Assembly: GCA_031082005.1 (NCBI GenBank)
Contig: JAVHLR010000001.1
Span: 377,251-441,250, forward strand
Direction of reading: 5' to 3'
DNA length: 64,000 nt
Origin: Patescibacteria group bacterium
GTDB taxonomy: Bacteria; Patescibacteriota; Patescibacteriia; 2-12-FULL-60-25
Shown here: positions 1-64,000 of the stretch, piece by piece
Layout of the letters: every line of letters starts with the position of its first letter
Position numbering within the stretch: the stretch's first letter is position 1
Notes under the pieces: generated by a model
The model's database searches: none
What the model was told of the DNA's origin: nothing
What the model saw: the letters and a program-made list of their open reading frames with translations, nothing else
Position numbers and translations under genes: made by a program

Positions 1-6
1 CGTCAG

Positions 7-44
7 CCCCTGCCTGGGTATTGCCTAGGCAGGGGAATTCTTTT
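7..44 (+). terminator. Rho-independent terminator of the gene upstream of the window
   Basis: A perfect 9-bp GC-rich stem (7-15 with 27-35) is followed by AATTCTTTT. It lies directly before asnS, so it most likely ends a transcript entering from outside the window. Confidence 0.75.
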
Positions 45-63
45 AATGTACATACGAATTCAT

Positions 64-1356
64 ATGCAAAACCTCATCTCCAAATTCCCCGAACTCGTCG
101 GGCAAGAAACGACGATCAAAGGCTGGGCCTACAACGTCCGTTCTTCCGGCAGCATCGCCTTCCTTCAGATCCGCGACGGGTCGGGTTTTACGCAAGCAGT
201 CGTGGTCAAGAATAATGTCGATGAAGCTTCGTGGCAGGCGGCGGTAGATACGACTCTTGAATCTGCGGTCGCTGTCACGGGTTCTGTCTCTAAACACCCA
301 AAACAAGAAGGCGTGTACGAACTGCAGGCGACTAAAGTCGAATTGATCCAAAAGTCAGATGAATATCCCATCGGCAAGAAAGAACATGGCCCGGACTTTT
401 TGCTCGACAATCGGCACCTGTGGTTACGCGCGCCATCGCAATGGGCTGTCATGCGCATCCGCAACGAAATCATCTACGCAACTTATGATTGGTTTCGCCA
501 GAATGATTTCATCAAGATCGATGCGCCGATCCTCACGCCGAATGCCTGCGAGGGCACGACTGAACTTTTTGAGATCGACTACTTCGGCGAGCGCAAAGCC
601 TACCTTTCGCAATCCGGCCAGCTCTACATCGAAGCCGCCATCGCCTCGGTCGGACGTTGTTTCGACTTCGGTCCTGTCTTCCGTGCCGAAAAATCCAAGA
701 CGCGCCGCCACCTCATCGAGTTCTGGATGATGGATGCCGAAGCGGCTTTCGTCGATCACGAGGGTAACCTAAAGATCCAGGAAGAGTTGGTCTCGTTCAT
801 CGTCAAACGCGTGCTCGAGAACTGCGCCGCCGAACTCAAGATACTCGAACGCGACGTCGAACCGCTCAAGAAAGTCGTCGCTCCTTTCTATCGCCTGACG
901 CACGCCGAAGCCATCAAGATCTTACGCGAGAAGGGGAGTGATATCGGTGACATGGATGATCTTGGCGCGGATGACGAGACTATCCTAACCCAAATGTACG
1001 ACAAGCCGATTTTCATCGAAAAATATCCGACTGCAGTCAAAGCGTTCTACATGAAACGCGATCCGTCGGATCCGACGCACGTCTTGAATGCCGACCTGCT
1101 CGCCCCCGAAGGCTATGGCGAAATCATCGGCGGCAGCCAGCGCGAAGATAATTACGAAGAGCTGATCAAACGCGTCCGCGAACACAACCTGCCGGAAAAA
1201 GAATTCCAGTGGTATCTCGACCTGCGCAAATACGGTTCAGTCCCGCATTCCGGCTTCGGTTACGGTTTGGAACGTCTTGTGGCCTGGATTTGTGGTTTGC
1301 ACCATGTGCGCGAAACTATCCCGTTCCCCAGGCTTTTGAATCGGTTGGAGCCATAG
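64..1356 (+). CDS. asnS: Asparaginyl-tRNA synthetase
   Basis: Class II aminoacyl-tRNA synthetase charging tRNA-Asn with asparagine in the cytoplasm. The N-terminal OB-fold anticodon-binding domain spans about residues 8-100. The catalytic core has a motif 2 of the form FRAEKS...RRHLIEFWM and a C-terminal motif 3 (GFGYGLERLVAW), with the IGGSQRE segment typical of AsnRS. About 430 residues is normal for a bacterial AsnRS. An in-frame ATG at 46 sits right behind the upstream terminator; the ATG at 64, which begins MQNLISKF, fits the family N-terminus better. With aspS 1.6 kb downstream, direct charging of both Asp and Asn tRNAs is implied. Confidence 0.95.
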   Translation: MQNLISKFPELVGQETTIKGWAYNVRSSGSIAFLQIRDGSGFTQAVVVKNNVDEASWQAAVDTTLESAVAVTGSVSKHPKQEGVYELQATKVELIQKSDEYPIGKKEHGPDFLLDNRHLWLRAPSQWAVMRIRNEIIYATYDWFRQNDFIKIDAPILTPNACEGTTELFEIDYFGERKAYLSQSGQLYIEAAIASVGRCFDFGPVFRAEKSKTRRHLIEFWMMDAEAAFVDHEGNLKIQEELVSFIVKRVLENCAAELKILERDVEPLKKVVAPFYRLTHAEAIKILREKGSDIGDMDDLGADDETILTQMYDKPIFIEKYPTAVKAFYMKRDPSDPTHVLNADLLAPEGYGEIIGGSQREDNYEELIKRVREHNLPEKEFQWYLDLRKYGSVPHSGFGYGLERLVAWICGLHHVRETIPFPRLLNRLEP

Positions 1357-1400
1357 TAGGGTTACATTACTTAGTTCGAAAGTAAATTGTTTTACCCTAC
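1356..1400 (+). terminator. Inverted repeat after asnS
   Basis: A 7-bp GTAGGGT/ACCCTAC inverted repeat starts within the asnS stop codon and encloses AT-rich sequence with a smaller inner repeat. There is no clean T-run, so a terminator role is only likely. Confidence 0.4.
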
Positions 1401-1418
1401 AACAGATACGCCTTCACG

Positions 1419-1427
1419 TGCTATTCT
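1419..1427 (+). promoter_or_regulatory. Extended -10 promoter, near-leaderless
   Basis: TGcTATTCT, an extended -10 element, ends 7 nt before the ATG at 1434. The start of transcription would fall at or next to the start codon. Confidence 0.5.
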
Positions 1428-1433
1428 GTCTCC

Positions 1434-2486
1434 ATGCCCAAAAAACAGAGCTTTTCGCCCAAAACCAACGCTCCCTTGGCAATTTTTGCGACCATACTAG
1501 TTGTCGCCGGCATTGTCGCCTCCGCTTGGTTCTCGTCGCATAAACCGTCGACGCCACCGTCAGTGTTAGAGAAAAAGGGACAAGCACCAGCGCCAATTAA
1601 CAAGGATGACGCGTCATTCGACTTGTTCCTCGAGAACGAATCCTCAATCACGATCCTCTGGCTTGATGGGAAAAGCGAACGCTTAAGTAAGGATGATTTT
1701 CGGAAGCGGTATCCTCAAGTTGACACACCTCTCGTAGGTGTATCTGCCGCAAACGGCGCGCCTACAACCTTCGTTTCCAAGGCCGACGCGGTAACATCAG
1801 GCGAGATGGATCCGTCTGGTGCTTATGTCGCTCACTTGGGTCAATCTAAATCTGATGGCGCAGGCACTATCGAGATATCCGAGAACAACACCGTCTCCGA
1901 GTCCATCGTACTGCGCGATAAGACGAGTAGGCCGCTTAAGGATCCGACGATAATCGGATGGACAAGTCCGCGGGAAATGGTTGTTTCCGTCGTCGCCACG
2001 GGTACGCGTTATGCCTATACCGTCGATCGCGACGGCAGAATAGACCCTCTTGCGTACTTGCCGGACGAAGTTATTTTCCAAGATGTACGCTGCGGGCGTT
2101 TGTGGTACTCGACTGGCGTTCTTGGCCAAGGGCTGGAGAGTGTTCCAACCGGGCCGTCGGATTTTATCTCTGTTTTGGGCGAACAGACGAAGCTGATAGT
2201 GCATGATGAAAAGAGGACTCTCGGTTCCTTCGTCTGCGCTGTCGAAGGCGTCGCTTATCGTATGGATGACGGTGAGTCTTTTTATCTTTCTTACGCTGGT
2301 GGTCCGCCCACGCAACCCTTGGGCAAGCGCACGCCGCTCGCAGTCGTCGGTGACGGTCAGGTAGTCATGCGTGAAAATTTCGATATCGTGCTTTTTGATG
2401 TTGCGACCGGTCAGATCCAGAAACTGATGGACGTACCAGAAGGCGAAGTCAAAGTATTTGCCGTACCCAAGCTATTCGACTTGTGA
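1434..2486 (+). CDS. Membrane-anchored extracytoplasmic protein of unknown function
   Basis: 350 residues. A short basic N-terminus and one hydrophobic segment (about residues 14-33) form a signal anchor. A low-complexity linker rich in Ser, Thr and Pro follows, then about 280 residues of beta-rich sequence with recurring Gly/Asp turns. The fold could be a beta-propeller (TolB-like), but I see no diagnostic motif. Two Cys residues in the distal half could form a disulfide. A -10 element lies 7 nt upstream of the ATG and there is no Shine-Dalgarno sequence, so leaderless initiation is likely. It is followed after 24 nt by another small anchored protein, possibly co-functional at the envelope. 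Confidence 0.7.
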   Translation: MPKKQSFSPKTNAPLAIFATILVVAGIVASAWFSSHKPSTPPSVLEKKGQAPAPINKDDASFDLFLENESSITILWLDGKSERLSKDDFRKRYPQVDTPLVGVSAANGAPTTFVSKADAVTSGEMDPSGAYVAHLGQSKSDGAGTIEISENNTVSESIVLRDKTSRPLKDPTIIGWTSPREMVVSVVATGTRYAYTVDRDGRIDPLAYLPDEVIFQDVRCGRLWYSTGVLGQGLESVPTGPSDFISVLGEQTKLIVHDEKRTLGSFVCAVEGVAYRMDDGESFYLSYAGGPPTQPLGKRTPLAVVGDGQVVMRENFDIVLFDVATGQIQKLMDVPEGEVKVFAVPKLFDL

Positions 2487-2510
2487 GCGTGTTAGAGGTA
2501 AAATTTATCT

Positions 2511-2831
2511 ATGAGGCAAAAGAAAGAAGAGAGCGGATCCGTTTTTAAGCTGTTGGCCATTTTTGGTGGGATAGCCTTGGTCGTCATACCTGTGGCGATT
2601 TTGGTCTTCACCATCATGCGTTTCATGTATAGCGAATCTCCGCAGACCGTTGAAGTCGCACCGCAGAAACCGGGCGTCGTGATAAAAGGTGAACTGGGGG
2701 AGCTGGGGAGCACTTGCGGAGGGTCTGGAGGTTTGCCGTGTCGCCCTGGGCTTAAATGCTCTGTCACGGACGGTATCAACTACGGCGAGTGTGAAGAGGC
2801 TGTAACCCCACCCAACCTCCCCTTACAGTAA
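2511..2831 (+). CDS. Small single-pass membrane protein with Cys-rich tail
   Basis: 106 residues: a basic N-terminus, one transmembrane helix (about residues 12-36), a short linker, then a compact Cys/Gly-rich segment with spacing C-x7-C-x5-C-x10-C around residues 68-95. Regular spacing of four cysteines outside the membrane suggests a small disulfide-stapled knot. TAAAAT (2499-2504) ends 7 nt before the ATG, which suggests its own leaderless promoter. A hairpin (2816-2837, stem about 8 bp) overlaps the stop codon. Function unknown; the Cys pattern resembles small secreted binding or inhibitor modules, but that is speculative. Confidence 0.65.
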   Translation: MRQKKEESGSVFKLLAIFGGIALVVIPVAILVFTIMRFMYSESPQTVEVAPQKPGVVIKGELGELGSTCGGSGGLPCRPGLKCSVTDGINYGECEEAVTPPNLPLQ

Positions 2832-2944
2832 AGGGAGGAGAGGAAGGGCTATCCCGCAGTGCATGTTTGCCTCCGCCCGAGTTACCATGTAACGTATCCA
2901 ATCGATGGGGCCGACGCATGTCGGTCCTTTAAATCCAAGCGAAT

Positions 2945-4342
2945 ATGTCTAGACTCCTCAATCTCGCGACAACCGAAGCTGTCGGCCAAGAAGTGACCAT
3001 TTACGGTTGGGTAAATACGCGCCGTGACATGGGCAAGATCACCTTTTTCGATATGCGCGACCGCAGCGGCCTTTTGCAGGTCGTGCTTGTCCCGGCCGAA
3101 CTCGACGATGTTTCGCGCGAAATCGTCACCGGTATCCGTCCCGAGTACTGCCTTTCGATCACAGGTCTCGTCCAGGCGCGCGGCGCCAAACAGTTGAATC
3201 CTAACCTGCCCACGGGTACGGTCGAGCTTTTGGCGAAACATGTAGAGATACTGAATCCATCCAAGACGCCGCCTTTCGAACTCGAAGATACGTCCGGCAT
3301 CAACGAGGAGCTACGCATGAAATATCGCTATCTCGATTTGCGTAGCGCACGCATGCAGCGCAATATCCGCCTGCGCGACAAACTCGTGACTTTCATGCGC
3401 GACTATCTGCACGGCCAGGACTTCGTCGAGATCGAGACGCCCTACATCACCAAGGGCACGCCGGAAGGCGCTCGCGAGTTCCTGATCCCGTCGCGCACCC
3501 AACCCGGCCAATTCTACGCCCTCCCGCAATCGCCCCAGCAATTCAAACAGCTTCTCATGGTCGGCGGCATGGAAAGATACTTCCAGGTCGCACGCTGTTT
3601 CCGCGACGAAGACCAGCGCGGCGATCGTCAGCCTGAATTCACCCAGCTCGATCTTGAGATGTCTTTCGTGGAACGCGAGAACGTACTCAACCTCATCGAA
3701 GACATGATGATCAAGATGGTTCAGACAGTAACTCCTGAAAAACACATCCAACAAATCCCGTTCCCCAGGCTTTCCTATCAGGAAGCCATGGATAAATACG
3801 GATCAGACAAGCCCGATCTGCGGGAAGATAAAGACGACCCGAATCTGCTCGCTTTCGCCTGGGTTATCGACTTTCCGTTCTTTGAAGCGACCGAAGACGG
3901 CGGTTGGACATTCAGTCACAATCCGTTCTCGCGTCCCAAACCGGAGCACGTGCCTTGGCTCATGGAAAAATCGCACATCGGAGAGATATTGACCACGCAA
4001 TACGACATCGTGCTTAACGGTTACGAAGCCGGCGGCGGCAGCATCCGCAACCACGAGCCGGAAGCTCTGAAGAGAGTCTTCGAGATCATGGGTTTTGATG
4101 AAGAGGGGATCCAAAAACAATTCGGCCACATGCTCGAGTCGTTCACGTACGGCGCTCCACCGCACGGCGGCATCGCCCCGGGCATAGATCGTATCGCCAT
4201 GATCCTGGCGAACGAACCAAATATCCGCGAAGTCATCGCCTTCCCCAAGACAGGCGACGGCCGCGACCTCCTGATGGGCGCACCCTCCGAGATGCCGCAA
4301 AAGAACCTCGACGAAGTGAATATCCAGATCAAGAAGAAATAG
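2945..4342 (+). CDS. aspS: Aspartyl-tRNA synthetase lacking the GAD domain
   Basis: Class II synthetase attaching aspartate to tRNA-Asp. The OB-fold domain covers about residues 1-105. The catalytic core carries motif 2 (FRDEDQRGDRQPEF), the bacterial QSPQQFKQ segment and motif 3 (GIDRIAMIL). At 465 residues it is about 120 shorter than typical bacterial AspRS: YGSDKPDLR runs within about 15 residues into FAWVIDFPFFE, the sequence that normally follows the GAD insert. The reading frame is clean, so this is a domain loss and not a frameshift. Whether it charges only tRNA-Asp cannot be read here, but asnS nearby makes a non-discriminating role less necessary. Confidence 0.95.
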   Translation: MSRLLNLATTEAVGQEVTIYGWVNTRRDMGKITFFDMRDRSGLLQVVLVPAELDDVSREIVTGIRPEYCLSITGLVQARGAKQLNPNLPTGTVELLAKHVEILNPSKTPPFELEDTSGINEELRMKYRYLDLRSARMQRNIRLRDKLVTFMRDYLHGQDFVEIETPYITKGTPEGAREFLIPSRTQPGQFYALPQSPQQFKQLLMVGGMERYFQVARCFRDEDQRGDRQPEFTQLDLEMSFVERENVLNLIEDMMIKMVQTVTPEKHIQQIPFPRLSYQEAMDKYGSDKPDLREDKDDPNLLAFAWVIDFPFFEATEDGGWTFSHNPFSRPKPEHVPWLMEKSHIGEILTTQYDIVLNGYEAGGGSIRNHEPEALKRVFEIMGFDEEGIQKQFGHMLESFTYGAPPHGGIAPGIDRIAMILANEPNIREVIAFPKTGDGRDLLMGAPSEMPQKNLDEVNIQIKKK

Positions 4343-4360
4343 GGGGGGGATTTCCCATCG

Positions 4361-4429
4361 GAAGATTTCTCGACGTTGTTCGAAATGACATTTCTATATT
4401 GTCATCTCGACCATAGCGGAGAGATCTTC
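4361..4429. repeat. Imperfect palindromic intergenic repeat
   Basis: GAAGATTTCTC...TCGAAATGACA is mirrored by TGTCATCTCGA...GAGAGATCTTC, giving a hairpin-like element of about 69 bp just after aspS. It belongs to the style of dispersed palindromes seen again at 35.6, 44.2, 46.9 and 53.5 kb. Confidence 0.6.
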
Positions 4430-4523
4430 AAATCGCTGACCTCCCACCCATTCTTATCCCAGGGCCCGGGCATTGACAAAATGCCCATTTTCGGGTATTT
4501 TTCGATATCGACCTTTAAAAAAG

Positions 4524-4597
4524 CATTGAAAACAGCGGAATGGTGTTCGTAGGGGCACGGCATCCGTGCTCCTACCGTCAGCCCGCCGTTTTCAATG
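4524..4597. repeat. Nested palindromic element
   Basis: A 15-bp outer inverted repeat with one mismatch (4524-4538 with 4583-4597, core TTGAAAAC/GTTTTCAA) encloses a second hairpin at 4549-4575 (GTAGG, GCACGG loop CAT). The nested symmetry is that of a miniature palindromic repeat or a stable transcribed hairpin, lying in the leader of the gene at 4669. Confidence 0.65.
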
Positions 4598-4668
4598 ACA
4601 ACTCCAGCGAGTCGAGATGGTCTCGACAAATGGAAACGTCACGGCATCTACCAGGAGGCAACGCCATC

Positions 4669-5259
4669 ATGGCAACGCCTATCGACCATATTGGAATGCA
4701 CGAACTGGCTCCAACTCTAAGGGCTCTAGCTAAGGCCGGCGGCACGACCGACCACGCTGCCTGGATGCGTTCCGGCGAAAAGAACGCCGCCAAGCTCATC
4801 CAATTCATCGAGGAACAACGGTTCATCATCGACTGCGACGAGGCTCCGTACATCCCGAAAGGCTGGGAAATCAGACCAGAGGATCAGCTCCCAGGCGCGG
4901 TCGGTGGCCTGCTCAAGTTCGACCCGTCCCAAATCCTCCTTCATCTCGAAGAGGGTCAGATGGACGGACGGACAATCGTCGGGTTCGAGCTCGACCAAGA
5001 GCTGCTGGGCAAACCGTTACTAAAGGCAAACGTCCTCGATCACTTGCTCGTCAACACTAACCTCATCCCCGAGGCGTGGAAGGTCGACGAGCATGGTCGC
5101 GCCCGGTTCGTATACTTCTGGGGAACGATTTATCGCGATTCGGACGGCGACCTGTACGTCCGTTGCCTCTGCTGGAGCGGCAGCCAGTGGGACTGGAACT
5201 ACGACTGGCTTGGCGACGGGTTTGAAGAACAGAACCCGGCCGCGATTCTCGCAAGTTAA
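4669..5259 (+). CDS. Conserved-looking protein of unknown function
   Basis: 196 residues, soluble, no signal peptide. I do not recognise the family. It starts with a helical region containing AAKLIQFIEEQ, and ends with an aromatic stretch rich in Trp, Tyr and Asp (about residues 145-185). The frame extends upstream to 4540, but the ATG at 4669 has a strong AGGAGG 10 nt before it and the extension would read through the nested palindrome. Strong Shine-Dalgarno sequences are unusual among the core genes here and are shared with the 44.5-53.2 kb cluster, hinting at a different origin. A clear terminator follows. Confidence 0.7.
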   Translation: MATPIDHIGMHELAPTLRALAKAGGTTDHAAWMRSGEKNAAKLIQFIEEQRFIIDCDEAPYIPKGWEIRPEDQLPGAVGGLLKFDPSQILLHLEEGQMDGRTIVGFELDQELLGKPLLKANVLDHLLVNTNLIPEAWKVDEHGRARFVYFWGTIYRDSDGDLYVRCLCWSGSQWDWNYDWLGDGFEEQNPAAILAS

Positions 5260-5291
5260 GCACTTGAGCCTTGCCCTTTGTCCCTCCTCGA

Positions 5292-5344
5292 TCCGGTGAA
5301 TCGTCCGACATCCGTCGGTTCGGTTCACTGGATTTTCTGTTTTT
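5292..5344 (+). terminator. Rho-independent terminator
   Basis: A long hairpin with bulges (CCGGTGAA... and GTCGG...TTCACTGG arms around a short loop) is followed by ATTTTCTGTTTTT. It ends the gene at 4669-5259. Confidence 0.75.
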
Positions 5345-5374
5345 AGGGCTTACACAGTTCATTCATTTTTTATG

Positions 5375-5383
5375 TGATATACT
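5375..5383 (+). promoter_or_regulatory. Extended -10 promoter of the repeat-containing surface protein
   Basis: TGaTATACT lies 15 nt before the ATG at 5399, leaving a leader of about 9 nt without a Shine-Dalgarno sequence. Confidence 0.55.
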
Positions 5384-5398
5384 TTAAGCCATAAAAAT

Positions 5399-7555
5399 AT
5401 GCGTAAATTTATTACCTTCTTAAGCACAGCTGCGATGGTCATCTTGCCGCTGTGTGTGTCTTTCTCAATGCCGGCTCCCGCCCAGGCGGCTTCGGTCGGT
5501 CTAATTAAAGGCCCTTACGACACCGTCTATTGGCTCTCATCCAACGGGAAACGCTATGTCTTTCCGACGTATAACACGTTTTTTAGCTGGTACGGCTATT
5601 CATCACCGGCTATCCAGCAGTTGAGCCTGGACCAGCTTGGTACGATCACCATCGGCGGAAACGTAACGTATAAGCCAGGCGTCCGCCTAATTAAAGTCAC
5701 GACTAATCCCAAGGTCTACGCCGTCTCCCGCTACGGTGTGTTGCGTTGGATCACGAGCGAAGCTATAGCCACCCAACTCTATGGCGCCAACTGGGCGCTG
5801 ATGGTCGATGATCTGCCTGATCCGTTTTTCGTCAATTACAACATCGGCGCCGACATCAACAACGCGTCTGATTTCAATCCGACCGAGCAATCCAACTCCG
5901 TCACGACGCCCGATGATAATATCGGGACGGCACAGCCCACTTCACCGACGAACCCGACGCAAAATGTCGGTCCGACAGCCCCGGTCGTTACTGCGCCCGT
6001 TTCCAACCAAATCTTGACGAATTATCCGCGGACGCTGACGATCAGCTGGAGCAGTAACGTTCGACGCCATTACGTCGAAGTGCAGTGCGATTTCTGTGGG
6101 ACAAGCGCTGCTTGGTCGTATGTGAACTTTTCGGCAAATACAGACAACTACACTAATTCCGTTGTGACGACTGCCCTTGCTGGAGATAACCAGTTCCGCG
6201 TCCGCGTCAAAGCCATCGATGAGAGCAACCGTGAAACTTGGTCGAATTACGTTTATTTCTCCTTCAAGACATCGGCAGCATCATCCGGTCCGGCCGTTCC
6301 GACAATAACTTCGCCCACCGCCAACCAGATTTTCACCAACTATCCCCGAACTCTGACCGCTCAATGGTCAAATGACGGTGCGAAGAAGCACACCCTTGAA
6401 GTCGCTTGCGACTACTGTTCATCGGTAACGAACATGTACAGCAATCCGTCCTACTACGTCGCTGACAACTACGCTACCACATACGCCATCCCAGCCTTGG
6501 CAGGGGATAACACGTTCCGCATCCGCGCCAAAGCGACGAACGACAGCGGCGTCGACAGTGCTTGGTCGGATTACGTCTACTTCAGCTTCAAGACTGCGCC
6601 TACTGCTCCAGCTGCCCCGACCATCACCTCGCCATATTCCAACCAACAGTACACGAACTACCCGAGAACGCTCACCGTGACTTGGGCGAACGATAACCAG
6701 CTCAAACATAACGTCGAAGTCGCCTGCGATTACTGCGTTTCAGTCTCAAATCCATACAGCGGCGCCACGACGTATGTCTCGAATAATTACGCCATGTCAT
6801 ACGCTTTACCCGCCTTGGCCGGAGATAATACCTTCCGCGTCCGCGTTCAGGCTGTTGATGCGAGTGGTGTGGCTGGTGCCTGGTCCAACTACGTCTACTT
6901 CAGCTTCAAGACTCCCTCGGGTCCGTCCGCGCCTACTATAATTTCTCCTGTCGCTAACCATATCTTCACGAATTATCCTCGTTCGATCGACGTTTTCTGG
7001 TCTAACGACAACCAGAAATCACACACTGTCGAAGTGGCATGTGATGTGTGTGGGACAGGCGCAATGTGGTCTTCGGTCGCTAGTTACTACGCTGATTCTT
7101 ACGCTACTGGCTATCAGGGCATCTCTTTGGCAGGCGACAACCAATTCCGCGTGCGCGTCAAGGCAACGAACGCAAGCGGCGTGACCGGACCGTGGTCAGA
7201 CTGGGTCTATTTCAGATCCAGTACTAGCATTTCCTCTGCTCCGAGAGCGCCATGGATTACAGCGCCGTACAGTAACCAGATCTACACTAACTATCCACGT
7301 ACGCTAACGGCCAAATGGTTCAATGACACCGCAAAGAAGCACACTCTCGAAGTCGCTTGCGACTATTGCAGCTCGGTGACGAACATGTACAGCAACCCGT
7401 CATATTATGTCGCCGACAATTACACGACGAGTTATGCGCTTCCAGCCTTAGCTGGCGACAACCAGTTCCGCATTCGCGTCAAAGCCACGAACGAGAACGG
7501 CGTCGACAGTGTCTGGTCGGATTATGTGTACTTCAAGTTCAAGACCGCTCGATAA
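5399..7555 (+). CDS. Secreted surface protein: CPR-type N-terminal module plus five Fn3-like repeats
   Basis: 718 residues. The signal peptide has cleavage likely after AQA (about residue 30). Residues 33-160 form a module (motifs GKRYVFP, TFFSWYG, IGGNV, PKVYAV, LRWITSE) that recurs in the protein at 61727-63538. A Thr/Pro/Asn linker leads into five tandem repeats of about 103 residues. Each has SPxxNQ...TNYPRTL near its start, a CDxC pair in the middle and LAGDN-FRxRVKA...WSxYVYF at the end, a layout like fibronectin-III beta-sandwiches. Repeats 2 and 5 are nearly identical around the Cys pair, so recent duplication is likely. No transmembrane anchor or sorting signal is seen at the C-terminus. 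Probable role: adhesion or cell-surface structure (inference). Confidence 0.85.
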   Translation: MRKFITFLSTAAMVILPLCVSFSMPAPAQAASVGLIKGPYDTVYWLSSNGKRYVFPTYNTFFSWYGYSSPAIQQLSLDQLGTITIGGNVTYKPGVRLIKVTTNPKVYAVSRYGVLRWITSEAIATQLYGANWALMVDDLPDPFFVNYNIGADINNASDFNPTEQSNSVTTPDDNIGTAQPTSPTNPTQNVGPTAPVVTAPVSNQILTNYPRTLTISWSSNVRRHYVEVQCDFCGTSAAWSYVNFSANTDNYTNSVVTTALAGDNQFRVRVKAIDESNRETWSNYVYFSFKTSAASSGPAVPTITSPTANQIFTNYPRTLTAQWSNDGAKKHTLEVACDYCSSVTNMYSNPSYYVADNYATTYAIPALAGDNTFRIRAKATNDSGVDSAWSDYVYFSFKTAPTAPAAPTITSPYSNQQYTNYPRTLTVTWANDNQLKHNVEVACDYCVSVSNPYSGATTYVSNNYAMSYALPALAGDNTFRVRVQAVDASGVAGAWSNYVYFSFKTPSGPSAPTIISPVANHIFTNYPRSIDVFWSNDNQKSHTVEVACDVCGTGAMWSSVASYYADSYATGYQGISLAGDNQFRVRVKATNASGVTGPWSDWVYFRSSTSISSAPRAPWITAPYSNQIYTNYPRTLTAKWFNDTAKKHTLEVACDYCSSVTNMYSNPSYYVADNYTTSYALPALAGDNQFRIRVKATNENGVDSVWSDYVYFKFKTAR
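5981..7555 (+). repeat. Five tandem in-gene repeats of about 315 bp
   Basis: Units start near 5981, 6299, 6617, 6932 and 7250. They are conserved at protein level, and the second and fifth are also close at DNA level. Each carries one Cys-x-x-Cys pair. Confidence 0.85.
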
Positions 7556-7580
7556 GTAATTTTGGAGGAAATTTAGAGAC

Positions 7581-7620
7581 AAAGCACGAAAGCGGCCCAG
7601 CGAGGCCGCTTTTGTGCTTT
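7581..7620 (+). terminator. Strong Rho-independent terminator
   Basis: Arms 7581-7597 and 7603-7620 pair almost perfectly (AAAGCAC...GCGGCC with GGCCGC...GTGCTTT). The A-rich and T-rich ends make it work in both directions. Confidence 0.85.
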
Positions 7621-7659
7621 GTCACGTTGACAAGCCTGGTTTTTTGGCTTCATTTGCGC

Positions 7660-7665
7660 TAATAT
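7660..7665 (+). promoter_or_regulatory. -10 element of the scpAB transcript
   Basis: TAATAT lies 6 nt before the GTG start of scpA, directly after the terminator of the preceding gene. Transcription would begin at or beside the start codon. Confidence 0.45.
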
Positions 7666-7671
7666 TCAGAC

Positions 7672-8415
7672 GTGGCGCTAACGTTCAAGATAGAGCATTT
7701 TGAAGGGCCTTTGGACCTCCTGCTGCAACTCGTGGAGCGGGAGGAGCTTGATATTTCCCAGATTTCTTTGGCCGGAGTGGCAGAACAGTTCATGCACCAC
7801 GTCCAAGGGAACCAGGAAATCCAGCTGGAAGAAATGGCTGACTTCCTGCTTGTCGCAGCCAAGCTGGTGTACATCAAATCGCGTCTTCTGATGCCTGATC
7901 TGGTCGATGCCGAGATGGACGAAGGCCCGGATCTTGAATCGCAACTCCGCGCCTATCGTGCGTTCGTCCAAGCTTCACACAAGATCGAGGCTATGTGGAA
8001 TTCCGATATGCGCTCCTTCGCCCGCGAGCGTCGCCTGGTCAGGATCACGGAGCGCAAATTTTCTCCGCCGCCCGAGGTTACGATAGAAGTCATGTCGGAA
8101 ACCATGCAGCGCGTCATCCGTCGTCTGGAGCCCATCTTCCGCTTGCCCAAGGCTGCACTGCAGCGCGTCGTGACGGTCCAGGAAAAAATCCGTCAGCTTT
8201 ACCAGCATATCCGCACTAAGGCCAAGATGGTTTTTTCGGACTTCGTCAGCCATAAAGCCAGCAAGACAGAGGCGGTCGCCGGTTTTCTGGCGCTGCTTGA
8301 ACTGGTCAAGCAACGCTATGTCAGGGTCAACCAAGCGACTTTATTCCAGGATATCGAGATAGAATCACACCCCGAAAGACCTGATGTCGATCCGTTCGTC
8401 GAATCTTTCGCCTGA
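7672..8415 (+). CDS. scpA: Segregation and condensation protein A (kleisin)
   Basis: 247-residue kleisin that bridges the SMC ATPase heads and, with ScpB, forms the condensin complex acting on the nucleoid. The N-terminus shows the family signature FxGPLDLLLQLVE (residues 10-22), followed by the helical region that binds the SMC neck. The C-terminal winged-helix part contains FxALLELVKQ. The start is GTG, with a -10 element directly upstream and no Shine-Dalgarno. scpB follows as the next gene, the standard pairing. Confidence 0.92.
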   Translation: MALTFKIEHFEGPLDLLLQLVEREELDISQISLAGVAEQFMHHVQGNQEIQLEEMADFLLVAAKLVYIKSRLLMPDLVDAEMDEGPDLESQLRAYRAFVQASHKIEAMWNSDMRSFARERRLVRITERKFSPPPEVTIEVMSETMQRVIRRLEPIFRLPKAALQRVVTVQEKIRQLYQHIRTKAKMVFSDFVSHKASKTEAVAGFLALLELVKQRYVRVNQATLFQDIEIESHPERPDVDPFVESFA

Positions 8416-8440
8416 AGCCGAAAAGCTTAACTATCGTTTT

Positions 8441-9064
8441 ATGCATCTAGACCAAACCATCGAAGCCGTGATGTTCGCCGGTGCCAAACCTTTCACCGTC
8501 AAGCGTCTGTGCGAAATCACTGAAGCCGAACCGGAACAAGCCAAACAAGCTTTGGCTGATTTAGGCAAACGGTTGGACGAGTCGGGGAGTGCCGTGATGC
8601 TGCAGAATATCGGGCATGAGTACGAGTTGGTCTCGCGACCGGAATTCGCGCCGGCCGTCTCACAAGTCGTCAACGAAGAGACGCAAGGCGAGTTGACACG
8701 CGCAGCGCTTGAGGCGCTCACCATATTGGCTTACCGCGGTCCCATGACGCGTCCGGAACTCGAACAGATTCGTGGTGTCCATTCTTCAGTGATCATACGC
8801 AACCTGATGATGCGCGGCTTAGTCGAAGAAAAGAGCGACCAGCGTTTGGGCCAGCCGCTTTACTCTGTGACTTTCGAGTTCTTGAATCACTTAGGTCTGT
8901 CCGGCGCCGAGGGTTTGCCCGATTACGCCGAACTGCGCGGACACGCAGTGATATCCGACATGCTTGAGCACCTGCAGGAGTCCGTCGCGCAACGAACCGA
9001 AAACATCGAAGCTTTAAACCAAAAAATCGAAAACGATAACACAAACAAAACAATAGAGACCTGA
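8441..9064 (+). CDS. scpB: Segregation and condensation protein B
   Basis: 207 residues. ScpB dimerises through tandem winged-helix domains and stabilises ScpA on SMC. The N-terminus from 8441 (MHLDQTIEAVMFAG) matches the family pattern of a short lead into IEAxxF. The middle LTILAYRGPMTRPELEQIRG is the conserved second winged-helix signature. An earlier in-frame start at 8384 would overlap scpA by 32 nt and add a non-conserved extension, so 8441 is preferred. The C-terminal tail is charged and probably disordered. Confidence 0.92.
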   Translation: MHLDQTIEAVMFAGAKPFTVKRLCEITEAEPEQAKQALADLGKRLDESGSAVMLQNIGHEYELVSRPEFAPAVSQVVNEETQGELTRAALEALTILAYRGPMTRPELEQIRGVHSSVIIRNLMMRGLVEEKSDQRLGQPLYSVTFEFLNHLGLSGAEGLPDYAELRGHAVISDMLEHLQESVAQRTENIEALNQKIENDNTNKTIET

Positions 9065-9066
9065 TT

Positions 9067-9981
9067 ATGCTAGAAACCCTCATCGGCGCCTTGGCCGCCA
9101 TAACCCTTGCTTCGCCTGTCCAGGCGCAAAACCTGTTCGATCAGTACATCGAGCGCATGCCCCAGACGCAGGTTGCTGTGCAAGATGCATCCGTCCCGAC
9201 CAAAAAAAGGAAAGAGAGTTTAGGGATCAAGACAAACGCCGCATCCGTGTTTGTGGCTGATGTGGCTTCCGGAAAGGTGCTTTTCGCGCAGAACGAACAC
9301 AAGATTTTGCCGATCGCCAGTTTGACTAAGCTCATGACGGCCATGGTCTTGCTCGATCAGAAGATCGATTTGACGGCCACTGTCGAGCTGCAGGCCGATG
9401 ATTTCGATCGCGAGAGCAAGTCAGTCTTCAAGATCGGCGAACAGCTGACTTATGGTGAGCTGCTGGAAAGCATGTTGGTCGGTTCGGTGAACGCCTCGGC
9501 GAATGCCTTGGCGCGGGCGACGTTGGGGCGTGAAGAGTTCGTCGCCGCCATGAACGCGAAAGCCAGGGAGCTGAAGTTGGATTCCCCGCATTATGCCGAT
9601 CCTTCAGGGCTTGATCCACGAAATACGGCGAGCGCCGCTGACATCGCGGCCATCATCACGCACGCTTCGGGCTATCCGCAAATTACTGCAGCGATGCGCA
9701 AACCGGAAGTGACGATTCGCGGCCACAAGACGGGACAGGCTTATACCATCAAGACGACTAATCTGTTGCTTTCCACTTTCCTCAACAAAGAACCGTACTC
9801 TGTCGTGGCGGCAAAGACCGGTTCTCTGCCAGAAGCCGGCTACTGCATGGCTCAAATCACGCAGCGCGGTGACGGTTCCAGCGTAGTGGCGGTTGAGTTG
9901 GGGGACGAAAACCACTTCGACCGTTTTCAGGACATCAAGGCTTTGACGAATTGGGCGTTCGATACATATGAATGGAATTGA
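9067..9981 (+). CDS. D-alanyl-D-alanine carboxypeptidase (S11 family, PBP5-like)
   Basis: 304 residues. A serine peptidase trimming the terminal D-Ala of peptidoglycan stem peptides outside the membrane. The short N-terminal hydrophobic stretch ending in VQA is a signal peptide. All three catalytic motifs are present: SxxK as SLTK (residues 85-88), SxN as SVN and KTG as AKTGSLPEAG. The long C-terminal beta domain and amphipathic anchor of E. coli PBP5 are absent; the protein ends soon after the catalytic fold. It starts 2 nt after scpB, so it is probably in the same transcript. Confidence 0.9.
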   Translation: MLETLIGALAAITLASPVQAQNLFDQYIERMPQTQVAVQDASVPTKKRKESLGIKTNAASVFVADVASGKVLFAQNEHKILPIASLTKLMTAMVLLDQKIDLTATVELQADDFDRESKSVFKIGEQLTYGELLESMLVGSVNASANALARATLGREEFVAAMNAKARELKLDSPHYADPSGLDPRNTASAADIAAIITHASGYPQITAAMRKPEVTIRGHKTGQAYTIKTTNLLLSTFLNKEPYSVVAAKTGSLPEAGYCMAQITQRGDGSSVVAVELGDENHFDRFQDIKALTNWAFDTYEWN

Positions 9982-9998
9982 GCTGTGCCTATGATTCT

Positions 9999-11171
9999 AT
10001 GATTCTTGGGATAGACTTGCGTTGCTTGCCCCTTGGAGGCATGCCTGGGACAGGCATCGCTCACGCGTCGCGTGAAATCACGAAAGCTCTATTCGCTTTA
10101 TCCGCCAAGCATCCCAGTCTCACCCTCTCCCTTTACATCCCGCGCGATGCTGCACAGGAACACGGCAAGGATATCTTCAGGAACTTGTCGGGCAGCAGAT
10201 GTCGGATAATAAAATTGAACAACGCGACCGGCGGCTCGTTGCGCCAATCGCTCGAGTCATATTCCTGCGATAAATTGTTCGTACCTTCCGGCGCAGTAGC
10301 CCCCGGGCTCAAGGTCCCGGTCATTCCCTGGGTCCACGATATCGCGATCTTCGATCACCCTGAATGGTTCCCTGAATCCCTCTTCCGACGGGCCATCACT
10401 ACGAACCTTTTCCGCAAAGGCATCCGCCGAGCCTCGCATGTACTTTGTGTCTCGCAGTTCACCAAAGATGAGCTGGTGAAAAAATTCCAACTCGATCCTT
10501 CTACGGTCCACGTCACCCTAGAGGGAGGCGACACTGAACTCGCCGGCCTGCATGGGGAGGATCTGCGGATAGCCAAACAGACGGCGAAATATCGTCTGGC
10601 AGAGCGCGGTATATCTCAATCTTTCATACTATATCTCGGTACACTGGAACCGAGGAAAAACCTACCGACTTTGCTTAAGGCATGGGATGAGGCGCGTCTG
10701 GAATTCAAGCGTCCTGCGGACTTGGTGATCGCCGGGCGTGACGGATGGAAATTGGATACGATCACCGCATCGCTCGCCGCGACGCAACATGGCCATGCCG
10801 GAGATTCTTCCCATCTGCACCGCATCGAAGCCCCTACGGACGAACACCGTCGCGATCTGTTGCTGGCTGCCGAGCTCGTGGCACTGCCTTCTTTTTATGA
10901 AGGGTTCGGTTTGGTCGCACTCGAGGCGATGCAGGCTGGGACGGCCGTACTTTCATCGACCGGAGGCGCCTTACCCGAGGTAGTCGGCGACTCGACGCCA
11001 TGTCTTCAGCCGGATGATTTGCGCGCATGGAGACAATCGTTGATCGAGCTGATGAGCAATGACGCGATGCGTGACGAAGTGGCGCACAAGGGCAAGGAAC
11101 GCAGCATGAAGATGGATTGGGATTCTGCAGCAGAAATCATCCTTAAGGTGTTGACAGACGATGCGGTTTAG
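9999..11171 (+). CDS. Glycosyltransferase family 4
   Basis: 390 residues, GT-B fold transferase using a nucleotide sugar. The N-terminal domain begins MILGIDLRCL, a typical first beta-strand. The C-terminal domain has LYLGTLEPRKNLPTLL and the donor-binding E-x7-E region LPSFYEGFGLVALEAMQAG. No transmembrane segment. An upstream ATG at 9972 would overlap the preceding gene by 10 nt and add a non-conserved extension. It follows the carboxypeptidase closely, consistent with cell-surface polysaccharide synthesis; the acceptor is unknown. Confidence 0.88.
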   Translation: MILGIDLRCLPLGGMPGTGIAHASREITKALFALSAKHPSLTLSLYIPRDAAQEHGKDIFRNLSGSRCRIIKLNNATGGSLRQSLESYSCDKLFVPSGAVAPGLKVPVIPWVHDIAIFDHPEWFPESLFRRAITTNLFRKGIRRASHVLCVSQFTKDELVKKFQLDPSTVHVTLEGGDTELAGLHGEDLRIAKQTAKYRLAERGISQSFILYLGTLEPRKNLPTLLKAWDEARLEFKRPADLVIAGRDGWKLDTITASLAATQHGHAGDSSHLHRIEAPTDEHRRDLLLAAELVALPSFYEGFGLVALEAMQAGTAVLSSTGGALPEVVGDSTPCLQPDDLRAWRQSLIELMSNDAMRDEVAHKGKERSMKMDWDSAAEIILKVLTDDAV

Positions 11172-11179
11172 CGTAGACT
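11151..11179 (+). promoter_or_regulatory. Sigma-70-type promoter of the initiator tRNA
   Basis: TTGACA, a 17-nt spacer and TAGACT, placed inside the 3' end of the glycosyltransferase gene and about 40 nt before the tRNA. Near-consensus. Confidence 0.8.
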
Positions 11180-11217
11180 CCACTTAATCAGGATTTGTTG
11201 AAAATCTTGTTTGACAT

Positions 11218-11293
11218 CGCGGGATAGAGCAGTTGGCAGCTCGCCGGGCCCATAACCCGGAGGTCGCCGGTTCGAGTCCGGCTCCCGCAACCA
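11218..11293 (+). tRNA. Initiator tRNA-fMet (CAT)
   Basis: Full cloverleaf with encoded CCA. Initiator hallmarks are visible: an unpaired C1/A72 at the acceptor end and three consecutive G-C pairs next to the anticodon loop CCCATAA. TTCGA is present in the T-loop. Confidence 0.95.
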
Positions 11294-11361
11294 AACGAAG
11301 AATCTCCGAAAGGGGATTTTTTGTATATCTGAAACGCTCGGGCTATCCTGATACAGCAAAT

Positions 11362-12969
11362 ATGAAATTCGAGAAAAACATCATGGCAGCCGCTGCTTTG
11401 GCTGCAGCGACAGAATGTGCTGGTGCGGGCTGCGTGCCTGCGCTCAAAGCCGAAAGTGCGGTCGCTCGCGCCCCTTCGGCAGCATCGTTATCAAATACCG
11501 AAACACGACGTGCCGAGACGACCCAGGAGCGTCTGAAGGAGGAGGTCGAGCAGGCGATCGAGGGTTGCGTCAACGCCAAAGAGCCGGCGGAATTCTTTGC
11601 TCGTTTGCCGCTGCACCTCAAGGATTTGTTGTTGGTGCAGATCGCCGCATCGACTCCGGAACAAACAGAACCTGATTTCATCTCGCGGCTCAAGACAAGA
11701 CTGCGTGATGATTATGCGAAAGAAGCTGAGCCGCTTATCCGATCCGGATTTTTTTCCGCGAACCAGGATGGTTTGATCGATGCCATCGGAAAACCAGAGG
11801 GCTTTAAAGCTAAGCTCACCCGCCCCTTACATCACTTCGAAGCGATCGTCGCTGAACAGACGGCGGCGTTGAGTGTGGGCAATAAATGGTCCGCGGCTCC
11901 GGAGATCCTGTCACCTTTTCTAGTAGTGGGTAAAGATGGATTAGGTAAAGATGTCTTGCGTCTCAAGAAAGGCAAAGCGCCTTCAAGATCCGTGCCCATC
12001 CGCAGCCGTAGCGGTCTAGCGTATCTGGACGAAAAAGGTATCTCGTATACGGCGACGCCGTCAGGCTTGTCAATTCAGGAGGGAGGAAAAAAGACTGATA
12101 TCAGCGGAGAAAACGGAGTCATCCTCCAAACGACCACAGAAAATCCGGCCGGAGACGACAGGACTTCCATTCAGTGGTACATCCCGAAATTGGATCTGCA
12201 TTTCATCAGCGAGCGTTCCGGCGATAAGACGGTGTATGCGGAATATTCGGTCGCGGACGAATCGTCGCGTATCTCATATGATGAATCTACCGGCAAGCCG
12301 AAGAGCGCTTTCCATGAATTTTCAGGCACGCAAGAGGGCAAAGTATTTTTTGATAAGGATGGGCTGCCGGTTGTCGAGTCGCCCAAAGCAGGCGAGGTAA
12401 GGGTGCTGAACGAAAAGGGGATGGTCGGGACTTACTCCGAAGAAAAGGCTAAAAAACCCGGCCTGACTATCGAGGATTACGCAAAACGATTGGCGACAGG
12501 TCTACGCAGCCCTAAGCACTGGGAGGCTTTTGTCGAGTCTAGTTTTTCCTCGAGCAGGAAAATCGAGAACAAGGAGATGTTCGATAACGATCCGCGGATG
12601 TTCAGCCTTTTCGTCTGCGAGATACTCAAAGCGCAGGGCGTGAGCGCGGCCGCGGTCGAAGTCCCGAGTATCGGCGTAGGGGTCATTTGGTTAGTGAATA
12701 GAGGCAAGGGGAATCTGGATATTTTTATGCTCGGCCAAGGGCTTCTGCTGAAGAACTTCGATGATATAGATAGTGATTCGCCGTCGCTCCCGAGTCTGCG
12801 CGAAGCTTTTTTGAAAGCGGTCAATATATACGCTCGGGAATACAGTTCAAAAGCCGGCACCATGTTCGATCTGTGGCGAAATCTTGACGGCACGATTGAG
12901 GTGCTGAAAAAAGCTGAAGACGGATCTATCGAAAAAAAGTCGATCAGTCTCGACGAAATCACGAATTGA
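11362..12969 (+). CDS. Secreted or anchored protein of unknown function
   Basis: 535 residues from the ATG at 11362; the frame is open further upstream but runs through the tRNA, so the earlier start is excluded. The N-terminus KFEKNIMAAAALAAATECAGAG is a weak signal-peptide-like segment. A helical charged region (about residues 50-180) is followed by a beta-rich central part with repeated DGxG turns, then a C-terminal alpha/beta region of about 150 residues. No catalytic motif recognised. Two or three Cys are near the N-terminus. It stands alone between a tRNA and a HAD gene. Confidence 0.7.
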   Translation: MKFEKNIMAAAALAAATECAGAGCVPALKAESAVARAPSAASLSNTETRRAETTQERLKEEVEQAIEGCVNAKEPAEFFARLPLHLKDLLLVQIAASTPEQTEPDFISRLKTRLRDDYAKEAEPLIRSGFFSANQDGLIDAIGKPEGFKAKLTRPLHHFEAIVAEQTAALSVGNKWSAAPEILSPFLVVGKDGLGKDVLRLKKGKAPSRSVPIRSRSGLAYLDEKGISYTATPSGLSIQEGGKKTDISGENGVILQTTTENPAGDDRTSIQWYIPKLDLHFISERSGDKTVYAEYSVADESSRISYDESTGKPKSAFHEFSGTQEGKVFFDKDGLPVVESPKAGEVRVLNEKGMVGTYSEEKAKKPGLTIEDYAKRLATGLRSPKHWEAFVESSFSSSRKIENKEMFDNDPRMFSLFVCEILKAQGVSAAAVEVPSIGVGVIWLVNRGKGNLDIFMLGQGLLLKNFDDIDSDSPSLPSLREAFLKAVNIYAREYSSKAGTMFDLWRNLDGTIEVLKKAEDGSIEKKSISLDEITN

Positions 12970-13075
12970 TTCGTTTCCGCGTCGACTTAAGGAGTCGAGA
13001 GGCATAGTTGTCTTCTTGACTATTGTTGGGTTTCATGCGAACTTCTGTGCGCGTTCATTGCGAAAGGATCGAGCT

Positions 13076-13747
13076 GTGGCATATAAAGTATTGTTGTCCG
13101 ATGTCGGAAATGTGATGGCGCCGTTTTTCCCGAAGCGCTTTACCCTCGCCTTGAGCAGGATGGCCGACATGTCCGTCGAAAGGGCAGAAACCCTGTTCTA
13201 TCGCGAGATGGAAGGCGAGCTCACGGCTGCGGCTAACGGTTGCAAGGGTCTGCACCGAGGGATCCTGACCGGCGAGCTGTCATCAGAAGAATTCCATCTT
13301 GCGGTCCAGGAGCGCTTCGGTTGTGCACTGCCGGCCGACGGTTTCTGGCCTGCCTTCTGCGACATCTTCGATCCCAACACCCGCATCGTTGAACTATGGG
13401 ATAACCTGCGACGCAGCGGCCGCATCGAACGGATCGTGCTCGTGTCAGATGCTGACCCCCGTCGGCTCCGGCGCGCTCTTGACCTCACAGGTCTTCGCCC
13501 TGATGCCATGGCTGTCAGCTATGAAGTCGGGCAACTCAAGCCGCACGAGGCCATGTATCGGCGCGCTTTGTCGCTGGCCAGGGCCCGACCGCAAGAATGC
13601 GTCTTTGTGGATGATCTTGCGGAGAATGTCTCGGCCGCCCGCGAGTTCGGAATCGAGAGCTTCCAATATCTCTACAAGGAATTGGGGGTCGATGCTGCGA
13701 CAGACGTCCTGATAGAGGAATTCAAACACATCGGCCTGCTGGATTGA
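13076..13747 (+). CDS. HAD-superfamily hydrolase (YihX-like)
   Basis: 223 residues from GTG 13076, which has AAAGGA 7 nt upstream; the frame extends to 13016 without family similarity. Motif I reads LLSDVGNV, i.e. DxG as in YihX-type phosphatases instead of DxD. Motif II is the Ser of VLVSDA, motif III the Lys of LKPHEAMY, and motif IV the acidic pair of VFVDDLAENV. A helical cap sits between motifs I and II. Likely a phosphatase of small sugar phosphates or nucleotides; the missing second Asp makes phosphatase activity less certain. A terminator follows. Confidence 0.85.
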   Translation: MAYKVLLSDVGNVMAPFFPKRFTLALSRMADMSVERAETLFYREMEGELTAAANGCKGLHRGILTGELSSEEFHLAVQERFGCALPADGFWPAFCDIFDPNTRIVELWDNLRRSGRIERIVLVSDADPRRLRRALDLTGLRPDAMAVSYEVGQLKPHEAMYRRALSLARARPQECVFVDDLAENVSAAREFGIESFQYLYKELGVDAATDVLIEEFKHIGLLD

Positions 13748-13781
13748 GCGCTTGTCCAGCCAGGCTGCCTCTTAGCTTATG

Positions 13782-13818
13782 CCCCACGTCGAGCCACGGC
13801 GTGGGGTTGATTTTTTTT
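13782..13818 (+). terminator. Rho-independent terminator
   Basis: A CCCCACG/CGTGGGG stem (13782-13788 with 13800-13806) is followed by TTGATTTTTTTT. Confidence 0.85.
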
Positions 13819-13854
13819 CGCCAATCGTTTAAGATTTTGCCACGTTTGTGGGCC

Positions 13855-13882
13855 GTGCCATGGCACGTCGCTCGCGAGCGAC
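13855..13882. repeat. Two adjacent perfect palindromes before a tRNA
   Basis: A 12-bp palindrome (GTGCCATGGCAC, 13855-13866) is immediately followed by a 16-bp palindrome (13867-13882, core CTCGCGAG). They end 2 nt before the tRNA 5' end. Confidence 0.7.
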
Positions 13883-13884
13883 AT

Positions 13885-13961
13885 GCCGGGGTAGCTCAGT
13901 TGGTTAGAGCGTGGGACTCATAAGCCCGAGGTCGTGGGTTCGATTCCCACCTCCGGCACCA
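13885..13961 (+). tRNA. tRNA with CAT anticodon (elongator Met, or Ile read by lysidine)
   Basis: A 77-nt cloverleaf with CCA encoded: acceptor GCCGGGG/CTCCGGC, T-arm GTGGG/CCCAC, anticodon loop CTCATAA. The anticodon stem has a mismatch next to the loop (A31-G39). Met and Ile2 identities cannot be separated by eye. Confidence 0.9.
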
Positions 13962-13964
13962 TAT

Positions 13965-13992
13965 AAAAACTCTCGTGATTGCGAGAGTTTTT
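13965..13992 (+). terminator. Terminator after tRNA
   Basis: AAAAACTCTCG and CGAGAGTTTTT arms around a short loop directly follow the CCA end. Confidence 0.85.
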
Positions 13993-14031
13993 ATATGGTG
14001 AAAATCTTTTGCATCTAAGCTTCTTGAGATA

Positions 14032-14118
14032 TGGTGGGCGAGGAGGGAATCGAACCCTCATGGCCTTGCGACCGCAGGATTTTGAGTCCTGTGCGTCTAC
14101 CAATTCCGCCACTCGCCC
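14032..14118 (-). tRNA. tRNA-Leu (CAA)
   Basis: Class II tRNA of 87 nt on the minus strand with a long variable arm, acceptor GGGCGAG/CTCGCCC, encoded CCA and anticodon loop CTCAAAA. Confidence 0.92.
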
Positions 14119-14223
14119 CCCATTTTTCAACAAGCCGATTTTCCGCCGGAACTGCTGATATTTTTATGGCACGAAATTTACCCTATTCGGCTTGACCAGT
14201 CAATGCCTGCATGTTTTCGACCC

Positions 14224-14253
14224 TTGCTCCGACTGAATGTTTTAGAGTAAACT
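14224..14253 (+). promoter_or_regulatory. Likely parAB promoter
   Basis: TTGCTC, an 18-nt spacer and TAAACT, 14 nt before the parA ATG. No Shine-Dalgarno is visible in the short leader. Confidence 0.5.
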
Positions 14254-14267
14254 ACGAGCGCTAGCTT

Positions 14268-15044
14268 ATGGGTCGAATCATCTCGGTCGTCAACCAAAAA
14301 GGAGGAGTGGGCAAGACCACGACTGCCATCAATCTTGGGGCTTATTTGGCTGAAGCCGGAAAGTTCGTGCTTGTCGTGGATCTGGATCCGCAGGCCAACG
14401 CGACTTCCGGATTAGGTATCGACCATCGGGCTTTGGAACGTGGCGTCTATGAGGCAGTGCTGGGGAACGTCAGCATCCGCGACATCGTGCAGCCGACCTC
14501 GCACGAGACTTTGCGTATCGCTCCGGCGACGACCGCGTTGGCCGGTCTGAACATCGAACTTGTCGAGATGCAGCGACGCGAATTCAAGCTGTACGATTCT
14601 CTGCTCGAGGTCAGGAATGACTACGACTACGTTTTGATCGATTGTCCGCCCACGCTCGGTCTCATCACCTTGAACGGCATCGTGGCGGCGGATGAGATAC
14701 TCATTCCTGTCCAGGCCGAGTATTACGCGCTGGAAGGTCTGGGACAGTTGCTCGAGACCGTTTCTCTGGTGAAGGATCGCTTGCGCCCCGAAGTCGATGT
14801 ATTAGGCGCCGTGCTCACTATGTACGACGGACGTACTCGGCTCTCTGACGACGTAATGCAGGAGCTGTATAAATATTTCCCCAACAACATTTTCCGTTCA
14901 GTCATCCCGCGCAGCGTGCGTTTGGCCGAAGCGCCGTCGTTCGGCCGCAGCATCCTGACTTTCGATGCGTCCTCCAAGGGGGCAAAAGCCTACGAAAGGC
15001 TGGCGCGCGAGATATTGGATGGCGAGATGCAGCATCTGCGCTGA
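14268..15044 (+). CDS. parA: Chromosome-partitioning ATPase ParA (Soj)
   Basis: 258 residues. A deviant Walker-type ATPase that binds nucleoid DNA and drives origin segregation with ParB. The deviant Walker A KGGVGKTT starts at about residue 11, with DLDPQANAT and the Walker B segment DYVLIDCPPTLG later. The length and the absence of an N-terminal HTH match the chromosomal Soj type, not the longer plasmid ParA. parB follows after 47 nt. No parS-like 16-mer was found in the surrounding sequence by eye. Confidence 0.95.
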   Translation: MGRIISVVNQKGGVGKTTTAINLGAYLAEAGKFVLVVDLDPQANATSGLGIDHRALERGVYEAVLGNVSIRDIVQPTSHETLRIAPATTALAGLNIELVEMQRREFKLYDSLLEVRNDYDYVLIDCPPTLGLITLNGIVAADEILIPVQAEYYALEGLGQLLETVSLVKDRLRPEVDVLGAVLTMYDGRTRLSDDVMQELYKYFPNNIFRSVIPRSVRLAEAPSFGRSILTFDASSKGAKAYERLAREILDGEMQHLR

Positions 15045-15091
15045 TCGCGCTTGCGCCGTCTCTGCGGAAAATCTATCATGAACCCATCTTT

Positions 15092-16021
15092 ATGTTTGCA
15101 AGACAATCAGGTTTAGGCCGAGGACTTGGTGCGCTGATACCGCCGAAGAACCCATTGAGCCCGCAGGCGGCAGACGTCGACGATCAAGTCGTCGTCGTTT
15201 CGCCGGAAGAGACCGATGAGGTCAAGCCTGATACGGACAGGATCCACTACCTGCCGATCGATTCGATAGATCCGAACCCGCACCAGCCGCGTCATCATTT
15301 CGATCATGCGCAATTGGAAGATCTCATCACCTCGATCCAGACCCACGGCGTCATGCAGCCGATCGTCGTTACCCCGTCAGGTGGAGGCAGATTCGAATTG
15401 ATAGCCGGAGAACGCCGTTTGCGTGCTTCGAAGATCGCGAGCCTGGACACGATCCCCGCCATCGTCAGGACGGCGAACGAACAAGAGAAGCTCGAGTTGG
15501 CCCTGATCGAGAATATCCAGAGGCAGGAGCTGAACGCCCTGGAAGAAGCGGAAGCATACCTGCGTCTGCAGAACGAATTCAACCTTACGCAGGAGGAGCT
15601 GGCCAAACGCGTCGGAAAAAGCCGTTCGCAAGTCGCCAACACCTTGCGTCTCATGAACCTGCCGCAGCCCATCAAGGACGCCTTGGCGCAACAGAAGATA
15701 TCCGCCTCAAACGCGCGTACTTTGCTCTCGTTGCCGACCGAAGAAGATCAACTCGCCATGTTCGCGCGGATGTTGGAGGGGAATTTCACCGTACGTCAGA
15801 CGGAAGCGCGTATCCCGCATCGCAGGCCACGCAATCCGCAATTGTTCGACGCCAACCTGAACAGCGCCGAAGAAAGATTACGCGGCTCGCTGGGAGTCAA
15901 GGTGACCATCAAGCGCACCCCGAGGGGTGAAGGCGAAATCCGCATCGCATTCTTGAACGATGAAGACTTCAATTCGATTTTCGATCGCATCATCGGTGCA
16001 CAGGGGATAGAGAATACCTGA
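15092..16021 (+). CDS. parB: Chromosome-partitioning protein ParB (Spo0J)
   Basis: 309 residues. A CTP-dependent DNA clamp loading at parS. It begins with the typical GLGRGLGALIP lead, thought to be the ParA-interacting segment. The ParB/sulfiredoxin domain carries PHQPR and the CTP-binding GERRLRAS motif. The HTH region (LAKRVGKSRSQVANTLRL) is followed by a C-terminal dimerisation part. TATCAT (15074-15079) lies 12 nt before the start, so it may have its own promoter in addition to parA read-through. Confidence 0.95.
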   Translation: MFARQSGLGRGLGALIPPKNPLSPQAADVDDQVVVVSPEETDEVKPDTDRIHYLPIDSIDPNPHQPRHHFDHAQLEDLITSIQTHGVMQPIVVTPSGGGRFELIAGERRLRASKIASLDTIPAIVRTANEQEKLELALIENIQRQELNALEEAEAYLRLQNEFNLTQEELAKRVGKSRSQVANTLRLMNLPQPIKDALAQQKISASNARTLLSLPTEEDQLAMFARMLEGNFTVRQTEARIPHRRPRNPQLFDANLNSAEERLRGSLGVKVTIKRTPRGEGEIRIAFLNDEDFNSIFDRIIGAQGIENT

Positions 16022-16056
16022 CCCGTTCTCTTATCTTGGTCGCTGGTGCGGTCGGA

Positions 16057-17559
16057 TTATTTTTTAAGCAGTTTTTTCGGTATCACGGAGCTTATCCAGC
16101 TCGCGATGCTCGATCTGGCGTATTGCCGGATGTGCGTTTTGGCATGACGTGTCTTGACGAATTTGAGCCAATCGGGATTCGGTCCTTTGCGTGATTTGTC
16201 CGAGATTATCTCTACCACATCGCCGCTTTTGAGAGGCTTGTCGAGTGGCGCCATCTCGTCGTTCACTCTTGATCCGGTGCAAGTATTGCCGAGTTCGGTA
16301 TGTATCAAATAGGCAAAATCCACCGGCGTAGAATCCTCGGGCAGATCTATGACGTCTCCCTTCGGTGTGAAGACGAAGATCCGGTCTTTGAAGATGTCGA
16401 TCTTCACTTCTTCCAGGTTCTTCAGATACTGCTGCCTGTCGGAAATCTCTTTCTGTATCTCCGCCAATTGCGCCACCCAGTCGAAACCTTGAGCTTCCGT
16501 TTTCTCGTTGTCTTCTTTCGACTTCTGCTCGTCGTAAGACCAGTGGGCGGCGATACCGAATTCCGCTGCTTGGTGCATTTCCTCGGTGCGGATCTGGAAT
16601 TCCACGATTTCTCCCCCCTCGCAGAAGACCGTCGTGTGCAATGACCGATAGCCGTTCGGTTTGGGTTGGGCGATGTAGTCCTTGATACGGCCTTTTAGTG
16701 GCGTCCATTTCCCATGTATAAGACCAAGCGCGGCGTAACAGTCGGCGATGTTCTTGACGATGACGCGGATGGCGATGATGTCATGTATTCCTGCGATATT
16801 CCGATCGTGCTTCAGTAGCTTCTTATACAGCGAGTAGAGGTGTTTTACCCGTCCATGCACATCGATATAATCCAGGCCGGAAGTATCCAATATCTGGCGC
16901 GTCTGCAACAAGACATCCTCGAGATAGTCATGTTGTTTTGTCAGTGCGGTCTGTTGCAGGTTCTCGGCCCATTCAAATTCTTTAGGTAATACGAAACGGA
17001 ACGCCGCATCCTCCAGCCTGCCCTTGATCTCTCCCATGCCCAACCGATTGGCGATGGGGGCGTAGATCTCCAGGCTTTCTAGGGCGATGCGGTACTGCTT
17101 CTTCGGTTCTTTCGCTTGGAGCGTCTCAAGGTTATGTAGACGATCGGCGAATTTTATGATGACCACGCGGACGTCCTCGGCCAGCGTCAAGAACATCTTG
17201 CGCAGGTTCTCGATATATCTTTCGACTCCGCGATATTTGATCGTGCCGACCTTGGTGATGCCGGAGACCATCTTCGCCACATCTTCGCCGAAATGTTCCT
17301 TCAGGTCGTCGAGTGACTTACGCGTGTCCTCCGGCACGTCGTGCAGCAGTCCGGCGATCACGATGTTCTGCGGCAGTTTCATCTCGGCCAGGTTGATCGC
17401 TGTCTTGAGCGGATGGATGATATAAGGCTCGCCTGACTCGCGTTTTTGGTCGCCGTGTGCCTTGGCGGCATAATCATAAGCTTCGCGGATCTTGGCTAAA
17501 TCAGCGTTTGGCTGGTATTCAGCCACCATGGCGAGCAGCCCCTCAATCGTCGCTTCCAT
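16057..17559 (-). CDS. rel: Bifunctional (p)ppGpp synthetase/hydrolase, short form
   Basis: 500 residues. The HD hydrolase domain has the intact HDVPED motif (residues 73-78). The synthetase domain has the usual substrate motifs and RIKD, the RxKD signature of bifunctional enzymes. A TGS domain follows, and the protein then stops about 35 residues later: the helical, zinc-finger and ACT domains that complete long RSH proteins are missing. Three candidate starts lie within 36 nt; the ATG at 17559 is chosen because a TATAGT -10 element (17569-17574) abuts the ATG at 17568. It should make and degrade the stringent-response alarmone, but ribosome coupling through the C-terminal half must differ. 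Confidence 0.93.
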   Translation of the reverse strand: MEATIEGLLAMVAEYQPNADLAKIREAYDYAAKAHGDQKRESGEPYIIHPLKTAINLAEMKLPQNIVIAGLLHDVPEDTRKSLDDLKEHFGEDVAKMVSGITKVGTIKYRGVERYIENLRKMFLTLAEDVRVVIIKFADRLHNLETLQAKEPKKQYRIALESLEIYAPIANRLGMGEIKGRLEDAAFRFVLPKEFEWAENLQQTALTKQHDYLEDVLLQTRQILDTSGLDYIDVHGRVKHLYSLYKKLLKHDRNIAGIHDIIAIRVIVKNIADCYAALGLIHGKWTPLKGRIKDYIAQPKPNGYRSLHTTVFCEGGEIVEFQIRTEEMHQAAEFGIAAHWSYDEQKSKEDNEKTEAQGFDWVAQLAEIQKEISDRQQYLKNLEEVKIDIFKDRIFVFTPKGDVIDLPEDSTPVDFAYLIHTELGNTCTGSRVNDEMAPLDKPLKSGDVVEIISDKSRKGPNPDWLKFVKTRHAKTHIRQYARSSIASWISSVIPKKLLKK

Positions 17560-17568
17560 ACGAGTCAT

Positions 17569-17574
17569 ACTATA
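17569..17574 (-). promoter_or_regulatory. -10 element of rel
   Basis: TATAGT on the minus strand ends 9 nt before the preferred ATG at 17559, giving a near-leaderless transcript divergent from the gene at 17671. Confidence 0.45.
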
Positions 17575-17653
17575 TTGACCGCCAATAATCAGCAAATATT
17601 TGTAAACCAGCTGCTTTCTGCATCACATCGGCCTGGAAAATTAGCGGATAATT

Positions 17654-17662
17654 TGCTATTTT
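17654..17662 (+). promoter_or_regulatory. Extended -10 element of the J-motif protein
   Basis: TGcTATTTT lies 8 nt before the ATG at 17671, so the transcript would be essentially leaderless. Confidence 0.45.
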
Positions 17663-17670
17663 ACCCGCAT

Positions 17671-19827
17671 ATGCCAGACATGCAGGAGCAAGCGCAATCG
17701 CCCCAAGAGCGTCTCAAACGGGTCGAGGTCAATCCAGATGACTTGGATCAGTTGATCGACCAGGGATGGGATTCCATCGCACAGGACATGGACGCCACGA
17801 ACAAGGAGAGCCTGCAGGATGTCACTACCTCCCGCGAATGGGTCACTGAGTCCGATGATCCTGATCTGCATGCTGCTTTGACCGGAGAAGCTAACTCCGC
17901 ACTCTCCGAAATCAATCAAGCAAAAGATGTCGCCAGCGCGGAAATCCAGAAAGTGCTCACGACATCGTCGGGTGAAACACTGCCGAATACCGAAGCAGCT
18001 TTGGATAAGGCGATAGCCTCAACCGAATCCGTCCAGACAGCTCCAGTAGAGGCCGGCTTGGCGCTTTCGGAAGCACAGCCGCAGCCCGCACCGAGCGAGG
18101 TGCGACAACCGTCTAAAGACAAGGCCGCAGCTGCTTCGCCTGATACAGTTGTGGAACAGGGTGAGCAGTCTCCGGAAAAGGTTAAACTCAATTCCGCCAT
18201 GCTTGGCCTAGTCGCTTTAGTGAAGGAATACCAAGCTGCCGGTTTGAAACCTAACCGGGAGTTGAGAGCCGGGCTTAAAAAATTAATGTTCCAAGCACAC
18301 CCGGACTTGAACGCTGGAGTTCCTGGGATGGAGGACTTGAGCCGTTTGGTTGGTACTTTTAGCATGATTCTGGATGGTAAAGATCAAATGCGCACCGCAA
18401 AGGGGCGCAGTTATGTGATGGAATTGAAAAAATTCCAGGCAGCCAATGGTCTGCCGCCATTTGATCTCGACGAAGTTTCTGCGCCCGCCCCGACCATCAT
18501 CGAAGGCCAGGAAGAGCCCACGGCTGCGGATTTGGCTACGTACCAGATGGCTGAAAATGCCGAAAGCGTATCAGGCGCACAAGAAACGGTAGTCACGGAA
18601 CAGTCCGTAGAGTCAGGGATGGAAGAGCGTGAAAAGGAAGTCGGGGAGATATACCAAGGAGTCGGAGAAGTCGCGCGCGAGCTGCGCAAGCAGGAGGGCT
18701 ATACCACCGACGAGATGCTGGCGCAGTTCAAGGACATGAGCGATAAGGCACTTGAGTTGGAACGCACATCCGGCAAGACTGAAGCCTTCAAGAAGATGGG
18801 CAAAGCGCGTGAACACTTGTTCACCATCATCTACGGCCTGTCTGACCCGGGCGAGAGGCTGAAAGCTCTGGACACTTTCTTCCAGGACAACCCGGAGCTA
18901 GCCGGAAAAGCAGAAAGTGCGGATGAAGGTGCGGAAGCAGCCGGCGAACAAACTGAAGTACGTTTGCCGTCGCGTCCGGAGATGCCGGAGTTCAATGACT
19001 TCGAGGGCATGATGCATGTCGAATCATGGGCCTTCGCTGTCTCGCCCGAGCAGTTCCATGATTTCTTCATCAAGAAAGACGGGGAGCGTCATCAGCTTGC
19101 CCTGAAGGACATGGAAGATATCATGTTGACGCGCCAGACATTGATCGAAAATCTGTCTAAAGTCGCGCCGATCAATAAAGCAGTCGGCAACAAGATCCGC
19201 TTGCAGATCGAAATGCTGCAGAGCGCCAACGAGATAACCGAAAAACGTCGCGCCCAATGGCAGAAGCAGAAGGAATTGCATCTAGGTGAGCAGAAAATGG
19301 CGGAAGTCAGCGACGAGGTCGACAAACTGCATGCCGAGCGGGTTGAGATGGAAGGTGACGTCCGCCGCGAAAGCGATCTCGCGTCAAAAATCAACGAGTT
19401 CGATCATAAGAGTACGGAATTCCAGCAGATGATCCTGTATGTCGAGAGCCTGCGCAAGCAGGTCGGTGACATGGACGCGGACATCAATAGCCAGCTGAAA
19501 CGGCTCCAGGACTCGAAGAACCTATTGGCTCAACTCGAAGGTCAGGCGAAAGCCGCAGTGGCGCAAGCCGCGATTGCGGAAGGGGAGGCCAAGAAAGGCG
19601 TCGATATCGGGATGGTGGGTGATTGGTCGCCGCACGAAGGCGCGCAAAAAGCTTTTGAAGGCGCGGGTGAAGCTGTCGGCGGGGCTATCGAAAAAACAAC
19701 GGATAAATTCCTAGATTTGACGCATAACCCGACCGGCGTGGCGGGAGAGTTGGTCGATAAGATCTGGTCAATCGGTGATTCCAAACCGTCAGCCAAGAAA
19801 GCGTCTCAACCGAAAAAAGCAGCATAG
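17671..19827 (+). CDS. Large acidic coiled-coil protein with a J-domain-like HPD segment
   Basis: 718 residues. No signal peptide or membrane helix; strongly acidic and Ala/Glu/Lys-rich. About residues 190-235 resemble a J-domain: KKLMFQAHPDLNAG with the HPD tripeptide at 210-212, then a helix matching the J-domain helix IV position. Long coiled-coil segments follow (about residues 480-650, many heptad-like E/K/Q runs), and the C-terminus has a Gly/Ala-rich tail. The frame is open from 17575, but that would start inside the divergent rel promoter region. Function unknown; a co-chaperone or scaffold role is inferred from the HPD motif only. Confidence 0.7.
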   Translation: MPDMQEQAQSPQERLKRVEVNPDDLDQLIDQGWDSIAQDMDATNKESLQDVTTSREWVTESDDPDLHAALTGEANSALSEINQAKDVASAEIQKVLTTSSGETLPNTEAALDKAIASTESVQTAPVEAGLALSEAQPQPAPSEVRQPSKDKAAAASPDTVVEQGEQSPEKVKLNSAMLGLVALVKEYQAAGLKPNRELRAGLKKLMFQAHPDLNAGVPGMEDLSRLVGTFSMILDGKDQMRTAKGRSYVMELKKFQAANGLPPFDLDEVSAPAPTIIEGQEEPTAADLATYQMAENAESVSGAQETVVTEQSVESGMEEREKEVGEIYQGVGEVARELRKQEGYTTDEMLAQFKDMSDKALELERTSGKTEAFKKMGKAREHLFTIIYGLSDPGERLKALDTFFQDNPELAGKAESADEGAEAAGEQTEVRLPSRPEMPEFNDFEGMMHVESWAFAVSPEQFHDFFIKKDGERHQLALKDMEDIMLTRQTLIENLSKVAPINKAVGNKIRLQIEMLQSANEITEKRRAQWQKQKELHLGEQKMAEVSDEVDKLHAERVEMEGDVRRESDLASKINEFDHKSTEFQQMILYVESLRKQVGDMDADINSQLKRLQDSKNLLAQLEGQAKAAVAQAAIAEGEAKKGVDIGMVGDWSPHEGAQKAFEGAGEAVGGAIEKTTDKFLDLTHNPTGVAGELVDKIWSIGDSKPSAKKASQPKKAA

Positions 19828-19872
19828 AAAAAACTCCCGCTGGGCGAAATCGCACGGCAAACGGGAGTTTTT
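19828..19872. terminator. Bidirectional terminator between convergent genes
   Basis: AAAAACTCCCG and CGGGAGTTTTT arms flank a 22-nt loop region. It serves both the plus-strand gene ending at 19827 and topA on the minus strand. Confidence 0.85.
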
Positions 19873-19874
19873 GC

Positions 19875-22118
19875 TTAATCCTTTTCTTGCGTTTCGGTGT
19901 GTCCACAGCCCTCGTTCGGGCAGTGGATTTTTGTCGCGCCCTTGCGCAAGAGTGTCGGATAGCCGCACTTCGGGCATTTCTCGCCCGTGGGCCTATCCCA
20001 AAACGCTTGGTCGCAGTCCGGATAACGGTTGCAGGAATAGAAGACTTTCTTCTTTTTCGATAATCGTTCCGTCAGGAAGCCTTGTTTGCATTTGGGGCAG
20101 GCGATTTGGTTGCCTGATTGGTCAAGCACGAACCTGTCGATGTTTTTTATCGTCTTGCATTCCGGATAGCGCGAACAGGACAAGAATGGTCCGTAGGATC
20201 CGACGCGTTTCACCATGGGTGCGCTGCAGGTCGGACATTTTTCATCCGTAGGTTCCGGTTCCTCGCGTTTTTTCTCGCCCGGCATCGGTTGCGTGAATTT
20301 GCATTCCGGATAGTTGGAGCAGGCGAAGAATTTTCCGAAGCGTCCGCGTTTCACTACCATCGCACTTCCGCATTTTTCGCAGGTCATTCCCTCCGCCAGC
20401 TTCTGTTCCTCGGCCTCCATCTCTTTTTCCTTGTTCTTCAGATTGGTCTGGAACGGGCCGTAGAACGCTTGAAGCAACGGTTGCCACTCCATTTCGCCTT
20501 CGGCAATCTTATCCAGGCTGTTCTCCATGCGCGATGTGAAATCGAAGTCCACGATGTCCGGGAAGTTCTGGATGAGCATGCTCGTGACCTCTGTCCCGAT
20601 AGGGGTCGGCAAGAAGCGTTTCTTGTCGTCGCGTTCCACGTAGTCACGCTCGATCAAAGTCGAGATGGTCGGGGCGTATGTCGAAGGACGTCCTATACCC
20701 ATCTCCTCGAGCGCTTTCACCAGCGTCGCGTCGCTGAAGCGCGCTGGGGGTTCGGTGAAGTGTTGTTTGGCTTCTACGGACTTCGCGTCCACCTCGTCGC
20801 CTGTCTTAAGATCAGGTAGGAACTTGTCTTTGTCTTGATCCGGGAAAAGCTTGAGGTAGCCGTCGAAAATCACGGTTTGACCCGTGGAACGGAAAATCGC
20901 ATTGGCGCAGGCCAAGTCAGCCGAAGTGTTCTGGATGCGCGCATCGCTCATCTGTGTCGCCACAGCGCGTTGCCAGATGAGTTTATACAACTTGAACTCG
21001 TTCGCTTCCAGATGATTTTCCACTGACTCTGGGATACGTGTCGGGTCACTCGGGCGGATAGCTTCGTGTGCCTCTTGCGCGCCTTTGGATTTAGTCTTGA
21101 ATTTTCGCGGCTCTTTCAGGCAATATTCCGCACCGTAGGAATTTTTTACATGCGCCGCTGCTTCGCCTAAAAACTTATCCGACAGGTTGACCGAGTCGGT
21201 ACGCATGTAAGTGATGAGACCAGTCGGTCCGCTTTCGCCTAAATCGACGCCTTCGTACAGATGTTGGGCTAAGGTCATCGTCTGTTTCGCGGAAAAACCT
21301 AGGCGCTTGTTCGCCTCTTGCTGAAGTGTCGAAGTTGTGAACGGCGGGGGAGGGGAAGCTTTTCTTTCCTTCGCCTCAAGTTTGCTGACTTTGAACGGCT
21401 GACCTTCCAGTTTCGCGACGATCTCCTTGGCTGCATCCTCTGTTTTGATCGCCATCTTGTCCAGCGTCTTGCCATCCAGCGCATGCAGTTTGCCTTCAAA
21501 AGTCTGCGTCTCGCTTTGCGCTTCACGCGTCGCAAAGACGCCTTCCACTGACCAGTATTCGACTGGGTTGAAAGCCTGGATTTCTTGTTCACGCTCGACC
21601 ACCAACCGCAAAGCGACCGATTGCACGCGACCGGCCGAAAGTCCTCGTCTTATTTTCTTCCAGAGTAGCGGGCTTAGCTCATAACCGACCAGGCGGTCAA
21701 GAATGCGGCGTGCCTGCTGGGCGTTAATGAGCCGCATATCGAGCTTCCGCGGGTGGGCTAATGCTTCCTTGATGGCATTGTCTGTGATTTCATGGAACGT
21801 AATGCGGTCTATCTTCTCTACGTCTGCACCCAGGACGTGCGCTAAATGCCAGGCGATAGCCTCTCCTTCTCGGTCTTCGTCAGTCGCCAGTAAGACCTCT
21901 TTGGCTTTATCGGCTGCAGTCTTGATCTCTTTGACCTTGGCCTTGTGGTCAACTGATACAGTGTATGTTGGTTCAAAATTGTGTTCGACATCCACTCCTA
22001 GCTTGGACTTAGGCAAGTCCCGGATATGCCCATAACTGGCCAGGACTTTGTATTCCTTGCCTAAAAACCGCGAAATTGTCTTGGCTTTGGTTGGGGACTC
22101 GACGATGACTAGCTTCAT
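19875..22118 (-). CDS. topA: DNA topoisomerase I
   Basis: 747 residues. Type IA topoisomerase relaxing negative supercoils. The N-terminal Toprim domain starts KLVIVESPTKAKTI and contains the acidic DEDREGE motif. The catalytic region includes ITYMRTDS, with the active Tyr between Thr and Met. Near residues 580-745 there are four Cys4 zinc-ribbon modules of the topoisomerase C-terminal type, the last one reading KCPKCG...CPNEGCG. An upstream extension to 22178 is open but lies upstream of the -10 element at 22130, so the ATG at 22118 is preferred. Confidence 0.95.
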   Translation of the reverse strand: MKLVIVESPTKAKTISRFLGKEYKVLASYGHIRDLPKSKLGVDVEHNFEPTYTVSVDHKAKVKEIKTAADKAKEVLLATDEDREGEAIAWHLAHVLGADVEKIDRITFHEITDNAIKEALAHPRKLDMRLINAQQARRILDRLVGYELSPLLWKKIRRGLSAGRVQSVALRLVVEREQEIQAFNPVEYWSVEGVFATREAQSETQTFEGKLHALDGKTLDKMAIKTEDAAKEIVAKLEGQPFKVSKLEAKERKASPPPPFTTSTLQQEANKRLGFSAKQTMTLAQHLYEGVDLGESGPTGLITYMRTDSVNLSDKFLGEAAAHVKNSYGAEYCLKEPRKFKTKSKGAQEAHEAIRPSDPTRIPESVENHLEANEFKLYKLIWQRAVATQMSDARIQNTSADLACANAIFRSTGQTVIFDGYLKLFPDQDKDKFLPDLKTGDEVDAKSVEAKQHFTEPPARFSDATLVKALEEMGIGRPSTYAPTISTLIERDYVERDDKKRFLPTPIGTEVTSMLIQNFPDIVDFDFTSRMENSLDKIAEGEMEWQPLLQAFYGPFQTNLKNKEKEMEAEEQKLAEGMTCEKCGSAMVVKRGRFGKFFACSNYPECKFTQPMPGEKKREEPEPTDEKCPTCSAPMVKRVGSYGPFLSCSRYPECKTIKNIDRFVLDQSGNQIACPKCKQGFLTERLSKKKKVFYSCNRYPDCDQAFWDRPTGEKCPKCGYPTLLRKGATKIHCPNEGCGHTETQEKD

Positions 22119-22129
22119 AATTCTTTGGA

Positions 22130-22138
22130 AAGATAGCA
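22130..22138 (-). promoter_or_regulatory. Extended -10 promoter of topA
   Basis: TGcTATCTT on the minus strand, 11 nt before the topA ATG; no Shine-Dalgarno. Confidence 0.5.
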
Positions 22139-22174
22139 AAGAGTATTCAGTTCTACCAGCACCAGGCAAGAATG

Positions 22175-23323
22175 TCAACCTATATATAGTAGGGAGGCGG
22201 GCGTTCTGACGTATATTTTACCGCCCGTAGAAGAGGCTAAGCCGGCCAATTCCAGTGCCATGACCTCTGCCGACACGCTGCCTGTATCGAGTTTAAGTTG
22301 GCGCGAAATATCGTCCACATGCAGAGGGATGTCTAAAATCCCGAGCAGGGAGATTTGCCGCTCGGTGAGTTTTACCGGATGGTGGCTCAAGGCTTCCGCA
22401 GCCGGCAGGGAAAGCTGCTCCAGTACGTCGGTAGCTCCTGTGCAGGGGAAGGCGCCCATTTTGAGCAGCTTATTGGTGCCTTGGGACTGCGGCGAAGTGA
22501 TCGGACCGGGCACCGAGAATACGTCACGGTTTTGCTCCAAGGCGGAGTTAGCGGTGATCAACGAGCCTGATCCTTCTGCGGCTTCCACTACGACCGTGGC
22601 TTGGCACAAGCCTGAGATGATCCTGTTCCGTAACGGAAAATGATGCTTCAGGCCCAGCGTGAGCGGAGGAAACTCGCTCATCACCACGCCGCCGCTTTTG
22701 ATCATGTTTTGCGCCAGATGGAAATTCGCGCGCGGGTAGATCGTCACATCATCCACTCCTGATCCCAAGACAGCCACGGCGTGTCCGAATGCGTTTGCGC
22801 TTTCCAAGGCGACCGTATCGACGCCGAGCGCCAGTCCGGAGACGATTCCGACACCCGCGCAAGCTAAATCTCTCGCGATGTCAGCTGCGACATGCCTACC
22901 GTATGATGTCATGCGTCGCGTGCCGACGATAGCGATATTTTTCTCGCGCCATTCCGGGATCCCTCGGATGAACAACGCGAATGGAGGGTCGTGGATATGT
23001 TTCAGCTGCGGGGGATAGGCGGCATCATTTATCGTCACGAAGGTGATGTCTTCTTTGTCCAAGACGTGTGACAAAACGCTGATTTCCGTTTCCTCGCGGA
23101 AAGCGGAGAATTTTTCCGCAGCTTTTTGTGTCACCCCGAGTGACACCAGCTTATCGACCCCGGCTTCCATCGCTCGTTTTCCGTCCGCATGGAAATATTT
23201 GTTGAGTTTATTTAGTGTCCGCGAACCAAAACCGTCGAACGAAGCCAAGAGCAAGAAGCCCAATCTGCCGTCGTCCCAGGCAATGGATCGGTTGACAGAA
23301 CCGTCGGAATATTGGTAAGACAT
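22175..23323 (-). CDS. dprA: DNA-processing protein A
   Basis: 382 residues. A Rossmann-fold protein that protects incoming single-stranded DNA and loads RecA during natural transformation. The core shows VGTRRMTSYG, GVGIVSGLALGVDTVALE, AVLGSGVDDVTIYPRAN and FPLRNRIISGL, all typical. An N-terminal helical SAM-like part and a C-terminal winged-helix segment (about residues 315-380) are present. The ATG at 23323 is chosen over an upstream TTG. With comF at 35.9 kb it indicates a DNA-uptake capacity. Confidence 0.93.
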   Translation of the reverse strand: MSYQYSDGSVNRSIAWDDGRLGFLLLASFDGFGSRTLNKLNKYFHADGKRAMEAGVDKLVSLGVTQKAAEKFSAFREETEISVLSHVLDKEDITFVTINDAAYPPQLKHIHDPPFALFIRGIPEWREKNIAIVGTRRMTSYGRHVAADIARDLACAGVGIVSGLALGVDTVALESANAFGHAVAVLGSGVDDVTIYPRANFHLAQNMIKSGGVVMSEFPPLTLGLKHHFPLRNRIISGLCQATVVVEAAEGSGSLITANSALEQNRDVFSVPGPITSPQSQGTNKLLKMGAFPCTGATDVLEQLSLPAAEALSHHPVKLTERQISLLGILDIPLHVDDISRQLKLDTGSVSAEVMALELAGLASSTGGKIYVRTPASLLYIG

Positions 23324-23457
23324 TGTAATCAAAGCTAGACCTCTGCGTTCTGCTGACGCGCGGTTATCCTGGGAGAAATCAAGTATCCCGGTTGCATGAC
23401 CAAGTGCCGGCAGAACACAGGGGTTTTTCTGTTCAGCAGATGTTGCGCATACTAATA

Positions 23458-23480
23458 CCGCTGCCTTATTTCGGCAGCGG
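23458..23480. terminator. GC-rich hairpin between pth and dprA
   Basis: A perfect 8-bp stem CCGCTGCC/GGCAGCGG with a 7-nt loop lies between two minus-strand genes. No T-run on either side, so termination is uncertain. Confidence 0.4.
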
Positions 23481-23503
23481 TGTCAAGCGTTTTCATGTAC
23501 TGG

Positions 23504-24061
23504 TCATTTTACGTTCCACTTGTTCATGGCTTTTTGGAGACCTAGCGTTATCCAGTCGATGATTGCCTCCGGTGCTTCTTCGATCTTCTTGACTGTTTCC
23601 TGGTTCAAGCCCCCCAGTACCCAATCCTCGGTCTTGATTTCCTTGTTGTCAGGGCGTCCGACGCCGATCCGCAGACGAGTAAAATCCTGGCGACCCGTCA
23701 GCTCGAATATCGAGGCGATGCCATTGTGCCCGGCGTTTCCGCCTTGCGGCAAAAAATCCATCTGCCCAGGCACGCGATCCATATCATCCTGTACGATGAG
23801 GATGTCGTTCGGCTCGACTTTATAGAAGTTCATGAGCGCTACGACGGTTTGTCCGGACAGATTCATGAAAGTCGTCGGTTTGGCTAAGAGGACTCGGTTG
23901 GTCTCTACGAAGGTCTTAGCGACATCTGCTTTGTATTCGGCTTTTGACGTCCAAAAAATGCCGAGCTTCTCGGCAAGCGCATCCAGCGCCAAAAATCCCG
24001 CGTTATGACGCGTCCTGATGTATTCTTTGCCTGGATTCCCAAGCCCGATGATTAACTTCAT
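23504..24061 (-). CDS. pth: Peptidyl-tRNA hydrolase
   Basis: 185 residues. Frees stalled tRNAs by cleaving the peptidyl-tRNA ester. The conserved residues are visible: Asn in GLGNPGKEY, the catalytic His in RHNAGF, the Asp in VQDDMD, and Asn in GGNAGHNGI. Length and domain content are standard. Confidence 0.95.
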   Translation of the reverse strand: MKLIIGLGNPGKEYIRTRHNAGFLALDALAEKLGIFWTSKAEYKADVAKTFVETNRVLLAKPTTFMNLSGQTVVALMNFYKVEPNDILIVQDDMDRVPGQMDFLPQGGNAGHNGIASIFELTGRQDFTRLRIGVGRPDNKEIKTEDWVLGGLNQETVKKIEEAPEAIIDWITLGLQKAMNKWNVK

Positions 24062-24100
24062 AATACCTTAATACGCTGACTGGAAGCATCTTGTGTCGTC

Positions 24101-25543
24101 CTAGTAGTGCCCCTTTCTCCCGATGGGTCGTTTGCGACGTTGAATGCGTTTGCCTTTGAAGTCTTTTTCCTGTTCTTCGAGCGTACCCATCGGCGCGTTG
24201 TATGCCTTGATGTCGATCGGCGTACCGACGAAACCAAACTTTTCGCGTAACCTGTTCTCGAAGAACCTGACCCAGGCGGACGCCAGATTCTGTTTTTGTC
24301 CGCGCACTGTGATGCGGAAAGCCGGCGGTTCGATGCCTAGCTGTTCTACATCATGTACGTAGGGTGAGAAGTTCCCCAAATCAGCCAATGGTTTCTTTTT
24401 GGTCAAAGCCGATTTCAACACTCTCTGCAGGGCGTTGTAGTCGATGGTCCGGCGTCTTTCGTCACGTATCTGCAGCGCCATGTCCATGAGTTTGCCGACG
24501 CGTTGTTTGGATTTGCCGGACATGAAGATGATAGGCGCCCAGGCCAGGAAGGGGAACGACATGCGGATACGTGATTCGAATTCGCGCGACGTAGCTTCGC
24601 TTTTGTCGTCCACCAAGTCCCACTTGTTGGCCACGATCACCAGACCTTTGTTCTGGTCCTTCATCAATCCTGCAAGTTGTTTATCTTGTTGCCCCGGCGG
24701 TTCAGTCACATCCAGCACCAAAAAGGCGATGTCGGCCCGACGTAGTGCATTCTTGTTCCGCTCCAGACTCGCTTCATCCACTTTTTCTTTGATGCGCGAT
24801 GCGCGTCTGATGCCCGCCGTGTCCACTAAGACGATAGGTTGGTCTTTCCACACCAGGTGCGTGTCGATCGGCTCACGCGTTGTGTGTGCGACAGGGGAGA
24901 CGATCACACGTTCTTCGCCTAAGATCGCATTGACGATCGAAGATTTGCCGACGTTCGGTCTGCCCATGACGACGATCTTCAGTCCTGTTAGTTCATCCGC
25001 ATCGACCGGAGGGCGCCCCATGGCGATCAATTTATCGTATACCAAATCCAACAGGTCACCCACACCTTTGCCGGTAGAGGCGGAACAGGCGACTGGTTCA
25101 CCTAGATTCAATCCATAGACCTCCTTGGAGAAGGCTTGGCCGATGTGTTTGAGGTGATCGACCTTGTTGGCGACCAGGATTATCTCTTTTTTGAGCTTGC
25201 CGATTTCTTCCGCGGCTTTGACTTCTTGCGGCATGATTCCCTCGCGCGCATCAATCATGAAAAGCACGACGTCCGCGTCCTTCAACGCGAGATTCAATTG
25301 CTGGTGCATGCCTTTGCCTATGGCATCTTCTTTGCTGATGTCTAATCCGCCAGTGTCCACCACTTCGATGGCTTCGCCGCGCCACAGTGCTGTTCCGTAT
25401 TTGCGGTCTCGCGTGGTGTGGGGAGTTGCCGAAACAATGGCTTGGCCGGTTTCGGTCAGCTTGTTCCACAGCGTGGATTTGCCCACATTGGCGCGTCCTA
25501 CAAGCGCGACGATGGGGAGTTTACGGGTTCGAGGTGACGGCAT
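24101..25543 (-). CDS. der: Ribosome-assembly GTPase Der (EngA)
   Basis: 480 residues with two GTPase domains in tandem and a C-terminal KH-like domain, the hallmark of Der, which matures the 50S subunit. G1 motifs are GRANVGKST (about residue 16) and GRPNVGKSS (about residue 205). G3 motifs are DTGG and DTAG, G4 motifs NKVD and NKWD. A basic tail (KRIQRRKRPIGRKG) ends the protein. The second switch reads TTRE where TTRD is usual. The gene overlaps the upstream LCP gene by 23 nt, so they are likely co-transcribed. Confidence 0.95.
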   Translation of the reverse strand: MPSPRTRKLPIVALVGRANVGKSTLWNKLTETGQAIVSATPHTTRDRKYGTALWRGEAIEVVDTGGLDISKEDAIGKGMHQQLNLALKDADVVLFMIDAREGIMPQEVKAAEEIGKLKKEIILVANKVDHLKHIGQAFSKEVYGLNLGEPVACSASTGKGVGDLLDLVYDKLIAMGRPPVDADELTGLKIVVMGRPNVGKSSIVNAILGEERVIVSPVAHTTREPIDTHLVWKDQPIVLVDTAGIRRASRIKEKVDEASLERNKNALRRADIAFLVLDVTEPPGQQDKQLAGLMKDQNKGLVIVANKWDLVDDKSEATSREFESRIRMSFPFLAWAPIIFMSGKSKQRVGKLMDMALQIRDERRRTIDYNALQRVLKSALTKKKPLADLGNFSPYVHDVEQLGIEPPAFRITVRGQKQNLASAWVRFFENRLREKFGFVGTPIDIKAYNAPMGTLEEQEKDFKGKRIQRRKRPIGRKGHY

Positions 25544-26987
25544 ATGTGTTGATGAGTCCCAAGCTGGAGTCGCCGAGCACGATCAGGAAATCCGTCGAGC
25601 TTACATAAAGCGTCTCTGTAGTTTGTTCGTCTGGTTTGACTGTTTTACCCTCGACTGTCGGGCTCGAGACGTCTGCACTCAACATCTTCTTGAGCTTCGC
25701 CAATTCTTCGGGTTTCTTGCCTCCTGTTAGATCGTAAATAATGGTTTTTTCGAAACCGCGTTTCGTCGCATTGCCGGTGGCGTTGATGTTATAGCCCAGA
25801 CTTTCCAGTTTAGTCGATATCTGCGCGGCATAGCCTGTGCGGAACGTCCCATTCTTGATCTCGAGGTTCACGTGCTCGAGCGGTTTTGCGGCGGCCGCTA
25901 CTTCTTCTTTTGATTGGAACGGATCTGCGGCCAAAGCGCGGATTTCCGACCAGTCGGGTTTCTTCGGGAACAGCATGAATGCTCCATCTACGTTGGCCGG
26001 GATGAGTTCGCCGTCCGCTGCATCAGTCAAGACGTGCGTCTGGATTTTTGCGTCTTTGAAGTCGAGCGCCAGGGGAGCGAGCTTAAGCGCGTCCCAGGCA
26101 GTCACGTCGGTCTGGATGTGGGATGATAGCGTGTTCCAGAGTTCGCTGATTTTTTTCGGGTCAGTCAGGACATCGCGCGAAACTAGCTTGTCGCGGATAG
26201 CGCCGATCACCTGCTGCTGACGACGGCTACGCGCGAAGTCTGATCCCTCGCCGTTCGATCCATGGCGCGAGCGTACGAATTGCAACGCGCGATGGCCGTC
26301 CATCGTCTGTTCGCCTTTTTTGAAGGACACGCTTGTCCACTTGAAAGGGTTGGGGCCATTCTCTTCGGTGGGGAAGGAGTTGTCGGTGAATGACCGCTCC
26401 ACGTTTATTTCGATCCCACCCAGCGCATCGACGAAATCCTCGAAGCCTTGGAAATCGACGCGGAAGACGCGATCTATCCTGACGCCCAAGAGCTTGCTGT
26501 ATGCATCAGCCGTATAGCGCGCTCCTTCGCCTGGATGTTCCTTTTCCGCATAGGCGTTCACGGCATTGATTTTTTGGAAGCGACCGTTGCCCAGCGGATA
26601 TGCCGTGTCACGGGGGATAGAAAGCATCCCGACGCGGTTCCCTTTTTTATCCAGACTGGCCAGGATGATCGTATCGGTCAGTAACGAGCCATCGTGTTTG
26701 CCCCCGCCGATGCCCAAGATCAAGACGTTGAGTCGCCCGTCTTCCTTGTTCACGATGTCCTGCCCGGCTGCGTCGGCATTTCCCCAGACCAGGCGTTTGA
26801 TGTCGGCAAGCGAGAAAAAGCCACCCGCGTCGCTGAAGAAGTCTGAACCGTTAGTCGCAGACCTGTATGATGCGCCTGCGCCGAGCGTAGAGAGTATGCC
26901 GACCAACAACGTAAAAACCGCAGCCACGGCAATCGTGGTGCGGCGCGCTTTGCGGTCCAAATCTGTGTCTATGAGGTTGATTTTCAT
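25521..26987 (-). CDS. LytR-CpsA-Psr family protein with LytR_C domain
   Basis: 488 residues. LCP enzymes transfer glycopolymers from lipid carriers to the cell wall. A short cytoplasmic N-terminus and one transmembrane helix (about residues 17-37) precede the LCP domain. It has TDTIILASLD, SIPRDTAYP and the Arg-rich FVRSRHGSN...DFARSRRQQQVI pattern. The C-terminal domain beginning VNLEIKNGTFRTG is of LytR_C type. The ATG at 26987 has GGAAATGG just upstream; longer open frame to 27059 lacks similarity. Together with the carboxypeptidase and glycosyltransferase this indicates a peptidoglycan wall decorated with polymers. Confidence 0.92.
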   Translation of the reverse strand: MKINLIDTDLDRKARRTTIAVAAVFTLLVGILSTLGAGASYRSATNGSDFFSDAGGFFSLADIKRLVWGNADAAGQDIVNKEDGRLNVLILGIGGGKHDGSLLTDTIILASLDKKGNRVGMLSIPRDTAYPLGNGRFQKINAVNAYAEKEHPGEGARYTADAYSKLLGVRIDRVFRVDFQGFEDFVDALGGIEINVERSFTDNSFPTEENGPNPFKWTSVSFKKGEQTMDGHRALQFVRSRHGSNGEGSDFARSRRQQQVIGAIRDKLVSRDVLTDPKKISELWNTLSSHIQTDVTAWDALKLAPLALDFKDAKIQTHVLTDAADGELIPANVDGAFMLFPKKPDWSEIRALAADPFQSKEEVAAAAKPLEHVNLEIKNGTFRTGYAAQISTKLESLGYNINATGNATKRGFEKTIIYDLTGGKKPEELAKLKKMLSADVSSPTVEGKTVKPDEQTTETLYVSSTDFLIVLGDSSLGLINTYAVTSNP

Positions 26988-27134
26988 GCCATTTCCAGTC
27001 GTTTGAATATACCAGAAAGTTCCATTTTTGGCGAGGGATGTACAAGCCGAGCTGAACATTCAGGTCGCGGTCCCCAGAGTGTTGCTGTAAATCCGTTCCA
27101 TCCATACTTTTTCCTGCAATTTTAGTTTCGCATG

Positions 27135-27143
27135 TGCTATAAT
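27135..27143 (+). promoter_or_regulatory. Extended -10 promoter of the type IV secretion operon
   Basis: TGcTATAAT, a perfect extended -10. It overlaps the most upstream in-frame ATG (27132), which therefore cannot be the translation start of this transcript. Confidence 0.7.
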
Positions 27144-27158
27144 CACGCCATAGCTTAT

Positions 27159-30029
27159 ATGCGCGCGCCTTTTAGAAAAATGGCTCACCGAATTTTTTCC
27201 CTGTGGGAAAAGATAGACCGCAAGACCGGTAACCCCAAAATCAAGGTCGGTATCTTTGTGGCCGCCCTTTTTGCCCTCCAGATTTTCCTGGCGCGCAAAG
27301 CCTTGGCAAGCCCGATTGTAGACGTTGGGGCTTACATGGCGACCGGCGGACCCTTGGGGCAGATGGTGATCATCATCATCACCATGCTGCTCATCGGCAT
27401 GCTCTACATGGCGTTGGTTTTTGACATGATGCTGACCTATCTGGTCATCATGGTCGCCTCATATAATAATTTCGTGAATGCTGCCGCCGTCGTCACCGGA
27501 TGGCCCTTGGTCCGGGATGTGGTGAACATGTTCTTCATCGTCGTGCTGCTCGTCATCGCCTTCGGCACCATCATCGGCTACAAAGAATTCGATTACAAGA
27601 AATACGTCCCGCGTCTGCTGCTCATGGCGGTGCTGATCAACTTCTCCAAGACGCTCGTCGGTCTGCTCATCGACTTCTCGCAAGTCATCATGTTGACCTT
27701 CGTCAACGGTTTCAAGGATGCTGCGTTCGGAAACTTCGTCAAAGCGTTCGGTATGGATAAGGTGCTGACCATGGCGACCAGTGCTGGCGGAGGATTCAGC
27801 GAGAGTGGTGGCTATGCAGCCGGTATCGCACAAGAAACGCAGCTGATGACCGCCGCGATCTTCGGCTTGGGCATGTTGACCATCACCGGCACGGTCTTGC
27901 TTATCATGTTGATTTATCTGATTGCCCGCGTCATCGGTTTGTGGGCAATTTTGATTTTTGCTCCGTTAGCTTTCTTTATTTGGGCCTTGCCGCCAAAACT
28001 GCAGAAATCCGTCTCCCAATATGGAACCGAATGGTGGTCCAAACTTGGTGCGCTACTCGCCGGCGGTCCGATCATGGCGTTTTTTCTCTGGCTGACCCTG
28101 GCGATCGTCTCGGCGAATGACGCGCCTTTCGGAGAATTCTTGAATAAATCCGGCGGGGGAGGCGAGTTGGACTATCTAAAAGCCGCCATCTCACAGGCAG
28201 CGAGCTTGGATAACGTAGCGCGTTTCGTGGTCGCTACGGCATTTTTGTTGATGGGTGTTCAAGCCGCCGTCTCGATCTCCAAATCCGTCGGTTCAGGCTT
28301 GGGGAATATCGCAAGCAAAATCAGCTCCAAAGGCGGTCCGATCGGCGTGCCGCTGCGTGCCGGAGCTCGTGCTGCTGGGGCAGGTGCTCGTGGTGCAGGT
28401 AGGCTTGCTGGGGCTGGAGCGAAATTTGGAGGCAAGCTCGCAGTTGCTAAATACGCTCCAGGCATTGGCGAAAAGTTTCTACAAGGTGGTCAGCAGCTCG
28501 CCACGAGAGGCGGTTTGGTTGGCAGCCTGGCAGGTCAGGCCATGGGTGGAGTCGGCACACGCTTCCTAGGTGCAGCAGGTAAGATAAAGGCCGAAGAAGC
28601 CAAAAAGGTTGAGGAGAAGACTAAAGGCTTGGGTGCAAGACAGCGCGGCATGGTTCTGGATATCGAAAAGAGCAAAGCACTTGATTTTCCAGCACGCGAG
28701 GCCGCTTCAAAGAAACAACTTAATCACTTGCAGCAGAAAGATACTGTTAAGGCCTATTATGATGATTTCCTGGCAGCGAACAGGACAGGGATCGAGAACG
28801 ACGTAGCCTCGTCGTCCGGCTTGGCTCGCGGTACGCCGGAATTCGAAGCCGAAGTGAAGGCACGTTCCAAGGCTGCGGCTGAACAATCGCACCTTGATTT
28901 GATGCGCCAGAACATCAAGGAGGCAAGGGCTCAATTCGGAGGAGACACCGAATTGATGGGTGAAGTGGAGAAATGGGAAGAAGCTGATCCGCGACTATTG
29001 GTCAAAGACGGAAAGATCGGGGATCTGCGGGGAGCTATGCGGAAGGCTAAGCCTGGGGATGTATCGCCCAAGACACTGCAGAGCCTGGACGCTGCCATAG
29101 CTTTAATGGAAGCTCAAGGGGTTATTCAGAACGGCGCCGTGGTGGCGAATCCGGAGAATACGGAATTCATGAAGTACGCCAAGAAACGCGGTGGCGATTA
29201 TTACGCACATATCCAAAACGCGCTCGGTCAGGCTCAAAAAGATCCTGCCGTCCTTGGCGCATTCAATGCGGGTTCCTCAACAGGCAAGAGCTATGTGAGG
29301 ACGGCCGATGGATTCATGGAGGTCGCGTCTGCCGGAGGCCGATACGGCGTTACGTCTACGAATGTATCAGCTGCTAGGCAGCAACAAATTAGCTCCGCAT
29401 TATCCGGAGCTGGTCTTGCGCCGACACAGGTCGCCGAATTCTCCGGCCGTATGTCCAGTGCTCCGACGACGGAACAATCCAGTAAGATGGCGGCAGCCGT
29501 CAGCGCCGGTGCCTACGATACCTCGCGTTCAACCTTCACCGGTACCCAAGCCGAGTCCATGGCATCCGTACAAAGATCTGGCATGCCTTCATCCGTGGCG
29601 TTTAACTACAACCCATCAAGCGGAGCGTATGCAAACGTCGGTTATTCGACGGCGCACTTCAACGAAACCCAGGGTGCCATGGATGGATTGGCGAGTACGA
29701 ACGCTGCGGACGCCGCCAAGAGCGTCGGGTTCATCGCTAACACCGATCCGGCCGCGTTCAGTTCGGGCGGCAAAGTCACGGAGAACATCACGTTCGCAGT
29801 CGAAGGCAAGATGAAGAACTTCGTGACTGCTATGGATCGTCCGGACGTCACAGGCGAACAGGTCGCCAAACTTCAGTCCGTGGTCAAAGCTGCGGCGCAA
29901 GCTGGTGCGAAAGCCATCGAGAAACGCTCACGCGGTGAAGCCGTCAACCCGGTCGAAGAAGCTCAAATCAGGATCCACACGGAAATCATGAATGACGCCA
30001 GGTTGCGCAAAGCTGCGTCGGGTAAGTGA
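27159..30029 (+). CDS. VirB6/TrbL-like polytopic type IV secretion protein
   Basis: 956 residues. The first about 400 carry some eight hydrophobic segments, with the WAxLIFAPLAFFIWALPP stretch and following helices typical of VirB6/TrbL channel proteins. The remaining about 550 residues are soluble, Ala/Gly/Lys-rich and partly low-complexity. This is the likely inner-membrane channel of the locus. The ATG at 27159 lies 15 nt after the -10 box; ATG 27180 is an alternative. The stop overlaps the next start (TGATG). The long soluble tail is unusual compared with proteobacterial VirB6 and may face the cytoplasm or outside. Confidence 0.75.
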   Translation: MRAPFRKMAHRIFSLWEKIDRKTGNPKIKVGIFVAALFALQIFLARKALASPIVDVGAYMATGGPLGQMVIIIITMLLIGMLYMALVFDMMLTYLVIMVASYNNFVNAAAVVTGWPLVRDVVNMFFIVVLLVIAFGTIIGYKEFDYKKYVPRLLLMAVLINFSKTLVGLLIDFSQVIMLTFVNGFKDAAFGNFVKAFGMDKVLTMATSAGGGFSESGGYAAGIAQETQLMTAAIFGLGMLTITGTVLLIMLIYLIARVIGLWAILIFAPLAFFIWALPPKLQKSVSQYGTEWWSKLGALLAGGPIMAFFLWLTLAIVSANDAPFGEFLNKSGGGGELDYLKAAISQAASLDNVARFVVATAFLLMGVQAAVSISKSVGSGLGNIASKISSKGGPIGVPLRAGARAAGAGARGAGRLAGAGAKFGGKLAVAKYAPGIGEKFLQGGQQLATRGGLVGSLAGQAMGGVGTRFLGAAGKIKAEEAKKVEEKTKGLGARQRGMVLDIEKSKALDFPAREAASKKQLNHLQQKDTVKAYYDDFLAANRTGIENDVASSSGLARGTPEFEAEVKARSKAAAEQSHLDLMRQNIKEARAQFGGDTELMGEVEKWEEADPRLLVKDGKIGDLRGAMRKAKPGDVSPKTLQSLDAAIALMEAQGVIQNGAVVANPENTEFMKYAKKRGGDYYAHIQNALGQAQKDPAVLGAFNAGSSTGKSYVRTADGFMEVASAGGRYGVTSTNVSAARQQQISSALSGAGLAPTQVAEFSGRMSSAPTTEQSSKMAAAVSAGAYDTSRSTFTGTQAESMASVQRSGMPSSVAFNYNPSSGAYANVGYSTAHFNETQGAMDGLASTNAADAAKSVGFIANTDPAAFSSGGKVTENITFAVEGKMKNFVTAMDRPDVTGEQVAKLQSVVKAAAQAGAKAIEKRSRGEAVNPVEEAQIRIHTEIMNDARLRKAASGK

Positions 30030-31915
30030 TGACTATGGGTGCACGCCAGAAATTCAGTTCTTTCGCCGAGATGCCCACCGGGCTACGCACCTTTTTGTTC
30101 TCGGAAAACTTCAACCAAGCTGAGCAGACTCTTCAAGCCAAATACAAATTCCCGGATGACGCAAAAGTCTTCATCGGCGACAAGGTCATGGACGCCATCT
30201 TTGGCGATTCGGAACTGCCGCAGGCCGTGGACGAAATCAAAGCCAAGCTCGTGCCGATCTCCATCCCGGAAGACAAATGGCAGGAATTCATGATCGAACT
30301 CCTCAAGCTTGAGACTTGGCCGCTGCGCGAACTCTTCGGTCGCGAACTCACCTCCATCCTGGATCAGAAACGCATCACGACCGCCGGCTGGCCGAGCACG
30401 AAAGTCTATCTCAAACCCATGACCTATTCGGGCGCAGCGACCGAAATCGCTGCCCGTTCCGGCTTCACGCTGATGGGTCCGCAGATGCGCGAACGTTTGC
30501 GCGACCTCATCACCAGCAAAGTCAAAGGCGTCCGCATCGACAGCCAAGTCAAGGACGTCCTGACACGCCCGGAGGATTTTGGGGGGTTAGGTCTGGATGC
30601 GGAGATGGCGAGCAAAACGATAGAGGTGATGAACGAGATCGTCGGCTCGGTCAAGATCATGTCCGAAGAGGACTATTCTGATTGGTTGGCCGAAGAAGCT
30701 AGGATAAAGGCCGAAGCCGAAGAGCGGGCAAAGGCTCCGCTGCCCGGTGAAGAGGATGCAGAGATTACCGCCATCAAACGTGGCATGGCCGAAGAGGCGA
30801 AACGTCCGCTTACCGCTTTGGAGTCGGCTGTCGCAAAGACGTATGATGCTTTGCCTAATAAGCCGGCAGATGAGTATCTGACCAATCGCCTCAAGCACAT
30901 CATATCTTCGCGCCTGCGCGACGTCCGCAATGCTCTTGAAGTCGTACAGCTCTTCGAGCGCGATACCAAAGTCGGAGGGCTCGGCATGGACCATGCCTCG
31001 GCCGAAAGCTTGGGTACGATCATCGAGAAATCCTACACGGATCTGCACCAATCCATCTTGGACGAGGAGAAGGGGAAGATCGAAGAACAACTCGCTTCAC
31101 AGCGCACCAAGATAGAGGAGAGGAAAGTGCGTGAAGCCGAGGAACATGCCAAGTGGTATCAGGACAAGATCCTTTCGCGCAAACAGGATGAAGACACCAA
31201 GAAAAAACTAGCGCAGCAGATGAAACAATCGTTTCTCGCGGGTGCGACCACGGAAATCCCGATGCATCCGATGGACCTTAAAGAGAAAAGGCTCGAGAAG
31301 GAACGCTTCGGTGAGCTCGTCTCGGCTGTTTCTGCCGGCGCCGCTCCGATCGAAGCCGTAAAACCCAAACCCGAAGCACCCGCGCCAGCCAAGCCCGCTC
31401 CAGCGACTGCCCAAGGCGCAGCCCGACCAGCCCCCCCGACCGCGCGTTTTGAGCCTGTCCAGCCGCAGATGCCGTTCTCCCAGGCGTCTCGCCCCGAGAT
31501 CACTGTCTCCAAGCAGACGATCATGAAGCAGCCTGCAACTGCAGGCCTTAAGCCCAAGATGGAGGATGTGAAATATTCCGGCCCGCGGTTATCCGGATTG
31601 GTCCAGGAGCTCGCCGCCATCTCGCTCGATGAGTTCCGTCGTCTGGGCAAGGACCCTGAAGCTGCCGCCAAAAAAATCATGCAGAAGATCGAGACGTTGG
31701 GCGGAGAGTCATTCGAGAAACGTCTGGAAGGCATCCAAGCCTGGAACAAGTCGCCTTTGCTCGGTTCGTATATGTCTTTGGTGTCCGAGGCTTTCCGTTC
31801 CGGTAAAAGCGTGGCTGATGCTGCTGCCGATAAGCGCGCTGCCGGGCAGGATGCGATGACTCCAGAAGAGGTCGCGGCTGTCATTAACCTTAATAGTAAG
31901 CTACACTTTGAATAG
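30029..31915 (+). CDS. Cytoplasmic coiled-coil protein of the secretion locus
   Basis: 628 residues, no membrane segments, unknown family. An alpha/beta N-terminal part (residues 1-200) is followed by a charged helical region with a run of Glu/Lys/Arg heptads (about 340-400), a Pro/Ala linker (about 450-490) and a compact C-terminal helical domain. An in-frame GTG at 30026 is possible. Translational coupling to the VirB6-like gene and position before prgI argue for a structural or regulatory role in the secretion machine; no sequence motif gives a function. Confidence 0.65.
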   Translation: MTMGARQKFSSFAEMPTGLRTFLFSENFNQAEQTLQAKYKFPDDAKVFIGDKVMDAIFGDSELPQAVDEIKAKLVPISIPEDKWQEFMIELLKLETWPLRELFGRELTSILDQKRITTAGWPSTKVYLKPMTYSGAATEIAARSGFTLMGPQMRERLRDLITSKVKGVRIDSQVKDVLTRPEDFGGLGLDAEMASKTIEVMNEIVGSVKIMSEEDYSDWLAEEARIKAEAEERAKAPLPGEEDAEITAIKRGMAEEAKRPLTALESAVAKTYDALPNKPADEYLTNRLKHIISSRLRDVRNALEVVQLFERDTKVGGLGMDHASAESLGTIIEKSYTDLHQSILDEEKGKIEEQLASQRTKIEERKVREAEEHAKWYQDKILSRKQDEDTKKKLAQQMKQSFLAGATTEIPMHPMDLKEKRLEKERFGELVSAVSAGAAPIEAVKPKPEAPAPAKPAPATAQGAARPAPPTARFEPVQPQMPFSQASRPEITVSKQTIMKQPATAGLKPKMEDVKYSGPRLSGLVQELAAISLDEFRRLGKDPEAAAKKIMQKIETLGGESFEKRLEGIQAWNKSPLLGSYMSLVSEAFRSGKSVADAAADKRAAGQDAMTPEEVAAVINLNSKLHFE

Positions 31916-31935
31916 GTTTCTCCCTTCAAACCACC

Positions 31936-32373
31936 ATGCCAGAGAAGTTCATTGTCCCGCAATTCATCGATAAGGAAGACCAGATCCTGGGCCCTATCAC
32001 GGTCAGGCAATTTTTGATCATGTTGGTCGCGGCGTTCTCCATCTTCATCGCCTACAAGCTTTTCCAGTTCGCCTATTTCCTCGTCTTCACTATTTTTGTG
32101 GCGGCTTTCGGCGGTACTTTTGCTTTCGTCAAAGTCAACGGCCAACCGTTCCACGTTTTCTTCGTCAATGTGCTGCAGACGGTGACCCGTCCTGCTTTGC
32201 GCGTGTGGGATAAGCGGCACACCGAAGCCGAATTGAGGGCATTCATGAAGACCGAAGTTTCCGCGCCCGTCAAAGTCACCCCACACAAGGAAAAACCGGA
32301 AAGCAGCCGACTGCGTGACCTCTCGCTCGTAGTCAATACCGGTGGAGTCTATAAACCGGAGGATGATCAATAA
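31936..32373 (+). CDS. PrgI family membrane protein
   Basis: 145 residues. It begins with the family pattern IPQFIDKEDQILGPITxRQFL seen here as VPQFIDKED, followed by two adjacent transmembrane helices (about residues 30-72) and a short basic cytoplasmic tail. PrgI proteins are the small VirB3-like partners encoded before VirB4 in Gram-positive type IV systems, and the order here agrees. Ends 2 nt before the next start. Confidence 0.85.
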   Translation: MPEKFIVPQFIDKEDQILGPITVRQFLIMLVAAFSIFIAYKLFQFAYFLVFTIFVAAFGGTFAFVKVNGQPFHVFFVNVLQTVTRPALRVWDKRHTEAELRAFMKTEVSAPVKVTPHKEKPESSRLRDLSLVVNTGGVYKPEDDQ

Positions 32374-32375
32374 AT

Positions 32376-33056
32376 ATGCAAAGCACTAAACTTGCAGGCA
32401 CCAAGCCTGGCGTACCGGTCCAACGATATCTCGACGTCGCGGAGATCAAAGAGGATATCGTGATCATGAAAGACGGCACCATCCGCGCCATACTTTTGGT
32501 CTCGAGCATAAATTTTTCGCTCAAGTCCATGGACGAGCAGAACGCCATCGTGCAGGCCTACATGCAGTTCCTGAACGGCTTGGATTTCCCGATCCAGATC
32601 CTCATCCAATCGCGCCGCATGAACATCGACGAGTATCTGCGCAAACTGAAAGATGCGGAAAAAGGCCAGGGGAATGAGCTGTTGAAGAGACAAATCACCG
32701 ATTATCGCGACTTCGTGAAGTGGCTGGTCGAGACGGGGGATATCATGCAGAAGAAATTCTTCGTCGTGGTGCCGCTCGACCCATCGACCGACAAACAGAA
32801 AGGCTTCTTCGCGCGTCTTTCGGAGATAATCACGCCATCCGTCGCCATCCATCTGTCTGACGAGAAATTCCGCAAGAACAAGGAGTCCCTCATGCTGCGC
32901 GTGAACTCCATCATCAGCGGTCTGCAGTCCATGTCGCTCAATGCCGTGATGCTGGATACCCAGAGCACCATCGAACTTCTTTACACCATGTACAATCCGG
33001 AGCTGTTCGAGAGCGAGCGCATGGTCAACACGTCTAAACTTCAGACCGAAGGATAA
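32376..33056 (+). CDS. VirB4/TraC N-terminal-like protein
   Basis: 226 residues, no Walker motifs and no membrane segment. QRYLDVAEIKEDIVIMKDG near the start and TIELLYTMYNPE near the end match the N-terminal domain of VirB4/TraC ATPases. The ATPase follows 3 nt later as a separate protein with its own N-terminal domain. The pair therefore looks like a duplicated or split VirB4 N-domain. Probable role: adaptor between PrgI and the ATPase. Confidence 0.75.
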   Translation: MQSTKLAGTKPGVPVQRYLDVAEIKEDIVIMKDGTIRAILLVSSINFSLKSMDEQNAIVQAYMQFLNGLDFPIQILIQSRRMNIDEYLRKLKDAEKGQGNELLKRQITDYRDFVKWLVETGDIMQKKFFVVVPLDPSTDKQKGFFARLSEIITPSVAIHLSDEKFRKNKESLMLRVNSIISGLQSMSLNAVMLDTQSTIELLYTMYNPELFESERMVNTSKLQTEG

Positions 33057-33059
33057 AAT

Positions 33060-34961
33060 ATGGCATTCAAGACACAGGAGGAAAAAAAATTCGAAGCGTC
33101 CGACATCACAGCCGGAGGCATAGGATTGAAGAAGACGCCCAGCTCGGCGGAGCTCAAGAAGAAGCAGCAGGAAGAGCGTGTCGCCCTGGAGGAGGAAAGG
33201 GTCTACCGCAAAGGCGTCGCATCGATCAAGGATCTTATCGCTCCCAGTTCGATGAAGGTCGAACCGAGTTTCGTGCGTCTGGGCGACGTCTGGGTACGGA
33301 CGCTTTTCATCATCACGTATCCGCGTTACGTCACCGTCGGCTGGTCTTCTCCGATCATCAACCTGAACGCCCAGATGGACATCTCCATGTTCTTCTATCC
33401 CATCAAGGCGGATGTCGTGCTGAAACAGCTCAAGAAAAAAGTCGGTATCCTGGAAGCCCAGATCACTTCGGACGCCGAGAGCGGCAAGCCGCGCGATCCT
33501 ATAGCCGAGACCGCCTTGCGCGATATCGAACAATTGCGCGATGATCTGACGCAAGGTATCGAACACTTCTTCCAATTCGCTTTTTACGTCACCTTCTACT
33601 CGACTTCTCCGGAACAGCTCGAGCGTCTGTCTAACACCGTCGAATCGACTTTCGGTTCGATGCTTATCTATACCAAGCGCGCCTATTTCCAGGCTGAACA
33701 AGGTTTCAACTCCACGCTGCCGTTGGGCAACGACGAGCTCATGATCACGTTCAACATGAGCACGTCTCCGCTGGCTTCGAGCTTCCCGTTCACCTCGGCG
33801 GAACTCACCTCGGACAACGGCATCATGTACGGCATCAACCGCCATAACCAATCGCTCATCCTGTTCGACCGCTTTTCTTTGCAGAACGCCAACGCCGTGG
33901 TCTTCGCCACATCCGGTGCCGGTAAATCATACGCGGTCAAGCTCGAGATCTTGCGCGCCATGATGCTCGGTACCGACGTCATCGTCATCGACCCTGAAAT
34001 GGAATACAAGCATCTGTCTGACGCCGTCGGTGGCACCTACATCAACATCTCGCTCGCTTCGCAGGCTAAGATCAATCCGTTCGACCTGCCACGTCCGTCC
34101 GGCGAAGCCATCTCGCTCGAAGACATCATCCGCAGCGCCGTCATCACTATGAAAGGCTTGTTGCGCTTGATGTTAGGTAAATTGACTGTCGCCGAGGACT
34201 CGCTGCTTGATCGCGCCTTGCTCGAGACCTACGCCAAAAAAGACATCGTTCCGGGCGCTGACCTGACCAAGGTCGAGCCGCCGATCCTGCAGGATTTCCA
34301 GGACATCTTGGAGGGCATGGAAGGCACGAGTGACCTGGTCGTCCGCCTCAAGAAATTCACCGAAGGCACGTTCTCCGGCCTCCTGAATTCGCCGACCACG
34401 GTCAAGATGAATAACCAGCTCGTCACCTTTTCGGTCCGCGACCTGGAAGACGAACTGCGCCCGATGGCCATCTACACTATCGTCAACTACATCTGGAACG
34501 TCGTGCGCTCCGAACGCAAACGCCGCATCCTGGTGATCGATGAAGCTTGGTGGCTAATGCAGCACGAAGACTCGGCGAAATTCATCTTCGCCCTGGTCAA
34601 GCGTTGCCGCAAATATTTCCTCGGCATAACCACGATCACGCAGGACGTGAACGACTTCTTGACCTCGCCGTATGGCCAAGCCATCGTGACCAACTCATCG
34701 ATGCAGTTGCTGCTCAAGCAGTCTCCGGCCGCCATCGACCTGGTCGCGCGCGTCTTCCTGCTCACCCAGTCCGAAAAATACCTGCTCCTCGAATCCGGCA
34801 AGGGCGAAGGTATCTTTTTCGCCGGCAATAAGCATGCGGCCATCCAGATCGTCGCTTCCTACACCGAGGACCAGATCGTCACCACTGACCCGAACCAGCT
34901 CCTCAAGATTGAAGCCGAAAAGAAACAGTTCCAGGAGGCTCTTGAGGGAGGAGGCAAGTAA
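33060..34961 (+). CDS. VirB4-type secretion ATPase
   Basis: 633 residues. Motor of the type IV system. The N-terminal domain (about 60-240) is followed by the ATPase core with Walker A TSGAGKS (284-290), Walker B RILVIDEAWWLM (about 470), and downstream TITQDVNDFL and SGKGEGIFFAGNKHA, all typical of VirB4/TrsE/ConE. The charged Lys/Glu-rich N-terminal 50 residues are extra. No VirD4 coupling protein or relaxase is encoded beside it. Confidence 0.93.
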   Translation: MAFKTQEEKKFEASDITAGGIGLKKTPSSAELKKKQQEERVALEEERVYRKGVASIKDLIAPSSMKVEPSFVRLGDVWVRTLFIITYPRYVTVGWSSPIINLNAQMDISMFFYPIKADVVLKQLKKKVGILEAQITSDAESGKPRDPIAETALRDIEQLRDDLTQGIEHFFQFAFYVTFYSTSPEQLERLSNTVESTFGSMLIYTKRAYFQAEQGFNSTLPLGNDELMITFNMSTSPLASSFPFTSAELTSDNGIMYGINRHNQSLILFDRFSLQNANAVVFATSGAGKSYAVKLEILRAMMLGTDVIVIDPEMEYKHLSDAVGGTYINISLASQAKINPFDLPRPSGEAISLEDIIRSAVITMKGLLRLMLGKLTVAEDSLLDRALLETYAKKDIVPGADLTKVEPPILQDFQDILEGMEGTSDLVVRLKKFTEGTFSGLLNSPTTVKMNNQLVTFSVRDLEDELRPMAIYTIVNYIWNVVRSERKRRILVIDEAWWLMQHEDSAKFIFALVKRCRKYFLGITTITQDVNDFLTSPYGQAIVTNSSMQLLLKQSPAAIDLVARVFLLTQSEKYLLLESGKGEGIFFAGNKHAAIQIVASYTEDQIVTTDPNQLLKIEAEKKQFQEALEGGGK

Positions 34962-34977
34962 CCATCGTCAATAATAT

Positions 34978-35613
34978 ATGGAAAAGAGAACTAAATTAGG
35001 TTTACTGTTGCTCATAGCCCTGTTGCTCCTCGGTCTTGGTCTGTATCTATTGCTCTCGCCTTTCTTCAAAAAGCAACCGGCGCAAGAGCAGCTGCCTACC
35101 ACGCCGTCGACGCTCCAGCCTTCTTCGAATCTGCCGTCTACGCCGTCGCAGCCGACCAATGGCCAAACCCCACCCACGACCGTGACTCCGTCCACCACGC
35201 CTCCGCCGATCGATCCGCTCAAAGTCCTGGAGAACAAGGCACGCTCCTCCGTCGAACGCATCGGATCAGGTTCCAACCAGAATGGTTTCCTGGGATATTC
35301 GGATGCGCTGCTGGACGCTTCGACGTCGTACAAGAGCGTGCTGCAACAGGAACAGGCTGCGATGGTCTCCGCGAACCCTCTTGCGTCCGGCCCTTACGGG
35401 ATGTCCACGCGTTCTATCTCGGTCAAACTTTCTGAAGGCAAGATAGGGGATGCTAAGATCGTCTTCATCGTCGAAGCGATCCAGAATGTCGACTCCGGCG
35501 ACCCGACGTCGCCCGTCTCGACTTCCGCCAAACGCGTCACCGTGACTTTCGTGCAATCGACCGGCAACGACTATCTGCTTGATGGGATGGCTTGGGAGGA
35601 TAAGAGTTTGTAG
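34978..35613 (+). CDS. Single-pass anchored protein ending the secretion operon
   Basis: 211 residues: a short basic N-terminus, one transmembrane helix (about residues 8-30), a Pro/Thr/Ser linker (about 35-80), and an extracytoplasmic alpha/beta domain of about 120 residues. The topology and position resemble VirB8/TcpC assembly proteins, but I see no specific motif, so this is inference. It follows virB4 by 16 nt. Confidence 0.6.
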   Translation: MEKRTKLGLLLLIALLLLGLGLYLLLSPFFKKQPAQEQLPTTPSTLQPSSNLPSTPSQPTNGQTPPTTVTPSTTPPPIDPLKVLENKARSSVERIGSGSNQNGFLGYSDALLDASTSYKSVLQQEQAAMVSANPLASGPYGMSTRSISVKLSEGKIGDAKIVFIVEAIQNVDSGDPTSPVSTSAKRVTVTFVQSTGNDYLLDGMAWEDKSL

Positions 35614-35641
35614 AAAATCCTCGAGGCTGTCATAAAATAAT

Positions 35642-35731
35642 CTGTCATTGCGAGCGCTGCGAAGCAATCTTACATATGGAAAGATTGCCGCGTCGCCCTA
35701 AAGTTTAGGTCAATGCTCCTCGCAAAGACAA
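35642..35731. repeat. Dispersed palindromic repeat, copy 1
   Basis: TGTCATTGCGAG...GAAGCAATCTTA...GATTGCCGCGTCGCCCTA...CTCGCAAAGACA. The same blocks occur in reverse orientation at 44.3 kb, and related ones at 46.9 and 53.6 kb. Not coding. Confidence 0.75.
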
Positions 35732-35736
35732 ATACC

Positions 35737-35781
35737 TCGTCATCCTGAACTTGATTCAGGATCCAGTAGCCTGGATTTCCG
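35737..35781. repeat. Second palindromic repeat type
   Basis: A CGTCATCCTGAAC...ATTCAGGATCCAGTAGCCTGG block. Its reverse complement is at about 44290-44330, next to the first repeat type in both places. Confidence 0.65.
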
Positions 35782-35861
35782 CAGTAATTTTTCTTGTTGA
35801 AAAACAAGCATTGACATGACCAGTTCTTGCTTCTGTTCCCGTTTCCTGTTAGCTGTAAGAT

Positions 35862-36560
35862 ATGGACATTATTCCATATCTGCTCGATCTTATTTTTCCG
35901 CCACGCTGCGTGGTCTGTAGTGCTTTCGACACCTGGTGGTGCAAGGATTGTCGTGCCAAAAGCGAATTTTCGCTCAAGAATCTCTGCCCTGCCTGCAATC
36001 ACGTCAACCACGTCGAGGGTTGTAGTCGGACGAGCCAGTTGGATGGACTGGTCGCCGCTGGTTTTTATCATGACCCAGGTTTGCGTAAAGTCATCCACGC
36101 CTTCAAATATCGCGGAGGGACTGTCCTCATGGATGCGGTTGCAGAGTACCTGCAGGTTTGGCGTGGCGCACGTCTCGACATCTGGCCTTGGGCCGGACTT
36201 TCCGAGCTCGCAATCCAGCCGCTTATCGGAGCGCCGAAGAGCGTACGCACTCGCGGATTCGACCAAGCGGCTCTACTCTCCGGAATCATCAAAGAAAAAA
36301 TCGTCCCCTGGGCGCAGACGTCAGAGATCCTTCACAGACGTGAATCGCTGACAGCTCAAGCCGCTTTGGAGCATGGCAAGATGCGCCATGCAAATATCAA
36401 CGGCGTCTTTTCGGTGAGAAGCGATGTGATTCTTCCGGAGAATATCCTGCTCGTAGACGACGTAGTCACGACTGGCGCGACCATGCAGGAAGCAGCACGT
36501 ATTTTGAAAGCTGCTGGTGTAAAAAAAGTCTTCGGATTGGCATTAGCTGTGGGGAGTTGA
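35862..36560 (+). CDS. comF: ComF family phosphoribosyltransferase-like protein
   Basis: 232 residues. The N-terminal zinc-ribbon has CVVC...CKDC and CPAC (about residues 16-46). The C-terminal type I phosphoribosyltransferase fold carries RTRGFDQA and the PRPP loop ILLVDDVVTTGATM. ComF proteins act in natural transformation, probably with the ComFA helicase. A -10-like TAAGAT directly abuts the ATG, so the exact transcription start is unclear. No comFA in the window. Confidence 0.92.
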   Translation: MDIIPYLLDLIFPPRCVVCSAFDTWWCKDCRAKSEFSLKNLCPACNHVNHVEGCSRTSQLDGLVAAGFYHDPGLRKVIHAFKYRGGTVLMDAVAEYLQVWRGARLDIWPWAGLSELAIQPLIGAPKSVRTRGFDQAALLSGIIKEKIVPWAQTSEILHRRESLTAQAALEHGKMRHANINGVFSVRSDVILPENILLVDDVVTTGATMQEAARILKAAGVKKVFGLALAVGS

Positions 36561-36803
36561 ACGGTTTGGTTTTTACCCACTTGCCAAGCTTTTGAGCTTG
36601 AGATAGCTTTTATTTAGATTAGGAAAACTACCGTATAAACATTTTTGGCCGGGCGATTCAGCTGCACATGCGTTTTTTTCAACTGCAAACACTGGGCAAT
36701 TCGACATTCTAATGCTCTGGAGACAAAAGAGCGCGAGAACCGATAGGTCTGCAAAATTTAAGACTTTATTGACGAGTGAATTAATTTTTAATCGTTAAAT
36801 CAT

Positions 36804-37688
36804 ATGCAAAAAATAACCTATCATTTATGGTTCGATAGGCAGGCGATTGAAGCCGCAGAGTTCTATGTCTCTGTTTTTAAGGGTTCCGCGATCAAAGATA
36901 AGTCACAACTGAAGAATACTCCATCAGGGACGGTCGATATCGTGACGGCCGAATTGATGGGGCAGGAATTTACGCTATTGAGCGCAGGCCCGCTGTTCAA
37001 ATTCAATCCTTCCATCTCATTCCTCGTTGCATGTAAGACGAAGAACGAGGTCGATGAGTTGTGGGCTAAGCTATCTCCTGGGGGCAAGGTCTTGATGGAA
37101 TTGGGGGAATATCCCTTCAGCGAGAGATACGCCTGGTTGGAGGACAGGTATGGTCTTTCTTGGCAGCTGATGTTCATGGGTGAGCGCGAGGTTACCCAAA
37201 ACATCATCCCTACACTCATGTTCGTGGGTGATATGTCCGGCAAAGCCGAGGAGGCGATCGGTCTGTATGCGACAATTTTTCACGATGCGGAGGTGGGTGA
37301 CATCCTGCGCTATGATCCCGGCGATGGGCCAGAAGTACCGGGAACGATCAAACACGCCAACTTTACCCTTGAAGGGCAGGCTTTCGCAGCCATGGATAGC
37401 GCCCGCATGCATGATTTTAAGTTCAATGAGGCCATCTCATTCATGGTCCATTGCGCGGATCAGGACGAGATCGATTACCATTGGGATAGGCTCTCGGCTG
37501 TTCCTGAATCAGAGCAGTGCGGTTGGCTCAAGGATAAGTATGGCGTCTCTTGGCAAATCGTGCCTGAAGTGTTGGATGTCATGATGCAGAGCAAGGATGA
37601 GAAGAAGATCGCTCGGGTGACCGAAGCCTTCCTGAAGATGAAGAAATTCGACTTGAAGGAACTTCAGAAGGCTTACGATGCTGACTGA
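36804..37688 (+). CDS. Two-domain VOC (PhnB-like glyoxalase fold) protein
   Basis: 294 residues made of two PhnB-type VOC domains in tandem. Each has a PTLxF/TYHLWFD start, an F-x-GSA or A-x-VGD loop and an end of the form LxDRYGLSWQ or LKDKYGVSWQIVP. Family members are often annotated as 3-demethylubiquinone methyltransferases, without evidence. Specific function unknown. The 243-bp AT-rich stretch before it holds no gene that I can see. It opens a patch of small genes that looks acquired. Confidence 0.85.
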   Translation: MQKITYHLWFDRQAIEAAEFYVSVFKGSAIKDKSQLKNTPSGTVDIVTAELMGQEFTLLSAGPLFKFNPSISFLVACKTKNEVDELWAKLSPGGKVLMELGEYPFSERYAWLEDRYGLSWQLMFMGEREVTQNIIPTLMFVGDMSGKAEEAIGLYATIFHDAEVGDILRYDPGDGPEVPGTIKHANFTLEGQAFAAMDSARMHDFKFNEAISFMVHCADQDEIDYHWDRLSAVPESEQCGWLKDKYGVSWQIVPEVLDVMMQSKDEKKIARVTEAFLKMKKFDLKELQKAYDAD

Positions 37689-37725
37689 GCAATTCTGACG
37701 AAAAATAATTCCTAACGAAAAATAT

Positions 37726-38166
37726 ATGCTTAGACTGAATGCTTATCTCAATTTTGACGGCAACGCCGAAGAGGCATTTGATTTCTACAAGACCGTATTC
37801 AAGGCAGAACCTTCGTCGATCGTCCGTTTCAAGGATATGCCGATGGAGGGCATCGACATTCCGGAAGAAGAAAAAGACAAGATCATGCACATCGGCTTAC
37901 CCATCAATGCCGACACTATGTTGATGGCGACCGACATCCTCAAATCACTCGGACAAAAATTGGTGGAAGGGAACAATGTGCACATCTCGCTCCATCCCGA
38001 CAGTAAAGAAGAAGCAGACAGGATTTTCTCCGCCTTGTCGGAAGGTGGTAAAGTCGGTATGCCGATAGCCGACCAAGCGTGGGGCGACTACTACGGACAT
38101 TTCACGGATAAGTTCGGAGTGAATTGGATGGTCAACTACAGCTATCCAAAGACCGAAAAAGCATAA
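37726..38166 (+). CDS. VOC family (PhnB-like) protein
   Basis: 146 residues, single PhnB-type domain: an LNFDGNAEEAFDFY start, VRFKDMP, a mid-domain MLMATD strand and DKFGVNWMVN at the end. Different sequence from the two-domain VOC gene 37 nt upstream, so not a recent duplicate. Possibly a small-molecule binding or resistance protein; substrate unknown. Confidence 0.85.
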   Translation: MLRLNAYLNFDGNAEEAFDFYKTVFKAEPSSIVRFKDMPMEGIDIPEEEKDKIMHIGLPINADTMLMATDILKSLGQKLVEGNNVHISLHPDSKEEADRIFSALSEGGKVGMPIADQAWGDYYGHFTDKFGVNWMVNYSYPKTEKA

Positions 38167-38178
38167 TTAAGACAACTT

Positions 38179-38208
38179 GATCTGATGAGAGGCTACTCTT
38201 TTCAGATC
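38179..38208. terminator. Hairpin between convergent genes
   Basis: GATCTGA and TCAGATC arms around a 16-nt loop, between stop codons of convergent genes. No long T-run; moderate support. Confidence 0.4.
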
Positions 38209-38681
38209 TGTGCCACTAAGACTACGTAGTTCTTGCAGTAATGTTTCGCGCACTTGGGGCAGGTGGTGTACCACATGTACATCTTCTTCATCTCCATGCC
38301 GGAAGCTTTCAATCCATCCTCGAAATCCTTGCCCCATTTGCCCGTGTCCTTGAAGTCGCCTTCATAGACCTTGCTGTAAAATTTGCCCGAGAGCTGGACA
38401 TTCTCCGCATCGGGTATGGCTTTATCTACGGCGAGCAGAAGATCCATGTTCCATTTGGAAGTGTGATCCGACAGACAAAGCCAATCCGGCACCTTAGCGC
38501 CAGCTTTTTCGATTTTCTTGTTCAGTTTCGTGATGACTGAACCGAAGTTTATCGGCATGTAGAACAAGGTGAACACCTTGTCCTTGATGAATGACTTATT
38601 CTGCCATTCGAAGGTTTTTCCGTCCCAAGGGGTCGGGTCAAACTTTGGGCAACAACCGGTTTCTGATTTTTCGTTAGACAT
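38202..38681 (-). CDS. Conserved protein of unknown function with CC and CPKC motifs
   Basis: 159 residues, soluble. The N-terminal CCPKFDPTPWDGK and the C-terminal TTCPKCAKHYCKNYVVLVAQ are striking. I associate this pattern with a small conserved family found in Bacteroidota and other free-living bacteria, sometimes loosely annotated as hydrolase. The Cys clusters at both ends could bind a metal. No catalytic residues recognised. Confidence 0.65.
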   Translation of the reverse strand: MSNEKSETGCCPKFDPTPWDGKTFEWQNKSFIKDKVFTLFYMPINFGSVITKLNKKIEKAGAKVPDWLCLSDHTSKWNMDLLLAVDKAIPDAENVQLSGKFYSKVYEGDFKDTGKWGKDFEDGLKASGMEMKKMYMWYTTCPKCAKHYCKNYVVLVAQI

Positions 38682-38698
38682 ATTTTTTTCTGAATTAT

Positions 38699-39178
38699 TT
38701 AATTTTTAAAGTTTTTGGATTCTGATTTGTGCTTCTTGTTTTTTAATCTTCCCGGCCAACACTTGGGGCACGGTCCGCCACCCGAATATTTGTGCCCTCG
38801 GCTGCAAGTTTTTGTTTTGGCTGCTTTGTTTTTGGTTGTGATCTCTTTTACCTTAAATGCAGTTATTTTCTTTAGCAAGCCAAAGGGAATCGGCTCATCC
38901 AACGGGAACTGAATCGCGCCTTCCGATGTCTTGTATGGCTTGAGCTCTTTCTTGAAGGCATTTATCACGGGCGGCGTAGGATATATGCCGATATGTTTCT
39001 TGAAAGCGGCGAAAAGTACTAGGTGCTGTCCATCCAAATCGAAAGCGGGCACTCCATAAGCGAAAGTCTCGGTCGCCTTGGGCGCTGCACTTTGTATCGT
39101 ACGTCTTATTTTTTCGAGTTTGAGCCGCGCTTCCTCCGGAGCCGCCTTGATATATTGGTCGATCGTTTTGAATGGCAT
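38699..39178 (-). CDS. DUF1801 (YdhG-like) protein with zinc-ribbon tail
   Basis: 159 residues. The N-terminal DUF1801 domain includes IDQYIKAAPEEARLKLEKIR, TFAYGVPAF and IGIYPTPP. The tail has CSRGHKYSGGG and CPKCWPG, a small Cys/His cluster. The frame is open to 39196, but the family starts at MPFKTIDQ (39178). It lies 4 nt after the DUF1697 gene, so both are probably in one transcript. Function of the family is unclear. Confidence 0.85.
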   Translation of the reverse strand: MPFKTIDQYIKAAPEEARLKLEKIRRTIQSAAPKATETFAYGVPAFDLDGQHLVLFAAFKKHIGIYPTPPVINAFKKELKPYKTSEGAIQFPLDEPIPFGLLKKITAFKVKEITTKNKAAKTKTCSRGHKYSGGGPCPKCWPGRLKNKKHKSESKNFKN

Positions 39179-39182
39179 ATTT

Positions 39183-39707
39183 TTATCTAGCCGCAAACCA
39201 TCGTGCCGTATTCACGTTGCGCACGGTCATGGATTGGTAGAGCGGATGCGCGATGAGCTTGTTCAGATGGCTTTTGTTGTAGTTCAGACGTTTGACGTTC
39301 CAGATCAGCGCGCCTTTCACGTACAGTATATCTATATAATCATGCTTGACGGGCAGTTCGTCGATCGTCTTTTTATTATCCGCCTTATCGAAGAGATAAG
39401 CTACGTCCGTCCTTTGTTTGTCGTCATTTTTCCAAGCGGCCGGGATTGCGTCAGCGATTTTGCGCATCTCTTTGTCGGTCTTCACGAGCGTCGGGATCAG
39501 GATACCGAACTCTTTTTTCAGTGCGTTCTCGACTTCGCTGCGCACCGTCTTCTGTGCTTTCTTCGCTTCGAAAACGATATTGCCGGAGTTGATATAGGTC
39601 GAGACGTCAAAATATCCCAACGTCTCAAACAGGGCTTTGAGCCTCTTCATCTCGATGCGTTTGGTTTTGCCGACATTGATGCCACGAAGGAGGGCGACGT
39701 ATCTCAT
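39183..39707 (-). CDS. DUF1697 family protein
   Basis: 174 residues beginning YVALLRGINVGKTKRI, the family hallmark, followed by INSGNIVFEA and a C-terminal alpha/beta part with the conserved IDILYVKG strand. Typical small soluble protein of unknown function, common in soil and clinical bacteria. Together with the DUF1801, VOC and CC-motif genes it forms a patch of accessory genes. Confidence 0.88.
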   Translation of the reverse strand: MRYVALLRGINVGKTKRIEMKRLKALFETLGYFDVSTYINSGNIVFEAKKAQKTVRSEVENALKKEFGILIPTLVKTDKEMRKIADAIPAAWKNDDKQRTDVAYLFDKADNKKTIDELPVKHDYIDILYVKGALIWNVKRLNYNKSHLNKLIAHPLYQSMTVRNVNTARWFAAR

Positions 39708-39792
39708 ATCTTAATGATTTTACCTAATTTGGCCGCTAAGAACAAAACCCTATGTCTGCGGTAGGTTGGAATGTGGGTCGTTCGTTTTGGGC

Positions 39793-39821
39793 TTGAAAAA
39801 AGGTTAAATCGGTTGTAGAGT
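39793..39821 (+). promoter_or_regulatory. Promoter of tRNA-Ser(TGA)
   Basis: TTGAAA, a 17-nt spacer and TAGAGT, placed 26 nt before the tRNA 5' end. Confidence 0.7.
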
Positions 39822-39847
39822 GTGGTCACTTGGGTGGTCTGGAATAT

Positions 39848-39971
<124 letters not shown>

Positions 39972-40016
39972 TGGATACTTGGAAATTCGGACAAAGTAAA
40001 CTACACTTTCCTCAAT

Positions 40017-40493
40017 ATGCGTCCGAAAAACATTTTAGTCTTAGTTGCTTTCATTCTCCTCTGCGAAGCCGCCGGAGCTATCGGTTCCATCTTCACGGCA
40101 TCAGCCATTCCAACCTGGTATGCGACGCTCGTGAGACCTTCCTTCGCTCCGCCCAACTGGCTCTTCGGTCCGGTCTGGACTACACTCTATGCCTTGATGG
40201 GCATTTCGCTCTATCTCGTCTGGTCTTCCGGCTGGAAGAGGCGAGAGGTGAAGATCGCGGTCAGCGTCTTTCTCGTGCATCTTGCTTTGAACGCCGCCTG
40301 GTCATGGATGTTCTTCGGCTTACGCAGTCCGATCACAGGACTAATCGGTATTATCGGCATCTGGGTTTTCATTGTTGCCCTTTTCTTTCTCTTCCGTCGC
40401 ATCAAACCGCTTGCCGCTTATCTCCTGATACCATATTTCCTCTGGGTCTCATTCGCTTCGGCAGTCAACTTTGAATTGTGGCGTCTGAATTGA
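40017..40493 (+). CDS. tspO: TspO/MBR (tryptophan-rich sensory) family protein
   Basis: 158 residues with five hydrophobic helices. Conserved features: the W-Y pair in PTWYATLVRPSFAPPNWLFGPVW, NAAWSWMFFGL, and ending FASAVNFELWRLN. TspO proteins bind porphyrins and sterols and act in stress responses. TACACT (40002-40007) is 9 nt before the ATG with no Shine-Dalgarno. Confidence 0.93.
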   Translation: MRPKNILVLVAFILLCEAAGAIGSIFTASAIPTWYATLVRPSFAPPNWLFGPVWTTLYALMGISLYLVWSSGWKRREVKIAVSVFLVHLALNAAWSWMFFGLRSPITGLIGIIGIWVFIVALFFLFRRIKPLAAYLLIPYFLWVSFASAVNFELWRLN

Positions 40494-40606
40494 AAAGTGC
40501 GATAGACACCCCCAAAAAGGACGCGCCAGGTTCGTGCTTGTGATTTTAGGACAGGTAAGCCGGAAAGCATGACAATTCCGCCTTTAACCTATACACTGGC
40601 CTTATT

Positions 40607-41848
40607 ATGAATCCCACCACCCCTATAGAACCCGGATTTTATGGTCTAGGCATTGCGCCGAAATTGCTCGAAATCCTGTGGAAACTCAAGTATAAGGCGC
40701 CTACGCCAATCCAACGTAAATCCATCCCGGTTGCCATCGAGGGCAAGGATATCGTCGGAATCGCCCAGACCGGAACAGGCAAAACCCTTGCTTTCGGCAT
40801 TCCGCTCATCCAACGTTTGGCCCAATTTAAGGGCCGCGGTCTGATTGTCCTGCCGACCCGTGAATTGGCGCTTCAGGCGGACGAGGTTATGCAGGTGATC
40901 GGCAAGCCGATCGGTCTGCGCACCGCCGTCCTCATCGGGGGCGCTTCGATGCACCAACAGATCCAAAATCTGGCCAAGAAGCCGCACGTCCTGGTGGTCA
41001 CACCGGGTCGTCTGATCGACCACTTGGAGCAGAGGACAGTCGATTTGCGCGATGTGAATATCCTCGTGCTGGATGAAGCCGATCGCATGCTCGACATGGG
41101 TTTTGCGCCGCAGATCAACAAGATACTGCGTTCGATGCCGCAAGAACGCCAGACTATGCTTTTCTCCGCGACCATGCCGCCGGAAATCTTCAAGATGGCG
41201 AGTACGTACATGAAATTGCCGGTCAGGATCGAGATTGCGCGCGCCGGTACGATGGCCGAAAAAATCTCGCAGGAACTTTTTGTCGTCGGGAAAGAGGATA
41301 AAGTCAGGTTGCTCGACAAGATCCTGGAGGAAAATCGCGGCTCGGTCTTGGTTTTTTCGCGTACCAAGCACGGTGCACGCAAGATCGCCCGCTCGATACG
41401 CAACATGGGACATACGTCAGCCGAAATCCACTCCGATCGGTCGTTGAGCCAGCGTCGCGACGCGCTCGATGGCTTCAAGTCCGGTAAGTATCGCGTCCTG
41501 GTCGCTACCGATATCGCCGCGCGCGGCATCGACGTCAAAGGCATCGAGCTCGTGGTGAACTACGATTTGCCGGACCAGGCCGAGGACTACGTGCACCGCA
41601 TCGGCCGCACCGCGCGTGCCGGCGAAGAGGGTAAAGCGATCTCATTCGCTATGCCGGATCAGCGCAAAGAGGTCGAAGCTATCCAGCGCCTGACGCGGTC
41701 ATATCTGCCGATCACGAAATTGCCCGTTCTTCCCGCAGCCCGCCCTATCTCGCCATTCGAACCTGAACGACGTTCTAGCGGCGGTCCACGTCGCCCATCG
41801 TCTGGGCGCCGTCCTTCAGGCGGAGGTTTCGGTCGTCGCAGGCGTTAA
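40607..41848 (+). CDS. DEAD-box ATP-dependent RNA helicase (RhlE-like)
   Basis: 413 residues. Unwinds RNA duplexes in ribosome assembly or mRNA turnover. Motifs in order: Q motif PTPIQRKSIP, I AQTGTGKT, Ia PTRELALQ, Ib TPGRLID, II DEADRMLDMGF, III SAT, IV/V VLVATDIAARGID, VI HRIGRTARAG. The C-terminal tail is Arg/Gly/Pro/Ser-rich and probably binds RNA. It is preceded by a TATACA -10-like element. Confidence 0.95.
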   Translation: MNPTTPIEPGFYGLGIAPKLLEILWKLKYKAPTPIQRKSIPVAIEGKDIVGIAQTGTGKTLAFGIPLIQRLAQFKGRGLIVLPTRELALQADEVMQVIGKPIGLRTAVLIGGASMHQQIQNLAKKPHVLVVTPGRLIDHLEQRTVDLRDVNILVLDEADRMLDMGFAPQINKILRSMPQERQTMLFSATMPPEIFKMASTYMKLPVRIEIARAGTMAEKISQELFVVGKEDKVRLLDKILEENRGSVLVFSRTKHGARKIARSIRNMGHTSAEIHSDRSLSQRRDALDGFKSGKYRVLVATDIAARGIDVKGIELVVNYDLPDQAEDYVHRIGRTARAGEEGKAISFAMPDQRKEVEAIQRLTRSYLPITKLPVLPAARPISPFEPERRSSGGPRRPSSGRRPSGGGFGRRRR

Positions 41849-41860
41849 TTAGGAGTCAGT

Positions 41861-42727
41861 ATGCAGCCTACAAAAACGATTTTTGCCGGGGACAAGAAAG
41901 TCGGAGGCTCGTTATTGACTCCCTTAGAGAGCAGGCTAGTCAGGTGGGCCGTGCCTAAAGTACCCGATTTCATACGGACCTATCATCTGACGCTCTGCAC
42001 CATACCGATAAGTTTTTTTATCGTTCTGTTCGGGTTTCTTGCCCGTTACGACGCTGCGTGGCTTTGGGGCATGTCGTTCATGATCTTTATGCAATGGGTC
42101 ACTGACGGGTTAGATGGAGCGGTCGGTCGTGCTCGTGAAGAGGGTTTCATCAAATGGGGCTACTACATGGATCACTTCCTGGACTATATCTTCCTTTGCT
42201 CGATCCTCATCGGATATATGCTCATGCTGCCGGATAATTTCAAGTATATCCATTTTTTCGTCCTGGCCGTCTTTGGTGCATTCATGGTGAATTCTTACCT
42301 TTCGTTCGCGGCCACGAATGAATTCCGCATCGCGCATCTCGGCATCGGGCCCACGGAAATCAGACTGGTTTTTATCATCATTAATACACTGCTCATCTTT
42401 TTTGGCCGTACCCACATGGTCGGTGCGCTCCCTTATGTTTTGGTGCTTTCTTCGCTCGGCCTTTGCTATCTCGTATTTAAGACATCTAAGCAGATTTGGG
42501 ATATCGACATGCAAGTACTGGCCGAAAAGTCTCGTTCGGTGCGTGAAGTAAAAAACGGAAAAATATGGGAAAATGGCATATCTACATCGTCCGTTGCGCG
42601 GACGGCAGCCTATACACCGGCATCGCGACAGACCTCGGGGCGCGTATCGCAAAACATAACTCCGGCACTGGCGCCAAATACACCCGCTCCCACAGACCGG
42701 TCTCGCTCGTCTGGACCGAGGCCATGA
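41861..42727 (+). CDS. CDP-alcohol phosphatidyltransferase family protein
   Basis: 288 residues, about six transmembrane helices. The active-site motif is DGLDGAVGR...G-x3-D-x3-D (about residues 85-112); the usual AR reads GR. It forms phospholipid head groups or inositol-type lipids from CDP-diacylglycerol. The start has AGGAG 9 nt upstream. The last about 54 codons (after 42565) run in a second frame through the GIY-YIG gene and are low-complexity Ser/Thr/Pro/Arg; either a genuine overlap or a sign that the original stop was lost. Confidence 0.85.
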   Translation: MQPTKTIFAGDKKVGGSLLTPLESRLVRWAVPKVPDFIRTYHLTLCTIPISFFIVLFGFLARYDAAWLWGMSFMIFMQWVTDGLDGAVGRAREEGFIKWGYYMDHFLDYIFLCSILIGYMLMLPDNFKYIHFFVLAVFGAFMVNSYLSFAATNEFRIAHLGIGPTEIRLVFIIINTLLIFFGRTHMVGALPYVLVLSSLGLCYLVFKTSKQIWDIDMQVLAEKSRSVREVKNGKIWENGISTSSVARTAAYTPASRQTSGRVSQNITPALAPNTPAPTDRSRSSGPRP

Positions 42728-42825
42728 GGTCAGAGAGCGCAGCGCGGCGCAAAGAGGCAGCGATCAAGAAGATGGATAAAACCGAAAAAGAAACATTCAT
42801 CAAAGGACCAAGGCATGAAATTTGA
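42565..42825 (+). CDS. GIY-YIG domain protein (UPF0213-like)
   Basis: 86 residues. Single GIY-YIG nuclease domain: HIYIVRCADGSLYTGIATDL holds the two Tyr-containing signature halves, then Arg in GARIAKHNSG and Glu in SESAARRKEAAIKKM. Small stand-alone members are of unknown biological role, possibly DNA repair. It overlaps the CDP-alcohol transferase by 163 nt and the next gene by 11 nt. Confidence 0.88.
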   Translation: MGKWHIYIVRCADGSLYTGIATDLGARIAKHNSGTGAKYTRSHRPVSLVWTEAMRSESAARRKEAAIKKMDKTEKETFIKGPRHEI

Positions 42826-44197
42826 ATTAGACGAACAATCGAAACGCGCTTTGGAGCTGATGGACGGCGAAATGCCGTTCGTCTTCATCACCGGCCGCGC
42901 CGGTACGGGCAAGAGCACGCTTTTGCGCCATTATCGCGACAACGCGCCGCGCACCGTCCCCGTGCTGGCACCGACAGGTGTCGCGGCTTTGAACGTCGAA
43001 GGTGAGACAATACACAAATTTTTCCGTTTCTCGCCCGACATCACCGCAAAGCACGCACGCCGTAAAGGCGCTGCAGCGCGCGACGGCATGTATGCTGCTA
43101 TAGACAGGATCATCATCGACGAAATCTCCATGGTCCGTGCCGACCTGATGGACTGTGTCGATGCTTTTTTGCGCGCCGCGCGCGAAGATGAACGCCCGTT
43201 CGGCGGCGTCCGTATCGTAGCCATCGGCGATCTTTTTCAGCTCCCGCCTGTGGTCACGCAGCATGATAAAGAGGCTTTTACGCATCTCTACACGACGCCG
43301 TATTTCTTTTCTTCCAACGTCGTCAGCGAACTGCTGGACTACGGACAAGTCGCTTTCCTTGAGCTCGAGAAAGTTCATCGGCAAAAGGATAAGAAATTCA
43401 TCGAATTCTTGAACGGCATCCGCGACCAGAGTATTACGTCCGAAGCGCTGGTCGAACTGAATCGTTGCGTCAAAACAGGTTCGTTACCCGAAGATGCGAT
43501 TGTCCTTACGCCGACGAATCGTGCGGCTGATGCGTTGAACGAACGCCGTCTGCTTTCGCTCTTGCCCAAAGCCAAAAAATTCAAAGGCCATGCCTCCGGA
43601 GATTTCGGCGATCGTGAAATGCCGACCGACTCCGAGTTGAGCCTGAAACGCGGCGCGCGTGTGATGTGTATGGTAAACGACCCGGCTGGGGCGTATGTGA
43701 ACGGCAGTTTGGGTTGGGTCTCGGGTTTTGAAGACGACGGCGTCAAAGTCGATCTGGATGATGGGGAGACAGTCCGCGTCGATATGCACACTTGGAATCT
43801 GTACCGCAACAAATACGACGAACGGCATGGCCGGATCGAAGCCGAGAAGATCGGCAGCTTCACCCAAATCCCGTTGCGTCTGGCCTGGGCCATCACCATC
43901 CACAAAAGCCAGGGCAAGACTTTTGATCAAGCTGTAATCGATCTTGATCGTGGCGCTTTCGCTGCTGGACAGGTCTATGTCGCCCTAAGCCGCTGTCGTT
44001 CGTTGTCCGGGCTTCGTCTCACCAAACCGGTCACGCCTGACCAAATCATGCTCGATAAAGACATTGTCAGTTTCATGGACCAGCTGAAAGGTAAGGGGAG
44101 CGGAAGACTAAGCTTATTCGGAACCGCCGAATCGCGTGGCAGAAGTGTTGCACCCGAAGAGTTCGCCGAACCCGTCTACATTGAAGACCCGAATTAG
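42815..44197 (+). CDS. Pif1-like superfamily 1 DNA helicase
   Basis: 460 residues. Walker A GRAGTGKST (about 27-35), then APTGVAALNV, Walker B IIDEISMV, GDLFQLPPV, TPTNRAADALN, and the C-terminal WAITIHKSQGKTF...VYVALSRCRSLSGL. This is the motif order of Pif1/RecD2-like 5'-3' helicases, used in replication through obstacles or recombination. The tail after about residue 430 is probably disordered. Start overlaps the preceding gene, so translational coupling is likely. Confidence 0.92.
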   Translation: MKFELDEQSKRALELMDGEMPFVFITGRAGTGKSTLLRHYRDNAPRTVPVLAPTGVAALNVEGETIHKFFRFSPDITAKHARRKGAAARDGMYAAIDRIIIDEISMVRADLMDCVDAFLRAAREDERPFGGVRIVAIGDLFQLPPVVTQHDKEAFTHLYTTPYFFSSNVVSELLDYGQVAFLELEKVHRQKDKKFIEFLNGIRDQSITSEALVELNRCVKTGSLPEDAIVLTPTNRAADALNERRLLSLLPKAKKFKGHASGDFGDREMPTDSELSLKRGARVMCMVNDPAGAYVNGSLGWVSGFEDDGVKVDLDDGETVRVDMHTWNLYRNKYDERHGRIEAEKIGSFTQIPLRLAWAITIHKSQGKTFDQAVIDLDRGAFAAGQVYVALSRCRSLSGLRLTKPVTPDQIMLDKDIVSFMDQLKGKGSGRLSLFGTAESRGRSVAPEEFAEPVYIEDPN

Positions 44198-44232
44198 CAC
44201 AGACTTTTTCTCGCCATCCCGCTCCACTTTCG

Positions 44233-44430
44233 TTATTCCCTCCTTTTTTGTCATTCCCGTCCCGGTGCTCTGACCGGGATAAATTCCGACGGGAATCCAG
44301 GCTACTGGATCCTGAATCGAGTTCAGGATGACGAGGCATTTGTCTTTGCGAGGAGTATATACAAAACCGTAGGGCGACGCGGCAACCTTTCCATAATGTA
44401 AGATTGCTTCGCTCCACTCGCAATGACGGA
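44233..44430. repeat. Composite dispersed repeat filling the gap after the helicase gene
   Basis: The 305-bp gap holds GTCATTCCCGTC...GACGGGAATCC, then the GGATCCTGAAT...TTCAGGATGACGAGG block, then GTCTTTGCGAGGAG...GGGCGACGCGGCAA...AAGATTGCTTCGCT...CTCGCAATGAC. The last two blocks are in opposite orientation to those at 35.6 kb. No gene seen. Confidence 0.75.
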
Positions 44431-44462
44431 TCATCTTTCTCTTCATAGGGAAAATAAATTGA

Positions 44463-44492
44463 AAACGCACCAGGCCGAGTGGCCTAGTGCGT
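44463..44492 (-). terminator. Terminator of the kinase-nucleotidylyltransferase gene
   Basis: A 12-bp stem (44465-44476 with 44481-44492) with loop GAGT. Read as minus-strand RNA the single irregular pair becomes U-G, and the stem is followed by TTTTC, so it belongs to the minus strand. Confidence 0.75.
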
Positions 44493-44502
44493 CTTGTGTA
44501 GT

Positions 44503-46824
44503 TCATTCCGGCACGAGCCGGAAAAAGATAGTTTCGTCCCCGTCCGTGAAGCTCATCCGCTCATAGCGCAGACGACGCCTCCGTCCGTCGCGAAGTCGTA
44601 GTGGTGTTTCCCGCTCGTAGGGTTGGACGATGGTCGCTCCCAGGGTTAGAGCGATGACTTCCTCGGGCAGGTCGTACTTCCTGACTCGGACGTCGAGTGG
44701 AGTCCAGTCCGCACCAGCCACGGAAGCGACCACTTTTCCCGGTAGGAATTCGACCGGCGTTTCGGCATAACGCTCCCGGATCTCTCGGAAAGTCATGATC
44801 TGCTCGACGCCTTCGGCCGCATACAGCCGTGATGCATGCTCATCCTCGCGCTTGATCGCGTCGCGCAGCGTTTGGCCCCATGAACGCACCTCGTATTCTT
44901 CGTTCGGCGTACCGAAAACGGATTTTTGGTCCAGTATCATGAGGCCGGGAAAGATATCACGGATTGTCACATTCGACGACGCGACTGCCACGACGTCCTC
45001 ATATCCGGGCATCATAGCGAAGTGCAAGCGGTGCAGCTCGTCCGTTCCGAAGTACGGCGTAAGCATGAAGCTGAACGATGCTGGGTCGTAACCCCGCGCC
45101 AAGAGCGATCGCGCCACCATCTTCATCACGATCCATTTGGGCAACGGATCACGCTCGGTGATTGTGTAGGAACGCTGAAGCGAAATCTTGACGTGATACC
45201 CCAGGTCGAGCAATCGGCTGATGTAGTCGATGTGGCCGTAGTGGGGGATGCCCATGCGCGCCGGGAAGAGCACGGTGTTCTTCTCGCGACGATTCTTAGC
45301 CGCACGCCGCGTGAGTTTGAGGTTCTTGGGCGCTTCCGTTTCCGGGAACAACGCATCAGCCACCTCGTTGGCATCCGGTCGGCCTCGTGGATCCTTCGCC
45401 AGCATTTCGCGGATGAGAGTGAGTCTCTCGTCGGCGAAGTCGATTTCCGGATGATGCTCGTACGGCATGAGTGCATTGGCTAGCGAGAACTTGAGCACGG
45501 CTTGCTCGCGATGTTCGCCTTTATGCTCGAGCTCGTCGCACGTCACGAACGGCAGTCTGCCATATAGTAGTTGGTGGAAGAGCAGTCCGAGCTGGAAGAT
45601 GTCGCTTGCGGTGGACGCTTTGCAGTGTAGCGTGACCTCTGGCGGCGCGAACTTGGGGTCCAAGATGTAGCTCACGACTTCACTTCCGTCGTCCACGTCC
45701 GGTTCACGTCGGCTGGCATTGAAATCGAACAGGCTGACTCCTTCGTGACTGACCATGACGTTATCCGGTCGCAGATCGAGATACAGAATCCCGCGCAGGC
45801 CCGGACGGCAGTGCAGACTGGCTAATGTCTCGGCAATCGCACCGACCACGGCGCAAGCCGCGTCCTTGTCGAGCAACTGCCCTGGGTGGACGTAGTCAGC
45901 CAACGACTGTCCGTACACATACGACCTGATCATGAACTCCGTGCCGTCGGCGAGTTTGAATTCGCCGTAGTGACTTGGCACGTCAGCGATATCGGTAATC
46001 AGCGGGAACAGATTCGCCTCCTCATCGAGGTTCGCGCCTATCCGCTCTTCTTCGTGCGTCAGTACTTCCTTGAAGACCTTGATGATCCCGTCGGAATCGA
46101 GCGCGAGATAGATGTTGCTGCAACGCGTTAGGCCGTCTTTGCCTTGGGCTAGCTGCCGCAAGATGCGGATTCCGTTCTCGTCGGCATAGCGGCGGAACAG
46201 GCTGTCCACTTCGTCACGTCTGTTCGGAGGTGTCGGGACGACGAACTCACGGCCTTCGGCGATGGCATGGAGCAGCTCGCGGCGCACTTGCGGATAGTGC
46301 GGATCTTCATCCGCTGCGCGGACGACCTCATCCCAGAACTTCGTCTGGTCAGGATACTCCTGTGCTACCAGTATCTTGAGTGCGGCGACATCCTTGGGAT
46401 CGACGAAAGACACGCCAGCTTGCTCGTCTCGATAGACATCAAACCAGCGCACTCCGCAGCGCATGAACCATTCCGCGAAGTCCGGGACCGAAAGGCTTTC
46501 GATGCCCGTGTAGAGCCCGATCCGGCGGATTTCCTGCACAGCTTTGGTTTCGCCGAAGGCTCGTGCGATCTCGAGGAGGTCCTTGAGCACGTCGAAGCGC
46601 TTCAGCTTGCAGAATTGTCGGACGGCTGGAATGAGATGTCGTCCGTCGCCAGAGAAGCAGGCGAGATGCGCATACGCCGCGACTTCGATCGCGTATTTTT
46701 TTGCACCGTCATCGCCTTCGATCGTATCGGCGGCGCGGTCGATGGCTTGCCACATGGCCGGACCCTCAAGTCCGACCGCTGCAGAGATGACTTTCCTCAA
46801 CACGGTCGTCTTGATATCTGACAT
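44503..46824 (-). CDS. Protein kinase fused to an HxGH nucleotidylyltransferase
   Basis: 773 residues, no membrane helix. Residues 1-210 are helical and unrecognised. Residues 220-490 form a protein-kinase fold with all key residues: Lys in IIKVF (249), Glu in the C-helix, catalytic loop YLDLRPDN (Asp350, Asn355), DFN replacing DFG (Asp367) and PPE (396). Residues 515-690 resemble NMNAT/cytidylyltransferase domains: a TVLFPARMGIPHYGH strand-loop with HxGH at 528-531, an ITERDP stretch, and GQTLRDAI near 650 in the place of the SxTxxR motif. A further about 80-residue beta-rich end is unassigned. The frame is open to 46863 but AAGGAT precedes ATG 46824. Last gene of the six-gene cluster. Fusion of these two domains is not one I know. 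Confidence 0.8.
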   Translation of the reverse strand: MSDIKTTVLRKVISAAVGLEGPAMWQAIDRAADTIEGDDGAKKYAIEVAAYAHLACFSGDGRHLIPAVRQFCKLKRFDVLKDLLEIARAFGETKAVQEIRRIGLYTGIESLSVPDFAEWFMRCGVRWFDVYRDEQAGVSFVDPKDVAALKILVAQEYPDQTKFWDEVVRAADEDPHYPQVRRELLHAIAEGREFVVPTPPNRRDEVDSLFRRYADENGIRILRQLAQGKDGLTRCSNIYLALDSDGIIKVFKEVLTHEEERIGANLDEEANLFPLITDIADVPSHYGEFKLADGTEFMIRSYVYGQSLADYVHPGQLLDKDAACAVVGAIAETLASLHCRPGLRGILYLDLRPDNVMVSHEGVSLFDFNASRREPDVDDGSEVVSYILDPKFAPPEVTLHCKASTASDIFQLGLLFHQLLYGRLPFVTCDELEHKGEHREQAVLKFSLANALMPYEHHPEIDFADERLTLIREMLAKDPRGRPDANEVADALFPETEAPKNLKLTRRAAKNRREKNTVLFPARMGIPHYGHIDYISRLLDLGYHVKISLQRSYTITERDPLPKWIVMKMVARSLLARGYDPASFSFMLTPYFGTDELHRLHFAMMPGYEDVVAVASSNVTIRDIFPGLMILDQKSVFGTPNEEYEVRSWGQTLRDAIKREDEHASRLYAAEGVEQIMTFREIRERYAETPVEFLPGKVVASVAGADWTPLDVRVRKYDLPEEVIALTLGATIVQPYERETPLRLRDGRRRRLRYERMSFTDGDETIFFRLVPE

Positions 46825-46879
46825 TTTTAGTATCCTTGTGAAAGGCCAAACGGACTTAGGCATGTCTCTTGCGAGGCAT

Positions 46880-46901
46880 GACCAACACGTTGGTCTTTTT
46901 T
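46880..46901 (+). terminator. Terminator-like hairpin on the opposite strand
   Basis: GACCAA, loop CACG, TTGGTC, then six T on the plus strand. No plus-strand gene ends here, so it may be an orphan or limit antisense transcription into the cluster. Confidence 0.5.
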
Positions 46902-46923
46902 GTCATTCGAATTGACGAGCTGA

Positions 46924-47014
46924 TTGTCATTGCGAGGAGCGCATACAAAACCGTAGGGCGACGCGGCAATCTTGCTTCAATGTAAGATTGCTTCGCAAGC
47001 GCTCGCAATGACGT
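46924..47014. repeat. Dispersed palindromic repeat inside the cluster
   Basis: GTCATTGCGAGGAGCGC...GGGCGACGCGGCAATCTT...AAGATTGCTTCGCAAGCGCTCGCAATGAC. It separates the kinase-fusion gene from the vWA gene at 47090. Confidence 0.75.
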
Positions 47015-47043
47015 TTAATATTTTAAAAACGAACAATAGAGAA

Positions 47044-47073
47044 GGGCCGCACCGCGAGTGTGCAGTGCGGCCC
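47044..47073 (-). terminator. GC-rich hairpin after vWA gene 2
   Basis: GGGCCGCAC/GTGCGGCCC, 9 bp perfect, 17 nt after the stop codon. T-run weak. Confidence 0.5.
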
Positions 47074-47089
47074 CTTGTCGAGTCTAGCA

Positions 47090-48136
47090 TCAGGAGAAGA
47101 CGATCTTGATCATCTTTTGGATCTCGTCTTCCGGCGCCTCGAGGTACTTGCCGAAGCGACGAATCGCTTCTCTGGCGTTCATGTCGGTGTTCGCGCCGAA
47201 AATCGGTTCCTTGAGCCACTTCTCGTACAACGTCATGAGGAACGCCTGCACGGTCTGGTTCCCCTGGTGGCGCGCGATGAGGAAGAGTAAGGCGTTGCCC
47301 ACGATGCCGCAGCGGTGCTCGTGCGAAGGGATCGTCGAGAGGTCGATGAGGTCGAACGGCAGGCGCTTCTTGTCCGTGATGAACTTCTTCTGCAGCTCGG
47401 CATAGTCGCGCTCCGCTCCGCTTCCGATGACCTCGAACGAGCGATAAGTCTCGTGGACGCGTTTGAGCGAGTCATGCCAGTCGCGGCCGCGCGGACATCC
47501 GTCGTCGCCACGCATGCCCATGCCGTGCGCGACCACGTCGGTCACCAGGTAGAGCCGTCGATCCTGTACGTGCCCGAAAGGCAGATCGCAGGCGTCCCAC
47601 AGGGCACACTCGATCGCCTCGGGCTCATCTCCGCCGCTGGCTCCGACGACGTGGCGGATCGAAGAGTGGAGGATCTTGTCGCCGGTCTCGTCTGGTGCCA
47701 CGTAGTCCACAGCCTGCCAGATACGCGATCCGTCGCAATGGTCCGAGAAGTAGACGAAGCAAATGCGTGACCCGGGGTCGATCGCCTTGAGCACGGCCAG
47801 CAGGTAGCCGGACGAACTCTTGAGGTGGTTCGCGATCTTCTCGTTGCTGCCCGAGTTGTCGATGAGTACGACGTGCACGCGCTCGGCTTTCTCGTCCGGT
47901 GCCTTGACCTGAAGATGGACGAGCGACTTGTCGTAGACTTCGCGCTCGTTACGGACTTCGCGCGGCTTGGCGCTCTTCGCCACCACCGCTTTTCTGTCTG
48001 TTTCGAGACGCCGTGCGCGATCCGCACGCGCCTCATCGGCGCGCCGTCGTTCGGCTTCGGTCTCGCCGGTGCTGCGGTATGCCTCGAAGTCACGCTCGAC
48101 GCTGCCGGAATATCCACGATAGCTGTTTCCGCTCAT
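47090..48136 (-). CDS. vWA-domain protein 2 of the cluster
   Basis: 348 residues, soluble. A charged helical N-terminus rich in Arg/Glu (about 15-65) precedes a von Willebrand A domain. The metal-ion-dependent adhesion site is intact: DNSGS (93-97), GGDEPEA as the second loop, and the Asp of YLVTDVVAHG. The C-terminal about 100 residues are helical. vWA proteins of this kind bind partner proteins through Mg2+ and often work beside AAA ATPases, kinases or chaperones. GGAGAG 7 nt upstream of the ATG. Confidence 0.85.
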   Translation of the reverse strand: MSGNSYRGYSGSVERDFEAYRSTGETEAERRRADEARADRARRLETDRKAVVAKSAKPREVRNEREVYDKSLVHLQVKAPDEKAERVHVVLIDNSGSNEKIANHLKSSSGYLLAVLKAIDPGSRICFVYFSDHCDGSRIWQAVDYVAPDETGDKILHSSIRHVVGASGGDEPEAIECALWDACDLPFGHVQDRRLYLVTDVVAHGMGMRGDDGCPRGRDWHDSLKRVHETYRSFEVIGSGAERDYAELQKKFITDKKRLPFDLIDLSTIPSHEHRCGIVGNALLFLIARHQGNQTVQAFLMTLYEKWLKEPIFGANTDMNAREAIRRFGKYLEAPEDEIQKMIKIVFS

Positions 48137-48210
48137 GTCACTCTCCTAAATGGGAAGGGGCGAGTAGGCTTCGGCCCAAATATTCGATCAGGTCGAATCC
48201 TTGGGGGAAG

Positions 48211-48233
48211 GGCGGAGAGTCAGTCTCTCCGCC
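48211..48233 (-). terminator. GC-rich hairpin between cluster genes 4 and 5
   Basis: GGCGGAGAG/CTCTCCGCC, a perfect 9-bp stem with 5-nt loop, 23 nt after the stop of the upstream gene. No T-run, so more likely an attenuator or mRNA stabiliser. Confidence 0.45.
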
Positions 48234-48255
48234 GAGGTGGGAAGGTACGAAGGGG

Positions 48256-49560
48256 TCAGAAGCTGCGGAAGTCGCGTTCCGGCTCGGCGTCGCTGCCGCC
48301 GTTGCGCTTGCGCGGCGAGGCAGGAGCCGCTGCTTTCATCGCCTGGAGCTTGTCCCACGGGATGTTGATCCCGCGGTTCTGCAACGCGATGATGTAGTAG
48401 GGGAGCTGCTCGGTCGAGACCTCGCCTGCTGCGAGCTTCATGACCGCGAGCACGTAGCTGACCAAGTCACGTTCAAGCCTCACATACTCGGCCGTGAGAC
48501 CAGCGCCGAGCTTCTTCAGCATCTCGTCGCGATTGGCGGCGCCGATGGCGGCGGGAAGCTGCGGATCCTCGAGCACCTTCTTGATGCGCAAGGTGTCGTG
48601 CGCCAGGGCGCGGGCTACTGGTATGCCCGTGCCGGCGAACATCTTGTTGAAGTTCTCGATGACCGTCGAAGCCGAGTCGAGGACGGGAGCCGTATCCGGA
48701 TGATCCATCATGCCGGGCATCATGGCTGCCCCGCCGCTCATCATGCTGGCGAAGCCAGCCATCATAGCCGCCGGGTTGTTCATCCGAGTCTGCCACAGCT
48801 CCTGCCAGCCGGTGAGCTTCTGCTGGAAGCTATCGAGCAGAGCCCAGAGACCACCCATGCGGTCGAGGAGCTTCCGCTTGCGCGCCTCGCTCATGAAGTG
48901 CCCCGGGACGCCCATGGCCTGCAGGACTTCGCCGTAACGCCGTTCCGCGACCTGCCTCTGCAGAGTGTAGTAGGCATCGCTGACGGGTTCTTCGAGCGTC
49001 TCGGCGTGTTGCTCCATGAGCGCCACGAGCTGATCCGGCAGGTCGTACACTCCGAGCTGCTTCGCTAGGAGGACACGTAGAGCAGCGTTGACTTCGGTCG
49101 CTCCGACCTTGGCCACCCCGCCGACGCGCAGCGCCGAGAGGAACGTGTCATCGCTCGGCGGTTCGGGCAAGAGACCGACCATACTGATCGCCGAGGGCGC
49201 CGCTACCTTGGGGGTCGTCGGCTCCACCAGCTTCGGTGCCGCTGCGCCGCGCAAGTCCTTGATCGCCTTATTGAGCTTGACCGGCGGCACGCCGCTGAAG
49301 AGCCCACGGATCACATCGTTGCCGGCGCACTCCGGATCGGCGAGGGCTTCGAGACCTTCGTCGTTCGCATCGCCGACAAGCTTCTGGAGCTCGGTCGTGA
49401 CGGCGTCGTACTCTTTGCCGATGGACTTGGCGAAGGCTCCGACCTTCTCCTGCCACTTGGCAGAAGCTGTCGTCGCGGTGATCTCGGGTTTCGGAGCTTC
49501 GAGAACAGCGGGCAGTGTTGCTTCAGTCGTCGTTGCATCGTTGTTGGGCGTGTCTGCCAT
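48256..49560 (-). CDS. Unknown protein of the kinase/vWA cluster
   Basis: 434 residues, no family recognised. A low-complexity N-terminus rich in Thr/Ala/Glu/Pro (1-45) is followed by helical segments, a Pro-rich linker (about 110-135) and a mainly helical C-terminal half. The latter includes a Met/Gly-rich stretch (about 275-295) with the look of a hydrophobic flexible loop, and the tail is basic then acidic. No Cys pairs or nucleotide-binding motifs. AAGGAGAG lies before ATG 49560; the open frame to 49617 adds no plausible domain. Position between the PurA-like enzyme and a vWA protein suggests an adaptor or substrate. Confidence 0.7.
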   Translation of the reverse strand: MADTPNNDATTTEATLPAVLEAPKPEITATTASAKWQEKVGAFAKSIGKEYDAVTTELQKLVGDANDEGLEALADPECAGNDVIRGLFSGVPPVKLNKAIKDLRGAAAPKLVEPTTPKVAAPSAISMVGLLPEPPSDDTFLSALRVGGVAKVGATEVNAALRVLLAKQLGVYDLPDQLVALMEQHAETLEEPVSDAYYTLQRQVAERRYGEVLQAMGVPGHFMSEARKRKLLDRMGGLWALLDSFQQKLTGWQELWQTRMNNPAAMMAGFASMMSGGAAMMPGMMDHPDTAPVLDSASTVIENFNKMFAGTGIPVARALAHDTLRIKKVLEDPQLPAAIGAANRDEMLKKLGAGLTAEYVRLERDLVSYVLAVMKLAAGEVSTEQLPYYIIALQNRGINIPWDKLQAMKAAAPASPRKRNGGSDAEPERDFRSF

Positions 49561-49613
49561 GACGGTAACTCTCCTTCTGACGTTGGGAACGAGCACGTTG
49601 CGGAATTGGCTTT

Positions 49614-49645
49614 CCATCGGCTAAGTCCGCAGGCAAAACCGATGG
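49614..49645 (-). other. Leader hairpin
   Basis: A CCATCGG/CCGATGG 7-bp stem with an 18-nt loop lies between the proposed internal promoter and the start of the 434-residue protein gene. Confidence 0.4.
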
Positions 49646-49647
49646 GC

Positions 49648-49677
49648 AATCTAATCACAGCCCGAGGCCTTCGTCAA
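49648..49677 (-). promoter_or_regulatory. Possible internal promoter of the cluster
   Basis: On the minus strand TTGACG, an 18-nt spacer and TAGATT, in the 157-nt gap between the PurA-like gene and the next gene. Confidence 0.45.
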
Positions 49678-49717
49678 GCGATCAAACCGCTCGAAAAGCC
49701 TCTGTATCCAGCCACTT

Positions 49718-51082
49718 TTAGGCTGCTCGGCTGGCTGACGCGGAACGTTCGAACGTCTCATCGGCCGTCGGCCCGGTAGAGCAGACGGTGACCGGCGTCT
49801 GGAGCGCATGCTCCAAGCGTTCGATGAACGCGTCCCGCTCGGTCGACCAGGTTTCGTATTGCGCTCGGGTCGTCGTCAGTTGCCGAGTGATCAGCTCCTG
49901 ACGCTGCAGGCTCGGAGCGTCGGCATGCTCGATGCCGACAATCCTGTTTCCTCGTGTTGCGAAGAGCGTCTCGTCCGGGCTTTCCGCTGTGTAGGCCGAG
50001 CAGACTCGCGTATGCTCGTCCAAGCGATCAAGATGCGTCAGCACGATCTCATCGATCCCACCAAGCGCCTCGATGGCGTACTTGATGGCGATAGGGTCGA
50101 GATGGCCGATACGGAAGTCTTGCTGCCAGGTGTCACACTTGTTGTGTGGCTCCGGACGCAAAGTCTGGTCAAGCGCAGCATCCTCTGTCATGAACGGTCC
50201 TGCGCCGTGCCGCGTGGCATATGTGCGCATGACGCCCATCCGCGTGATGCCGCCCATGAATCCGATCTGCTCCAACATCCGTTCCGCGTTGCGGAAAGTC
50301 ACGTCTGACCGCGTGCAGTGGGGGAAGAAACCGTGGACTTCGTCCAGCAGCACTCCCTGCGCTCCCTCGAACACGGCCACGCCTTCGCGCTGCATGATCT
50401 CGGTCAGATACGCATCATCGACCGGTGTCACGAGTCTGATGAAGCGGCTGAACCATTCGGCACAGCGGATGCTTTCGCTCGGATCGTTGAGCACATCTAG
50501 CATGAGCTGGGCGTCGTCGTTCTCCGGGATGCCGATAAGCTTTGCTGCCTTGTCGCGGTTCATCTCTTGGACGAAGCGCAGCTTGCGTATCAGTACGTTC
50601 GGATTCTCCAGATCCCGGACGTACATGACCGCGTTGCCTTGTTCCAGCTTGTCTTGCACGGTCTCGAACACGCCGAGTCCGCAGCTGCCGTGGCGATCGC
50701 GCCCGCGCGACATTTCGCGCAGACGGTTCACGGCGATCTGGAACGGCGTCGTCACCAGAGCATCGCGCTCCACGGTCACGCGGCTGAAGATGTCATGGAT
50801 GCCGTACTTGGCGAGGTGCATGCCTTCAGACAGGAACGCCGTGGGATTCACCAACATGAAGCGCGAGAGGTGCGTCCGCACGCCCGGCACGAAACTGGCG
50901 CTGCCGAACTGCTGGAAGGCATGCTGTCGTCCGTCGGCCGTCACCACGTTGTGATGCGCGTTGCTCGCGCCGTTGTAGCGCACGACAGTGTGGACCGGCT
51001 TGGTTCGCGCCAAGTAGTCGACTGTCTTGCCTTTGCCTTCGTCTCCGTTCGCGATCCCTGCGATCAAGATGGCAGATGACAT
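49718..51082 (-). CDS. Divergent adenylosuccinate synthetase homologue
   Basis: 454 residues with the PurA fold. The GTP/catalytic loop NGDEGKGK (12-19) keeps the catalytic Asp14, and SNAHH (40-44) keeps the His equivalent of E. coli His41. VFEGAQG (237-243), TRHGAGP (290-296), THLD (349-352) and STGP (435-438) are further conserved. But the region that should read T-T-G-R-x-R-R and bind aspartate is DTWQQDFRIG (317-326), and the IMP-side TTGRGIGP is HGSCGLGV (131-138). It is therefore probably a GTP-dependent ligase with a changed nucleotide or amino-acid substrate. AAGGA precedes ATG 51082. Its place in a kinase/vWA cluster, not a purine operon, supports a special role. Confidence 0.85.
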   Translation of the reverse strand: MSSAILIAGIANGDEGKGKTVDYLARTKPVHTVVRYNGASNAHHNVVTADGRQHAFQQFGSASFVPGVRTHLSRFMLVNPTAFLSEGMHLAKYGIHDIFSRVTVERDALVTTPFQIAVNRLREMSRGRDRHGSCGLGVFETVQDKLEQGNAVMYVRDLENPNVLIRKLRFVQEMNRDKAAKLIGIPENDDAQLMLDVLNDPSESIRCAEWFSRFIRLVTPVDDAYLTEIMQREGVAVFEGAQGVLLDEVHGFFPHCTRSDVTFRNAERMLEQIGFMGGITRMGVMRTYATRHGAGPFMTEDAALDQTLRPEPHNKCDTWQQDFRIGHLDPIAIKYAIEALGGIDEIVLTHLDRLDEHTRVCSAYTAESPDETLFATRGNRIVGIEHADAPSLQRQELITRQLTTTRAQYETWSTERDAFIERLEHALQTPVTVCSTGPTADETFERSASASRAA

Positions 51083-51107
51083 GATCCGTTCCTTTGCGAG
51101 AATGGAA

Positions 51108-51136
51108 GACCGGGACACCTGATCGGCGTCCCGGTC
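51108..51136 (-). terminator. GC-rich hairpin between cluster genes 2 and 3
   Basis: GACCGGGAC/GTCCCGGTC, a perfect 9-bp stem with 11-nt loop, just downstream of the vWA 1 stop codon. Without T-run; partial attenuation is possible. Confidence 0.45.
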
Positions 51137-51149
51137 GGGGAGAGTAGGG

Positions 51150-52076
51150 TTAGAGCGGAGTCACGCGCGAGCGACGTTTGCGGCCGCCTGCTTGCGGTTC
51201 CGCGTTGTCTTCGGTTGTGGCGTTTGCGACGTCGCCGCGTTTGGCTCGCTCGATAGTTCCGACCCAGTTCGCGATGATCTCGCTCACCTTGGAAGGATCG
51301 TGCATCACGATACAGCGTTCGGATCCGAACAGGTCTGCCCAACGGCGCTGAACCTCATTCAAGTAGCTGTCTTCGTTGCCGCCGATGCTGGTCGGCAGGA
51401 TGAAGAGCACTTCGAAGCGCTCTTTCACCTCGCGTACGATCCGACCCAGCGCGATGTTGTCGTCCAGGTCGTCGCCGATGTAGTCCTTGACCAGGCGTCG
51501 ATCCACTTGGGCATACGGCAGCTCGTCGCCGATGATCACGAGGCAGCCCTTGTGCTGGCGCTTCTCCCAGCAGTCGATGCTGGTGTGCCGCGCCATGGCG
51601 TAGAGCGCCAGGTCATAGGACTCGTGGCCGTTGCCGCCGCCCTTGCCCTCGAGGAAGAGCTGTCCGAGGCAGTCGTCGATCTTGAGGTCGGTTTCCCACT
51701 CGCCGACTTGGACGGGAGCGATCTCTCCCATGCCCGCGTCGCCGATGGCGCCGATCATCACCTGCGGATCCTTGACGCCGTGGCGCAGCAACGAACCCAT
51801 CAGTTGATTGAGGTTCTGCTGCAGCACCCGCGGGATCTTGCCCATGGAACCCGTCTCGTCGAAGAAGACCGTGATGGCGAGCGACTCCGGGAACTTGTCG
51901 CTGTCGCGACTTTCCCGCAGAGGCTTGCGCCGCAAGTCCATGGCCGGGTGACAGTGTCGCTCGCTCTCTGCGGCGCTCTGCATCTGACGATGGTGGACGA
52001 ACGCGTCCACACCCTGTTGGTCGCGCTTCGTCTGACGTTGCTGGAAGAACTTATTGCTCCAGGTATCCTTTGCCAT
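51150..52076 (-). CDS. vWA-domain protein 1 of the cluster
   Basis: 308 residues, soluble. An N-terminal basic helical segment (1-60) is followed by a vWA domain with MIDAS DETGS (73-77), a Gly-rich loop GGGNGHES, and the Asp of LVIIGDELPY. The tail is Arg/Lys-rich. The sequence differs strongly from the other vWA protein, so it is not a recent duplicate. The sequence before the ATG is GGAAAAGGAA. It starts 27 nt after the pseudokinase, the closest pairing in the cluster. TerY-type proteins are the nearest described comparison. Confidence 0.85.
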   Translation of the reverse strand: MAKDTWSNKFFQQRQTKRDQQGVDAFVHHRQMQSAAESERHCHPAMDLRRKPLRESRDSDKFPESLAITVFFDETGSMGKIPRVLQQNLNQLMGSLLRHGVKDPQVMIGAIGDAGMGEIAPVQVGEWETDLKIDDCLGQLFLEGKGGGNGHESYDLALYAMARHTSIDCWEKRQHKGCLVIIGDELPYAQVDRRLVKDYIGDDLDDNIALGRIVREVKERFEVLFILPTSIGGNEDSYLNEVQRRWADLFGSERCIVMHDPSKVSEIIANWVGTIERAKRGDVANATTEDNAEPQAGGRKRRSRVTPL

Positions 52077-52103
52077 TTCCTTTTCCCTCTTTCTGCAGCG
52101 GTT

Positions 52104-53246
52104 TCATCTTTCGTCGTCATCCACGAGCCGCAATCTCGGCCGCATCTCGAACTTGTGATAGCGCGGCGGGCCGTAGTTGTTCCGCATGAAGCCGTCGAAT
52201 TCGCGGCGCAGCTCCCAGGCGCTATCCGGACGCTTGGCAGGCGCTGCGATGAGGCAGCTCCTCAAGAAGTTCTGCAGATAGTCCGGCACGCTTTGCGGTA
52301 GCCGATTGGTCCGCATGTCGCCGTTCAGGATGTACACCATGCACTTGGCGGCCATGTAGATGTCGGTCGCGGGCGTAGGCGATTCCTTGTCGCTGACTTC
52401 CATCGGATAGAAATCCTCGTAGTCGTCATGCTTGAGGCTGATGCGCTCGAAAGTCCGCATCGGGTCCACTGCCGCGCCGTTCCAGCCGATGATCTTGGCC
52501 GCATGGTCCGTCGGTTCGATCAGGAAGTTGCAGGGCACTATACCGCCGTGGATCACGAGATGACTGTGTGCATAGCCCAGCCCCTCGAGCAGACGGTTGA
52601 AGATCCAGACAGCAGTCTGGAATTCCACGCCCCGCGGGAAAGCCTCACGGACCTCCTCCAAGCTCCTGAAATTCGTCAGGTCTTCGAGCAGGACACCGTT
52701 CAGCATCCCTTCATCTCCGCAATCCGCGGTGAAGGCGCCGAGCATGTGCGGCAAGTAGCGCCGGAAGTGGCTGTGGAACGGATCGTCCGTCGTTTGGTCA
52801 GCCCCCATCCTGTTGAGGACGAAAGCCTCGCGTTGGATGAACCCGTTGCAGCCTTCTTCGCAAGCGAGTCTTGCTGTGCAAGAACGAGTTTCGCCGTCGA
52901 GCGTCCGTCGGCCTGCCAGCATGTCGCAGAGCGGATCCTGCCACAACACCCGTCCGAGCGAATACTCGCCCGGGAAAGCTGTGATGATCTGTTGCGGATC
53001 CGCCGGTTTGCGGTCGACAGAGGCTCGAGGCAAGGTGAGCTCGTTCAACTCGTTTTGGGCCTTGGCGTAGAGCAGGTCGAGCCGCTGTTGGAGCCCAGGC
53101 GTATCCACGGGAAGCACCAAGGAGAATCCTCGGTATTTCGTCTGTAGATCGCACAACCGTTCTTCGTAGGTTGTGCTGGTGGGCGAGCCGAAGAGTATCT
53201 CCGGATCGTCTTGGAACAGCAACGTCTCGATTCTGGGTTTCGGCAT
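52104..53246 (-). CDS. Pseudokinase-like protein, first gene of the cluster
   Basis: 380 residues. Residues 1-75 are helical and end LYAKAQNEL; the spacing recalls a degenerate J-domain without HPD. Residues 85-350 have kinase-fold organisation, but the catalytic residues are replaced: the beta-3 Lys position reads TARLA, the HRD loop is HGGIVPCN (233-240; His and Asn kept, Asp lost) and DFG is GWN (254-256). So it probably does not transfer phosphate but may bind nucleotide or the active kinase encoded at the other end. GGAAATG start context. The gene lies about 115 nt downstream of the cluster promoter. Confidence 0.75.
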   Translation of the reverse strand: MPKPRIETLLFQDDPEILFGSPTSTTYEERLCDLQTKYRGFSLVLPVDTPGLQQRLDLLYAKAQNELNELTLPRASVDRKPADPQQIITAFPGEYSLGRVLWQDPLCDMLAGRRTLDGETRSCTARLACEEGCNGFIQREAFVLNRMGADQTTDDPFHSHFRRYLPHMLGAFTADCGDEGMLNGVLLEDLTNFRSLEEVREAFPRGVEFQTAVWIFNRLLEGLGYAHSHLVIHGGIVPCNFLIEPTDHAAKIIGWNGAAVDPMRTFERISLKHDDYEDFYPMEVSDKESPTPATDIYMAAKCMVYILNGDMRTNRLPQSVPDYLQNFLRSCLIAAPAKRPDSAWELRREFDGFMRNNYGPPRYHKFEMRPRLRLVDDDER

Positions 53247-53348
53247 TTCCTGACCCCTTGGCTGATTCAGTTGTCTAAGGTGCTCATCCGTCTCCGGAGG
53301 AGCCGGCTAAGTTAACCATTTTAGCCGAGCTAGTCAAGAAACTGGGTG

Positions 53349-53369
53349 TGTCTTAATGACACTAAGACA
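53349..53369. promoter_or_regulatory. 21-bp palindromic operator candidate
   Basis: TGTCTTA, 7-nt centre, TAAGACA, a perfect inverted repeat overlapping the -10 and the predicted start site of the cluster promoter: the position of a repressor site. It contains TTAGTGT on the minus strand. Confidence 0.7.
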
Positions 53370-53395
53370 TTAAACCCGGCATAAAATATTGTCAA
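53367..53395 (-). promoter_or_regulatory. Main promoter of the six-gene cluster
   Basis: On the minus strand TTGACA, exactly 17 nt, TAATGT. Predicted start near 53360, leader about 115 nt. A weaker TTGACT-N17-TAACTT lies about 50 nt further downstream. Confidence 0.75.
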
Positions 53396-53417
53396 GTACA
53401 CACTAAGTAAGGGAGAT

Positions 53418-53700
53418 CGTCATCCTGAGCGATGGCCTATCAAAAAAATATATAACGGCGGCCGAGTCGAACGGATCTTCGAAATAAAATGGTATTTATC
53501 CTCCTACGCTCTCGGCAGCTGTTCCAATCTGAAGATCCCTCGTCGCTCCGCCTTCCCTCGGGATGACGTTAGTTTGTCTTTGCGAGGAGCATCGAATAAA
53601 ACCGTAGGGCGACGCGGCAAACTGACACAACGTGTCATCCTGAGCAAAGCGAAGGATCTTTGTAAGGCAACATTGCTTCGTTCCACTCGCAATGACGTTC
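53418..53700. repeat. Composite dispersed repeats between NrtR gene and cluster promoter
   Basis: The 465-bp gap (53247-53711) holds the promoter and operator, then repeat blocks: GTCATCCTGAGCGA, a GATCCCTCGTCGCTCCGCCTTCCCTCGGG stretch (53537 on), GTCTTTGCGAGGAGCATCG...GGGCGACGCGGCAA, GTCATCCTGAGCAAAGCGAAGGATCTT and CTCGCAATGACG. No gene seen. Confidence 0.7.
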
Positions 53701-53711
53701 CTGTAAAAACT

Positions 53712-54374
53712 TTATAACACGTCCGTATAGACCAATTTTCGCTGCTTGAAATGATAAAGCTGCGCCGGGCGATGCACGCCGCCTTTCTGCTTTTCACCCG
53801 AGGCATTGATCAGCCCTAAGGCCAGAATCTTTCGACGGAAATTCCGCTTATCTAAATCACGTCCTAAGATCGTCTCGTAGACCTTCTGCAGTTCTGTTAG
53901 CGTAAAATCCCGCGGCAGCAAACTCCAAGCGACGTTCGAGTATTCGAGCTTGCTTCTTAAGCGGTTGATGGCGGTTTCCGCGATCTGTTTGTGGTCATAA
54001 GCGAGCTTTGGCAAATCACTGGCCACGTACCACCCGATGTCGGAATATTTTGCGGCTGCTTTTAGTTTGACTTCAGAGGAGGGGAGTAAGGCGTAATATG
54101 CGACGCTGATGACGCGTCCGCGCGGATCGCGTTTTGGTGCGTCGAAAGTCGCGAGTTGCTCCAGGAATACATCAGATACGCCCGTCTCTTCTTTCAGAAT
54201 GCGCCGCGCCGCGTCCTCTGTCGTCTCGTTTTGGCTGATGAAACCGCCGGGAAAAGCCTTTTGCCCTTTGAACGGATCCTTATTCATGCCGATCAAGAGC
54301 ACTGAAAGCTCGCCATCCTTGATGCTGAAGATGACTGAATCCACAGCCACGCGGATATTCTGCATTTTTTCCAT
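53712..54374 (-). CDS. NrtR-type regulator (degenerate Nudix domain plus winged helix)
   Basis: 220 residues. The N-terminal Nudix fold has the box G-x5-E-x7-R-I-L-x-EE-x-G-V; the Glu of the REU element is Ile, so hydrolysis is doubtful. The C-terminal winged-helix (about 145-215: FTLTELQKVYETIL, NFRRKIL, RPAQLYHF) is the NrtR DNA-binding type. NrtR proteins sense ADP-ribose and repress NAD-biosynthesis genes. The near-consensus promoter puts the transcription start about 4 nt before ATG 54374, so that start is preferred to the longer frame. It lies directly upstream of the kinase/vWA cluster, on the same strand. Confidence 0.88.
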   Translation of the reverse strand: MEKMQNIRVAVDSVIFSIKDGELSVLLIGMNKDPFKGQKAFPGGFISQNETTEDAARRILKEETGVSDVFLEQLATFDAPKRDPRGRVISVAYYALLPSSEVKLKAAAKYSDIGWYVASDLPKLAYDHKQIAETAINRLRSKLEYSNVAWSLLPRDFTLTELQKVYETILGRDLDKRNFRRKILALGLINASGEKQKGGVHRPAQLYHFKQRKLVYTDVL

Positions 54375-54384
54375 ATTAGTGTTG

Positions 54385-54413
54385 ATAATACACGAAGTTG
54401 GGGCAAAAGTCAA
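54385..54413 (-). promoter_or_regulatory. Promoter of the NrtR-type gene
   Basis: TTGACT, 17 nt, TATTAT on the minus strand. The plus strand over the -10 reads TTAGTGTTGATAATACAC, a partial palindrome sharing TTAGTGT with the cluster operator. Confidence 0.75.
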
Positions 54414-54497
54414 TTGCCCTTAACCCTCCCTTTGTCATTCCCGTGCAGACGGGAATCCAGGCTATGTGTTTTTACTTCATGACCCATATGAACGACG

Positions 54498-54521
54498 AAG
54501 ACCGCTCGGATGAGCGGTCTT
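54498..54521 (-). terminator. Terminator of the zinc-ribbon gene
   Basis: AAGACCGCTC/GAGCGGTCTT, a perfect 10-bp stem with GGAT loop, 24 nt after the stop of the minus-strand gene. Confidence 0.65.
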
Positions 54522-54544
54522 AGGAAAGCGTGGGGGAGGTGAAG

Positions 54545-55000
54545 TCACACCGGGTTGTGGTGGACACTGGGCTGGATGGGCTTTTCGACCCAATAGACCT
54601 TGAAGCAGATGTCGCAGTACAAGAAGTCCGCGACCTTGGCGACCGGACCGCGCCGCCGTCCGTGGGTGTAGTCTTCCACTTTGCTGCTAAAGGTCAATTC
54701 CTCCCGGCAGTGTGGACATTCTGCCGGCTTGCTTTCCGGATTCGTGCTGGACACGACCTGATCTTCCAGGTACGCCCGAAGATCGCGTTCGCGGAACTCC
54801 ATTGCGACCTCATATGAGGTGGAGCACCCTTCGCAGGCCAGGTGATCGATGGTGCGCCTTGGCAGGCTGCGTCGCCCTCCGATGACGCCGCCCTCTCCCT
54901 CCTCGACCGAGAGGACCGGCAAGAGAGCGCATCTGCAGTGTGGGCAAGGTGTTCCCGGCATGCATCCCCTGATCCTGTCGTGTACTTTTAGTGTCTTCAT
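54545..55000 (-). CDS. Double zinc-ribbon protein of unknown function
   Basis: 151 residues with two Cys4 ribbons: CPHC (about 19-22) with CEGC (about 56-59), and CPHC (about 94-97) with CDIC (about 128-131). The intervening segments are short beta/alpha pieces with basic residues (GGRRSLPRR, GRRRGP). It could bind nucleic acid or protein; no enzyme motif. GGAGGG lies 6 nt before the ATG, another strong Shine-Dalgarno. It is on the same strand as the NrtR-type gene but has its own terminator. Confidence 0.75.
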   Translation of the reverse strand: MKTLKVHDRIRGCMPGTPCPHCRCALLPVLSVEEGEGGVIGGRRSLPRRTIDHLACEGCSTSYEVAMEFRERDLRAYLEDQVVSSTNPESKPAECPHCREELTFSSKVEDYTHGRRRGPVAKVADFLYCDICFKVYWVEKPIQPSVHHNPV

Positions 55001-55089
55001 GTCTAACCCTCCAATGAGCCGGTTCGAGCTTAAGCAGATTTGATGAAAATGTCAATCATCTCGACCATTTCGCCTTTTTACTGCCAGTC

Positions 55090-55118
55090 TTGCCGAATCA
55101 GGCCGGAATTGTTAATCT
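55090..55118 (+). promoter_or_regulatory. Promoter of the structured leader RNA and tRNA-Ser(GCT)
   Basis: TTGCCG, 17 nt, TAATCT, with a predicted start near 55125. The only other TTGAC-like element (55331) has no -10 before the tRNA, so the tRNA transcript probably begins here. Confidence 0.65.
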
Positions 55119-55124
55119 AGCCCC

Positions 55125-55350
55125 GCTCTGACGACCTCGGAGCGAAGCGACTTGCGAGCATCGCGAGCAAAGCGCAGGCCGCGACCGAAATGCAGCTAGT
55201 GCGCCGCGCACTAGCGGAATGCAGGTCGCAAGGCCGAGCACGGAGAGGTACCCAAGAGGGTTTGGTTCGAGCAAGCGCAGGACCAAACGGGTGGCAAAGG
55301 CCACCCCGGCAGACTCTTGGGCACAGATTTTTGACCGAGGCACTGCCGAG
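55125..55350 (+). ncRNA. Structured RNA leader upstream of tRNA-Ser (candidate new RNA)
   Basis: The 355-bp gap before the tRNA (55001-55355) has no gene but strong secondary structure. There is a GGCC-GCGACC/GGTCGC-AA-GGCC stem (55177-55186 with 55224-55235) capped by a perfect 9-bp hairpin (55195-55203 with 55207-55215). A three-way junction follows: outer stem CCCAAGAG/CTCTTGGG (55251-55258 with 55314-55321), arm GTTTGGT/ACCAAAC (55260-55266 with 55282-55288), arm GGGTGGC/GCCACCC (55289-55295 with 55300-55306, loop AAAG). GGAGAGGTACCCAAGAGG at 55242 repeats the first 18 nt of the tRNA. Confidence 0.6.
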
Positions 55351-55355
55351 AATGT

Positions 55356-55446
55356 GGAGAGGTACCCAAGAGGCTGAAGGGGGGAGATTGCTAATCTCCT
55401 AGGCGGGTCAAACCGCGCGAGGGTTCGAATCCCTCTCTCTCCGCCA
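55356..55446 (+). tRNA. tRNA-Ser (GCT)
   Basis: 91-nt class II tRNA with acceptor GGAGAGG/TCTCTCC, discriminator G, encoded CCA, a long variable arm and anticodon loop TTGCTAA. Confidence 0.95.
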
Positions 55447-55447
55447 G

Positions 55448-55479
55448 AAAGAATACTGCCCGAAAGGGCAGTATTCTTT
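55448..55479 (+). terminator. Terminator after tRNA-Ser
   Basis: A perfect 14-bp stem (AAAGAATACTGCCC arm) with a GAAA tetraloop, ending in ATTCTTTG. Confidence 0.85.
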
Positions 55480-55651
55480 GTTAATGAGTAAAAAAAGGTG
55501 AAGGCCTTGACCCTGGTCTGATTATGGATTTTCTTATTCAAAGTTATTTGATAAACTTCACTTCTTGACAGTGGCTAGTATTTAGGGACGACGTACGTCT
55601 CAAAAGATGATTTTATAAAACAATCTAATTTAATCATTAAGAAAAAATACT

Positions 55652-56032
55652 ATGTCAAAATATATAGACGGGTTTGTGCTCGTAGTTCCCAAAGACAAAG
55701 TAGAGGAGTATACAAAAATGGCTACCGAAGGCCGCGATTTGTGGATGAAGCACGGTGCCCTTGAATATTACGAATGCAAGGGCGACGATCTTGAGGCTAA
55801 AGAAATGGGTGGCATGAAATCGCTTGCGTTTACCGAACTGGCAAAAGCAAATGCGGACGAGACTGTTTGGTTTTCTTTTATCGTGTATGAATCCAAACAG
55901 CATCGCGACGAAGTAACCGCGAAAGTCATGGGGGAAATGAATGAAAAATACAAGGACGCAAAGGATTTTACTATGCCCTTTGATATGAAGCGCATGGCAA
56001 ATGGGGGTTTTAGCGTGGAGGTAGAAGGATAA
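55652..56032 (+). CDS. DUF1428 family protein
   Basis: 126 residues. Starts YIDGFVLVVPKDKVEEY and contains YYECKGDDL, WFSFIVYESKQHRDEV and ends FDMKRMANGGFSVEVEG, the YbaA/DUF1428 pattern with a dimeric ferredoxin-like fold. Function unknown. Surrounded by AT-rich sequence; like the DUF1801/DUF1697 genes it probably entered by transfer. Confidence 0.9.
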   Translation: MSKYIDGFVLVVPKDKVEEYTKMATEGRDLWMKHGALEYYECKGDDLEAKEMGGMKSLAFTELAKANADETVWFSFIVYESKQHRDEVTAKVMGEMNEKYKDAKDFTMPFDMKRMANGGFSVEVEG

Positions 56033-56073
56033 GAACCCCATGGCGAAGAAGAATTGTCGCAAAAAAAGCTTAG

Positions 56074-56138
56074 CGAAAATCCGGTCCTAGTAGACCTTCT
56101 GTGCGAAAGCCGGGACGTCAAAATAGGCCGGATTTTCG
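56074..56138 (+). terminator. Long-loop hairpin after DUF1428 gene
   Basis: CGAAAATCCGG/CCGGATTTTCG, a perfect 11-bp stem with a 43-nt loop, 41 nt after the stop codon. Confidence 0.5.
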
Positions 56139-56206
56139 TTGTGAATTGTTATTTCCTCCAAAAAATGATAAACAAATAACATAGGCAAGAACATCGGAGG
56201 TGACTG

Positions 56207-56629
56207 ATGAAGTGGCAAGTCGTACTTTTTGCTCTTTTGGTTTTCTATTGCACCTCCGGGTGCACGGTTCGCACGGTCGGCGAGACTCGGGTGATGTATG
56301 CGTACCCACCGCCTCCCGCGGACTACAACGTGGTCTATGTGCCTGCACCGCCTCCGCCACCGCGCGTTGTGGTGGTTGAACGTCAGGTGTATCGCCAGAC
56401 GTATGTACAGCCGCCGCCTGCTCGACAGTCGCGCTGGCATGATCGCGGACAACCTCCGCACCATGCACGGCACTATATCCCGGCGCGACCTGCCCCGAGC
56501 TACACGCGGATCGGACACGGACCACGAGTCCACGTCGGTGCGTCGGTGCACGTAGTCGGACACGCCGATACCCGGCGCAACAAGCATGATGATCGTCGCG
56601 GAAAAAAACCGCGACATCACGGCCGTTGA
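56207..56629 (+). CDS. Small Pro/His/Arg-rich lipoprotein
   Basis: 140 residues. The N-terminal hydrophobic segment ends in CTSGC, a lipobox-like sequence with Cys19 as the likely lipidated residue. The rest is low-complexity: Pro runs (PPPP), VVV strands, and a strongly basic His/Arg tail. GGAGGTGA 5 nt before the ATG is one of the strongest Shine-Dalgarno sequences here. A lipoprotein would sit on the outside of the cytoplasmic membrane; no function can be assigned. Confidence 0.7.
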   Translation: MKWQVVLFALLVFYCTSGCTVRTVGETRVMYAYPPPPADYNVVYVPAPPPPPRVVVVERQVYRQTYVQPPPARQSRWHDRGQPPHHARHYIPARPAPSYTRIGHGPRVHVGASVHVVGHADTRRNKHDDRRGKKPRHHGR

Positions 56630-56654
56630 GGCTATCTCTCCCCATCCTGGGGAA

Positions 56655-56682
56655 AAGACCATGACCGAGAGGTTGTGGTCTT
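56655..56682 (+). terminator. Terminator after the lipoprotein gene
   Basis: A 12-bp stem AAGACCATGACC/GGTTGTGGTCTT (two G-T pairs) with a GAGA tetraloop. Confidence 0.65.
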
Positions 56683-56743
56683 ATTCGTTGTTCGGCGTCA
56701 TTGACTTCGTGGGTCTTTAGAACGCGGAGTGGAGGGTAGGGTG

Positions 56744-56749
56744 TATAAT
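56744..56749 (+). promoter_or_regulatory. -10 element
   Basis: TATAAT, consensus, 39 nt before the ATG at 56789. No convincing -35. Confidence 0.5.
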
Positions 56750-56788
56750 GGAGTCAGGTTTTTCTAAATAATCGAAGGGAAATTTTTT

Positions 56789-57397
56789 ATGAAACGTCCA
56801 AGAACTCCGGCTAGTATCGCTTTATCGGCCGCAGCAGGATTGACCCTGGGGGTCGCGGTTTTTTTCGTGGCGACGCAAACGACATGGTTGGATAAGGTCA
56901 CGGATAAGATGAAATCCATCATCATACCAAAACCTTCCATCGGTAAATTGACTCCGGCACGCGACCTGCGCGGCACCTGGATCTCGAGCCTGACCGGCAA
57001 AGGAGTGCAGCTTTACGGCAAATTCGAAACAGGAAACGGCGTAACGGATGTGTATGAAGATGGAGATATCGAATTGATCATCGAGGACGTCGAGGGCAAT
57101 ACCGCGACCGGTCAGATGCGCTTATACAACGTATGCGCATACGGGCAAAGTAAATTTCCTGCACCGGTAGGCACGATCTCGGTGCCGAAAAGATGTTTCC
57201 AGGATGTAGGGTCAGGTCCGGTCAGCATCGAAGTCAGCGCTTCAAACGTGGATTTCGGCACGTTCAGCAGCGGCAACATCAGCTGGGAGATGCGCGGCAC
57301 CTATACGACCGATCTCATGAAAGGAACGATAGCGACTTATGTCGAGCCTTACGGTGCCATTAAGGGCGAATTCCATCTAATGCGCAAGAGAGAATAA
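56789..57397 (+). CDS. Membrane-anchored beta-rich protein of unknown function
   Basis: 202 residues: basic N-terminus, one hydrophobic helix (about 10-30), then a domain beginning DLRGTWISSLTGKGVQLYG that reads as a small beta-barrel or lipocalin-like fold. Two Cys (YNVC and KRCF) could pair. The same DxRGxW/xGTYxV style opening appears in the C-terminal domains of the proteins at 57735 and 59947, so the three may share a domain type. AAGGGA precedes the start. Confidence 0.65.
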   Translation: MKRPRTPASIALSAAAGLTLGVAVFFVATQTTWLDKVTDKMKSIIIPKPSIGKLTPARDLRGTWISSLTGKGVQLYGKFETGNGVTDVYEDGDIELIIEDVEGNTATGQMRLYNVCAYGQSKFPAPVGTISVPKRCFQDVGSGPVSIEVSASNVDFGTFSSGNISWEMRGTYTTDLMKGTIATYVEPYGAIKGEFHLMRKRE

Positions 57398-57403
57398 AAA
57401 AAG

Positions 57404-57643
57404 ATGATCAAACCCATCGAAATCTTCGGCTGGTACGGCACTATCGCAATCGTTTCGGCGTACGCTCTCGTCAGTTTCTCGCTCCTCGAAGCGACCAGCC
57501 TTTGGTATCAGCTCCTCAACATGACCGGCGCGCTGGGCATCGTGGCCGTATCTTTTTCCAAAAAGAACTACCAGCCCGGTGTCCTGAATATCATCTGGAC
57601 AGTGATCGCGTTGGTTGCGATAGCGAAGCTGTTCCTCGCTTAG
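57404..57643 (+). CDS. CBU_0592-like small membrane protein
   Basis: 79 residues, three hydrophobic segments. The IEIFGWYGTIAIVSAYALVSF start and YQLLNMTGALGIVAVSFSKKNYQPGVLNIIW middle match this small family. Role unknown, perhaps transport or lipid-related. It starts 6 nt after the preceding stop, in the same operon. Confidence 0.85.
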   Translation: MIKPIEIFGWYGTIAIVSAYALVSFSLLEATSLWYQLLNMTGALGIVAVSFSKKNYQPGVLNIIWTVIALVAIAKLFLA

Positions 57644-57701
57644 TCAGCGCCAGCGTCAGAGCCAAAAACTGGCACAGCTTACCCGAAGTCCAAAAAAACG
57701 G

Positions 57702-57707
57702 TACAAT
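57702..57707 (+). promoter_or_regulatory. -10 element of zinc-ribbon paralogue 1
   Basis: TACAAT ends one base before an in-frame ATG at 57708, which therefore cannot be the start; ATG 57735 gives a leader of about 20 nt. Confidence 0.5.
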
Positions 57708-57734
57708 ATGACCGTTCTTCATCGGACATTTTTT

Positions 57735-59942
57735 ATGCGCTGTCCAAAATGCGATAAGTGGTTGACGCGAGCAAACCGATTCTGTCCCAATTGCGGGCAG
57801 ATCATGTCGCCAAAACACGATCAACCAAAGGTTCATCCTAGGGGACGGGTTGGGAGTTGGATTTTGATATTTGTCGCTTTATTGATCCTGGGAACATTTT
57901 CCCTCGGGGCGCTGACGGAAACCGAGACGATGTCTAACCAGCCATGGATCAAGGATGCGCTAGCCATCTTTGTCCTGCTGTGTGCGGCAGTGATAATCGG
58001 GCTTGTCGTCTATAAGTTCTTCCATCTCATCAGCCGAATATTTTCAAAAACCATCGCCAAACCGATCCTCTTGCCCATCCCTCTCGCCGTTGTTGCGGTC
58101 TTAGCCTTGGGCGCGTGGTATTTCCTCGGGAAAGCCAACCGTTACGACCTCGTTTCTGCGTTGCCCGTGATTCAGTCTAGCTTGGCGGAAGTAGTATCTG
58201 CAAAGATAGCGGGGGACATGCTCAATGATAAATCCAAAAAAGTATCGGTAGACTTAAGCTGGCAGGATGTCCAAGATAAGGCTTCTGCAGAATCCGGGAT
58301 ACTGGCCAACCTGGCCCTTGTACCAAGCTTGAATGAATACACGAAAGCGGCGACGGTGTGGACCGCGAAAATCCGCGATGAGGCAAAAGAGCATAAGGCT
58401 TGGTCATCCTTGCCGGATACGCCTGGTGATTTTTCATTAACGCTCAAGCCAAAACAAGCCGAAGATCTGCTCAAGGCTTCGGTCGTCAGGCTGGGCGCGC
58501 TCAAGTCGTTCGGCACAGCCGCCATGTTCCGTAAGGATACGCAGACCATGCGCTATGTCGCGGCCGAATTGCTGGTCCAGGAACATTGGTTACAAGGCTT
58601 GGCGCATTATCGCGAAGCAGGACTCTTCGTGGCGCTGATGCCGGCGGCGCAGGCATATTCGGCTGAAGGCAAGAAAGTGTGCTTCACCACGTGGAACGGC
58701 AAGCCGCTCTGTGCCACCGAGGTCCTTGATTCCATATCAGATATCCGAAGCGCTGCTTCAGCCTATGTTGCAGGAGATAAGGCTGCAGATAAGAGTTGGA
58801 CAGACGCCTGGTCCCAGGCTGCTGGAGTCATCGCGCAGTCCTTGGCTGCGAATGGCCACGCGCTCGAAGCTCAAGCCGTAATCGAAGCGAGAACCGAAGC
58901 AGCGCCGCCGGAGACGCAACGCGTACAGGAATTCAAGGAGCGCTGTCGAACCGTAGCCGGAACCATCGGTGGCGCTAATCAGATCGCGGACCATCTCCTC
59001 TCAACCGAGCGCGGGATTCACTGCGGATACAAACAGGAGCATGACACCTGCTGGCGCTATCTGACCGCGTCAGGCGATTTTTATAGCGGCGGCGACGTCG
59101 GTTGCCTGGAAGAGATCATTCCGCTCGACAAGCAGATTTTCATGGATGATTGCTACGCCTATGCCGGCACGGTCGGCGGCGCCAACCAGATCGTGGATCG
59201 TTTACCGACGACGGAGCGGGGGACGTATTGCGGATTCAAACGCAATCAGGACAATTGCTGGCGCTATCTGACGGAATCAGGCAGATATTTCGCTGGCGGT
59301 GACGATGGCTGCATCGAAATTAATCTTTTGCCGCGGAACATCGGGGTAACCCCGCCTGCCCCTGCAAGCACCCGAGTTGCAGAACCCAAAGCGGCGCAGC
59401 CCGTTACACCTACGGTCCAACCTAAACCGGCTACCAAGACACAGCCTACTCCTACGCCAAAACCAGCTCCGACGCCCTCGCCTACACCGACACCTACGCC
59501 GATAATCACACCCTCGCCTTCACCTGAACCCGTTCCGGAACCGACACCTACGCCAGCTCCGGCGTCGAAGGATTGGCGCGGTAACTATCAAGTCACGGCT
59601 TGGTCAGGGACTTGCATCAACGATCGAGGTCAAACGTGGGCTGCTGGTTCGCCTTACGGGACATGGGAAGTCGAATCTAACGGTCAGATGTGCGGCGCTT
59701 GCGGTTGTGCCACGGTTTCCCCGTCCGGCAGCTACGCGCTTGACTGCGTGGTACGCCAAGCGTGGGGGAATAATTATTGGACGATGAATGCGACCTTCAG
59801 TTCATCCGGCGATAGCGCAAGCGCACAAGGCACTTTCAGATACAAGACGGAGAGGCTGGTCGCAGAATACTCTTCCCAGGTCGAACCGAATTCGACGACT
59901 ATCTGCAGTTCGTCATTCACCCTTTCGAGATATTCCAATTGA
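57735..59942 (+). CDS. Zinc-ribbon membrane protein, paralogue 1
   Basis: 735 residues. N-terminal Cys4 ribbon MRCPKC...FCPNCG, then three hydrophobic helices (about 45-145), then a helical domain with LVQEHWLQGL. Two copies of a Cys/Trp module follow (GGANQI...TERG-x-x-CG...CWRYLT-SG...GGD-x-GC). Next comes a long Pro/Thr/Ser linker, then a C-terminal beta domain with CGACGC. The ribbon is cytoplasmic and the repeats outside if the helices are counted as three. Paralogue of the next gene. Confidence 0.75.
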   Translation: MRCPKCDKWLTRANRFCPNCGQIMSPKHDQPKVHPRGRVGSWILIFVALLILGTFSLGALTETETMSNQPWIKDALAIFVLLCAAVIIGLVVYKFFHLISRIFSKTIAKPILLPIPLAVVAVLALGAWYFLGKANRYDLVSALPVIQSSLAEVVSAKIAGDMLNDKSKKVSVDLSWQDVQDKASAESGILANLALVPSLNEYTKAATVWTAKIRDEAKEHKAWSSLPDTPGDFSLTLKPKQAEDLLKASVVRLGALKSFGTAAMFRKDTQTMRYVAAELLVQEHWLQGLAHYREAGLFVALMPAAQAYSAEGKKVCFTTWNGKPLCATEVLDSISDIRSAASAYVAGDKAADKSWTDAWSQAAGVIAQSLAANGHALEAQAVIEARTEAAPPETQRVQEFKERCRTVAGTIGGANQIADHLLSTERGIHCGYKQEHDTCWRYLTASGDFYSGGDVGCLEEIIPLDKQIFMDDCYAYAGTVGGANQIVDRLPTTERGTYCGFKRNQDNCWRYLTESGRYFAGGDDGCIEINLLPRNIGVTPPAPASTRVAEPKAAQPVTPTVQPKPATKTQPTPTPKPAPTPSPTPTPTPIITPSPSPEPVPEPTPTPAPASKDWRGNYQVTAWSGTCINDRGQTWAAGSPYGTWEVESNGQMCGACGCATVSPSGSYALDCVVRQAWGNNYWTMNATFSSSGDSASAQGTFRYKTERLVAEYSSQVEPNSTTICSSSFTLSRYSN

Positions 59943-59946
59943 TATT

Positions 59947-61707
59947 ATGCGTTGTAAAAAATGTCACATAAGGCTTCCGCCCTTTGCACGGTACTGTTCC
60001 GGTTGCGGGACGCGCGTAGAGTTGGAGCAGCGGCTCAAAGCGGAGTTTTCGATACTTCTGGCTATCGCCCTTTTCGTATCTGGCGTGCTAGGTGCCTCGT
60101 ATCTGTTGGGGGACGCTTTGCGCGTGCCTTCGCTCTCCGGCGTGGTCATGACGGCGGCGATAGCGGTGATGGTGCTTGGGATAGCGTTCGTCGTCCTCTT
60201 CCTGTTCGCTTTCATCGACCTGGTTCGCTTTGCACTGCATAAACCCAAATTCATCCCGCTGCCTCTTCTGACTCTCTTGCTTGTTGCCTTCGGTGGATAT
60301 GCGATATCCAGATCCACTGAATATAGCCGAACCGCCGTGAGCCTGCCGCTGTTGCAGTACAGCCTCACTGAAGCAGCCGCATCAGAACTTATGGGCGATA
60401 GGTTGGCGGAAGGGAAATCAGCCCCGTCAGGCTATTCTTGGTGGAAGGTGCAAAGCTCGTCGCAACGCACGGCACAAATCGTATCTGAACTCTCTGTTCC
60501 GGGAAACCTACAGGATTACAAGAAATCGATACTCGTCTGGGTGGCCAAGATGGCAGATGTCTCGAAGGATCCAAAGGGCTGGTCTTCGATCCCATCTGAA
60601 CCCGGCAGCTTTAACCTTTCGATCAACGACAACCGGGCAAGGAGTCTTTTCGCATCAAGCTTACAGGAAATTTCTGCACTTAAGGAATTCGGCGATACAG
60701 CGATCAAGAACAAAGATACCCAGACATTGCGGTACATAGCGGCCAGACTTCTGGTTCAGAAGCACTGGCTTCATGGTCTGGCGTCGTCGGATGATCCGGG
60801 ATTTTTCGCTTTGCTCCCCATCACTGCCGCACATGCGGCCGAGCCTCGGGGTGTCTGCGCTCCAGAACAAGACGGAAAGACGATTTGCCTCGATGTATTC
60901 CTCAACACGGTCGATGAACTGTATCAGTCATCTCTCGACGTTCTCGCTGCAAAAGAGGGGGCGGAGATTGCTTGGGAGACTGCCTGGAAAAGCGCGCAGG
61001 AAAAAGGACTAGTTACCTATGCCTTGGCAGAAGACGCTAAATATTCACCGACGGTCCAGGCTTTTGTCGACGATTGCTATGGGCTCGGTGGAGAGCTCGG
61101 CGACAAGCTGGCATCTCGCGACCGGATCATGACCGATGAGGCGGGATATGTCTGCAGCTTCCTCCGGGGGTCGAATAAATGTTGGCAGATGCTGACTTAC
61201 TCCGGCGTACGTTATTCATCTGGTGACAGAGCCTGCCCTCAAGAAAACGTTATCACAGCTTCCGACGCCGCACCCTGGTCTGTCGAGCCGGAAGCGGAAA
61301 AAACCAAATCCAGCCAACCAAGCACGAAAACTCCTCAACCGACAAAGCCGAAGGCCGTGAGTTGGGATGGAACTTATCATGTTACGGGCAAAATGGATTG
61401 CAGCGGCGACATCGCTGATTTGCCTCCGAGCATCCCAGTGGATACGCAAATCAGTATCGTGGGTAACACTATCACTGATGCGAGCGGAAAAAAGAATCAG
61501 ATCGATGCACAGGGACGTGCCACATTGTCGGGCACGACTTCCGTCGAAGGCCTGACCATGGCATATCGGACCGATTACAGATTCCAGATGGAGAATGGCG
61601 TGGCGACAGCTCGAGGGACAGCGACAGCAGGCATGTCGGCGTTAAGCGGCACCACGACATATACTGCACATTGCGCCGGCACGGTGACCGGCGTACGTGC
61701 GAATTGA
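59947..61707 (+). CDS. Zinc-ribbon membrane protein, paralogue 2
   Basis: 586 residues from ATG 59947, 4 nt after the previous stop; an open frame from 59788 would overlap paralogue 1 by 155 nt and lacks similarity. Same architecture as paralogue 1: a CKKC...CSGCG ribbon, three helices, a helical domain with KDTQTLRYIAARLLVQKHWLHGL, one diverged Cys/Trp module (YVCSFL...KCWQMLTYSG), a short Pro/Lys linker and a beta-rich end with a WDGTYHVTGKMDCSG opening. Tandem duplication with loss of one module, or gain in the other. Confidence 0.75.
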   Translation: MRCKKCHIRLPPFARYCSGCGTRVELEQRLKAEFSILLAIALFVSGVLGASYLLGDALRVPSLSGVVMTAAIAVMVLGIAFVVLFLFAFIDLVRFALHKPKFIPLPLLTLLLVAFGGYAISRSTEYSRTAVSLPLLQYSLTEAAASELMGDRLAEGKSAPSGYSWWKVQSSSQRTAQIVSELSVPGNLQDYKKSILVWVAKMADVSKDPKGWSSIPSEPGSFNLSINDNRARSLFASSLQEISALKEFGDTAIKNKDTQTLRYIAARLLVQKHWLHGLASSDDPGFFALLPITAAHAAEPRGVCAPEQDGKTICLDVFLNTVDELYQSSLDVLAAKEGAEIAWETAWKSAQEKGLVTYALAEDAKYSPTVQAFVDDCYGLGGELGDKLASRDRIMTDEAGYVCSFLRGSNKCWQMLTYSGVRYSSGDRACPQENVITASDAAPWSVEPEAEKTKSSQPSTKTPQPTKPKAVSWDGTYHVTGKMDCSGDIADLPPSIPVDTQISIVGNTITDASGKKNQIDAQGRATLSGTTSVEGLTMAYRTDYRFQMENGVATARGTATAGMSALSGTTTYTAHCAGTVTGVRAN

Positions 61708-61730
61708 TCGAACGGGCGTCAAGCGATCAA
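61704..61730. terminator. Hairpin between convergent genes
   Basis: TTGATCG/CGATCAA with a 13-nt loop between two stop codons; no T-run. Confidence 0.4.
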
Positions 61731-63538
61731 TACCCCTTGCCTATACAGGCTTGATTCGTCGGGCGGTAATTTGAGTTCAATCCCGGGTTTGTTTCAACGC
61801 TCTGTGTCTCTCCCATGTGGCTGATCCAAGTAGCGAACGCGCCTTCGAATTCGCTTGTCGGCCTGCGGTCTGAATATTCACCTGCGCCTGCAGCGGAGTA
61901 ATAGCAGTTTCCGCTTAGATTTGCGTTTCCCTGCAACCCGCTCAACCCTCCCAGTTCGTCAGCGTACCGAATCTGCGACATGAGCGTCGGCCAACCCGCT
62001 TCCTGCACGAAGATGTTGTTTCTGATGGTCGGATTGATGTTGGCTGGGCGCCCGGCTTCCGGCTCCCAGTCCTGGAAGATTACGCCGTAATACAGCGGCG
62101 CATGGTAATTCTTGCCGGCATTGATGACCGTGTTGTTCTCGACTAAGGCATTCTTGCTGGAGAAGAGCCCGATGCCAGCACCACCGCTGTTCCTGACTAG
62201 ATTGCCGCGAACGACTCCGCCGATGTTTTCGTAATATCCCGGATTCACCGTAAGATCGAAATATTCCGGGCTCGTATCAAAGCCGATGAGTATCCCGCCG
62301 GAGCCGGAATCCCAAATCTGATTGTTTATCACCCGGCAGTTCGTGGCACCGCCCTTGCAGTAGATCGCGTTGGAACATGTATTGTGGATGCGGTTGTTCT
62401 CGACCAGCAAGTTATCTCCGTTCACGTTATCGATGCCTTCGGCGTTGCAGTCATCGGGCGACTGCATAAGGCCGGTCGAATAGATCTCACTATTGCGGAT
62501 CGTCACATTGTCCACGTTCGGCTTGACCTTGATCGCATCGCGTCCGGTGTCGTGGATGATGCAATTCTCGATAGTCACGTCTTTGACGCCACTGCGGTCA
62601 GCCTCGCCCCAATCCCATTTTGTCTCCATGGAGATCCCATAGAATCCACCGACGATCTCGATATTTTTGATGATTGCGCCATCTGCATCCACATCAACTC
62701 TGACGGCGATATCTTCGCCTTCCGTTGCTGATGTCTTTATGATGGCCTTTTGCGCTCCGCTTGAGGTTAGCGTGATATGCGGCTCACGAACCCTGACTTC
62801 ACCTTCTTCGTACGTTCCTGGACCGATCGCTATTGTCGTATGCGGTTCTGCGATAGAAAGCGCGTGGGCAATCGTCTGAAAAGGTTTTGCGCTCGAGCCG
62901 TCTCCGCTTCCATTGTTGCCTGTCTTTGCGACGTAGATTGTCGCGGTGCTGCTGTCAGGAGGAGTCTGCGGCGGGGGATTGTCGGTGTTGCCGCTTTGAT
63001 CGGTTCCGCCGAGTAACGTTGCAAGAGTCTGGTATTTGTTGAGCAAGTAGGTCTTGGAGAAATCTGCGGAGGAATAGATGGGCAAACCTATCTTATAGCC
63101 GGTGAAGTAACCGACCGATAAGTCATTCACCTGCTTGGCCCAATCTACGCCGTACAGGTCCTTGGCGACCTGTTCACTCGTCACCCAGCGCAGTTCTCCA
63201 TTCTCTCCGACGGCATAGACTTTAGGATCGCTCGTGATCTTGATCATCTTGTATCCAGGACGATATCTGACGTTGCCTCCGATCTGCATGGCAGCCAGCT
63301 CCTGATCGGTTATCGTGACGACACCGCTAAAATCTCCGTACCAACTGAAGAAAGTCTTCTCATCGGGAAAGACGTAACGCTTCCCGTCGCTATGATAATG
63401 ATAGACGGCTGGTTGCGAAGCTTTGACCAAGGTGCCGCTGTTTACCGCGCCCGCTGTTTGCGGCGACGATATCGAGAAAAATACCGCAACCACACAAATT
63501 ACAGCAATCCGATATTTTGAGAAAGTGAAGTTATTCAT
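61727..63538 (-). CDS. Secreted right-handed beta-helix protein with shared N-terminal module
   Basis: 603 residues. Signal peptide ending near AGA (about residue 31). Residues 33-165 carry the same module as the 5399-7555 protein (GKRYVFP, TFFSWYG, IGGNV, PKVYAV, LRWVTSE, ADF). A Gln/Pro/Thr linker precedes TIYVAKTGNNGSGDGSSAKPFQTIAHAL, the usual start of pectate-lyase-like parallel beta-helices, then about 350 residues of N-x-x-I/V repeats (DVTIENC, NVTIRNSEIY, LVENNRIHN, ALVENNTVIN). No catalytic triad recognised. Possibly binds or cuts polysaccharide, or is purely structural. Confidence 0.85.
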   Translation of the reverse strand: MNNFTFSKYRIAVICVVAVFFSISSPQTAGAVNSGTLVKASQPAVYHYHSDGKRYVFPDEKTFFSWYGDFSGVVTITDQELAAMQIGGNVRYRPGYKMIKITSDPKVYAVGENGELRWVTSEQVAKDLYGVDWAKQVNDLSVGYFTGYKIGLPIYSSADFSKTYLLNKYQTLATLLGGTDQSGNTDNPPPQTPPDSSTATIYVAKTGNNGSGDGSSAKPFQTIAHALSIAEPHTTIAIGPGTYEEGEVRVREPHITLTSSGAQKAIIKTSATEGEDIAVRVDVDADGAIIKNIEIVGGFYGISMETKWDWGEADRSGVKDVTIENCIIHDTGRDAIKVKPNVDNVTIRNSEIYSTGLMQSPDDCNAEGIDNVNGDNLLVENNRIHNTCSNAIYCKGGATNCRVINNQIWDSGSGGILIGFDTSPEYFDLTVNPGYYENIGGVVRGNLVRNSGGAGIGLFSSKNALVENNTVINAGKNYHAPLYYGVIFQDWEPEAGRPANINPTIRNNIFVQEAGWPTLMSQIRYADELGGLSGLQGNANLSGNCYYSAAGAGEYSDRRPTSEFEGAFATWISHMGETQSVETNPGLNSNYRPTNQACIGKGY

Positions 63539-63759
63539 ATAGTTATCGTCGGATTTTTACAGAGTCATATCTTTAACAAAATCATCATCGACCCAAAAGC
63601 ACAAGCCTAACTGTTGATAAGTTCTTTTAAAGCTAAAAAAAGGGGATATTTTCGGCACGTTGCAGAACGACCAAAGTGCGTTATGACGGTCCCTGATGTC
63701 GATATTCCCAGGCTTATCTGCTGCTGTGTGTCACAGGCTGGGTCAAAATCAAAAAAAAA

Positions 63760-64000
63760 CTAAGGCATCGCACGCATGATATAGACCACGCCAGCCTTAT
63801 CATCGCTGATGAACAGCTTCCCGTCATCCGTCGCGATCAGATCGACCGGCCTCCCGATGGCTTGATTCTCTGACGTCAACCAACCGGTGATGAAATCTTG
63901 GATTTCGCCCGTCACGTTACCTTGTTCGTCCAAAGGTACCCTCACGACTTTATACCCTGTCGGAACGCTCCTGTTCCATGAACCATGATAGGCGATCAAT
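63760..64000 (-). CDS. PQQ-dependent sugar dehydrogenase-like protein, C-terminal fragment
   Basis: The C-terminal about 79 residues of a gene that continues beyond the window. Motifs AYHGSWNRSVPTGYKVVRVPL and GRPVDLIATDDGKLFISDDKAGVVYIM are those of soluble glucose/sorbosone dehydrogenase beta-propellers. In Patescibacteria such proteins may act as extracellular propellers without PQQ. The 220 bp before it (63539-63759) holds no gene that I can see. Confidence 0.85.
   Translation of the reverse strand, partial: LIAYHGSWNRSVPTGYKVVRVPLDEQGNVTGEIQDFITGWLTSENQAIGRPVDLIATDDGKLFISDDKAGVVYIMRAMP

Follow-up and report, generated by a model that had tools for sequence, protein, structure and literature searches.

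Triads of the TerY-P type, which unite a kinase with MIDAS-bearing vWA proteins, offer one parallel to the genes considered here. A second is provided by PurA, in whose E. coli form we take residues T129, R143, R131, R303 and K331 to bind the IMP phosphate, aspartate and GTP. The regulators of NAD metabolism provide a third: the operator of mycobacterial NrtR is a 23-bp palindrome, GTTTTCGA-N7-TCGAAAAC (PMC6800001). Published ARG-centred anti-ADP-ribosylation systems employ Nudix-HTH regulators together with vWA proteins (PMC9503650). A system matching the present gene set was sought in Pfam, NCBIfam, PADLOC and the open literature and none was found, so that the set is apparently undescribed so far.

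The set lies in the window, a 64,000-nucleotide stretch of patescibacterial DNA from the genome labelled G000, and comprises six genes (g1 to g6, Table 1). The first-pass annotation had described it as a closely spaced cluster, and all six open reading frames are indeed found at those places on the minus strand, with gaps from g1 to g6 of 27, 31, 100 (157 with the 434-aa start of g4), 119 and 226 nt. Its claim of Shine-Dalgarno sequences also holds, as SD-like sequences precede g1 to g5 and none precedes the listed start of g6. For g3 an alternative ATG at 51082 has the better Shine-Dalgarno sequence, g4 likely starts at 49560 (434 aa), preceded by AGAAGGAGAG, and the likely true start of nrtR is the ATG at 54374. 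The true unit is larger than the six genes and includes nrtR and its predicted operators.

Table 1. Features of the unit in window coordinates.
Feature	Position	Strand	Description
nrtR	53712-54413	-	Transcription regulator with Nudix and NrtR winged-helix domains; heads the unit
Predicted NrtR operator, nrtR promoter	54376-54396		TTCGTGTATTATCAACACTAA; best match in window, 22.5 bits
Predicted NrtR operator 1	53386-53406		TTAGTGTGTACTTGACAATAT; upstream of g1; second-best in window, 16.4 bits
Predicted NrtR operator 2	53345-53365		TTAGTGTCATTAAGACACACC; upstream of g1; third-best in window, 13.8 bits
g1	52104-53246	-	380 aa; pseudokinase (Hanks fold); Pkinase 5.8e-5, below cut-off
g2	51150-52076	-	308 aa; vWA protein 1, MIDAS DxTGS
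g3	49718-51118	-	466 aa; PurA-like GTP-dependent enzyme; PF00709 E=6e-63
g4	48256-49617	-	453 aa as listed; all-helical protein
g5	47090-48136	-	348 aa; vWA protein 2, MIDAS DNSGSN
Terminator-like hairpin	47042-47075	-	3' of g5; count of such sites not above shuffles
g6	44503-46863	-	786 aa; kinase + predicted NMNAT fusion; Pkinase E=6e-22
Terminator-like hairpin	44462-44495	-	3' of g6; count of such sites not above shuffles

The set falls into two modules, A (pseudokinase, vWA protein 1, PurA-like enzyme and helical g4) and B (g4, vWA protein 2 and kinase fusion), which are found again in about 20 patescibacterial genomes. The complete six-gene set is present in four of these (the window genome, G347, G381 and G223), and several more carry four of the genes. 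Used as bait, g4 locates most system loci, in 15 of the 381 genomes of the class and in four of another class; a further match in Sulfidibacter (L050) was rejected as kinase-only. A chance association of neighbours is contradicted by gene order and strand, which are preserved across families and in a second class, and nothing was found to support it; this reading can be set aside almost entirely. The co-occurrence that the first-pass annotation had proposed as its own test of a co-inherited system was thus encountered in distant genomes, with no named system claiming the genes, and the set is almost certainly a real system. In the other class, module A occurs without a kinase-NMNAT gene nearby and in genomes lacking NrtR, from which it follows that the control by NAD metabolism discussed below is not universal.

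In the window, nrtR lies directly upstream of g1 to g6, and it is likewise the first gene in G223 and G275. Its product matches NrtR_WHD (E=2.5e-27) and NUDIX (2.8e-15) in profile searches, and the gene is the sole NrtR_WHD gene detected in the window genome. An operator matrix, derived solely from the nrtR promoters of four other genomes, was run on the window, where its three best sites are those in the nrtR promoter and ahead of g1, the fourth-ranked scoring 10.0 bits. The predicted site in the nrtR promoter overlaps a -10 box (TATTAT, 54390-54385). Ahead of g1, operator 1 (shuffle p<=0.010) covers a -35 box (TTGACA, 53395-53390) and operator 2 lies just downstream of a -10 box (TAATGT, 53372-53367; 17-nt spacer), overlapping a 21-bp palindrome at 53349-53369 that is unique genome-wide. 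This palindrome was itself considered as the operator and was dropped when comparison across nrtR promoters gave 53345-53365 plus the second site at 53386-53406. Strong sites also stand at the operon head in G347 and G223, ahead of g1 or g4 in G247 and ahead of g1 in G209, and nine of ten genomes in which NrtR went undetected lack them; a strong site occurs in G269 although NrtR was not detected there, and G198 and G365 possess NrtR with no convincing operator at the system. Taken together, the six genes are very probably members of an NrtR/NAD regulon. The nearest solved relatives of the regulator are AraR (5bs6) and the Nudix protein 3gz5, and as the nearer of the two is an arabinose sensor of the same family, ADP-ribose is only a candidate ligand.

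The link to NAD is reinforced by gene context. In G381 the six genes form a single co-directional run with nrtR, NMNAT-Nudix, ADP-ribosylglycohydrolase, NAPRT, PRPP synthetase and NadE-NadD genes; G223, G347 and G275 show a similar context, and nrtR neighbours NadE, NMNAT, NAPRT or NADK genes in G381, G347, G365 and G247. By our own count, five of about 12 strong NadE genes of system genomes lie within about 12 kb of a system gene, where about 0.4 would be expected. The first-pass annotation had proposed a nucleotide-type pathway, of which the nucleotide-related character stands; the NAD link, evident in NrtR, the shared operators, the NAD genes and the NMNAT of g6, had been missed. One rival model is plain NAD salvage, in which the PurA-like enzyme carries out a GTP-dependent amidating or ligating step (e.g. 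on nicotinate nucleotide) and so serves as a backup or substitute for NadE, the kinase parts being simple regulators. In support of this model, the PurA-like gene of G275 directly adjoins an NMNAT-NAD-kinase fusion, and in the window genome, where NadE and NAPRT were looked for, no clear NadE and no NAPRT were found, yet the PurA-like enzyme and NMNAT are both present. However, NadE and the PurA-like enzyme coexist in G381, G347, G223, G243 and G275, and in G001 neither NadE nor an intact PurA-like gene is present, which makes the model unlikely. The window genome also has a second, stand-alone NMNAT-like gene, and g6 therefore need not be the source of NAD there. An extra gene resembling uridine kinase was considered as a nicotinamide riboside kinase and is not so called, being closer to uridine kinase.

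The g6 protein is composed of an N-terminal region, a Hanks kinase (~230-510), a predicted NadM-type NMNAT (~525-700) and a beta-rich C-terminal domain (AF2 model, pLDDT 87). The catalytic set of its kinase (K262/K265, E282, D363 and D380) is invariant and the HxGH motif is also conserved. Profile searches give weak matches (TIGR00125, E=0.023; PDB profile match 1ej2, E=1.3) and a PDB sequence search with the C-terminus gave no significant NMNAT match, but in a fold search the 18 best PDB matches are all NMNATs, with a TM of up to 0.82 to the archaeal enzyme. The nucleotidylyltransferase recognised earlier from its HxGH motif is thus given an NMNAT fold by prediction. Residues R26, H31 and H34, aligned to R11, H16 and H19 of archaeal NMNAT, and R157 of A5 are invariant, the correspondence of R157 with R136 being drawn from the motif and not from structural superposition. 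On the strength of the modelled fold, we assign this part of g6, as a prediction, to the NadM-type NMN adenylyltransferases; it is probably active.

In the g1 family the catalytic HRD aspartate is lost from 16 of 17 members and the DFG motif is degenerate; the window copy lacks both the HRD and the DFG aspartates and matches Pkinase weakly, as expected of the pseudokinase it had been called. Since no vWA family scores above cut-off, and g2 has no Pfam family match at all, the vWA identity of g2 and g5 rests on their MIDAS motifs (DETGSM and DNSGSN). The g2 motif is retained in nearly all of 15 relatives, and D93, S95 and S97 of g5 are invariant across six relatives of 39-76% identity; viral contigs searched with a vWA protein 2 alignment gave no matches. 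The all-helical AF2 model of g4 (pLDDT 76.6) found no match in a fold search against the PDB and a viral library. The pairing of kinase and vWA proteins alongside nucleotide enzymes could suggest a chemical stress system of the TerY-P type with an added nucleotide-making module, and TerY-type systems had been mentioned in the first pass. Nevertheless, Pfam scans of selected neighbours revealed no Ter-family protein or PP2C phosphatase, and the kinase partner g1 is a pseudokinase; a system of this type is very unlikely.

The PurA-like enzyme g3, the only PF00709 gene of the window genome, belongs to a clade separate from PurA (support 100/100). This clade retains the GTP site and the catalytic residues D13, K16 and H41, the D13/H41 region being absent only from the aligned N-terminus of the rearranged G186 copy. 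These residues and the clear PF00709 match would be consistent with an ordinary adenylosuccinate synthetase of canonical purine synthesis, and the first-pass annotation had hinted at such a product. However, the residues T129, R131, R143, T300, T301, R303 and K331 are jointly replaced by near-uniform swaps: T129, R143 and R303 are lost from essentially all system-linked sequences, T300 is W in all of them and T301 is Q in all but one, whereas canonical PurAs of the same class keep T129, R143, T300, T301 and R303. N38 is replaced in most relatives and kept in the window copy. Furthermore, PurB (TIGR00928) was not found in the window genome and matched in only one of 21 genomes searched, and G381, G247, G269 and G209 possess a separate canonical PurA. 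With the aspartate and IMP-phosphate residues lost, g3 very likely does not make adenylosuccinate, and a canonical role in purine synthesis is highly improbable.

Our preferred reading, a tentative one that we consider nearly an even call on present sequence comparisons, is that the six genes may constitute an accessory module that serves NAD metabolism under NrtR control, encoding a kinase/vWA-controlled complex that processes NAD nucleotides. When ADP-ribose, or a related product of NAD breakdown, accumulates, NrtR would leave the DNA and the operon would be expressed. With g4 serving as a helical scaffold, the pseudokinase and both vWA proteins would assemble into a metal-dependent complex gating the g6 kinase, and this complex would in turn control the attached NMNAT, which would couple NMN (or an analogue) to ATP and so yield NAD or a dinucleotide resembling it. 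The PurA-like enzyme would spend GTP on activating a nucleotide of nicotinamide or purine type at an oxo or carboxyl group, and would join that group to some amine that is not aspartate, a ligation that would come before or after the NMNAT step. Gating by phosphorylation is conceivable but somewhat doubtful, and to the same degree it is only possible that g3 acts on an NAD-type nucleotide. A bolder proposal, which we regard as unlikely, is that the PurA-derived ligase and kinase-gated NMNAT build a new NAD-type dinucleotide or a modified nicotinamide or adenine nucleotide, a signal or cofactor whose level would be set by protein phosphorylation and, through NrtR, by ADP-ribose.

An alternative scenario is that of an anti-phage or stress conflict system: infection would deplete NAD or set ADP-ribose free, NrtR would act as the alarm sensor, and a kinase/vWA sensing complex would refill or change the NAD pool. 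The patchy distribution within the class, where relatives without the system exist, fits this scenario, as do the weak resemblance of the kinase to the defence kinases MAD6 and PD-T4-6, the ADP-ribosylglycohydrolase gene next to the system in G381 and G223, a module B near a PARP gene on a 416-kb predicted viral contig, and the precedent of the ARG-centred systems. Against it, the set is without an effector (nuclease, pore or NADase), PADLOC returned no system match, only kinase-domain cross-matches and one weak HerA match, and the G381 copy is embedded among ordinary NAD biosynthesis genes. Phage records searched with g6 and g4 and plasmid records searched with g6 likewise gave no matches. 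A conflict system is rather unlikely.

We know of no earlier system that ties a fusion of eukaryotic-like kinase and NMN adenylyltransferase to an NAD regulon, together with vWA proteins and a PurA that has taken on a new function; if our preferred reading is correct, the accessory module would be the first example of such wiring. The set would also offer an entry into NAD-pool management by very reduced bacteria such as that of the window, and the g3 clade would mark a PurA branch with a new substrate.

Like the TerY-P triads, the locus pairs kinase and vWA proteins, but its kinase partner is a pseudokinase, NMNAT and PurA-like enzymes are added, and no PP2C or Ter genes are seen. It has in common with the ARG-centred systems a Nudix-HTH regulator, vWA proteins and, in some loci, an ADP-ribosylglycohydrolase; in contrast, no ARG occurs among the six genes or the scanned neighbouring window genes, the window set is without a phosphatase, and its core is biosynthetic rather than deconjugating. 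With PurA and phage PurZ, to which g3 shows a weak match (E=1.8e-10), it shares the fold, the GTP site and the catalytic Asp13 and His41, whereas g3 forms its own clade, in which the pockets for IMP phosphate and Asp have been replaced (W300, Q301, H273 and, in most, Q38). The bifunctional NMNATs NadM and NadR resemble g6 in the NadM-type fold, the conserved HxGH, the R11-aligned arginine and a second catalytic domain, but this partner is a Nudix domain in NadM, a P-loop riboside kinase in NadR and a Hanks-type protein kinase in g6. Finally, NrtR NAD regulons share with the locus the Nudix and winged-helix regulator, promoter operators of ~21-bp palindromic form and NAD salvage genes; here the window operator differs in sequence (TTAGTGTTATNNANACACTAA), and the regulon also embraces kinase, vWA, PurA-like and g4 genes.

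The positions given by the first-pass annotation for all six genes (g1-g6) were borne out, and the set recurs beyond the window, as that annotation had thought worth checking. With the helical gene g4 as bait, matches were found in 15 of 381 genomes of the same class and in four of another class. Those relatives that carry a name are Candidatus Uhrbacteria and Falkowbacteria MAGs. Mapping of all families onto the fetched regions resolved two modules, A (pseudokinase, vWA1, PurA-like, g4) and B (g4, vWA2, kinase-NMNAT fusion); besides the window, three genomes carry the full set and further genomes carry four of its genes together. A pseudokinase-vWA1-PurA-like triad lacking g4 occurs once in G269 and twice in G365, in the latter additional to a module B locus, which suggests duplication of the triad. 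In G001, from the same genus as the window's genome, the PurA-like gene is a C-terminal scrap beside intact g4-g6, and NrtR, the regulator encoded directly upstream of the cluster in the window, was not found; module A and NrtR appear to have been lost together. In four loci, a pyruvate-kinase-like protein of ~300 residues, possibly an extra component, is encoded between vWA1 and the PurA-like gene. The window's cluster is flanked on each side by copies of a dispersed repeat, and an inner copy between g5 and g6 explains much of the unusually wide gap there (226 nt versus 57-77 nt in several relatives). A tRNA-Ser gene ~1 kb upstream of nrtR is a possible integration landmark, and another ORF of the window, with internal tandem ~320-nt repeats, probably encodes a repetitive surface-type protein.

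Distribution of the gene set and coordinates of associated features (G, genomes; L, fetched loci)
Feature	Location	Remark
All six genes	window, G347, G381, G223	
Module A	G186, G243, G247, G198, G209, four genomes of other class	
Module B	G001, G091, G365	
Extra G365 triads	L065:4514-8027; L066:3012-7275	
G001 PurA-like scrap, g4-g6	L012:1510-1596 / L015:9294-10600	
Pyruvate-kinase-like gene	L031:6427-7407	relatives in L030, L032, L037
Module B, predicted viral contig	L051:3815-12855	
G186 PurA-like gene	L029:13512-14936	
Dispersed repeats	window 44329-44412, 46913-46996, 53598-53697	inner copy 46913-46996
tRNA-Ser	window 55356-55446	
Repeat-containing ORF	window 5399-7555	repeats at 6173-7548
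Predicted operator, nrtR promoter	window 54376-54396	matrix score 22.5, best in 64 kb
Predicted operator, upstream of g1	window 53386-53406	16.4, second
Predicted operator, upstream of g1	window 53345-53365	13.8, third
NrtR-operator-like site	L059:2464-2484; L060:2600-2620	

Pfam assigns g3 to PF00709 (6e-63) and g6 to Pkinase (6e-22), with only a weak kinase match for g1 and no family above cut-off for g2, g4 and g5, whilst NCBIfam and PADLOC returned no system match, only defence-kinase cross-hits (MAD6, PD-T4-6) and one weak HerA match (g4). The PurA-like proteins form a single clade separate from canonical PurA (support 100/100). They retain D13, K16, H41 and D333, but differ from canonical PurA at N38 (Q in most), T129 (C, I or V in nearly all), V273 (H in nearly all), T300 (W) and T301 (Q in all but one), and arginine is absent at 131 and 143 and almost never present at 303; canonical PurAs from within the class show the standard residues. 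This pattern, together with the failure to find PurB in the window's genome (7 contigs, 1.31 Mb), speaks against the adenylosuccinate synthesis hinted at earlier and makes it almost certain that g3 employs GTP and does not take IMP plus aspartate. In the G186 protein, the N-terminal P-loop segment GFGDQGKGS is located mid-protein, as if transposed inside the gene. The C-terminal part of g6 (model pLDDT 87, built from 11 sequences) has NMN adenylyltransferases as 18/18 best PDB matches, with invariant HxGH and an invariant arginine aligned to archaeal NMNAT R11. The g6 kinase retains the catalytic residues, both vWA proteins retain MIDAS motifs, and the HRD aspartate is gone in 16 of 17 g1 relatives; g4 is predicted to be all-helical, and a fold search gave no match.

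NAD genes lie near system genes in several genomes. Ahead of the G381 set, and reading in the same direction, come nrtR, an NMNAT-Nudix (NadM-like) gene, ADP-ribosylglycohydrolase, NAPRT, a NAD-kinase-like gene (a weak match), PRPP synthetase, an unknown 308-residue gene, a NadE-NadD fusion and a uridine-kinase-like gene. Within about 25 kb of the G223 set lie NadE, NAD kinase, NadR-like, NadD-like, isochorismatase-family (nicotinamidase-like), ADP-ribosylglycohydrolase and nrtR genes, and in G275 the PurA-like gene adjoins an NMNAT-NAD-kinase fusion, followed by NAPRT, nucleoside hydrolase and NadE. System genomes hold about 12 strong NadE genes, and five of these lie no more than ~12 kb from a system gene, against ~0.4 expected by our own estimate, which takes ~32 kb of a ~1.1-Mb genome as near and concerns loci not chosen blind.

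A 21-bp palindrome is common to the nrtR promoters in this class. A matrix built from four of these promoters (G381, G223, G347, G247), with the window and all system-gene promoters left out, placed its three best window sites at nrtR and g1, the fourth-best position scoring 10.0. Of the two g1 sites, one lies over the -35 box and the other just past the -10 box in a promoter (TTGACA-17-TAATGT) that is our reading of the sequence and is absent from the consensus promoter scan output; as so read, their position is the place for a repressor. Strong predicted operators also precede g1 in G223, G247 and G209, g4 in G247 and in G347, where g4 leads the operon, and the ADP-ribosylglycohydrolase gene in G223. 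Among ten genomes without detected NrtR only G269 has a strong site; G198 and G365 have NrtR and no convincing operator at the system. Two other-class genomes without a detected NrtR gene share a conserved operator-like site.

In the proposed working, NrtR would detect an NAD breakdown product and open the operon, a step well supported in its DNA part; from domain content we infer that a vWA/pseudokinase/g4 complex may govern the g6 kinase, and via it the attached NMNAT, and that the PurA-like enzyme may use GTP to drive a ligation involving a related nucleotide. The system may serve to keep NAD in steady supply, to make a special dinucleotide or to respond to phage or stress, the last being kept alive by the patchy distribution and by a predicted viral contig of 416 kb that carries vWA2, kinase-NMNAT and g4 near genes for a WGR-PARP and an HD-domain protein.

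No earlier description of the whole set was found in the open-licence literature, the scope searched, and one may exist elsewhere. NrtR regulons, NadM/NadR, PurA and kinase/vWA triads each have some parts in common with the cluster, which differs from them as a whole. The closest description found is that of ARG-centred systems with a Nudix-HTH regulator and vWA (PMC9503650), which resemble the cluster in these two components but have a different core.

Follow-up and report, generated by a model that had tools for sequence, protein, structure and literature searches.

The closest described systems to the locus analysed here are NMNATs of the archaeal/NadM type (M. thermautotrophicus, 1ej2/1hyb; M. 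jannaschii, 1f9a), bifunctional NMNAT/Nudix proteins (NadM-ADPRP; 2qjo, 2qjt), NadR, and NAD regulons controlled by NrtR. NadR (HTH-NMNAT-ribosylnicotinamide kinase) joins an NMNAT-fold domain and a kinase in one chain and has a regulatory role; its kinase is a small-molecule kinase. A Trp residue of archaeal NMNAT sits in the nucleoside pocket, on the nicotinamide side. In the superfamily, ATP binding involves the motifs HxGH, Gx(D/N) and xxSSTxxR; for residues within xxSSTxxR, a role in holding adenine and the beta/gamma phosphates has been proposed (PMC3509593). Characterised NrtR proteins respond to ADP-ribose, binding of which releases the DNA (PMC4666351, PMC6800001), and the former source also describes NrtR relatives that control sugar genes. 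The mycobacterial NrtR operator is a palindrome with N7 spacing, and published NrtR operators vary between lineages (PMC6800001).

The window, a stretch of 64,000 nt from the genome of a Patescibacteria group bacterium (GCA_031082005.1, contig JAVHLR010000001.1, 377,251-441,250; genome G000), carries a gene (F0) for a protein kinase fused to an NMNAT-like domain. Its domains and the type of regulon are known, while their combination and wiring were not found in the literature searched: no report of a protein kinase-NMNAT fusion was retrieved from sources that largely leave out subscription journals and preprints. The fusion gene and the predicted parts of its product are as follows.

44503-46824, minus strand, F0, kinase - NMNAT-like fusion gene (773 amino acids plus stop codon)
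46210-46824, minus strand, N-terminal helical region, residues 1-205 (DSSP of the full-length model)
45340-46209, minus strand, Hanks-type protein kinase domain, residues ~206-495 (Pfam PF00069, VIA-align, motif table)
44755-45279, minus strand, NMNAT-like nucleotidyltransferase-fold domain of the NadM/archaeal type, residues ~516-690 (AlphaFold, Foldseek, VIA-align, hhalign)
45232-45243, minus strand, HxGH motif H-Y-G-H, residues 528-531 (invariant in 13 of 13 fusions)
44506-44754, minus strand, small beta-rich C-terminal tail, residues ~691-773 (predicted models)

An in-frame ATG 39 bases upstream, at 46863, gives an alternative form of 786 amino acids (44503-46863). The plus strand of 44503-46824 contains many stops. 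The original prediction of a protein kinase fused to an NMNAT-like nucleotidylyltransferase had named K249, D350, N355, D367, H528, H531 and T652-L653-R654; all of these residues are found at the positions given, on the minus strand, which had been left unstated. The presence of a kinase and a second domain in one chain is not a chance reading, since the match to Pfam Pkinase (E 5.8e-22; 78.8 bits, gathering score 31.7) lies above the cut-off and the C-terminal 271 amino acids have long homologues elsewhere. The full-length AlphaFold model (pLDDT 86.1, pTM 0.86) predicts the order helical N-terminus, kinase, NMNAT-like domain and small beta tail. The N-terminal region is missing from the shortest full relative (L045, 561 amino acids), whose match begins at residue 223 of the 786-aa form. 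Past residue 500 no Pfam family exceeds its cut-off; a MutS_I match at the C-terminus (E 0.15) was dismissed as chance.

By sequence match and predicted structure the kinase domain of F0 is a Hanks-type protein kinase. The kinase model superposes on 6vzk over 250 residues (VIA-align, Z 25.1, rmsd 2.7), and no P-loop kinase family was found in the fusion protein with Pfam and NCBIfam. The catalytic Lys, the HRD Asp and the DFG Asp are kept in all 12 fusions that reach these regions (L028 is truncated); the Asn of HRDxxxxN is replaced by His in three of the 12. Compared to the canonical GxGxxG, the glycine-rich loop is atypical (LAQGKDGLTRCSNIY).

Family models say little about the C-terminal domain: none for NMNAT matched at E values up to 1, and only TIGR00125 of NCBIfam appeared, below its cut-off (16.4 vs 27.7 bits). 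A comparison of the domain profile with PDB sequences did not find any NMNAT either (best hit 0.0028, a fimbrial protein, taken as chance), and a fold search was therefore needed for identification. An AlphaFold model of the last 271 residues, built on an alignment of 12 relatives, reached pLDDT 84.6 and pTM 0.86. The best Foldseek matches in the PDB were the NadM NMNAT/Nudix protein 2qjo (1.3e-7) and the NMNAT of M. thermautotrophicus (E ~5e-7, TM by target 0.76-0.81). VIA-align superposed model residues 14-188 on archaeal NMNAT 1hyb (Z 18.4, rmsd 2.2, 158 residues, 18% identity), followed by NadR and PPAT near Z 13. The range over which the C-terminal half can be laid over archaeal/NadM NMNATs thus includes HxGH, and the predicted NMNAT-like fold, for which superposition of the HxGH region had been proposed as a check, stands. 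The closest relatives by sequence are NMNAT-Nudix proteins (28% identity, E 2e-17); hhalign of the fusion domain against Patescibacterial NMNAT-Nudix proteins gave 99.7% and E 3e-27.

The active-site residues were compared between 13 fusions and seven NMNAT-type relatives, namely the 180-aa protein L062 and six NMNAT-Nudix proteins. All 13 fusions carry HxGH together with the first Arg, the Asn and the last Arg. Three other motifs, each present in 7/7 relatives, are replaced: the Gly-Ser after strand 2 has become Gln plus a variable residue, the D...W pair is lost, and the Thr of xxSTxxR occurs in no fusion (nine Glu, one each Gln, Lys, Ser and Ala), while the Arg of this motif is kept in all. 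For this reason the domain is termed NMNAT-like and was not filed as an NMNAT. The TLR motif of the original prediction is indeed present at 652-654; it does not supply the canonical Thr, because the position three before the Arg is Gln and T652 itself varies. The replaced positions are themselves conserved among the fusions, which looks like selected change and not decay, and the fusions have invariants of their own (PKW..KM and SWG).

With the archaeal/NadM NMNATs the fusion shares the fold, HxGH, the first and last Arg and the Asn; it differs by the three replaced motifs, the added protein kinase and the extra beta tail. The NMNAT/Nudix relatives (L030-L034, L049) keep their Nudix domain and all compared NMNAT motifs, whereas the fusion has a kinase and an 80-residue tail devoid of detectable Nudix similarity. 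Most of them carry a ..F-V-P-G.. linker past the NMNAT domain, and the fusion has a similar one; despite this, profile comparison gave no support for an origin of the tail from a Nudix domain by shrinkage (hhalign, Prob 2). NadR resembles the fusion in its architecture, but the kinase of the fusion is a protein kinase and the NadR fold matches less well (1lw7, Z 13.2; 8x7f, Z 12.9).

Thirteen loci with the fusion were identified, 12 in Patescibacteria and one (L045) on a contig catalogued as viral. These loci are the window, nine of the class sample (L021-L029), L039, L042 and L045; L035-L038, L040, L041, L043 and L044 are the same places as L021-L024 and L026-L029 and were counted once. Further repeats exist among the loci (L058 repeats L030; L050/L051 overlap L026). 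Record names of the carriers include Uhrbacteria, Falkowbacteria and Shapirobacteria. Among 96 relatives, four including the own genome have long homologues of the C-terminal 271 amino acids; the same-genus genome G001 (Uhrbacteria record, L035) carries the fusion, and the same-genus genomes G002 and G003 gave no match to this region. A C-terminal homologue is present in 14 of the 380 genomes of the class sample (ten of fusion type, four only of NMNAT-Nudix type), and the phylum sample (379 genomes) yielded the own genome and one weak match in a 363-aa frame, nothing more. The fusion is thus rare and scattered across Patescibacteria. The shorter relatives L030-L034 consist of an NMNAT-like and a Nudix domain and are followed by a NAD kinase gene in four of five cases (L030-L033), in L030 with NAPRT after it.

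In the window the fusion gene follows a run of co-directional genes, assigned as listed here.

52104-53246, minus strand, F3, pseudokinase-like, first gene of the run (Pfam, alignment)
51150-52076, minus strand, F4, second VWA-like protein, DETGS (read by motif; no Pfam match)
49718-51118, minus strand, F5, adenylosuccinate-synthetase-like (PurA-like; PF00709, 6.4e-63)
48256-49617, minus strand, F2, unannotated, 453 amino acids
47090-48136, minus strand, F1, VWA-like, DNSGS MIDAS-type motif (read mainly by motif; Pfam VWA_CoxE sub-threshold, E 0.064)
47042-47075, minus strand, terminator-like hairpin of 14 pairs between F1 and the fusion gene
44462-44495, minus strand, terminator-like hairpin past the end of the fusion gene

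F1 adjoins the fusion in 11 of the 13 loci, F2 occurs in seven and F3, F4 and F5 in five; a pyruvate-kinase-barrel-like gene (F6) is found in four and a uridine-kinase-like gene (F13) in two. In the 20 kb covered for the fusion locus of G001 no F1 was found. At a distance from the fusion, F3, F4 and F5 are likewise grouped in L056 and L057, and F4 and F5 in L059. The HRD Asp of F3 is replaced in all five copies and DFG is changed in all five, with the DFG Asp kept in three and lost in the window copy. F5 retains the Asp of GDxxKG and the His of the xHN motif in 5/5 and scores under all PurA equivalog cut-offs. The F4 product of the window has 308 amino acids compared to 486-494 in relatives.

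Upstream of this run lies a regulator gene, and palindromes related to the pattern TTAGTGT-N7-ACACTAA are found in the window.

53712-54413, minus strand, NrtR-family regulator with Nudix domain and NrtR winged helix (PF21906, 2.5e-27; PF00293, 2.8e-15; both over the Pfam cut-off)
54376-54396, no strand assigned, operator-like palindrome with one mismatch, overlapping the -10 element of the putative nrtR promoter
53345-53406, no strand assigned, three operator-like palindromes with two to three mismatches, two of them overlapping, upstream of F3

The true start of nrtR is probably an internal ATG of 53712-54413. The regulator was filed only as NrtR-family, since it reached 164.9 bits with the NCBIfam NtrR equivalog, whose cut-off is 400 bits. 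NrtR winged-helix genes are present in eight of the ten fusion-bearing genomes searched, not always near the fusion, and G001 keeps the fusion without NrtR and without an operator match. NAD-metabolism genes or regulators lie near the fusion in 4/13 loci, namely the window (NrtR), G380, G346 and G222. In G380 an island with NrtR, NMNAT-Nudix, ADP-ribosylglycohydrolase, NAPRT, NAD kinase, PRPP synthetase and NadE+NMNAT precedes F13-F3-F4-F6-F5-F2-F1-F0. A NadE+NMNAT chain is located just upstream of F2-F1-F0 in G346, and in G222 an ADP-ribosylglycohydrolase directly follows the fusion, with a NadD-like gene nearby and NrtR upstream of F3. At the other nine loci no NAD genes were found beside the fusion among selected annotated neighbours, on contigs that are short in some cases.

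Allowing three mismatches or fewer, the pattern matches the 64-kb window four times, each time in one of the two promoter regions listed above; 0.84 matches were expected window-wide and 2 of 100 shuffles reached four. A weight matrix from five sites of relatives placed the three top-scoring window positions in these regions (21.9, 19.0 and 15.1; next 9.8), compared to a mean maximum of 11.6 and a largest value of 18.1 in 100 Markov controls. The nrtR promoter of G380 carries a perfect TTAGTGT-N7-ACACTAA. Further operator-like sites precede F2-F1-F0 in L022, F3 and ADP-ribosylglycohydrolase in G222, and NMNAT-Nudix in L030, L031 and L049; the list of 36 sites across loci includes duplicate places. 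Near the fusions of L021, L024, L025, L027, L029, L042 and L045 all scores of NrtR-like sites were below 13. Of the 14 sites with at most two mismatches in four genomes, 10 are located at nrtR, NAD genes or the fusion cluster. Genome-wide counts against a reversed control were 3 vs 1 in G000, 4 vs 4 in G346, 5 vs 8 in G222 and 2 vs 2 in G380, with none in G001, so that in three of the four genomes with matches the pattern does not outnumber its control and only placement is telling. As in known NrtR regulons, an NrtR-family gene occurs with N7-spaced palindromes at nrtR and NAD genes; the candidate regulon differs in also taking in the kinase/VWA/PurA-like cluster. In the window, the hairpin between F1 and the fusion gene makes read-through from the NrtR site to the fusion uncertain.

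A kinase - NMNAT-like fusion in an apparently NrtR-run cluster suggests an unrecognised link from protein phosphorylation to NAD metabolism. The original prediction had considered that the fusion couples signalling to NAD or nucleotide synthesis, or that it may nucleotidylate the cluster proteins; the coupling to NAD gains support from the context (NAD genes or regulators at 4/13 loci, NrtR and shared operator-like palindromes), whereas NAD synthesis by the domain is not supported by motif retention. We infer as the best-supported reading a signalling kinase linked to NAD, in which the NMNAT-like domain would serve as a ligand-sensing or altered-specificity partner. In its sensing form, to which we assign a probability of roughly 0.4, the cluster would be part of the NrtR regulon, and the NMNAT-like domain would bind a dinucleotide that contains AMP (NAD or ADP-ribose) and thereby set the attached kinase. 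As characterised NrtRs release DNA on ADP-ribose, the cluster would be made while NAD is consumed. The NMNAT-like domain would act as a regulatory ligand binder through its AMP-phosphate contacts (HxGH, first Arg, Asn, last Arg). Sensing is favoured because these contacts remain while residues for the leaving phosphates of ATP and for the nicotinamide side are lost; given the loss of the Ser/Thr for the beta/gamma phosphates of ATP and of the nucleoside-pocket Trp, a dinucleotide product (NAD, ADP-ribose) would be preferred over ATP. Ligand binding would then switch the kinase, which may phosphorylate F1 (VWA), F2, or F3/F4 (pseudokinase/VWA), and via these proteins the signal could reach the PurA-like enzyme or NAD enzymes. 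A more elaborate version can be put forward only tentatively: an NMNAT scaffold turned into an ADP-ribose/NAD receptor that drives a kinase, hence a one-chain NAD-status receptor kinase, in genome-reduced Patescibacteria that must scavenge NAD precursors. It would work together with VWA and pseudokinase proteins and with the NrtR repressor, which would respond to this signal on the DNA.

Evidence against sensing comes from G001, in which the fusion stands alone without NrtR or operator, from the hairpin between F1 and the fusion gene in the window, and from the limitation of clear NAD genes or NrtR to 4/13 loci. The control of sugar genes by NrtR relatives also weighs against it, and the invariant HxGH might just as well reflect catalysis that was kept. 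The main rival, possible and nearly as plausible as sensing, is a working adenylyltransferase with a new acceptor, either a protein or a phosphorylated metabolite different from NMN, to which it would transfer AMP, with the kinase as its controller or its target; together with the PurA-like, uridine-kinase-like and pyruvate-kinase-barrel-like enzymes encoded next to it, it might yield a specialised nucleotide. The invariance of HxGH, first Arg, Asn and final Arg is consistent with catalysis, and PKW..KM and SWG suggest a remodelled pocket still under selection; nevertheless, the Ser/Thr of xxSTxxR, a proposed holder of the beta/gamma phosphates (PMC3509593), has given way to other residues in 12 of the 13 fusions, and no fusion has Thr. 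An ordinary NMNAT regulated by the tied kinase, converting scavenged NMN to NAD in a genome that lacks both NadE and NAPRT, is improbable. The modelled fold would suit it, and G000, which has no NAPRT match and only a weak and partial PF02540 match, would need conversion of NMN to NAD; however, G000 has another NMNAT-like candidate, the Gly-Ser, Thr and D...W of all seven NMNAT-type relatives are absent from the fusions, and the family models failed as described above. Still less probable is a role as an anti-phage or conflict system whose kinase and VWA proteins gate an effector directed at NAD or nucleotides. A VWA plus kinase architecture resembles themes of conflict systems, the distribution is patchy, and PADLOC kinase models match the fusion kinase (mad6, 1.3e-21; also PD-T4-6), but among the eight proteins scanned these matches are confined to kinase domains, none of the cluster genes was recognisable as encoding an effector, a nuclease or a PP2C, and the surroundings are largely biosynthetic.

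If the sensing reading holds, direct wiring of a bacterial kinase to NAD status would give protein phosphorylation a new input. The cluster is also a handle on NAD management in Patescibacteria, some of which (G000 among them) show no NadE or NAPRT, and the NMNAT-like domain may be regarded as a natural experiment in which a housekeeping nucleotidyltransferase was turned into something else.

A phage origin was considered because the contig of L045 is catalogued as viral; the C-terminal domain had no match in the phage and plasmid collections. The L045 contig is 416 kb long, with topoisomerase IB and amino-acid enzymes among the neighbours of the fusion as well as a PARP ~4 kb away from it, and its F1, F0 and F2 genes overlap end to start.

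The following features are located in the kinase cluster of the window or directly next to its gene for the kinase fused to an NMNAT-like domain:

46880-46895, perfect inverted repeat of six pairs, accompanied by a plus-strand T run
49718-51118, minus strand, divergent adenylosuccinate-synthetase-like enzyme (F5)
52104-53246, minus strand, member of a conserved pseudokinase-like family (F3)

The inverted repeat lies immediately upstream of the 786-aa start of the fusion. F5 is the sole PF00709 match in the window's genome, and its score is below every listed PurA cut-off. Within the F3 family the Asp residue of the HRD motif is replaced, by Asn in four of the five members and by Gly in the window protein, and a tryptophan-containing motif stands in place of DFG.

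A separate second NMNAT-like protein of 180 aa is encoded in the same genome (L062:4666-5208, corresponding to G000:C3:544665-545207) and was matched weakly by archaeal NMNAT models. Single chains of 821-843 aa comprising NadE (glutaminase and synthetase) and a NadD-type NMNAT were found in relatives at L022:2664-5129 and L049:10596-13127, where they adjoin the kinase cluster. NAD kinase and NadD-type NMNAT are likewise joined in one chain at L055:5619-7016, as revealed by a family scan, and similarity points to a putative NadD-type NMNAT-NAD kinase chain at L064:10895-12271. Furthermore, a 416 kb IMG/VR contig, listed there as viral and thus a putative viral sequence, encodes a PARP with WGR and regulatory domains (L045:2939-4387) at a distance of about 4 kb from its VWA-fusion-F2 trio.

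What the first reader, a model, noticed from the sequence alone, without database searches (positions are those of the whole stretch)
55090..55446. Structured leader RNA with its own promoter preceding tRNA-Ser(GCT)
A promoter at 55090-55118, a long hairpin with a perfect 9-bp cap, and a three-way junction of three perfect 7-8 bp stems fill the gap. A copy of the first 18 nt of the tRNA lies within it and could compete for the tRNA 3' acceptor strand, giving a folding switch. It does not match RNase P, tmRNA or SRP RNA by eye.
Basis: partly seen in the sequence, partly recalled or inferred. Interest (0 to 1): 0.7.

Follow-up and report, generated by a model that had tools for sequence, protein, structure and literature searches.

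The report
Guide-bearing insertion in a tRNA gene
In front of a serine tRNA gene of a tiny-genome bacterium lies an undescribed, structured ~100-base element that carries a copy of the tRNA's own start plus a matching 'guide' strand, and relatives of it sit in serine and leucine tRNA genes across the same bacterial phylum, each with a guide fitted to its own tRNA.

Summary
The 55119-55355 leader is a composite. Module A (55151-55241) is a long covarying hairpin ending 2 nt before the tRNA in relatives. Module B (55242-55355) starts with an exact copy of tRNA nt 1-18, then two hairpins, a strand CAG-A-CTCTTGGG, a U-run and a conserved tail. A covariance model of B finds relatives in 32 of 380 genomes of the class and in other classes of the phylum, nearly all directly before Ser or Leu tRNAs, each with the 5' copy of its own tRNA. 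Rfam has no match. The internal strand is complementary to the downstream tRNA across the junction, including +1 to +3, which the copy lacks (95/102 pairs; 64 expected; 0/20,000 permutations). A congener lacks exactly these 114 bp. Best reading: a small insertion element targeting tRNA genes at nt 18 (Ser) or nt 10 (Leu), with target duplication that spares the tRNA and a target-matching guide. Insertion pattern and guide match are shown; mechanism and mobilising enzyme are unknown. The promoter is the tRNA's own, conserved in four species.

The parts
55090..55118 (+). Promoter of the tRNA-Ser(GCT) unit: -35 TTGCCG (55090-55095), 17-bp spacer, -10 TAATCT (55113-55118)
   Evidence: Same box and spacing before the orthologous tRNA in G001, G002, G003; consensus scan alone finds nothing
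55124..55144 (+). Leader hairpin CGCTCTGA...TCGGAGCG upstream of module A
   Evidence: Fold
55151..55241 (+). Module A: long hairpin GCGCAGGC...GCCGAGC-AC ending 2 nt before a tRNA start; in relatives it abuts Ser, Tyr, Cys, Met, His, Gln, Phe and Leu tRNAs (2 nt off before one Ile)
   Evidence: Model R2, alignment A2, covariation
55242..55259 (+). Exact copy of tRNA-Ser nt 1-18 (left part of the duplicated target); 55251-55258 is the 5' strand of P1
   Evidence: Direct repeat D2, 100%; own-tRNA copies in relatives
55260..55355 (+). Module B element proper (96 nt); with one 18-nt repeat = 114-bp insertion
   Evidence: Model R1 match 55242-55355, 122.6 bits; absent in G001
55260..55288 (+). Hairpin PA (GTTTGGTTC/GGACCAAAC)
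   Evidence: Folds; 5 of 6 counted pairs have two-sided changes
55289..55306 (+). Hairpin PB (GGGTGGC-AAAG-GCCACCC)
   Evidence: Folds; covariation
55310..55321 (+). Guide strand CAG-A-CTCTTGGG: pairs with tRNA nt 10-17 (or with the copy, P1) and, by CAG, with tRNA nt 19-21 (CTG)
55308..55347 (+). P4: GGCAG (55308-55312) with CTGCC (55343-55347), pseudoknotted with P1
   Evidence: Two of five pairs with two-sided changes, 75% of cells paired: moderate support
55328..55355 (+). U-run and conserved tail TTTTTGACCGAGGCACTGCCGAGAATGT, ending at the tRNA
   Evidence: Alignment of the family; tail lacking in L057, L069, L073
55356..55446 (+). tRNA-Ser(GCT), intact
   Evidence: ARAGORN and Rfam
55448..55479 (+). 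Perfect 14-bp inverted repeat after the tRNA, probable terminator
   Evidence: Inverted repeat I4

Best explanation
Module B is a small (about 85-115 nt) structured insertion element specific for tRNA genes. It inserts after a GG in tRNA-Ser (after nt 18/19) or tRNA-Leu (after nt 10). The target stretch upstream of that point is present on both sides, so a complete tRNA remains on the right while promoter and first copy remain on the left. It carries a single-stranded guide (here CAG-A-CTCTTGGG) that base-pairs with the uninterrupted tRNA sequence on both sides of the insertion point; this guide is presumably how the element, as RNA or single-stranded DNA, finds its target. Afterwards it is transcribed as tRNA leader from the tRNA promoter and is presumably removed by RNase P. 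Shown: anatomy, covarying stems, insertion pattern, own-tRNA copies, guide match, one clean empty site. Inferred: that it moves, that the guide selects the target, that RNase P removes it. Unknown: the enzyme.
For: Clean empty site: G001 has the same module A directly followed by the same tRNA and lacks exactly 114 bp. Sporadic spread over the phylum with low copy number: 32/380 genomes of the class, further families outside it, including tandem remnants. Every Ser/Leu element with a recognisable copy begins with the 5' part of its own tRNA: 18-19 nt for Ser, 10 nt for Leu, ending ...GG. The same sequence motif (GAGTGG/GGTGG) at different tRNA positions argues for a sequence target. Direct repeats run into the tRNA's 5' flank in L046, L047, L053, L069 and others. 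Guide matches the intact target: +1..+3 paired 95/102, permutation mean 64, 0/20,000; with a target-independent anchor 20/30 full matches, mean 6.0, 0/50,000; on 15 distinct guide/target pairs 7 full, mean 1.7, 4/50,000. The guide triplet fits the tRNA (82/87) better than the element's own tail (56/87); in the four cases scored where copy and tRNA differ the guide never fits the copy better. G049: a shared block of about 150 bp with one mismatch before two different Ser tRNAs with unrelated upstream flanks. Promoter-like sites lie upstream of the left copy (mean 7.9 against 6.45 in shuffles, p 7.5e-5) and not in the element. In family f40, B-like cores also lie inside partial tRNA copies.
Against: No mobiliser found: the complete host genome has no Y1 transposase, reverse transcriptase or IS110 match, and G014, G035, G004 also lack all three. 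Module B has no terminal inverted repeats. The empty site could also be a deletion between the 18-bp repeats. The shared block in G049 could be gene conversion between two Ser tRNA genes. Guides stay matched in very divergent elements, and about nine elements replace two guide pairs by tandem G.A, which suggests selection on a structure kept in place rather than a passive footprint. Several f40 elements (L047, L062, L049, L053) and L052 do not have a guide matching the tRNA.
Confidence: 0.55

Rival explanations
1. Cis-acting leader RNA switch. The guide strand pairs either with the leader's own tRNA copy (P1, tRNA free to fold) or with the nascent tRNA D-arm and +1..+3 while the copy takes the 3' acceptor strand (tRNA misfolded), so the leader sets how much mature tRNA is made; the U-run may add pausing or attenuation.
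For: Predicted ensemble of B+tRNA puts the guide on the tRNA D-arm (P about 0.97) and the copy on the acceptor (P about 0.98). Leader-tRNA pairing is stronger with the cognate tRNA in 33 of 35 cases (-6.5 against -3.3 kcal/mol, Wilcoxon p 1e-8). Guide stays matched in divergent elements; U-run conserved; promoter upstream of the element.
Against: Sporadic presence, absence of exactly 114 bp in a congener; position differs between Ser (nt 18) and Leu (nt 10) tRNAs. The calculation ignores tRNA tertiary structure, modification, pseudoknots and co-transcriptional folding, and cognate pairing follows partly from the copy being identical. The spacer between P1 and the U-run is 4-6 nt, poor for an intrinsic terminator.
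Confidence: 0.25
2. Intron-like element: copy (tRNA 1-18) is a 5' exon, the guide works like the internal guide sequence of group I introns (P1 with the 5' exon, a P10-like triplet with the 3' exon), and the element plus the second 1-18 stretch is spliced out.
For: The guide is complementary to the joined exons in the P10-P1 order; elements without duplication occur inside tRNA-Leu and tRNA-Ser copies in G229.
Against: No group I core and no Rfam group I or II match. The intact downstream tRNA makes splicing unnecessary. In L117, L061 and L048 the copy's acceptor part has decayed although P1 is kept, so the copy need not build a tRNA. The G229 tRNA-Leu holding two elements has a mismatched acceptor and an intact neighbour.
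Confidence: 0.1
3. Neutral debris: a tandem duplication of the tRNA 5' end plus a palindromic repeat, without target recognition or function.
For: Direct repeats and tandem remnants would be expected.
Against: A covarying family across the phylum and the guide-to-tRNA match beyond the copy are not expected of debris.
Confidence: 0.05

Closest known systems
Integrative elements that insert in tRNA genes (tyrosine-integrase genomic islands; from general knowledge)
   Same: Site-specific insertion in a tRNA gene, with a duplicated stretch that leaves a complete tRNA
   Different: Here the 5' end (nt 1-18 or 1-10) is duplicated rather than the usual 3' end, the element is about 100 nt, encodes nothing, and carries a guide
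IS110 and its bridge RNA (PMC11208160); TIGR-Tas guides, found also in CPR bacteria (PMC12045711)
   Same: A structured nucleic acid with a programmable stretch matching a DNA target across the junction
   Different: No recombinase gene in the element; IS110 match in only 2 of 30 genomes tested, not in the host; one contiguous guide to one strand, no tandem guides seen
Group I and group II introns (P1/P10; EBS/IBS pairings; from general knowledge)
   Same: Internal guide pairs with sequence on both sides of the insertion point
   Different: No catalytic core, no Rfam match, target duplicated, no reverse transcriptase in the host
REP/MITE and IS200/IS605-derived palindromes (reviews PMC2229807, PMC10969869, seen as abstracts only)
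   Same: Small palindromic, non-coding, sporadic; IS200/IS605 ends use short guide pairing (general knowledge)
   Different: Tied to tRNA genes, guide of about 11 nt, 1-3 copies per genome in most hosts, no inverted repeats at the ends of module B, no Y1 transposase in the host
T-box and other leader riboswitches (general knowledge)
   Same: Leader RNA related to tRNA, alternative folds possible
   Different: Lies before the tRNA gene itself, pairs with the tRNA 5' half rather than anticodon and 3' end, no Rfam match

Membership tests
Rfam families (all 4227) | Score above the curated threshold | tested here: not met
   Only tRNAs in the window and in 20 homologous loci; nothing relevant at E<=10
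Module B family (this work) | PA, PB and P1 stems plus U-run and tail, before a Ser or Leu tRNA | tested here: met
   R1 122.6 bits, covariation
Module B family (this work) | Guide complementary to its own tRNA across the insertion point | tested here: met
   Window: CAG/CTG and CTCTTGGG/CCCAAGAG; family statistics
Group I / group II introns | Conserved catalytic core | tested here: not met
   No Rfam intron match at E<=10
Group I / group II introns | Spliced in vivo or in vitro | not testable with these tools
   No RNA data
IS200/IS605, REP | Y1 transposase in the same genome | tested here: not met
   None in G000, G002, G014, G026 and others
IS110 / bridge RNA | DEDD transposase in the same genome | tested here: not met
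   2 of 30 genomes, not the host
TnpB or IscB omega-RNA systems | TnpB or IscB gene in the same genome | not tested
   No search of these protein families was run; no HEARO (IscB RNA) match in Rfam
MITE | Terminal inverted repeats and short fixed target duplication | tested here: not met
   Ends of module B are not inverted repeats; duplication is 18-19, 10 or longer
Integrative elements in tRNA genes | Integrase-mediated insertion | not tested
   Integrase families were not searched
Cis-regulatory leader | Changes expression of the downstream tRNA | not testable with these tools
   Only predicted folds

The most novel reading that the evidence does not exclude
A new class of guide-programmed mobile element in Patescibacteria: a protein-free, about 100-nt structured RNA or single-stranded DNA that recognises a tRNA gene by an 11-13 nt guide spanning the insertion point, inserts with duplication of the tRNA's 5' end so that the essential tRNA survives, and has been re-programmed to Ser and Leu tRNAs many times.
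Probability: 0.35. Interest if true: 0.9.

Novelty: new variant of a known kind. Interest (0 to 1): 0.75.

Why it matters
Guide-programmed insertion is known from few systems, all with their own large enzymes. A minimal element whose guide tracks its target tRNA over a whole phylum of reduced-genome bacteria would be either a new kind of guided mobile element or a new way to control the output of single tRNA genes. Both readings are directly testable, and the alignment supplies many natural guide/target pairs for the test.

Tried and rejected
Known Rfam RNA: none. Phage origin: phage hits cover only the tRNA; no viral contig holds the conserved strings. Obvious mobilisers Y1, RVT_1, IS110: absent from the host. 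Intrinsic terminator at the U-run: spacing from P1 is 4-6 nt and the terminator scan finds none there; kept only as a minor idea. Guide copied mechanically from the target: disfavoured because the base opposite G(-1) is A in 19 of 34 and tandem G.A replaces two pairs in about nine. The stem P4 as the reason for the guide triplet: the tRNA explains it better. Literature searches found no description of this element; only open-licence PMC papers were searched.

Full report
What is there. The window lies in a complete-looking 1.31-Mb genome in 7 contigs whose relatives are Patescibacteria; records holding the conserved tail of the element are named Uhrbacteria, Parcubacteria group, Microgenomates and WS2. 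tRNA-Ser(GCT) is at 55356-55446. Its leader folds far better than shuffles on the sense strand (z -5.1). The promoter box TTG...-17-TAATCT is shared with the orthologous gene in three congeners. Rfam gives only the tRNA.

Two modules. BLAST against relatives and inspection of the hits split the leader. Module A is a long hairpin GCGCAGGC...GCCGAGC-A(C/T). Its model R2 hits 10 of 380 genomes, mostly in the host's family, and nearly all strong hits abut a tRNA (Ser, Tyr, Cys, Met, Gln, Phe, Leu; 2 nt off before one Ile; His by inspection), with three nearly alike copies before Cys, Met and Ser tRNAs in G019. Its stem covaries well. In the His case it ends at the extra base -1, the mature 5' end.

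Module B (55242-55355) begins with an exact copy of tRNA nt 1-18. Eight homologues gave a first alignment with covariation above nearly every control; model R1 then found 32 of 380 genomes of the class and seven more elsewhere in the phylum at E<=0.01 (at least two of the weakest, L121 and L122, look like chance matches). Almost all good matches stand 0-31 nt before a tRNA: Ser (GCT, TGA, CGA, GGA), Leu (CAG, TAA, CAA, TAG), and Gln in one genus. Each begins with the 5' end of its own tRNA, 18-19 nt in Ser and 10 nt in Leu, ending in GG. Because the two stopping points are at different places of the tRNA fold but at the same sequence motif, the sequence seems to be what is recognised. Repeats often reach into the 5' flank of the tRNA.

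The guide. Between PB and the U-run lies a strand complementary, without gaps, to the downstream tRNA from about -10 to +3 around the point where the copy stops. The part -10..-2 could be explained by pairing with the copy; the part +1..+3 could not, since those bases exist only in the tRNA. They pair in 95 of 102 cells (permutation mean 64.0, sd 3.5, 0/20,000). That register had been fitted with the target, so the test was repeated with an anchor that ignores the target (CCC-N-GG then three bases): 20 of 30 full matches against 6.0, and 7 of 15 distinct combinations against 1.7 (4/50,000). Related sequences are not independent, so these numbers overstate certainty, but about ten different target triplets occur in many families. 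The triplet fits the tRNA better than the element's own tail (82 against 56 of 87, with a crude tail pattern).

Insertion. G001, of the same genus, has the same module A joined directly to the same tRNA and lacks exactly 114 bp, the element plus one 18-nt repeat. G002 has B without A. G049 has a block of about 150 bp, one mismatch, before tRNA-Ser(CGA) and tRNA-Ser(GCT), with unrelated sequence further upstream. Promoter-like sites lie upstream of the left copy and not within the element. So promoter and first copy stay on the left and the complete tRNA on the right, as expected of an insertion into the tRNA gene. In family f40, B-like cores also occur inside partial tRNA copies: two in one tRNA-Leu, one in the variable arm of a Ser copy, one in the D-loop of an Ile copy.

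Mechanism. I favour a guide-matched insertion element (0.55). Against it, the host has no Y1 transposase, reverse transcriptase or IS110 (TnpB and integrases were not searched), and guides remain matched in divergent copies, with frequent tandem G.A and a regular A opposite G(-1), which points to selection on a structure in place. Splicing (0.10) fits the guide geometry but not the decayed copies.

Limits. Most genomes appear to be metagenome-assembled, one per species; the model was built mainly from the host's family and loses distant members; alignments and guide registers were partly hand-defined; no RNA data exist here.

Noticed in passing
window 55151-55241; L012, L076, L077, L111 (G019), L103, L109 (G022), L100, L110, L112: Module A is itself an undescribed covarying leader hairpin that abuts tRNAs of many kinds, with nearly alike copies before different tRNAs in one genome; its right end is the mature tRNA 5' end (including base -1 of tRNA-His in L083).
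   Followed up: partly
L013 minus strand, about 2050-1735 (G164): tRNA-Glu preceded by two tandem units and a partial one, each with GGCTCGTTCGTCTAAC (tRNA-Glu nt 1-16), two hairpins and a tail: a sister type of module B.
   Followed up: partly
L064 (minus strand) and L065: A different twin-hairpin element, TCCCGCC...GGCGGGA-CCCCGCC...GGTGGCGGGG, sits exactly in the T-loop of partial tRNA-Ile and tRNA-Arg copies, without target duplication.
   Followed up: no
L058 minus strand, 1492-1745 (G229): A tRNA-Leu(CAG) copy carrying two module-B-like cores, in the D-loop and the variable arm, shortly after an intact tRNA-Leu(CAG); G229 has about a dozen weak B-like matches, some in intergenic DNA.
   Followed up: partly
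window 55098-55541, minus strand: A 147-aa open frame antisense to the leader and tRNA; very likely spurious, of the kind often annotated over tRNA genes.
   Followed up: no
L044, L063, L066 (f40 genomes): B-like cores downstream of Glu, Ile and His tRNAs, next to inverted or partial tRNA fragments, with a further shared stretch (CCAGAAGCAA...CCGTGA) after the tail; the element may be longer there.
   Followed up: partly
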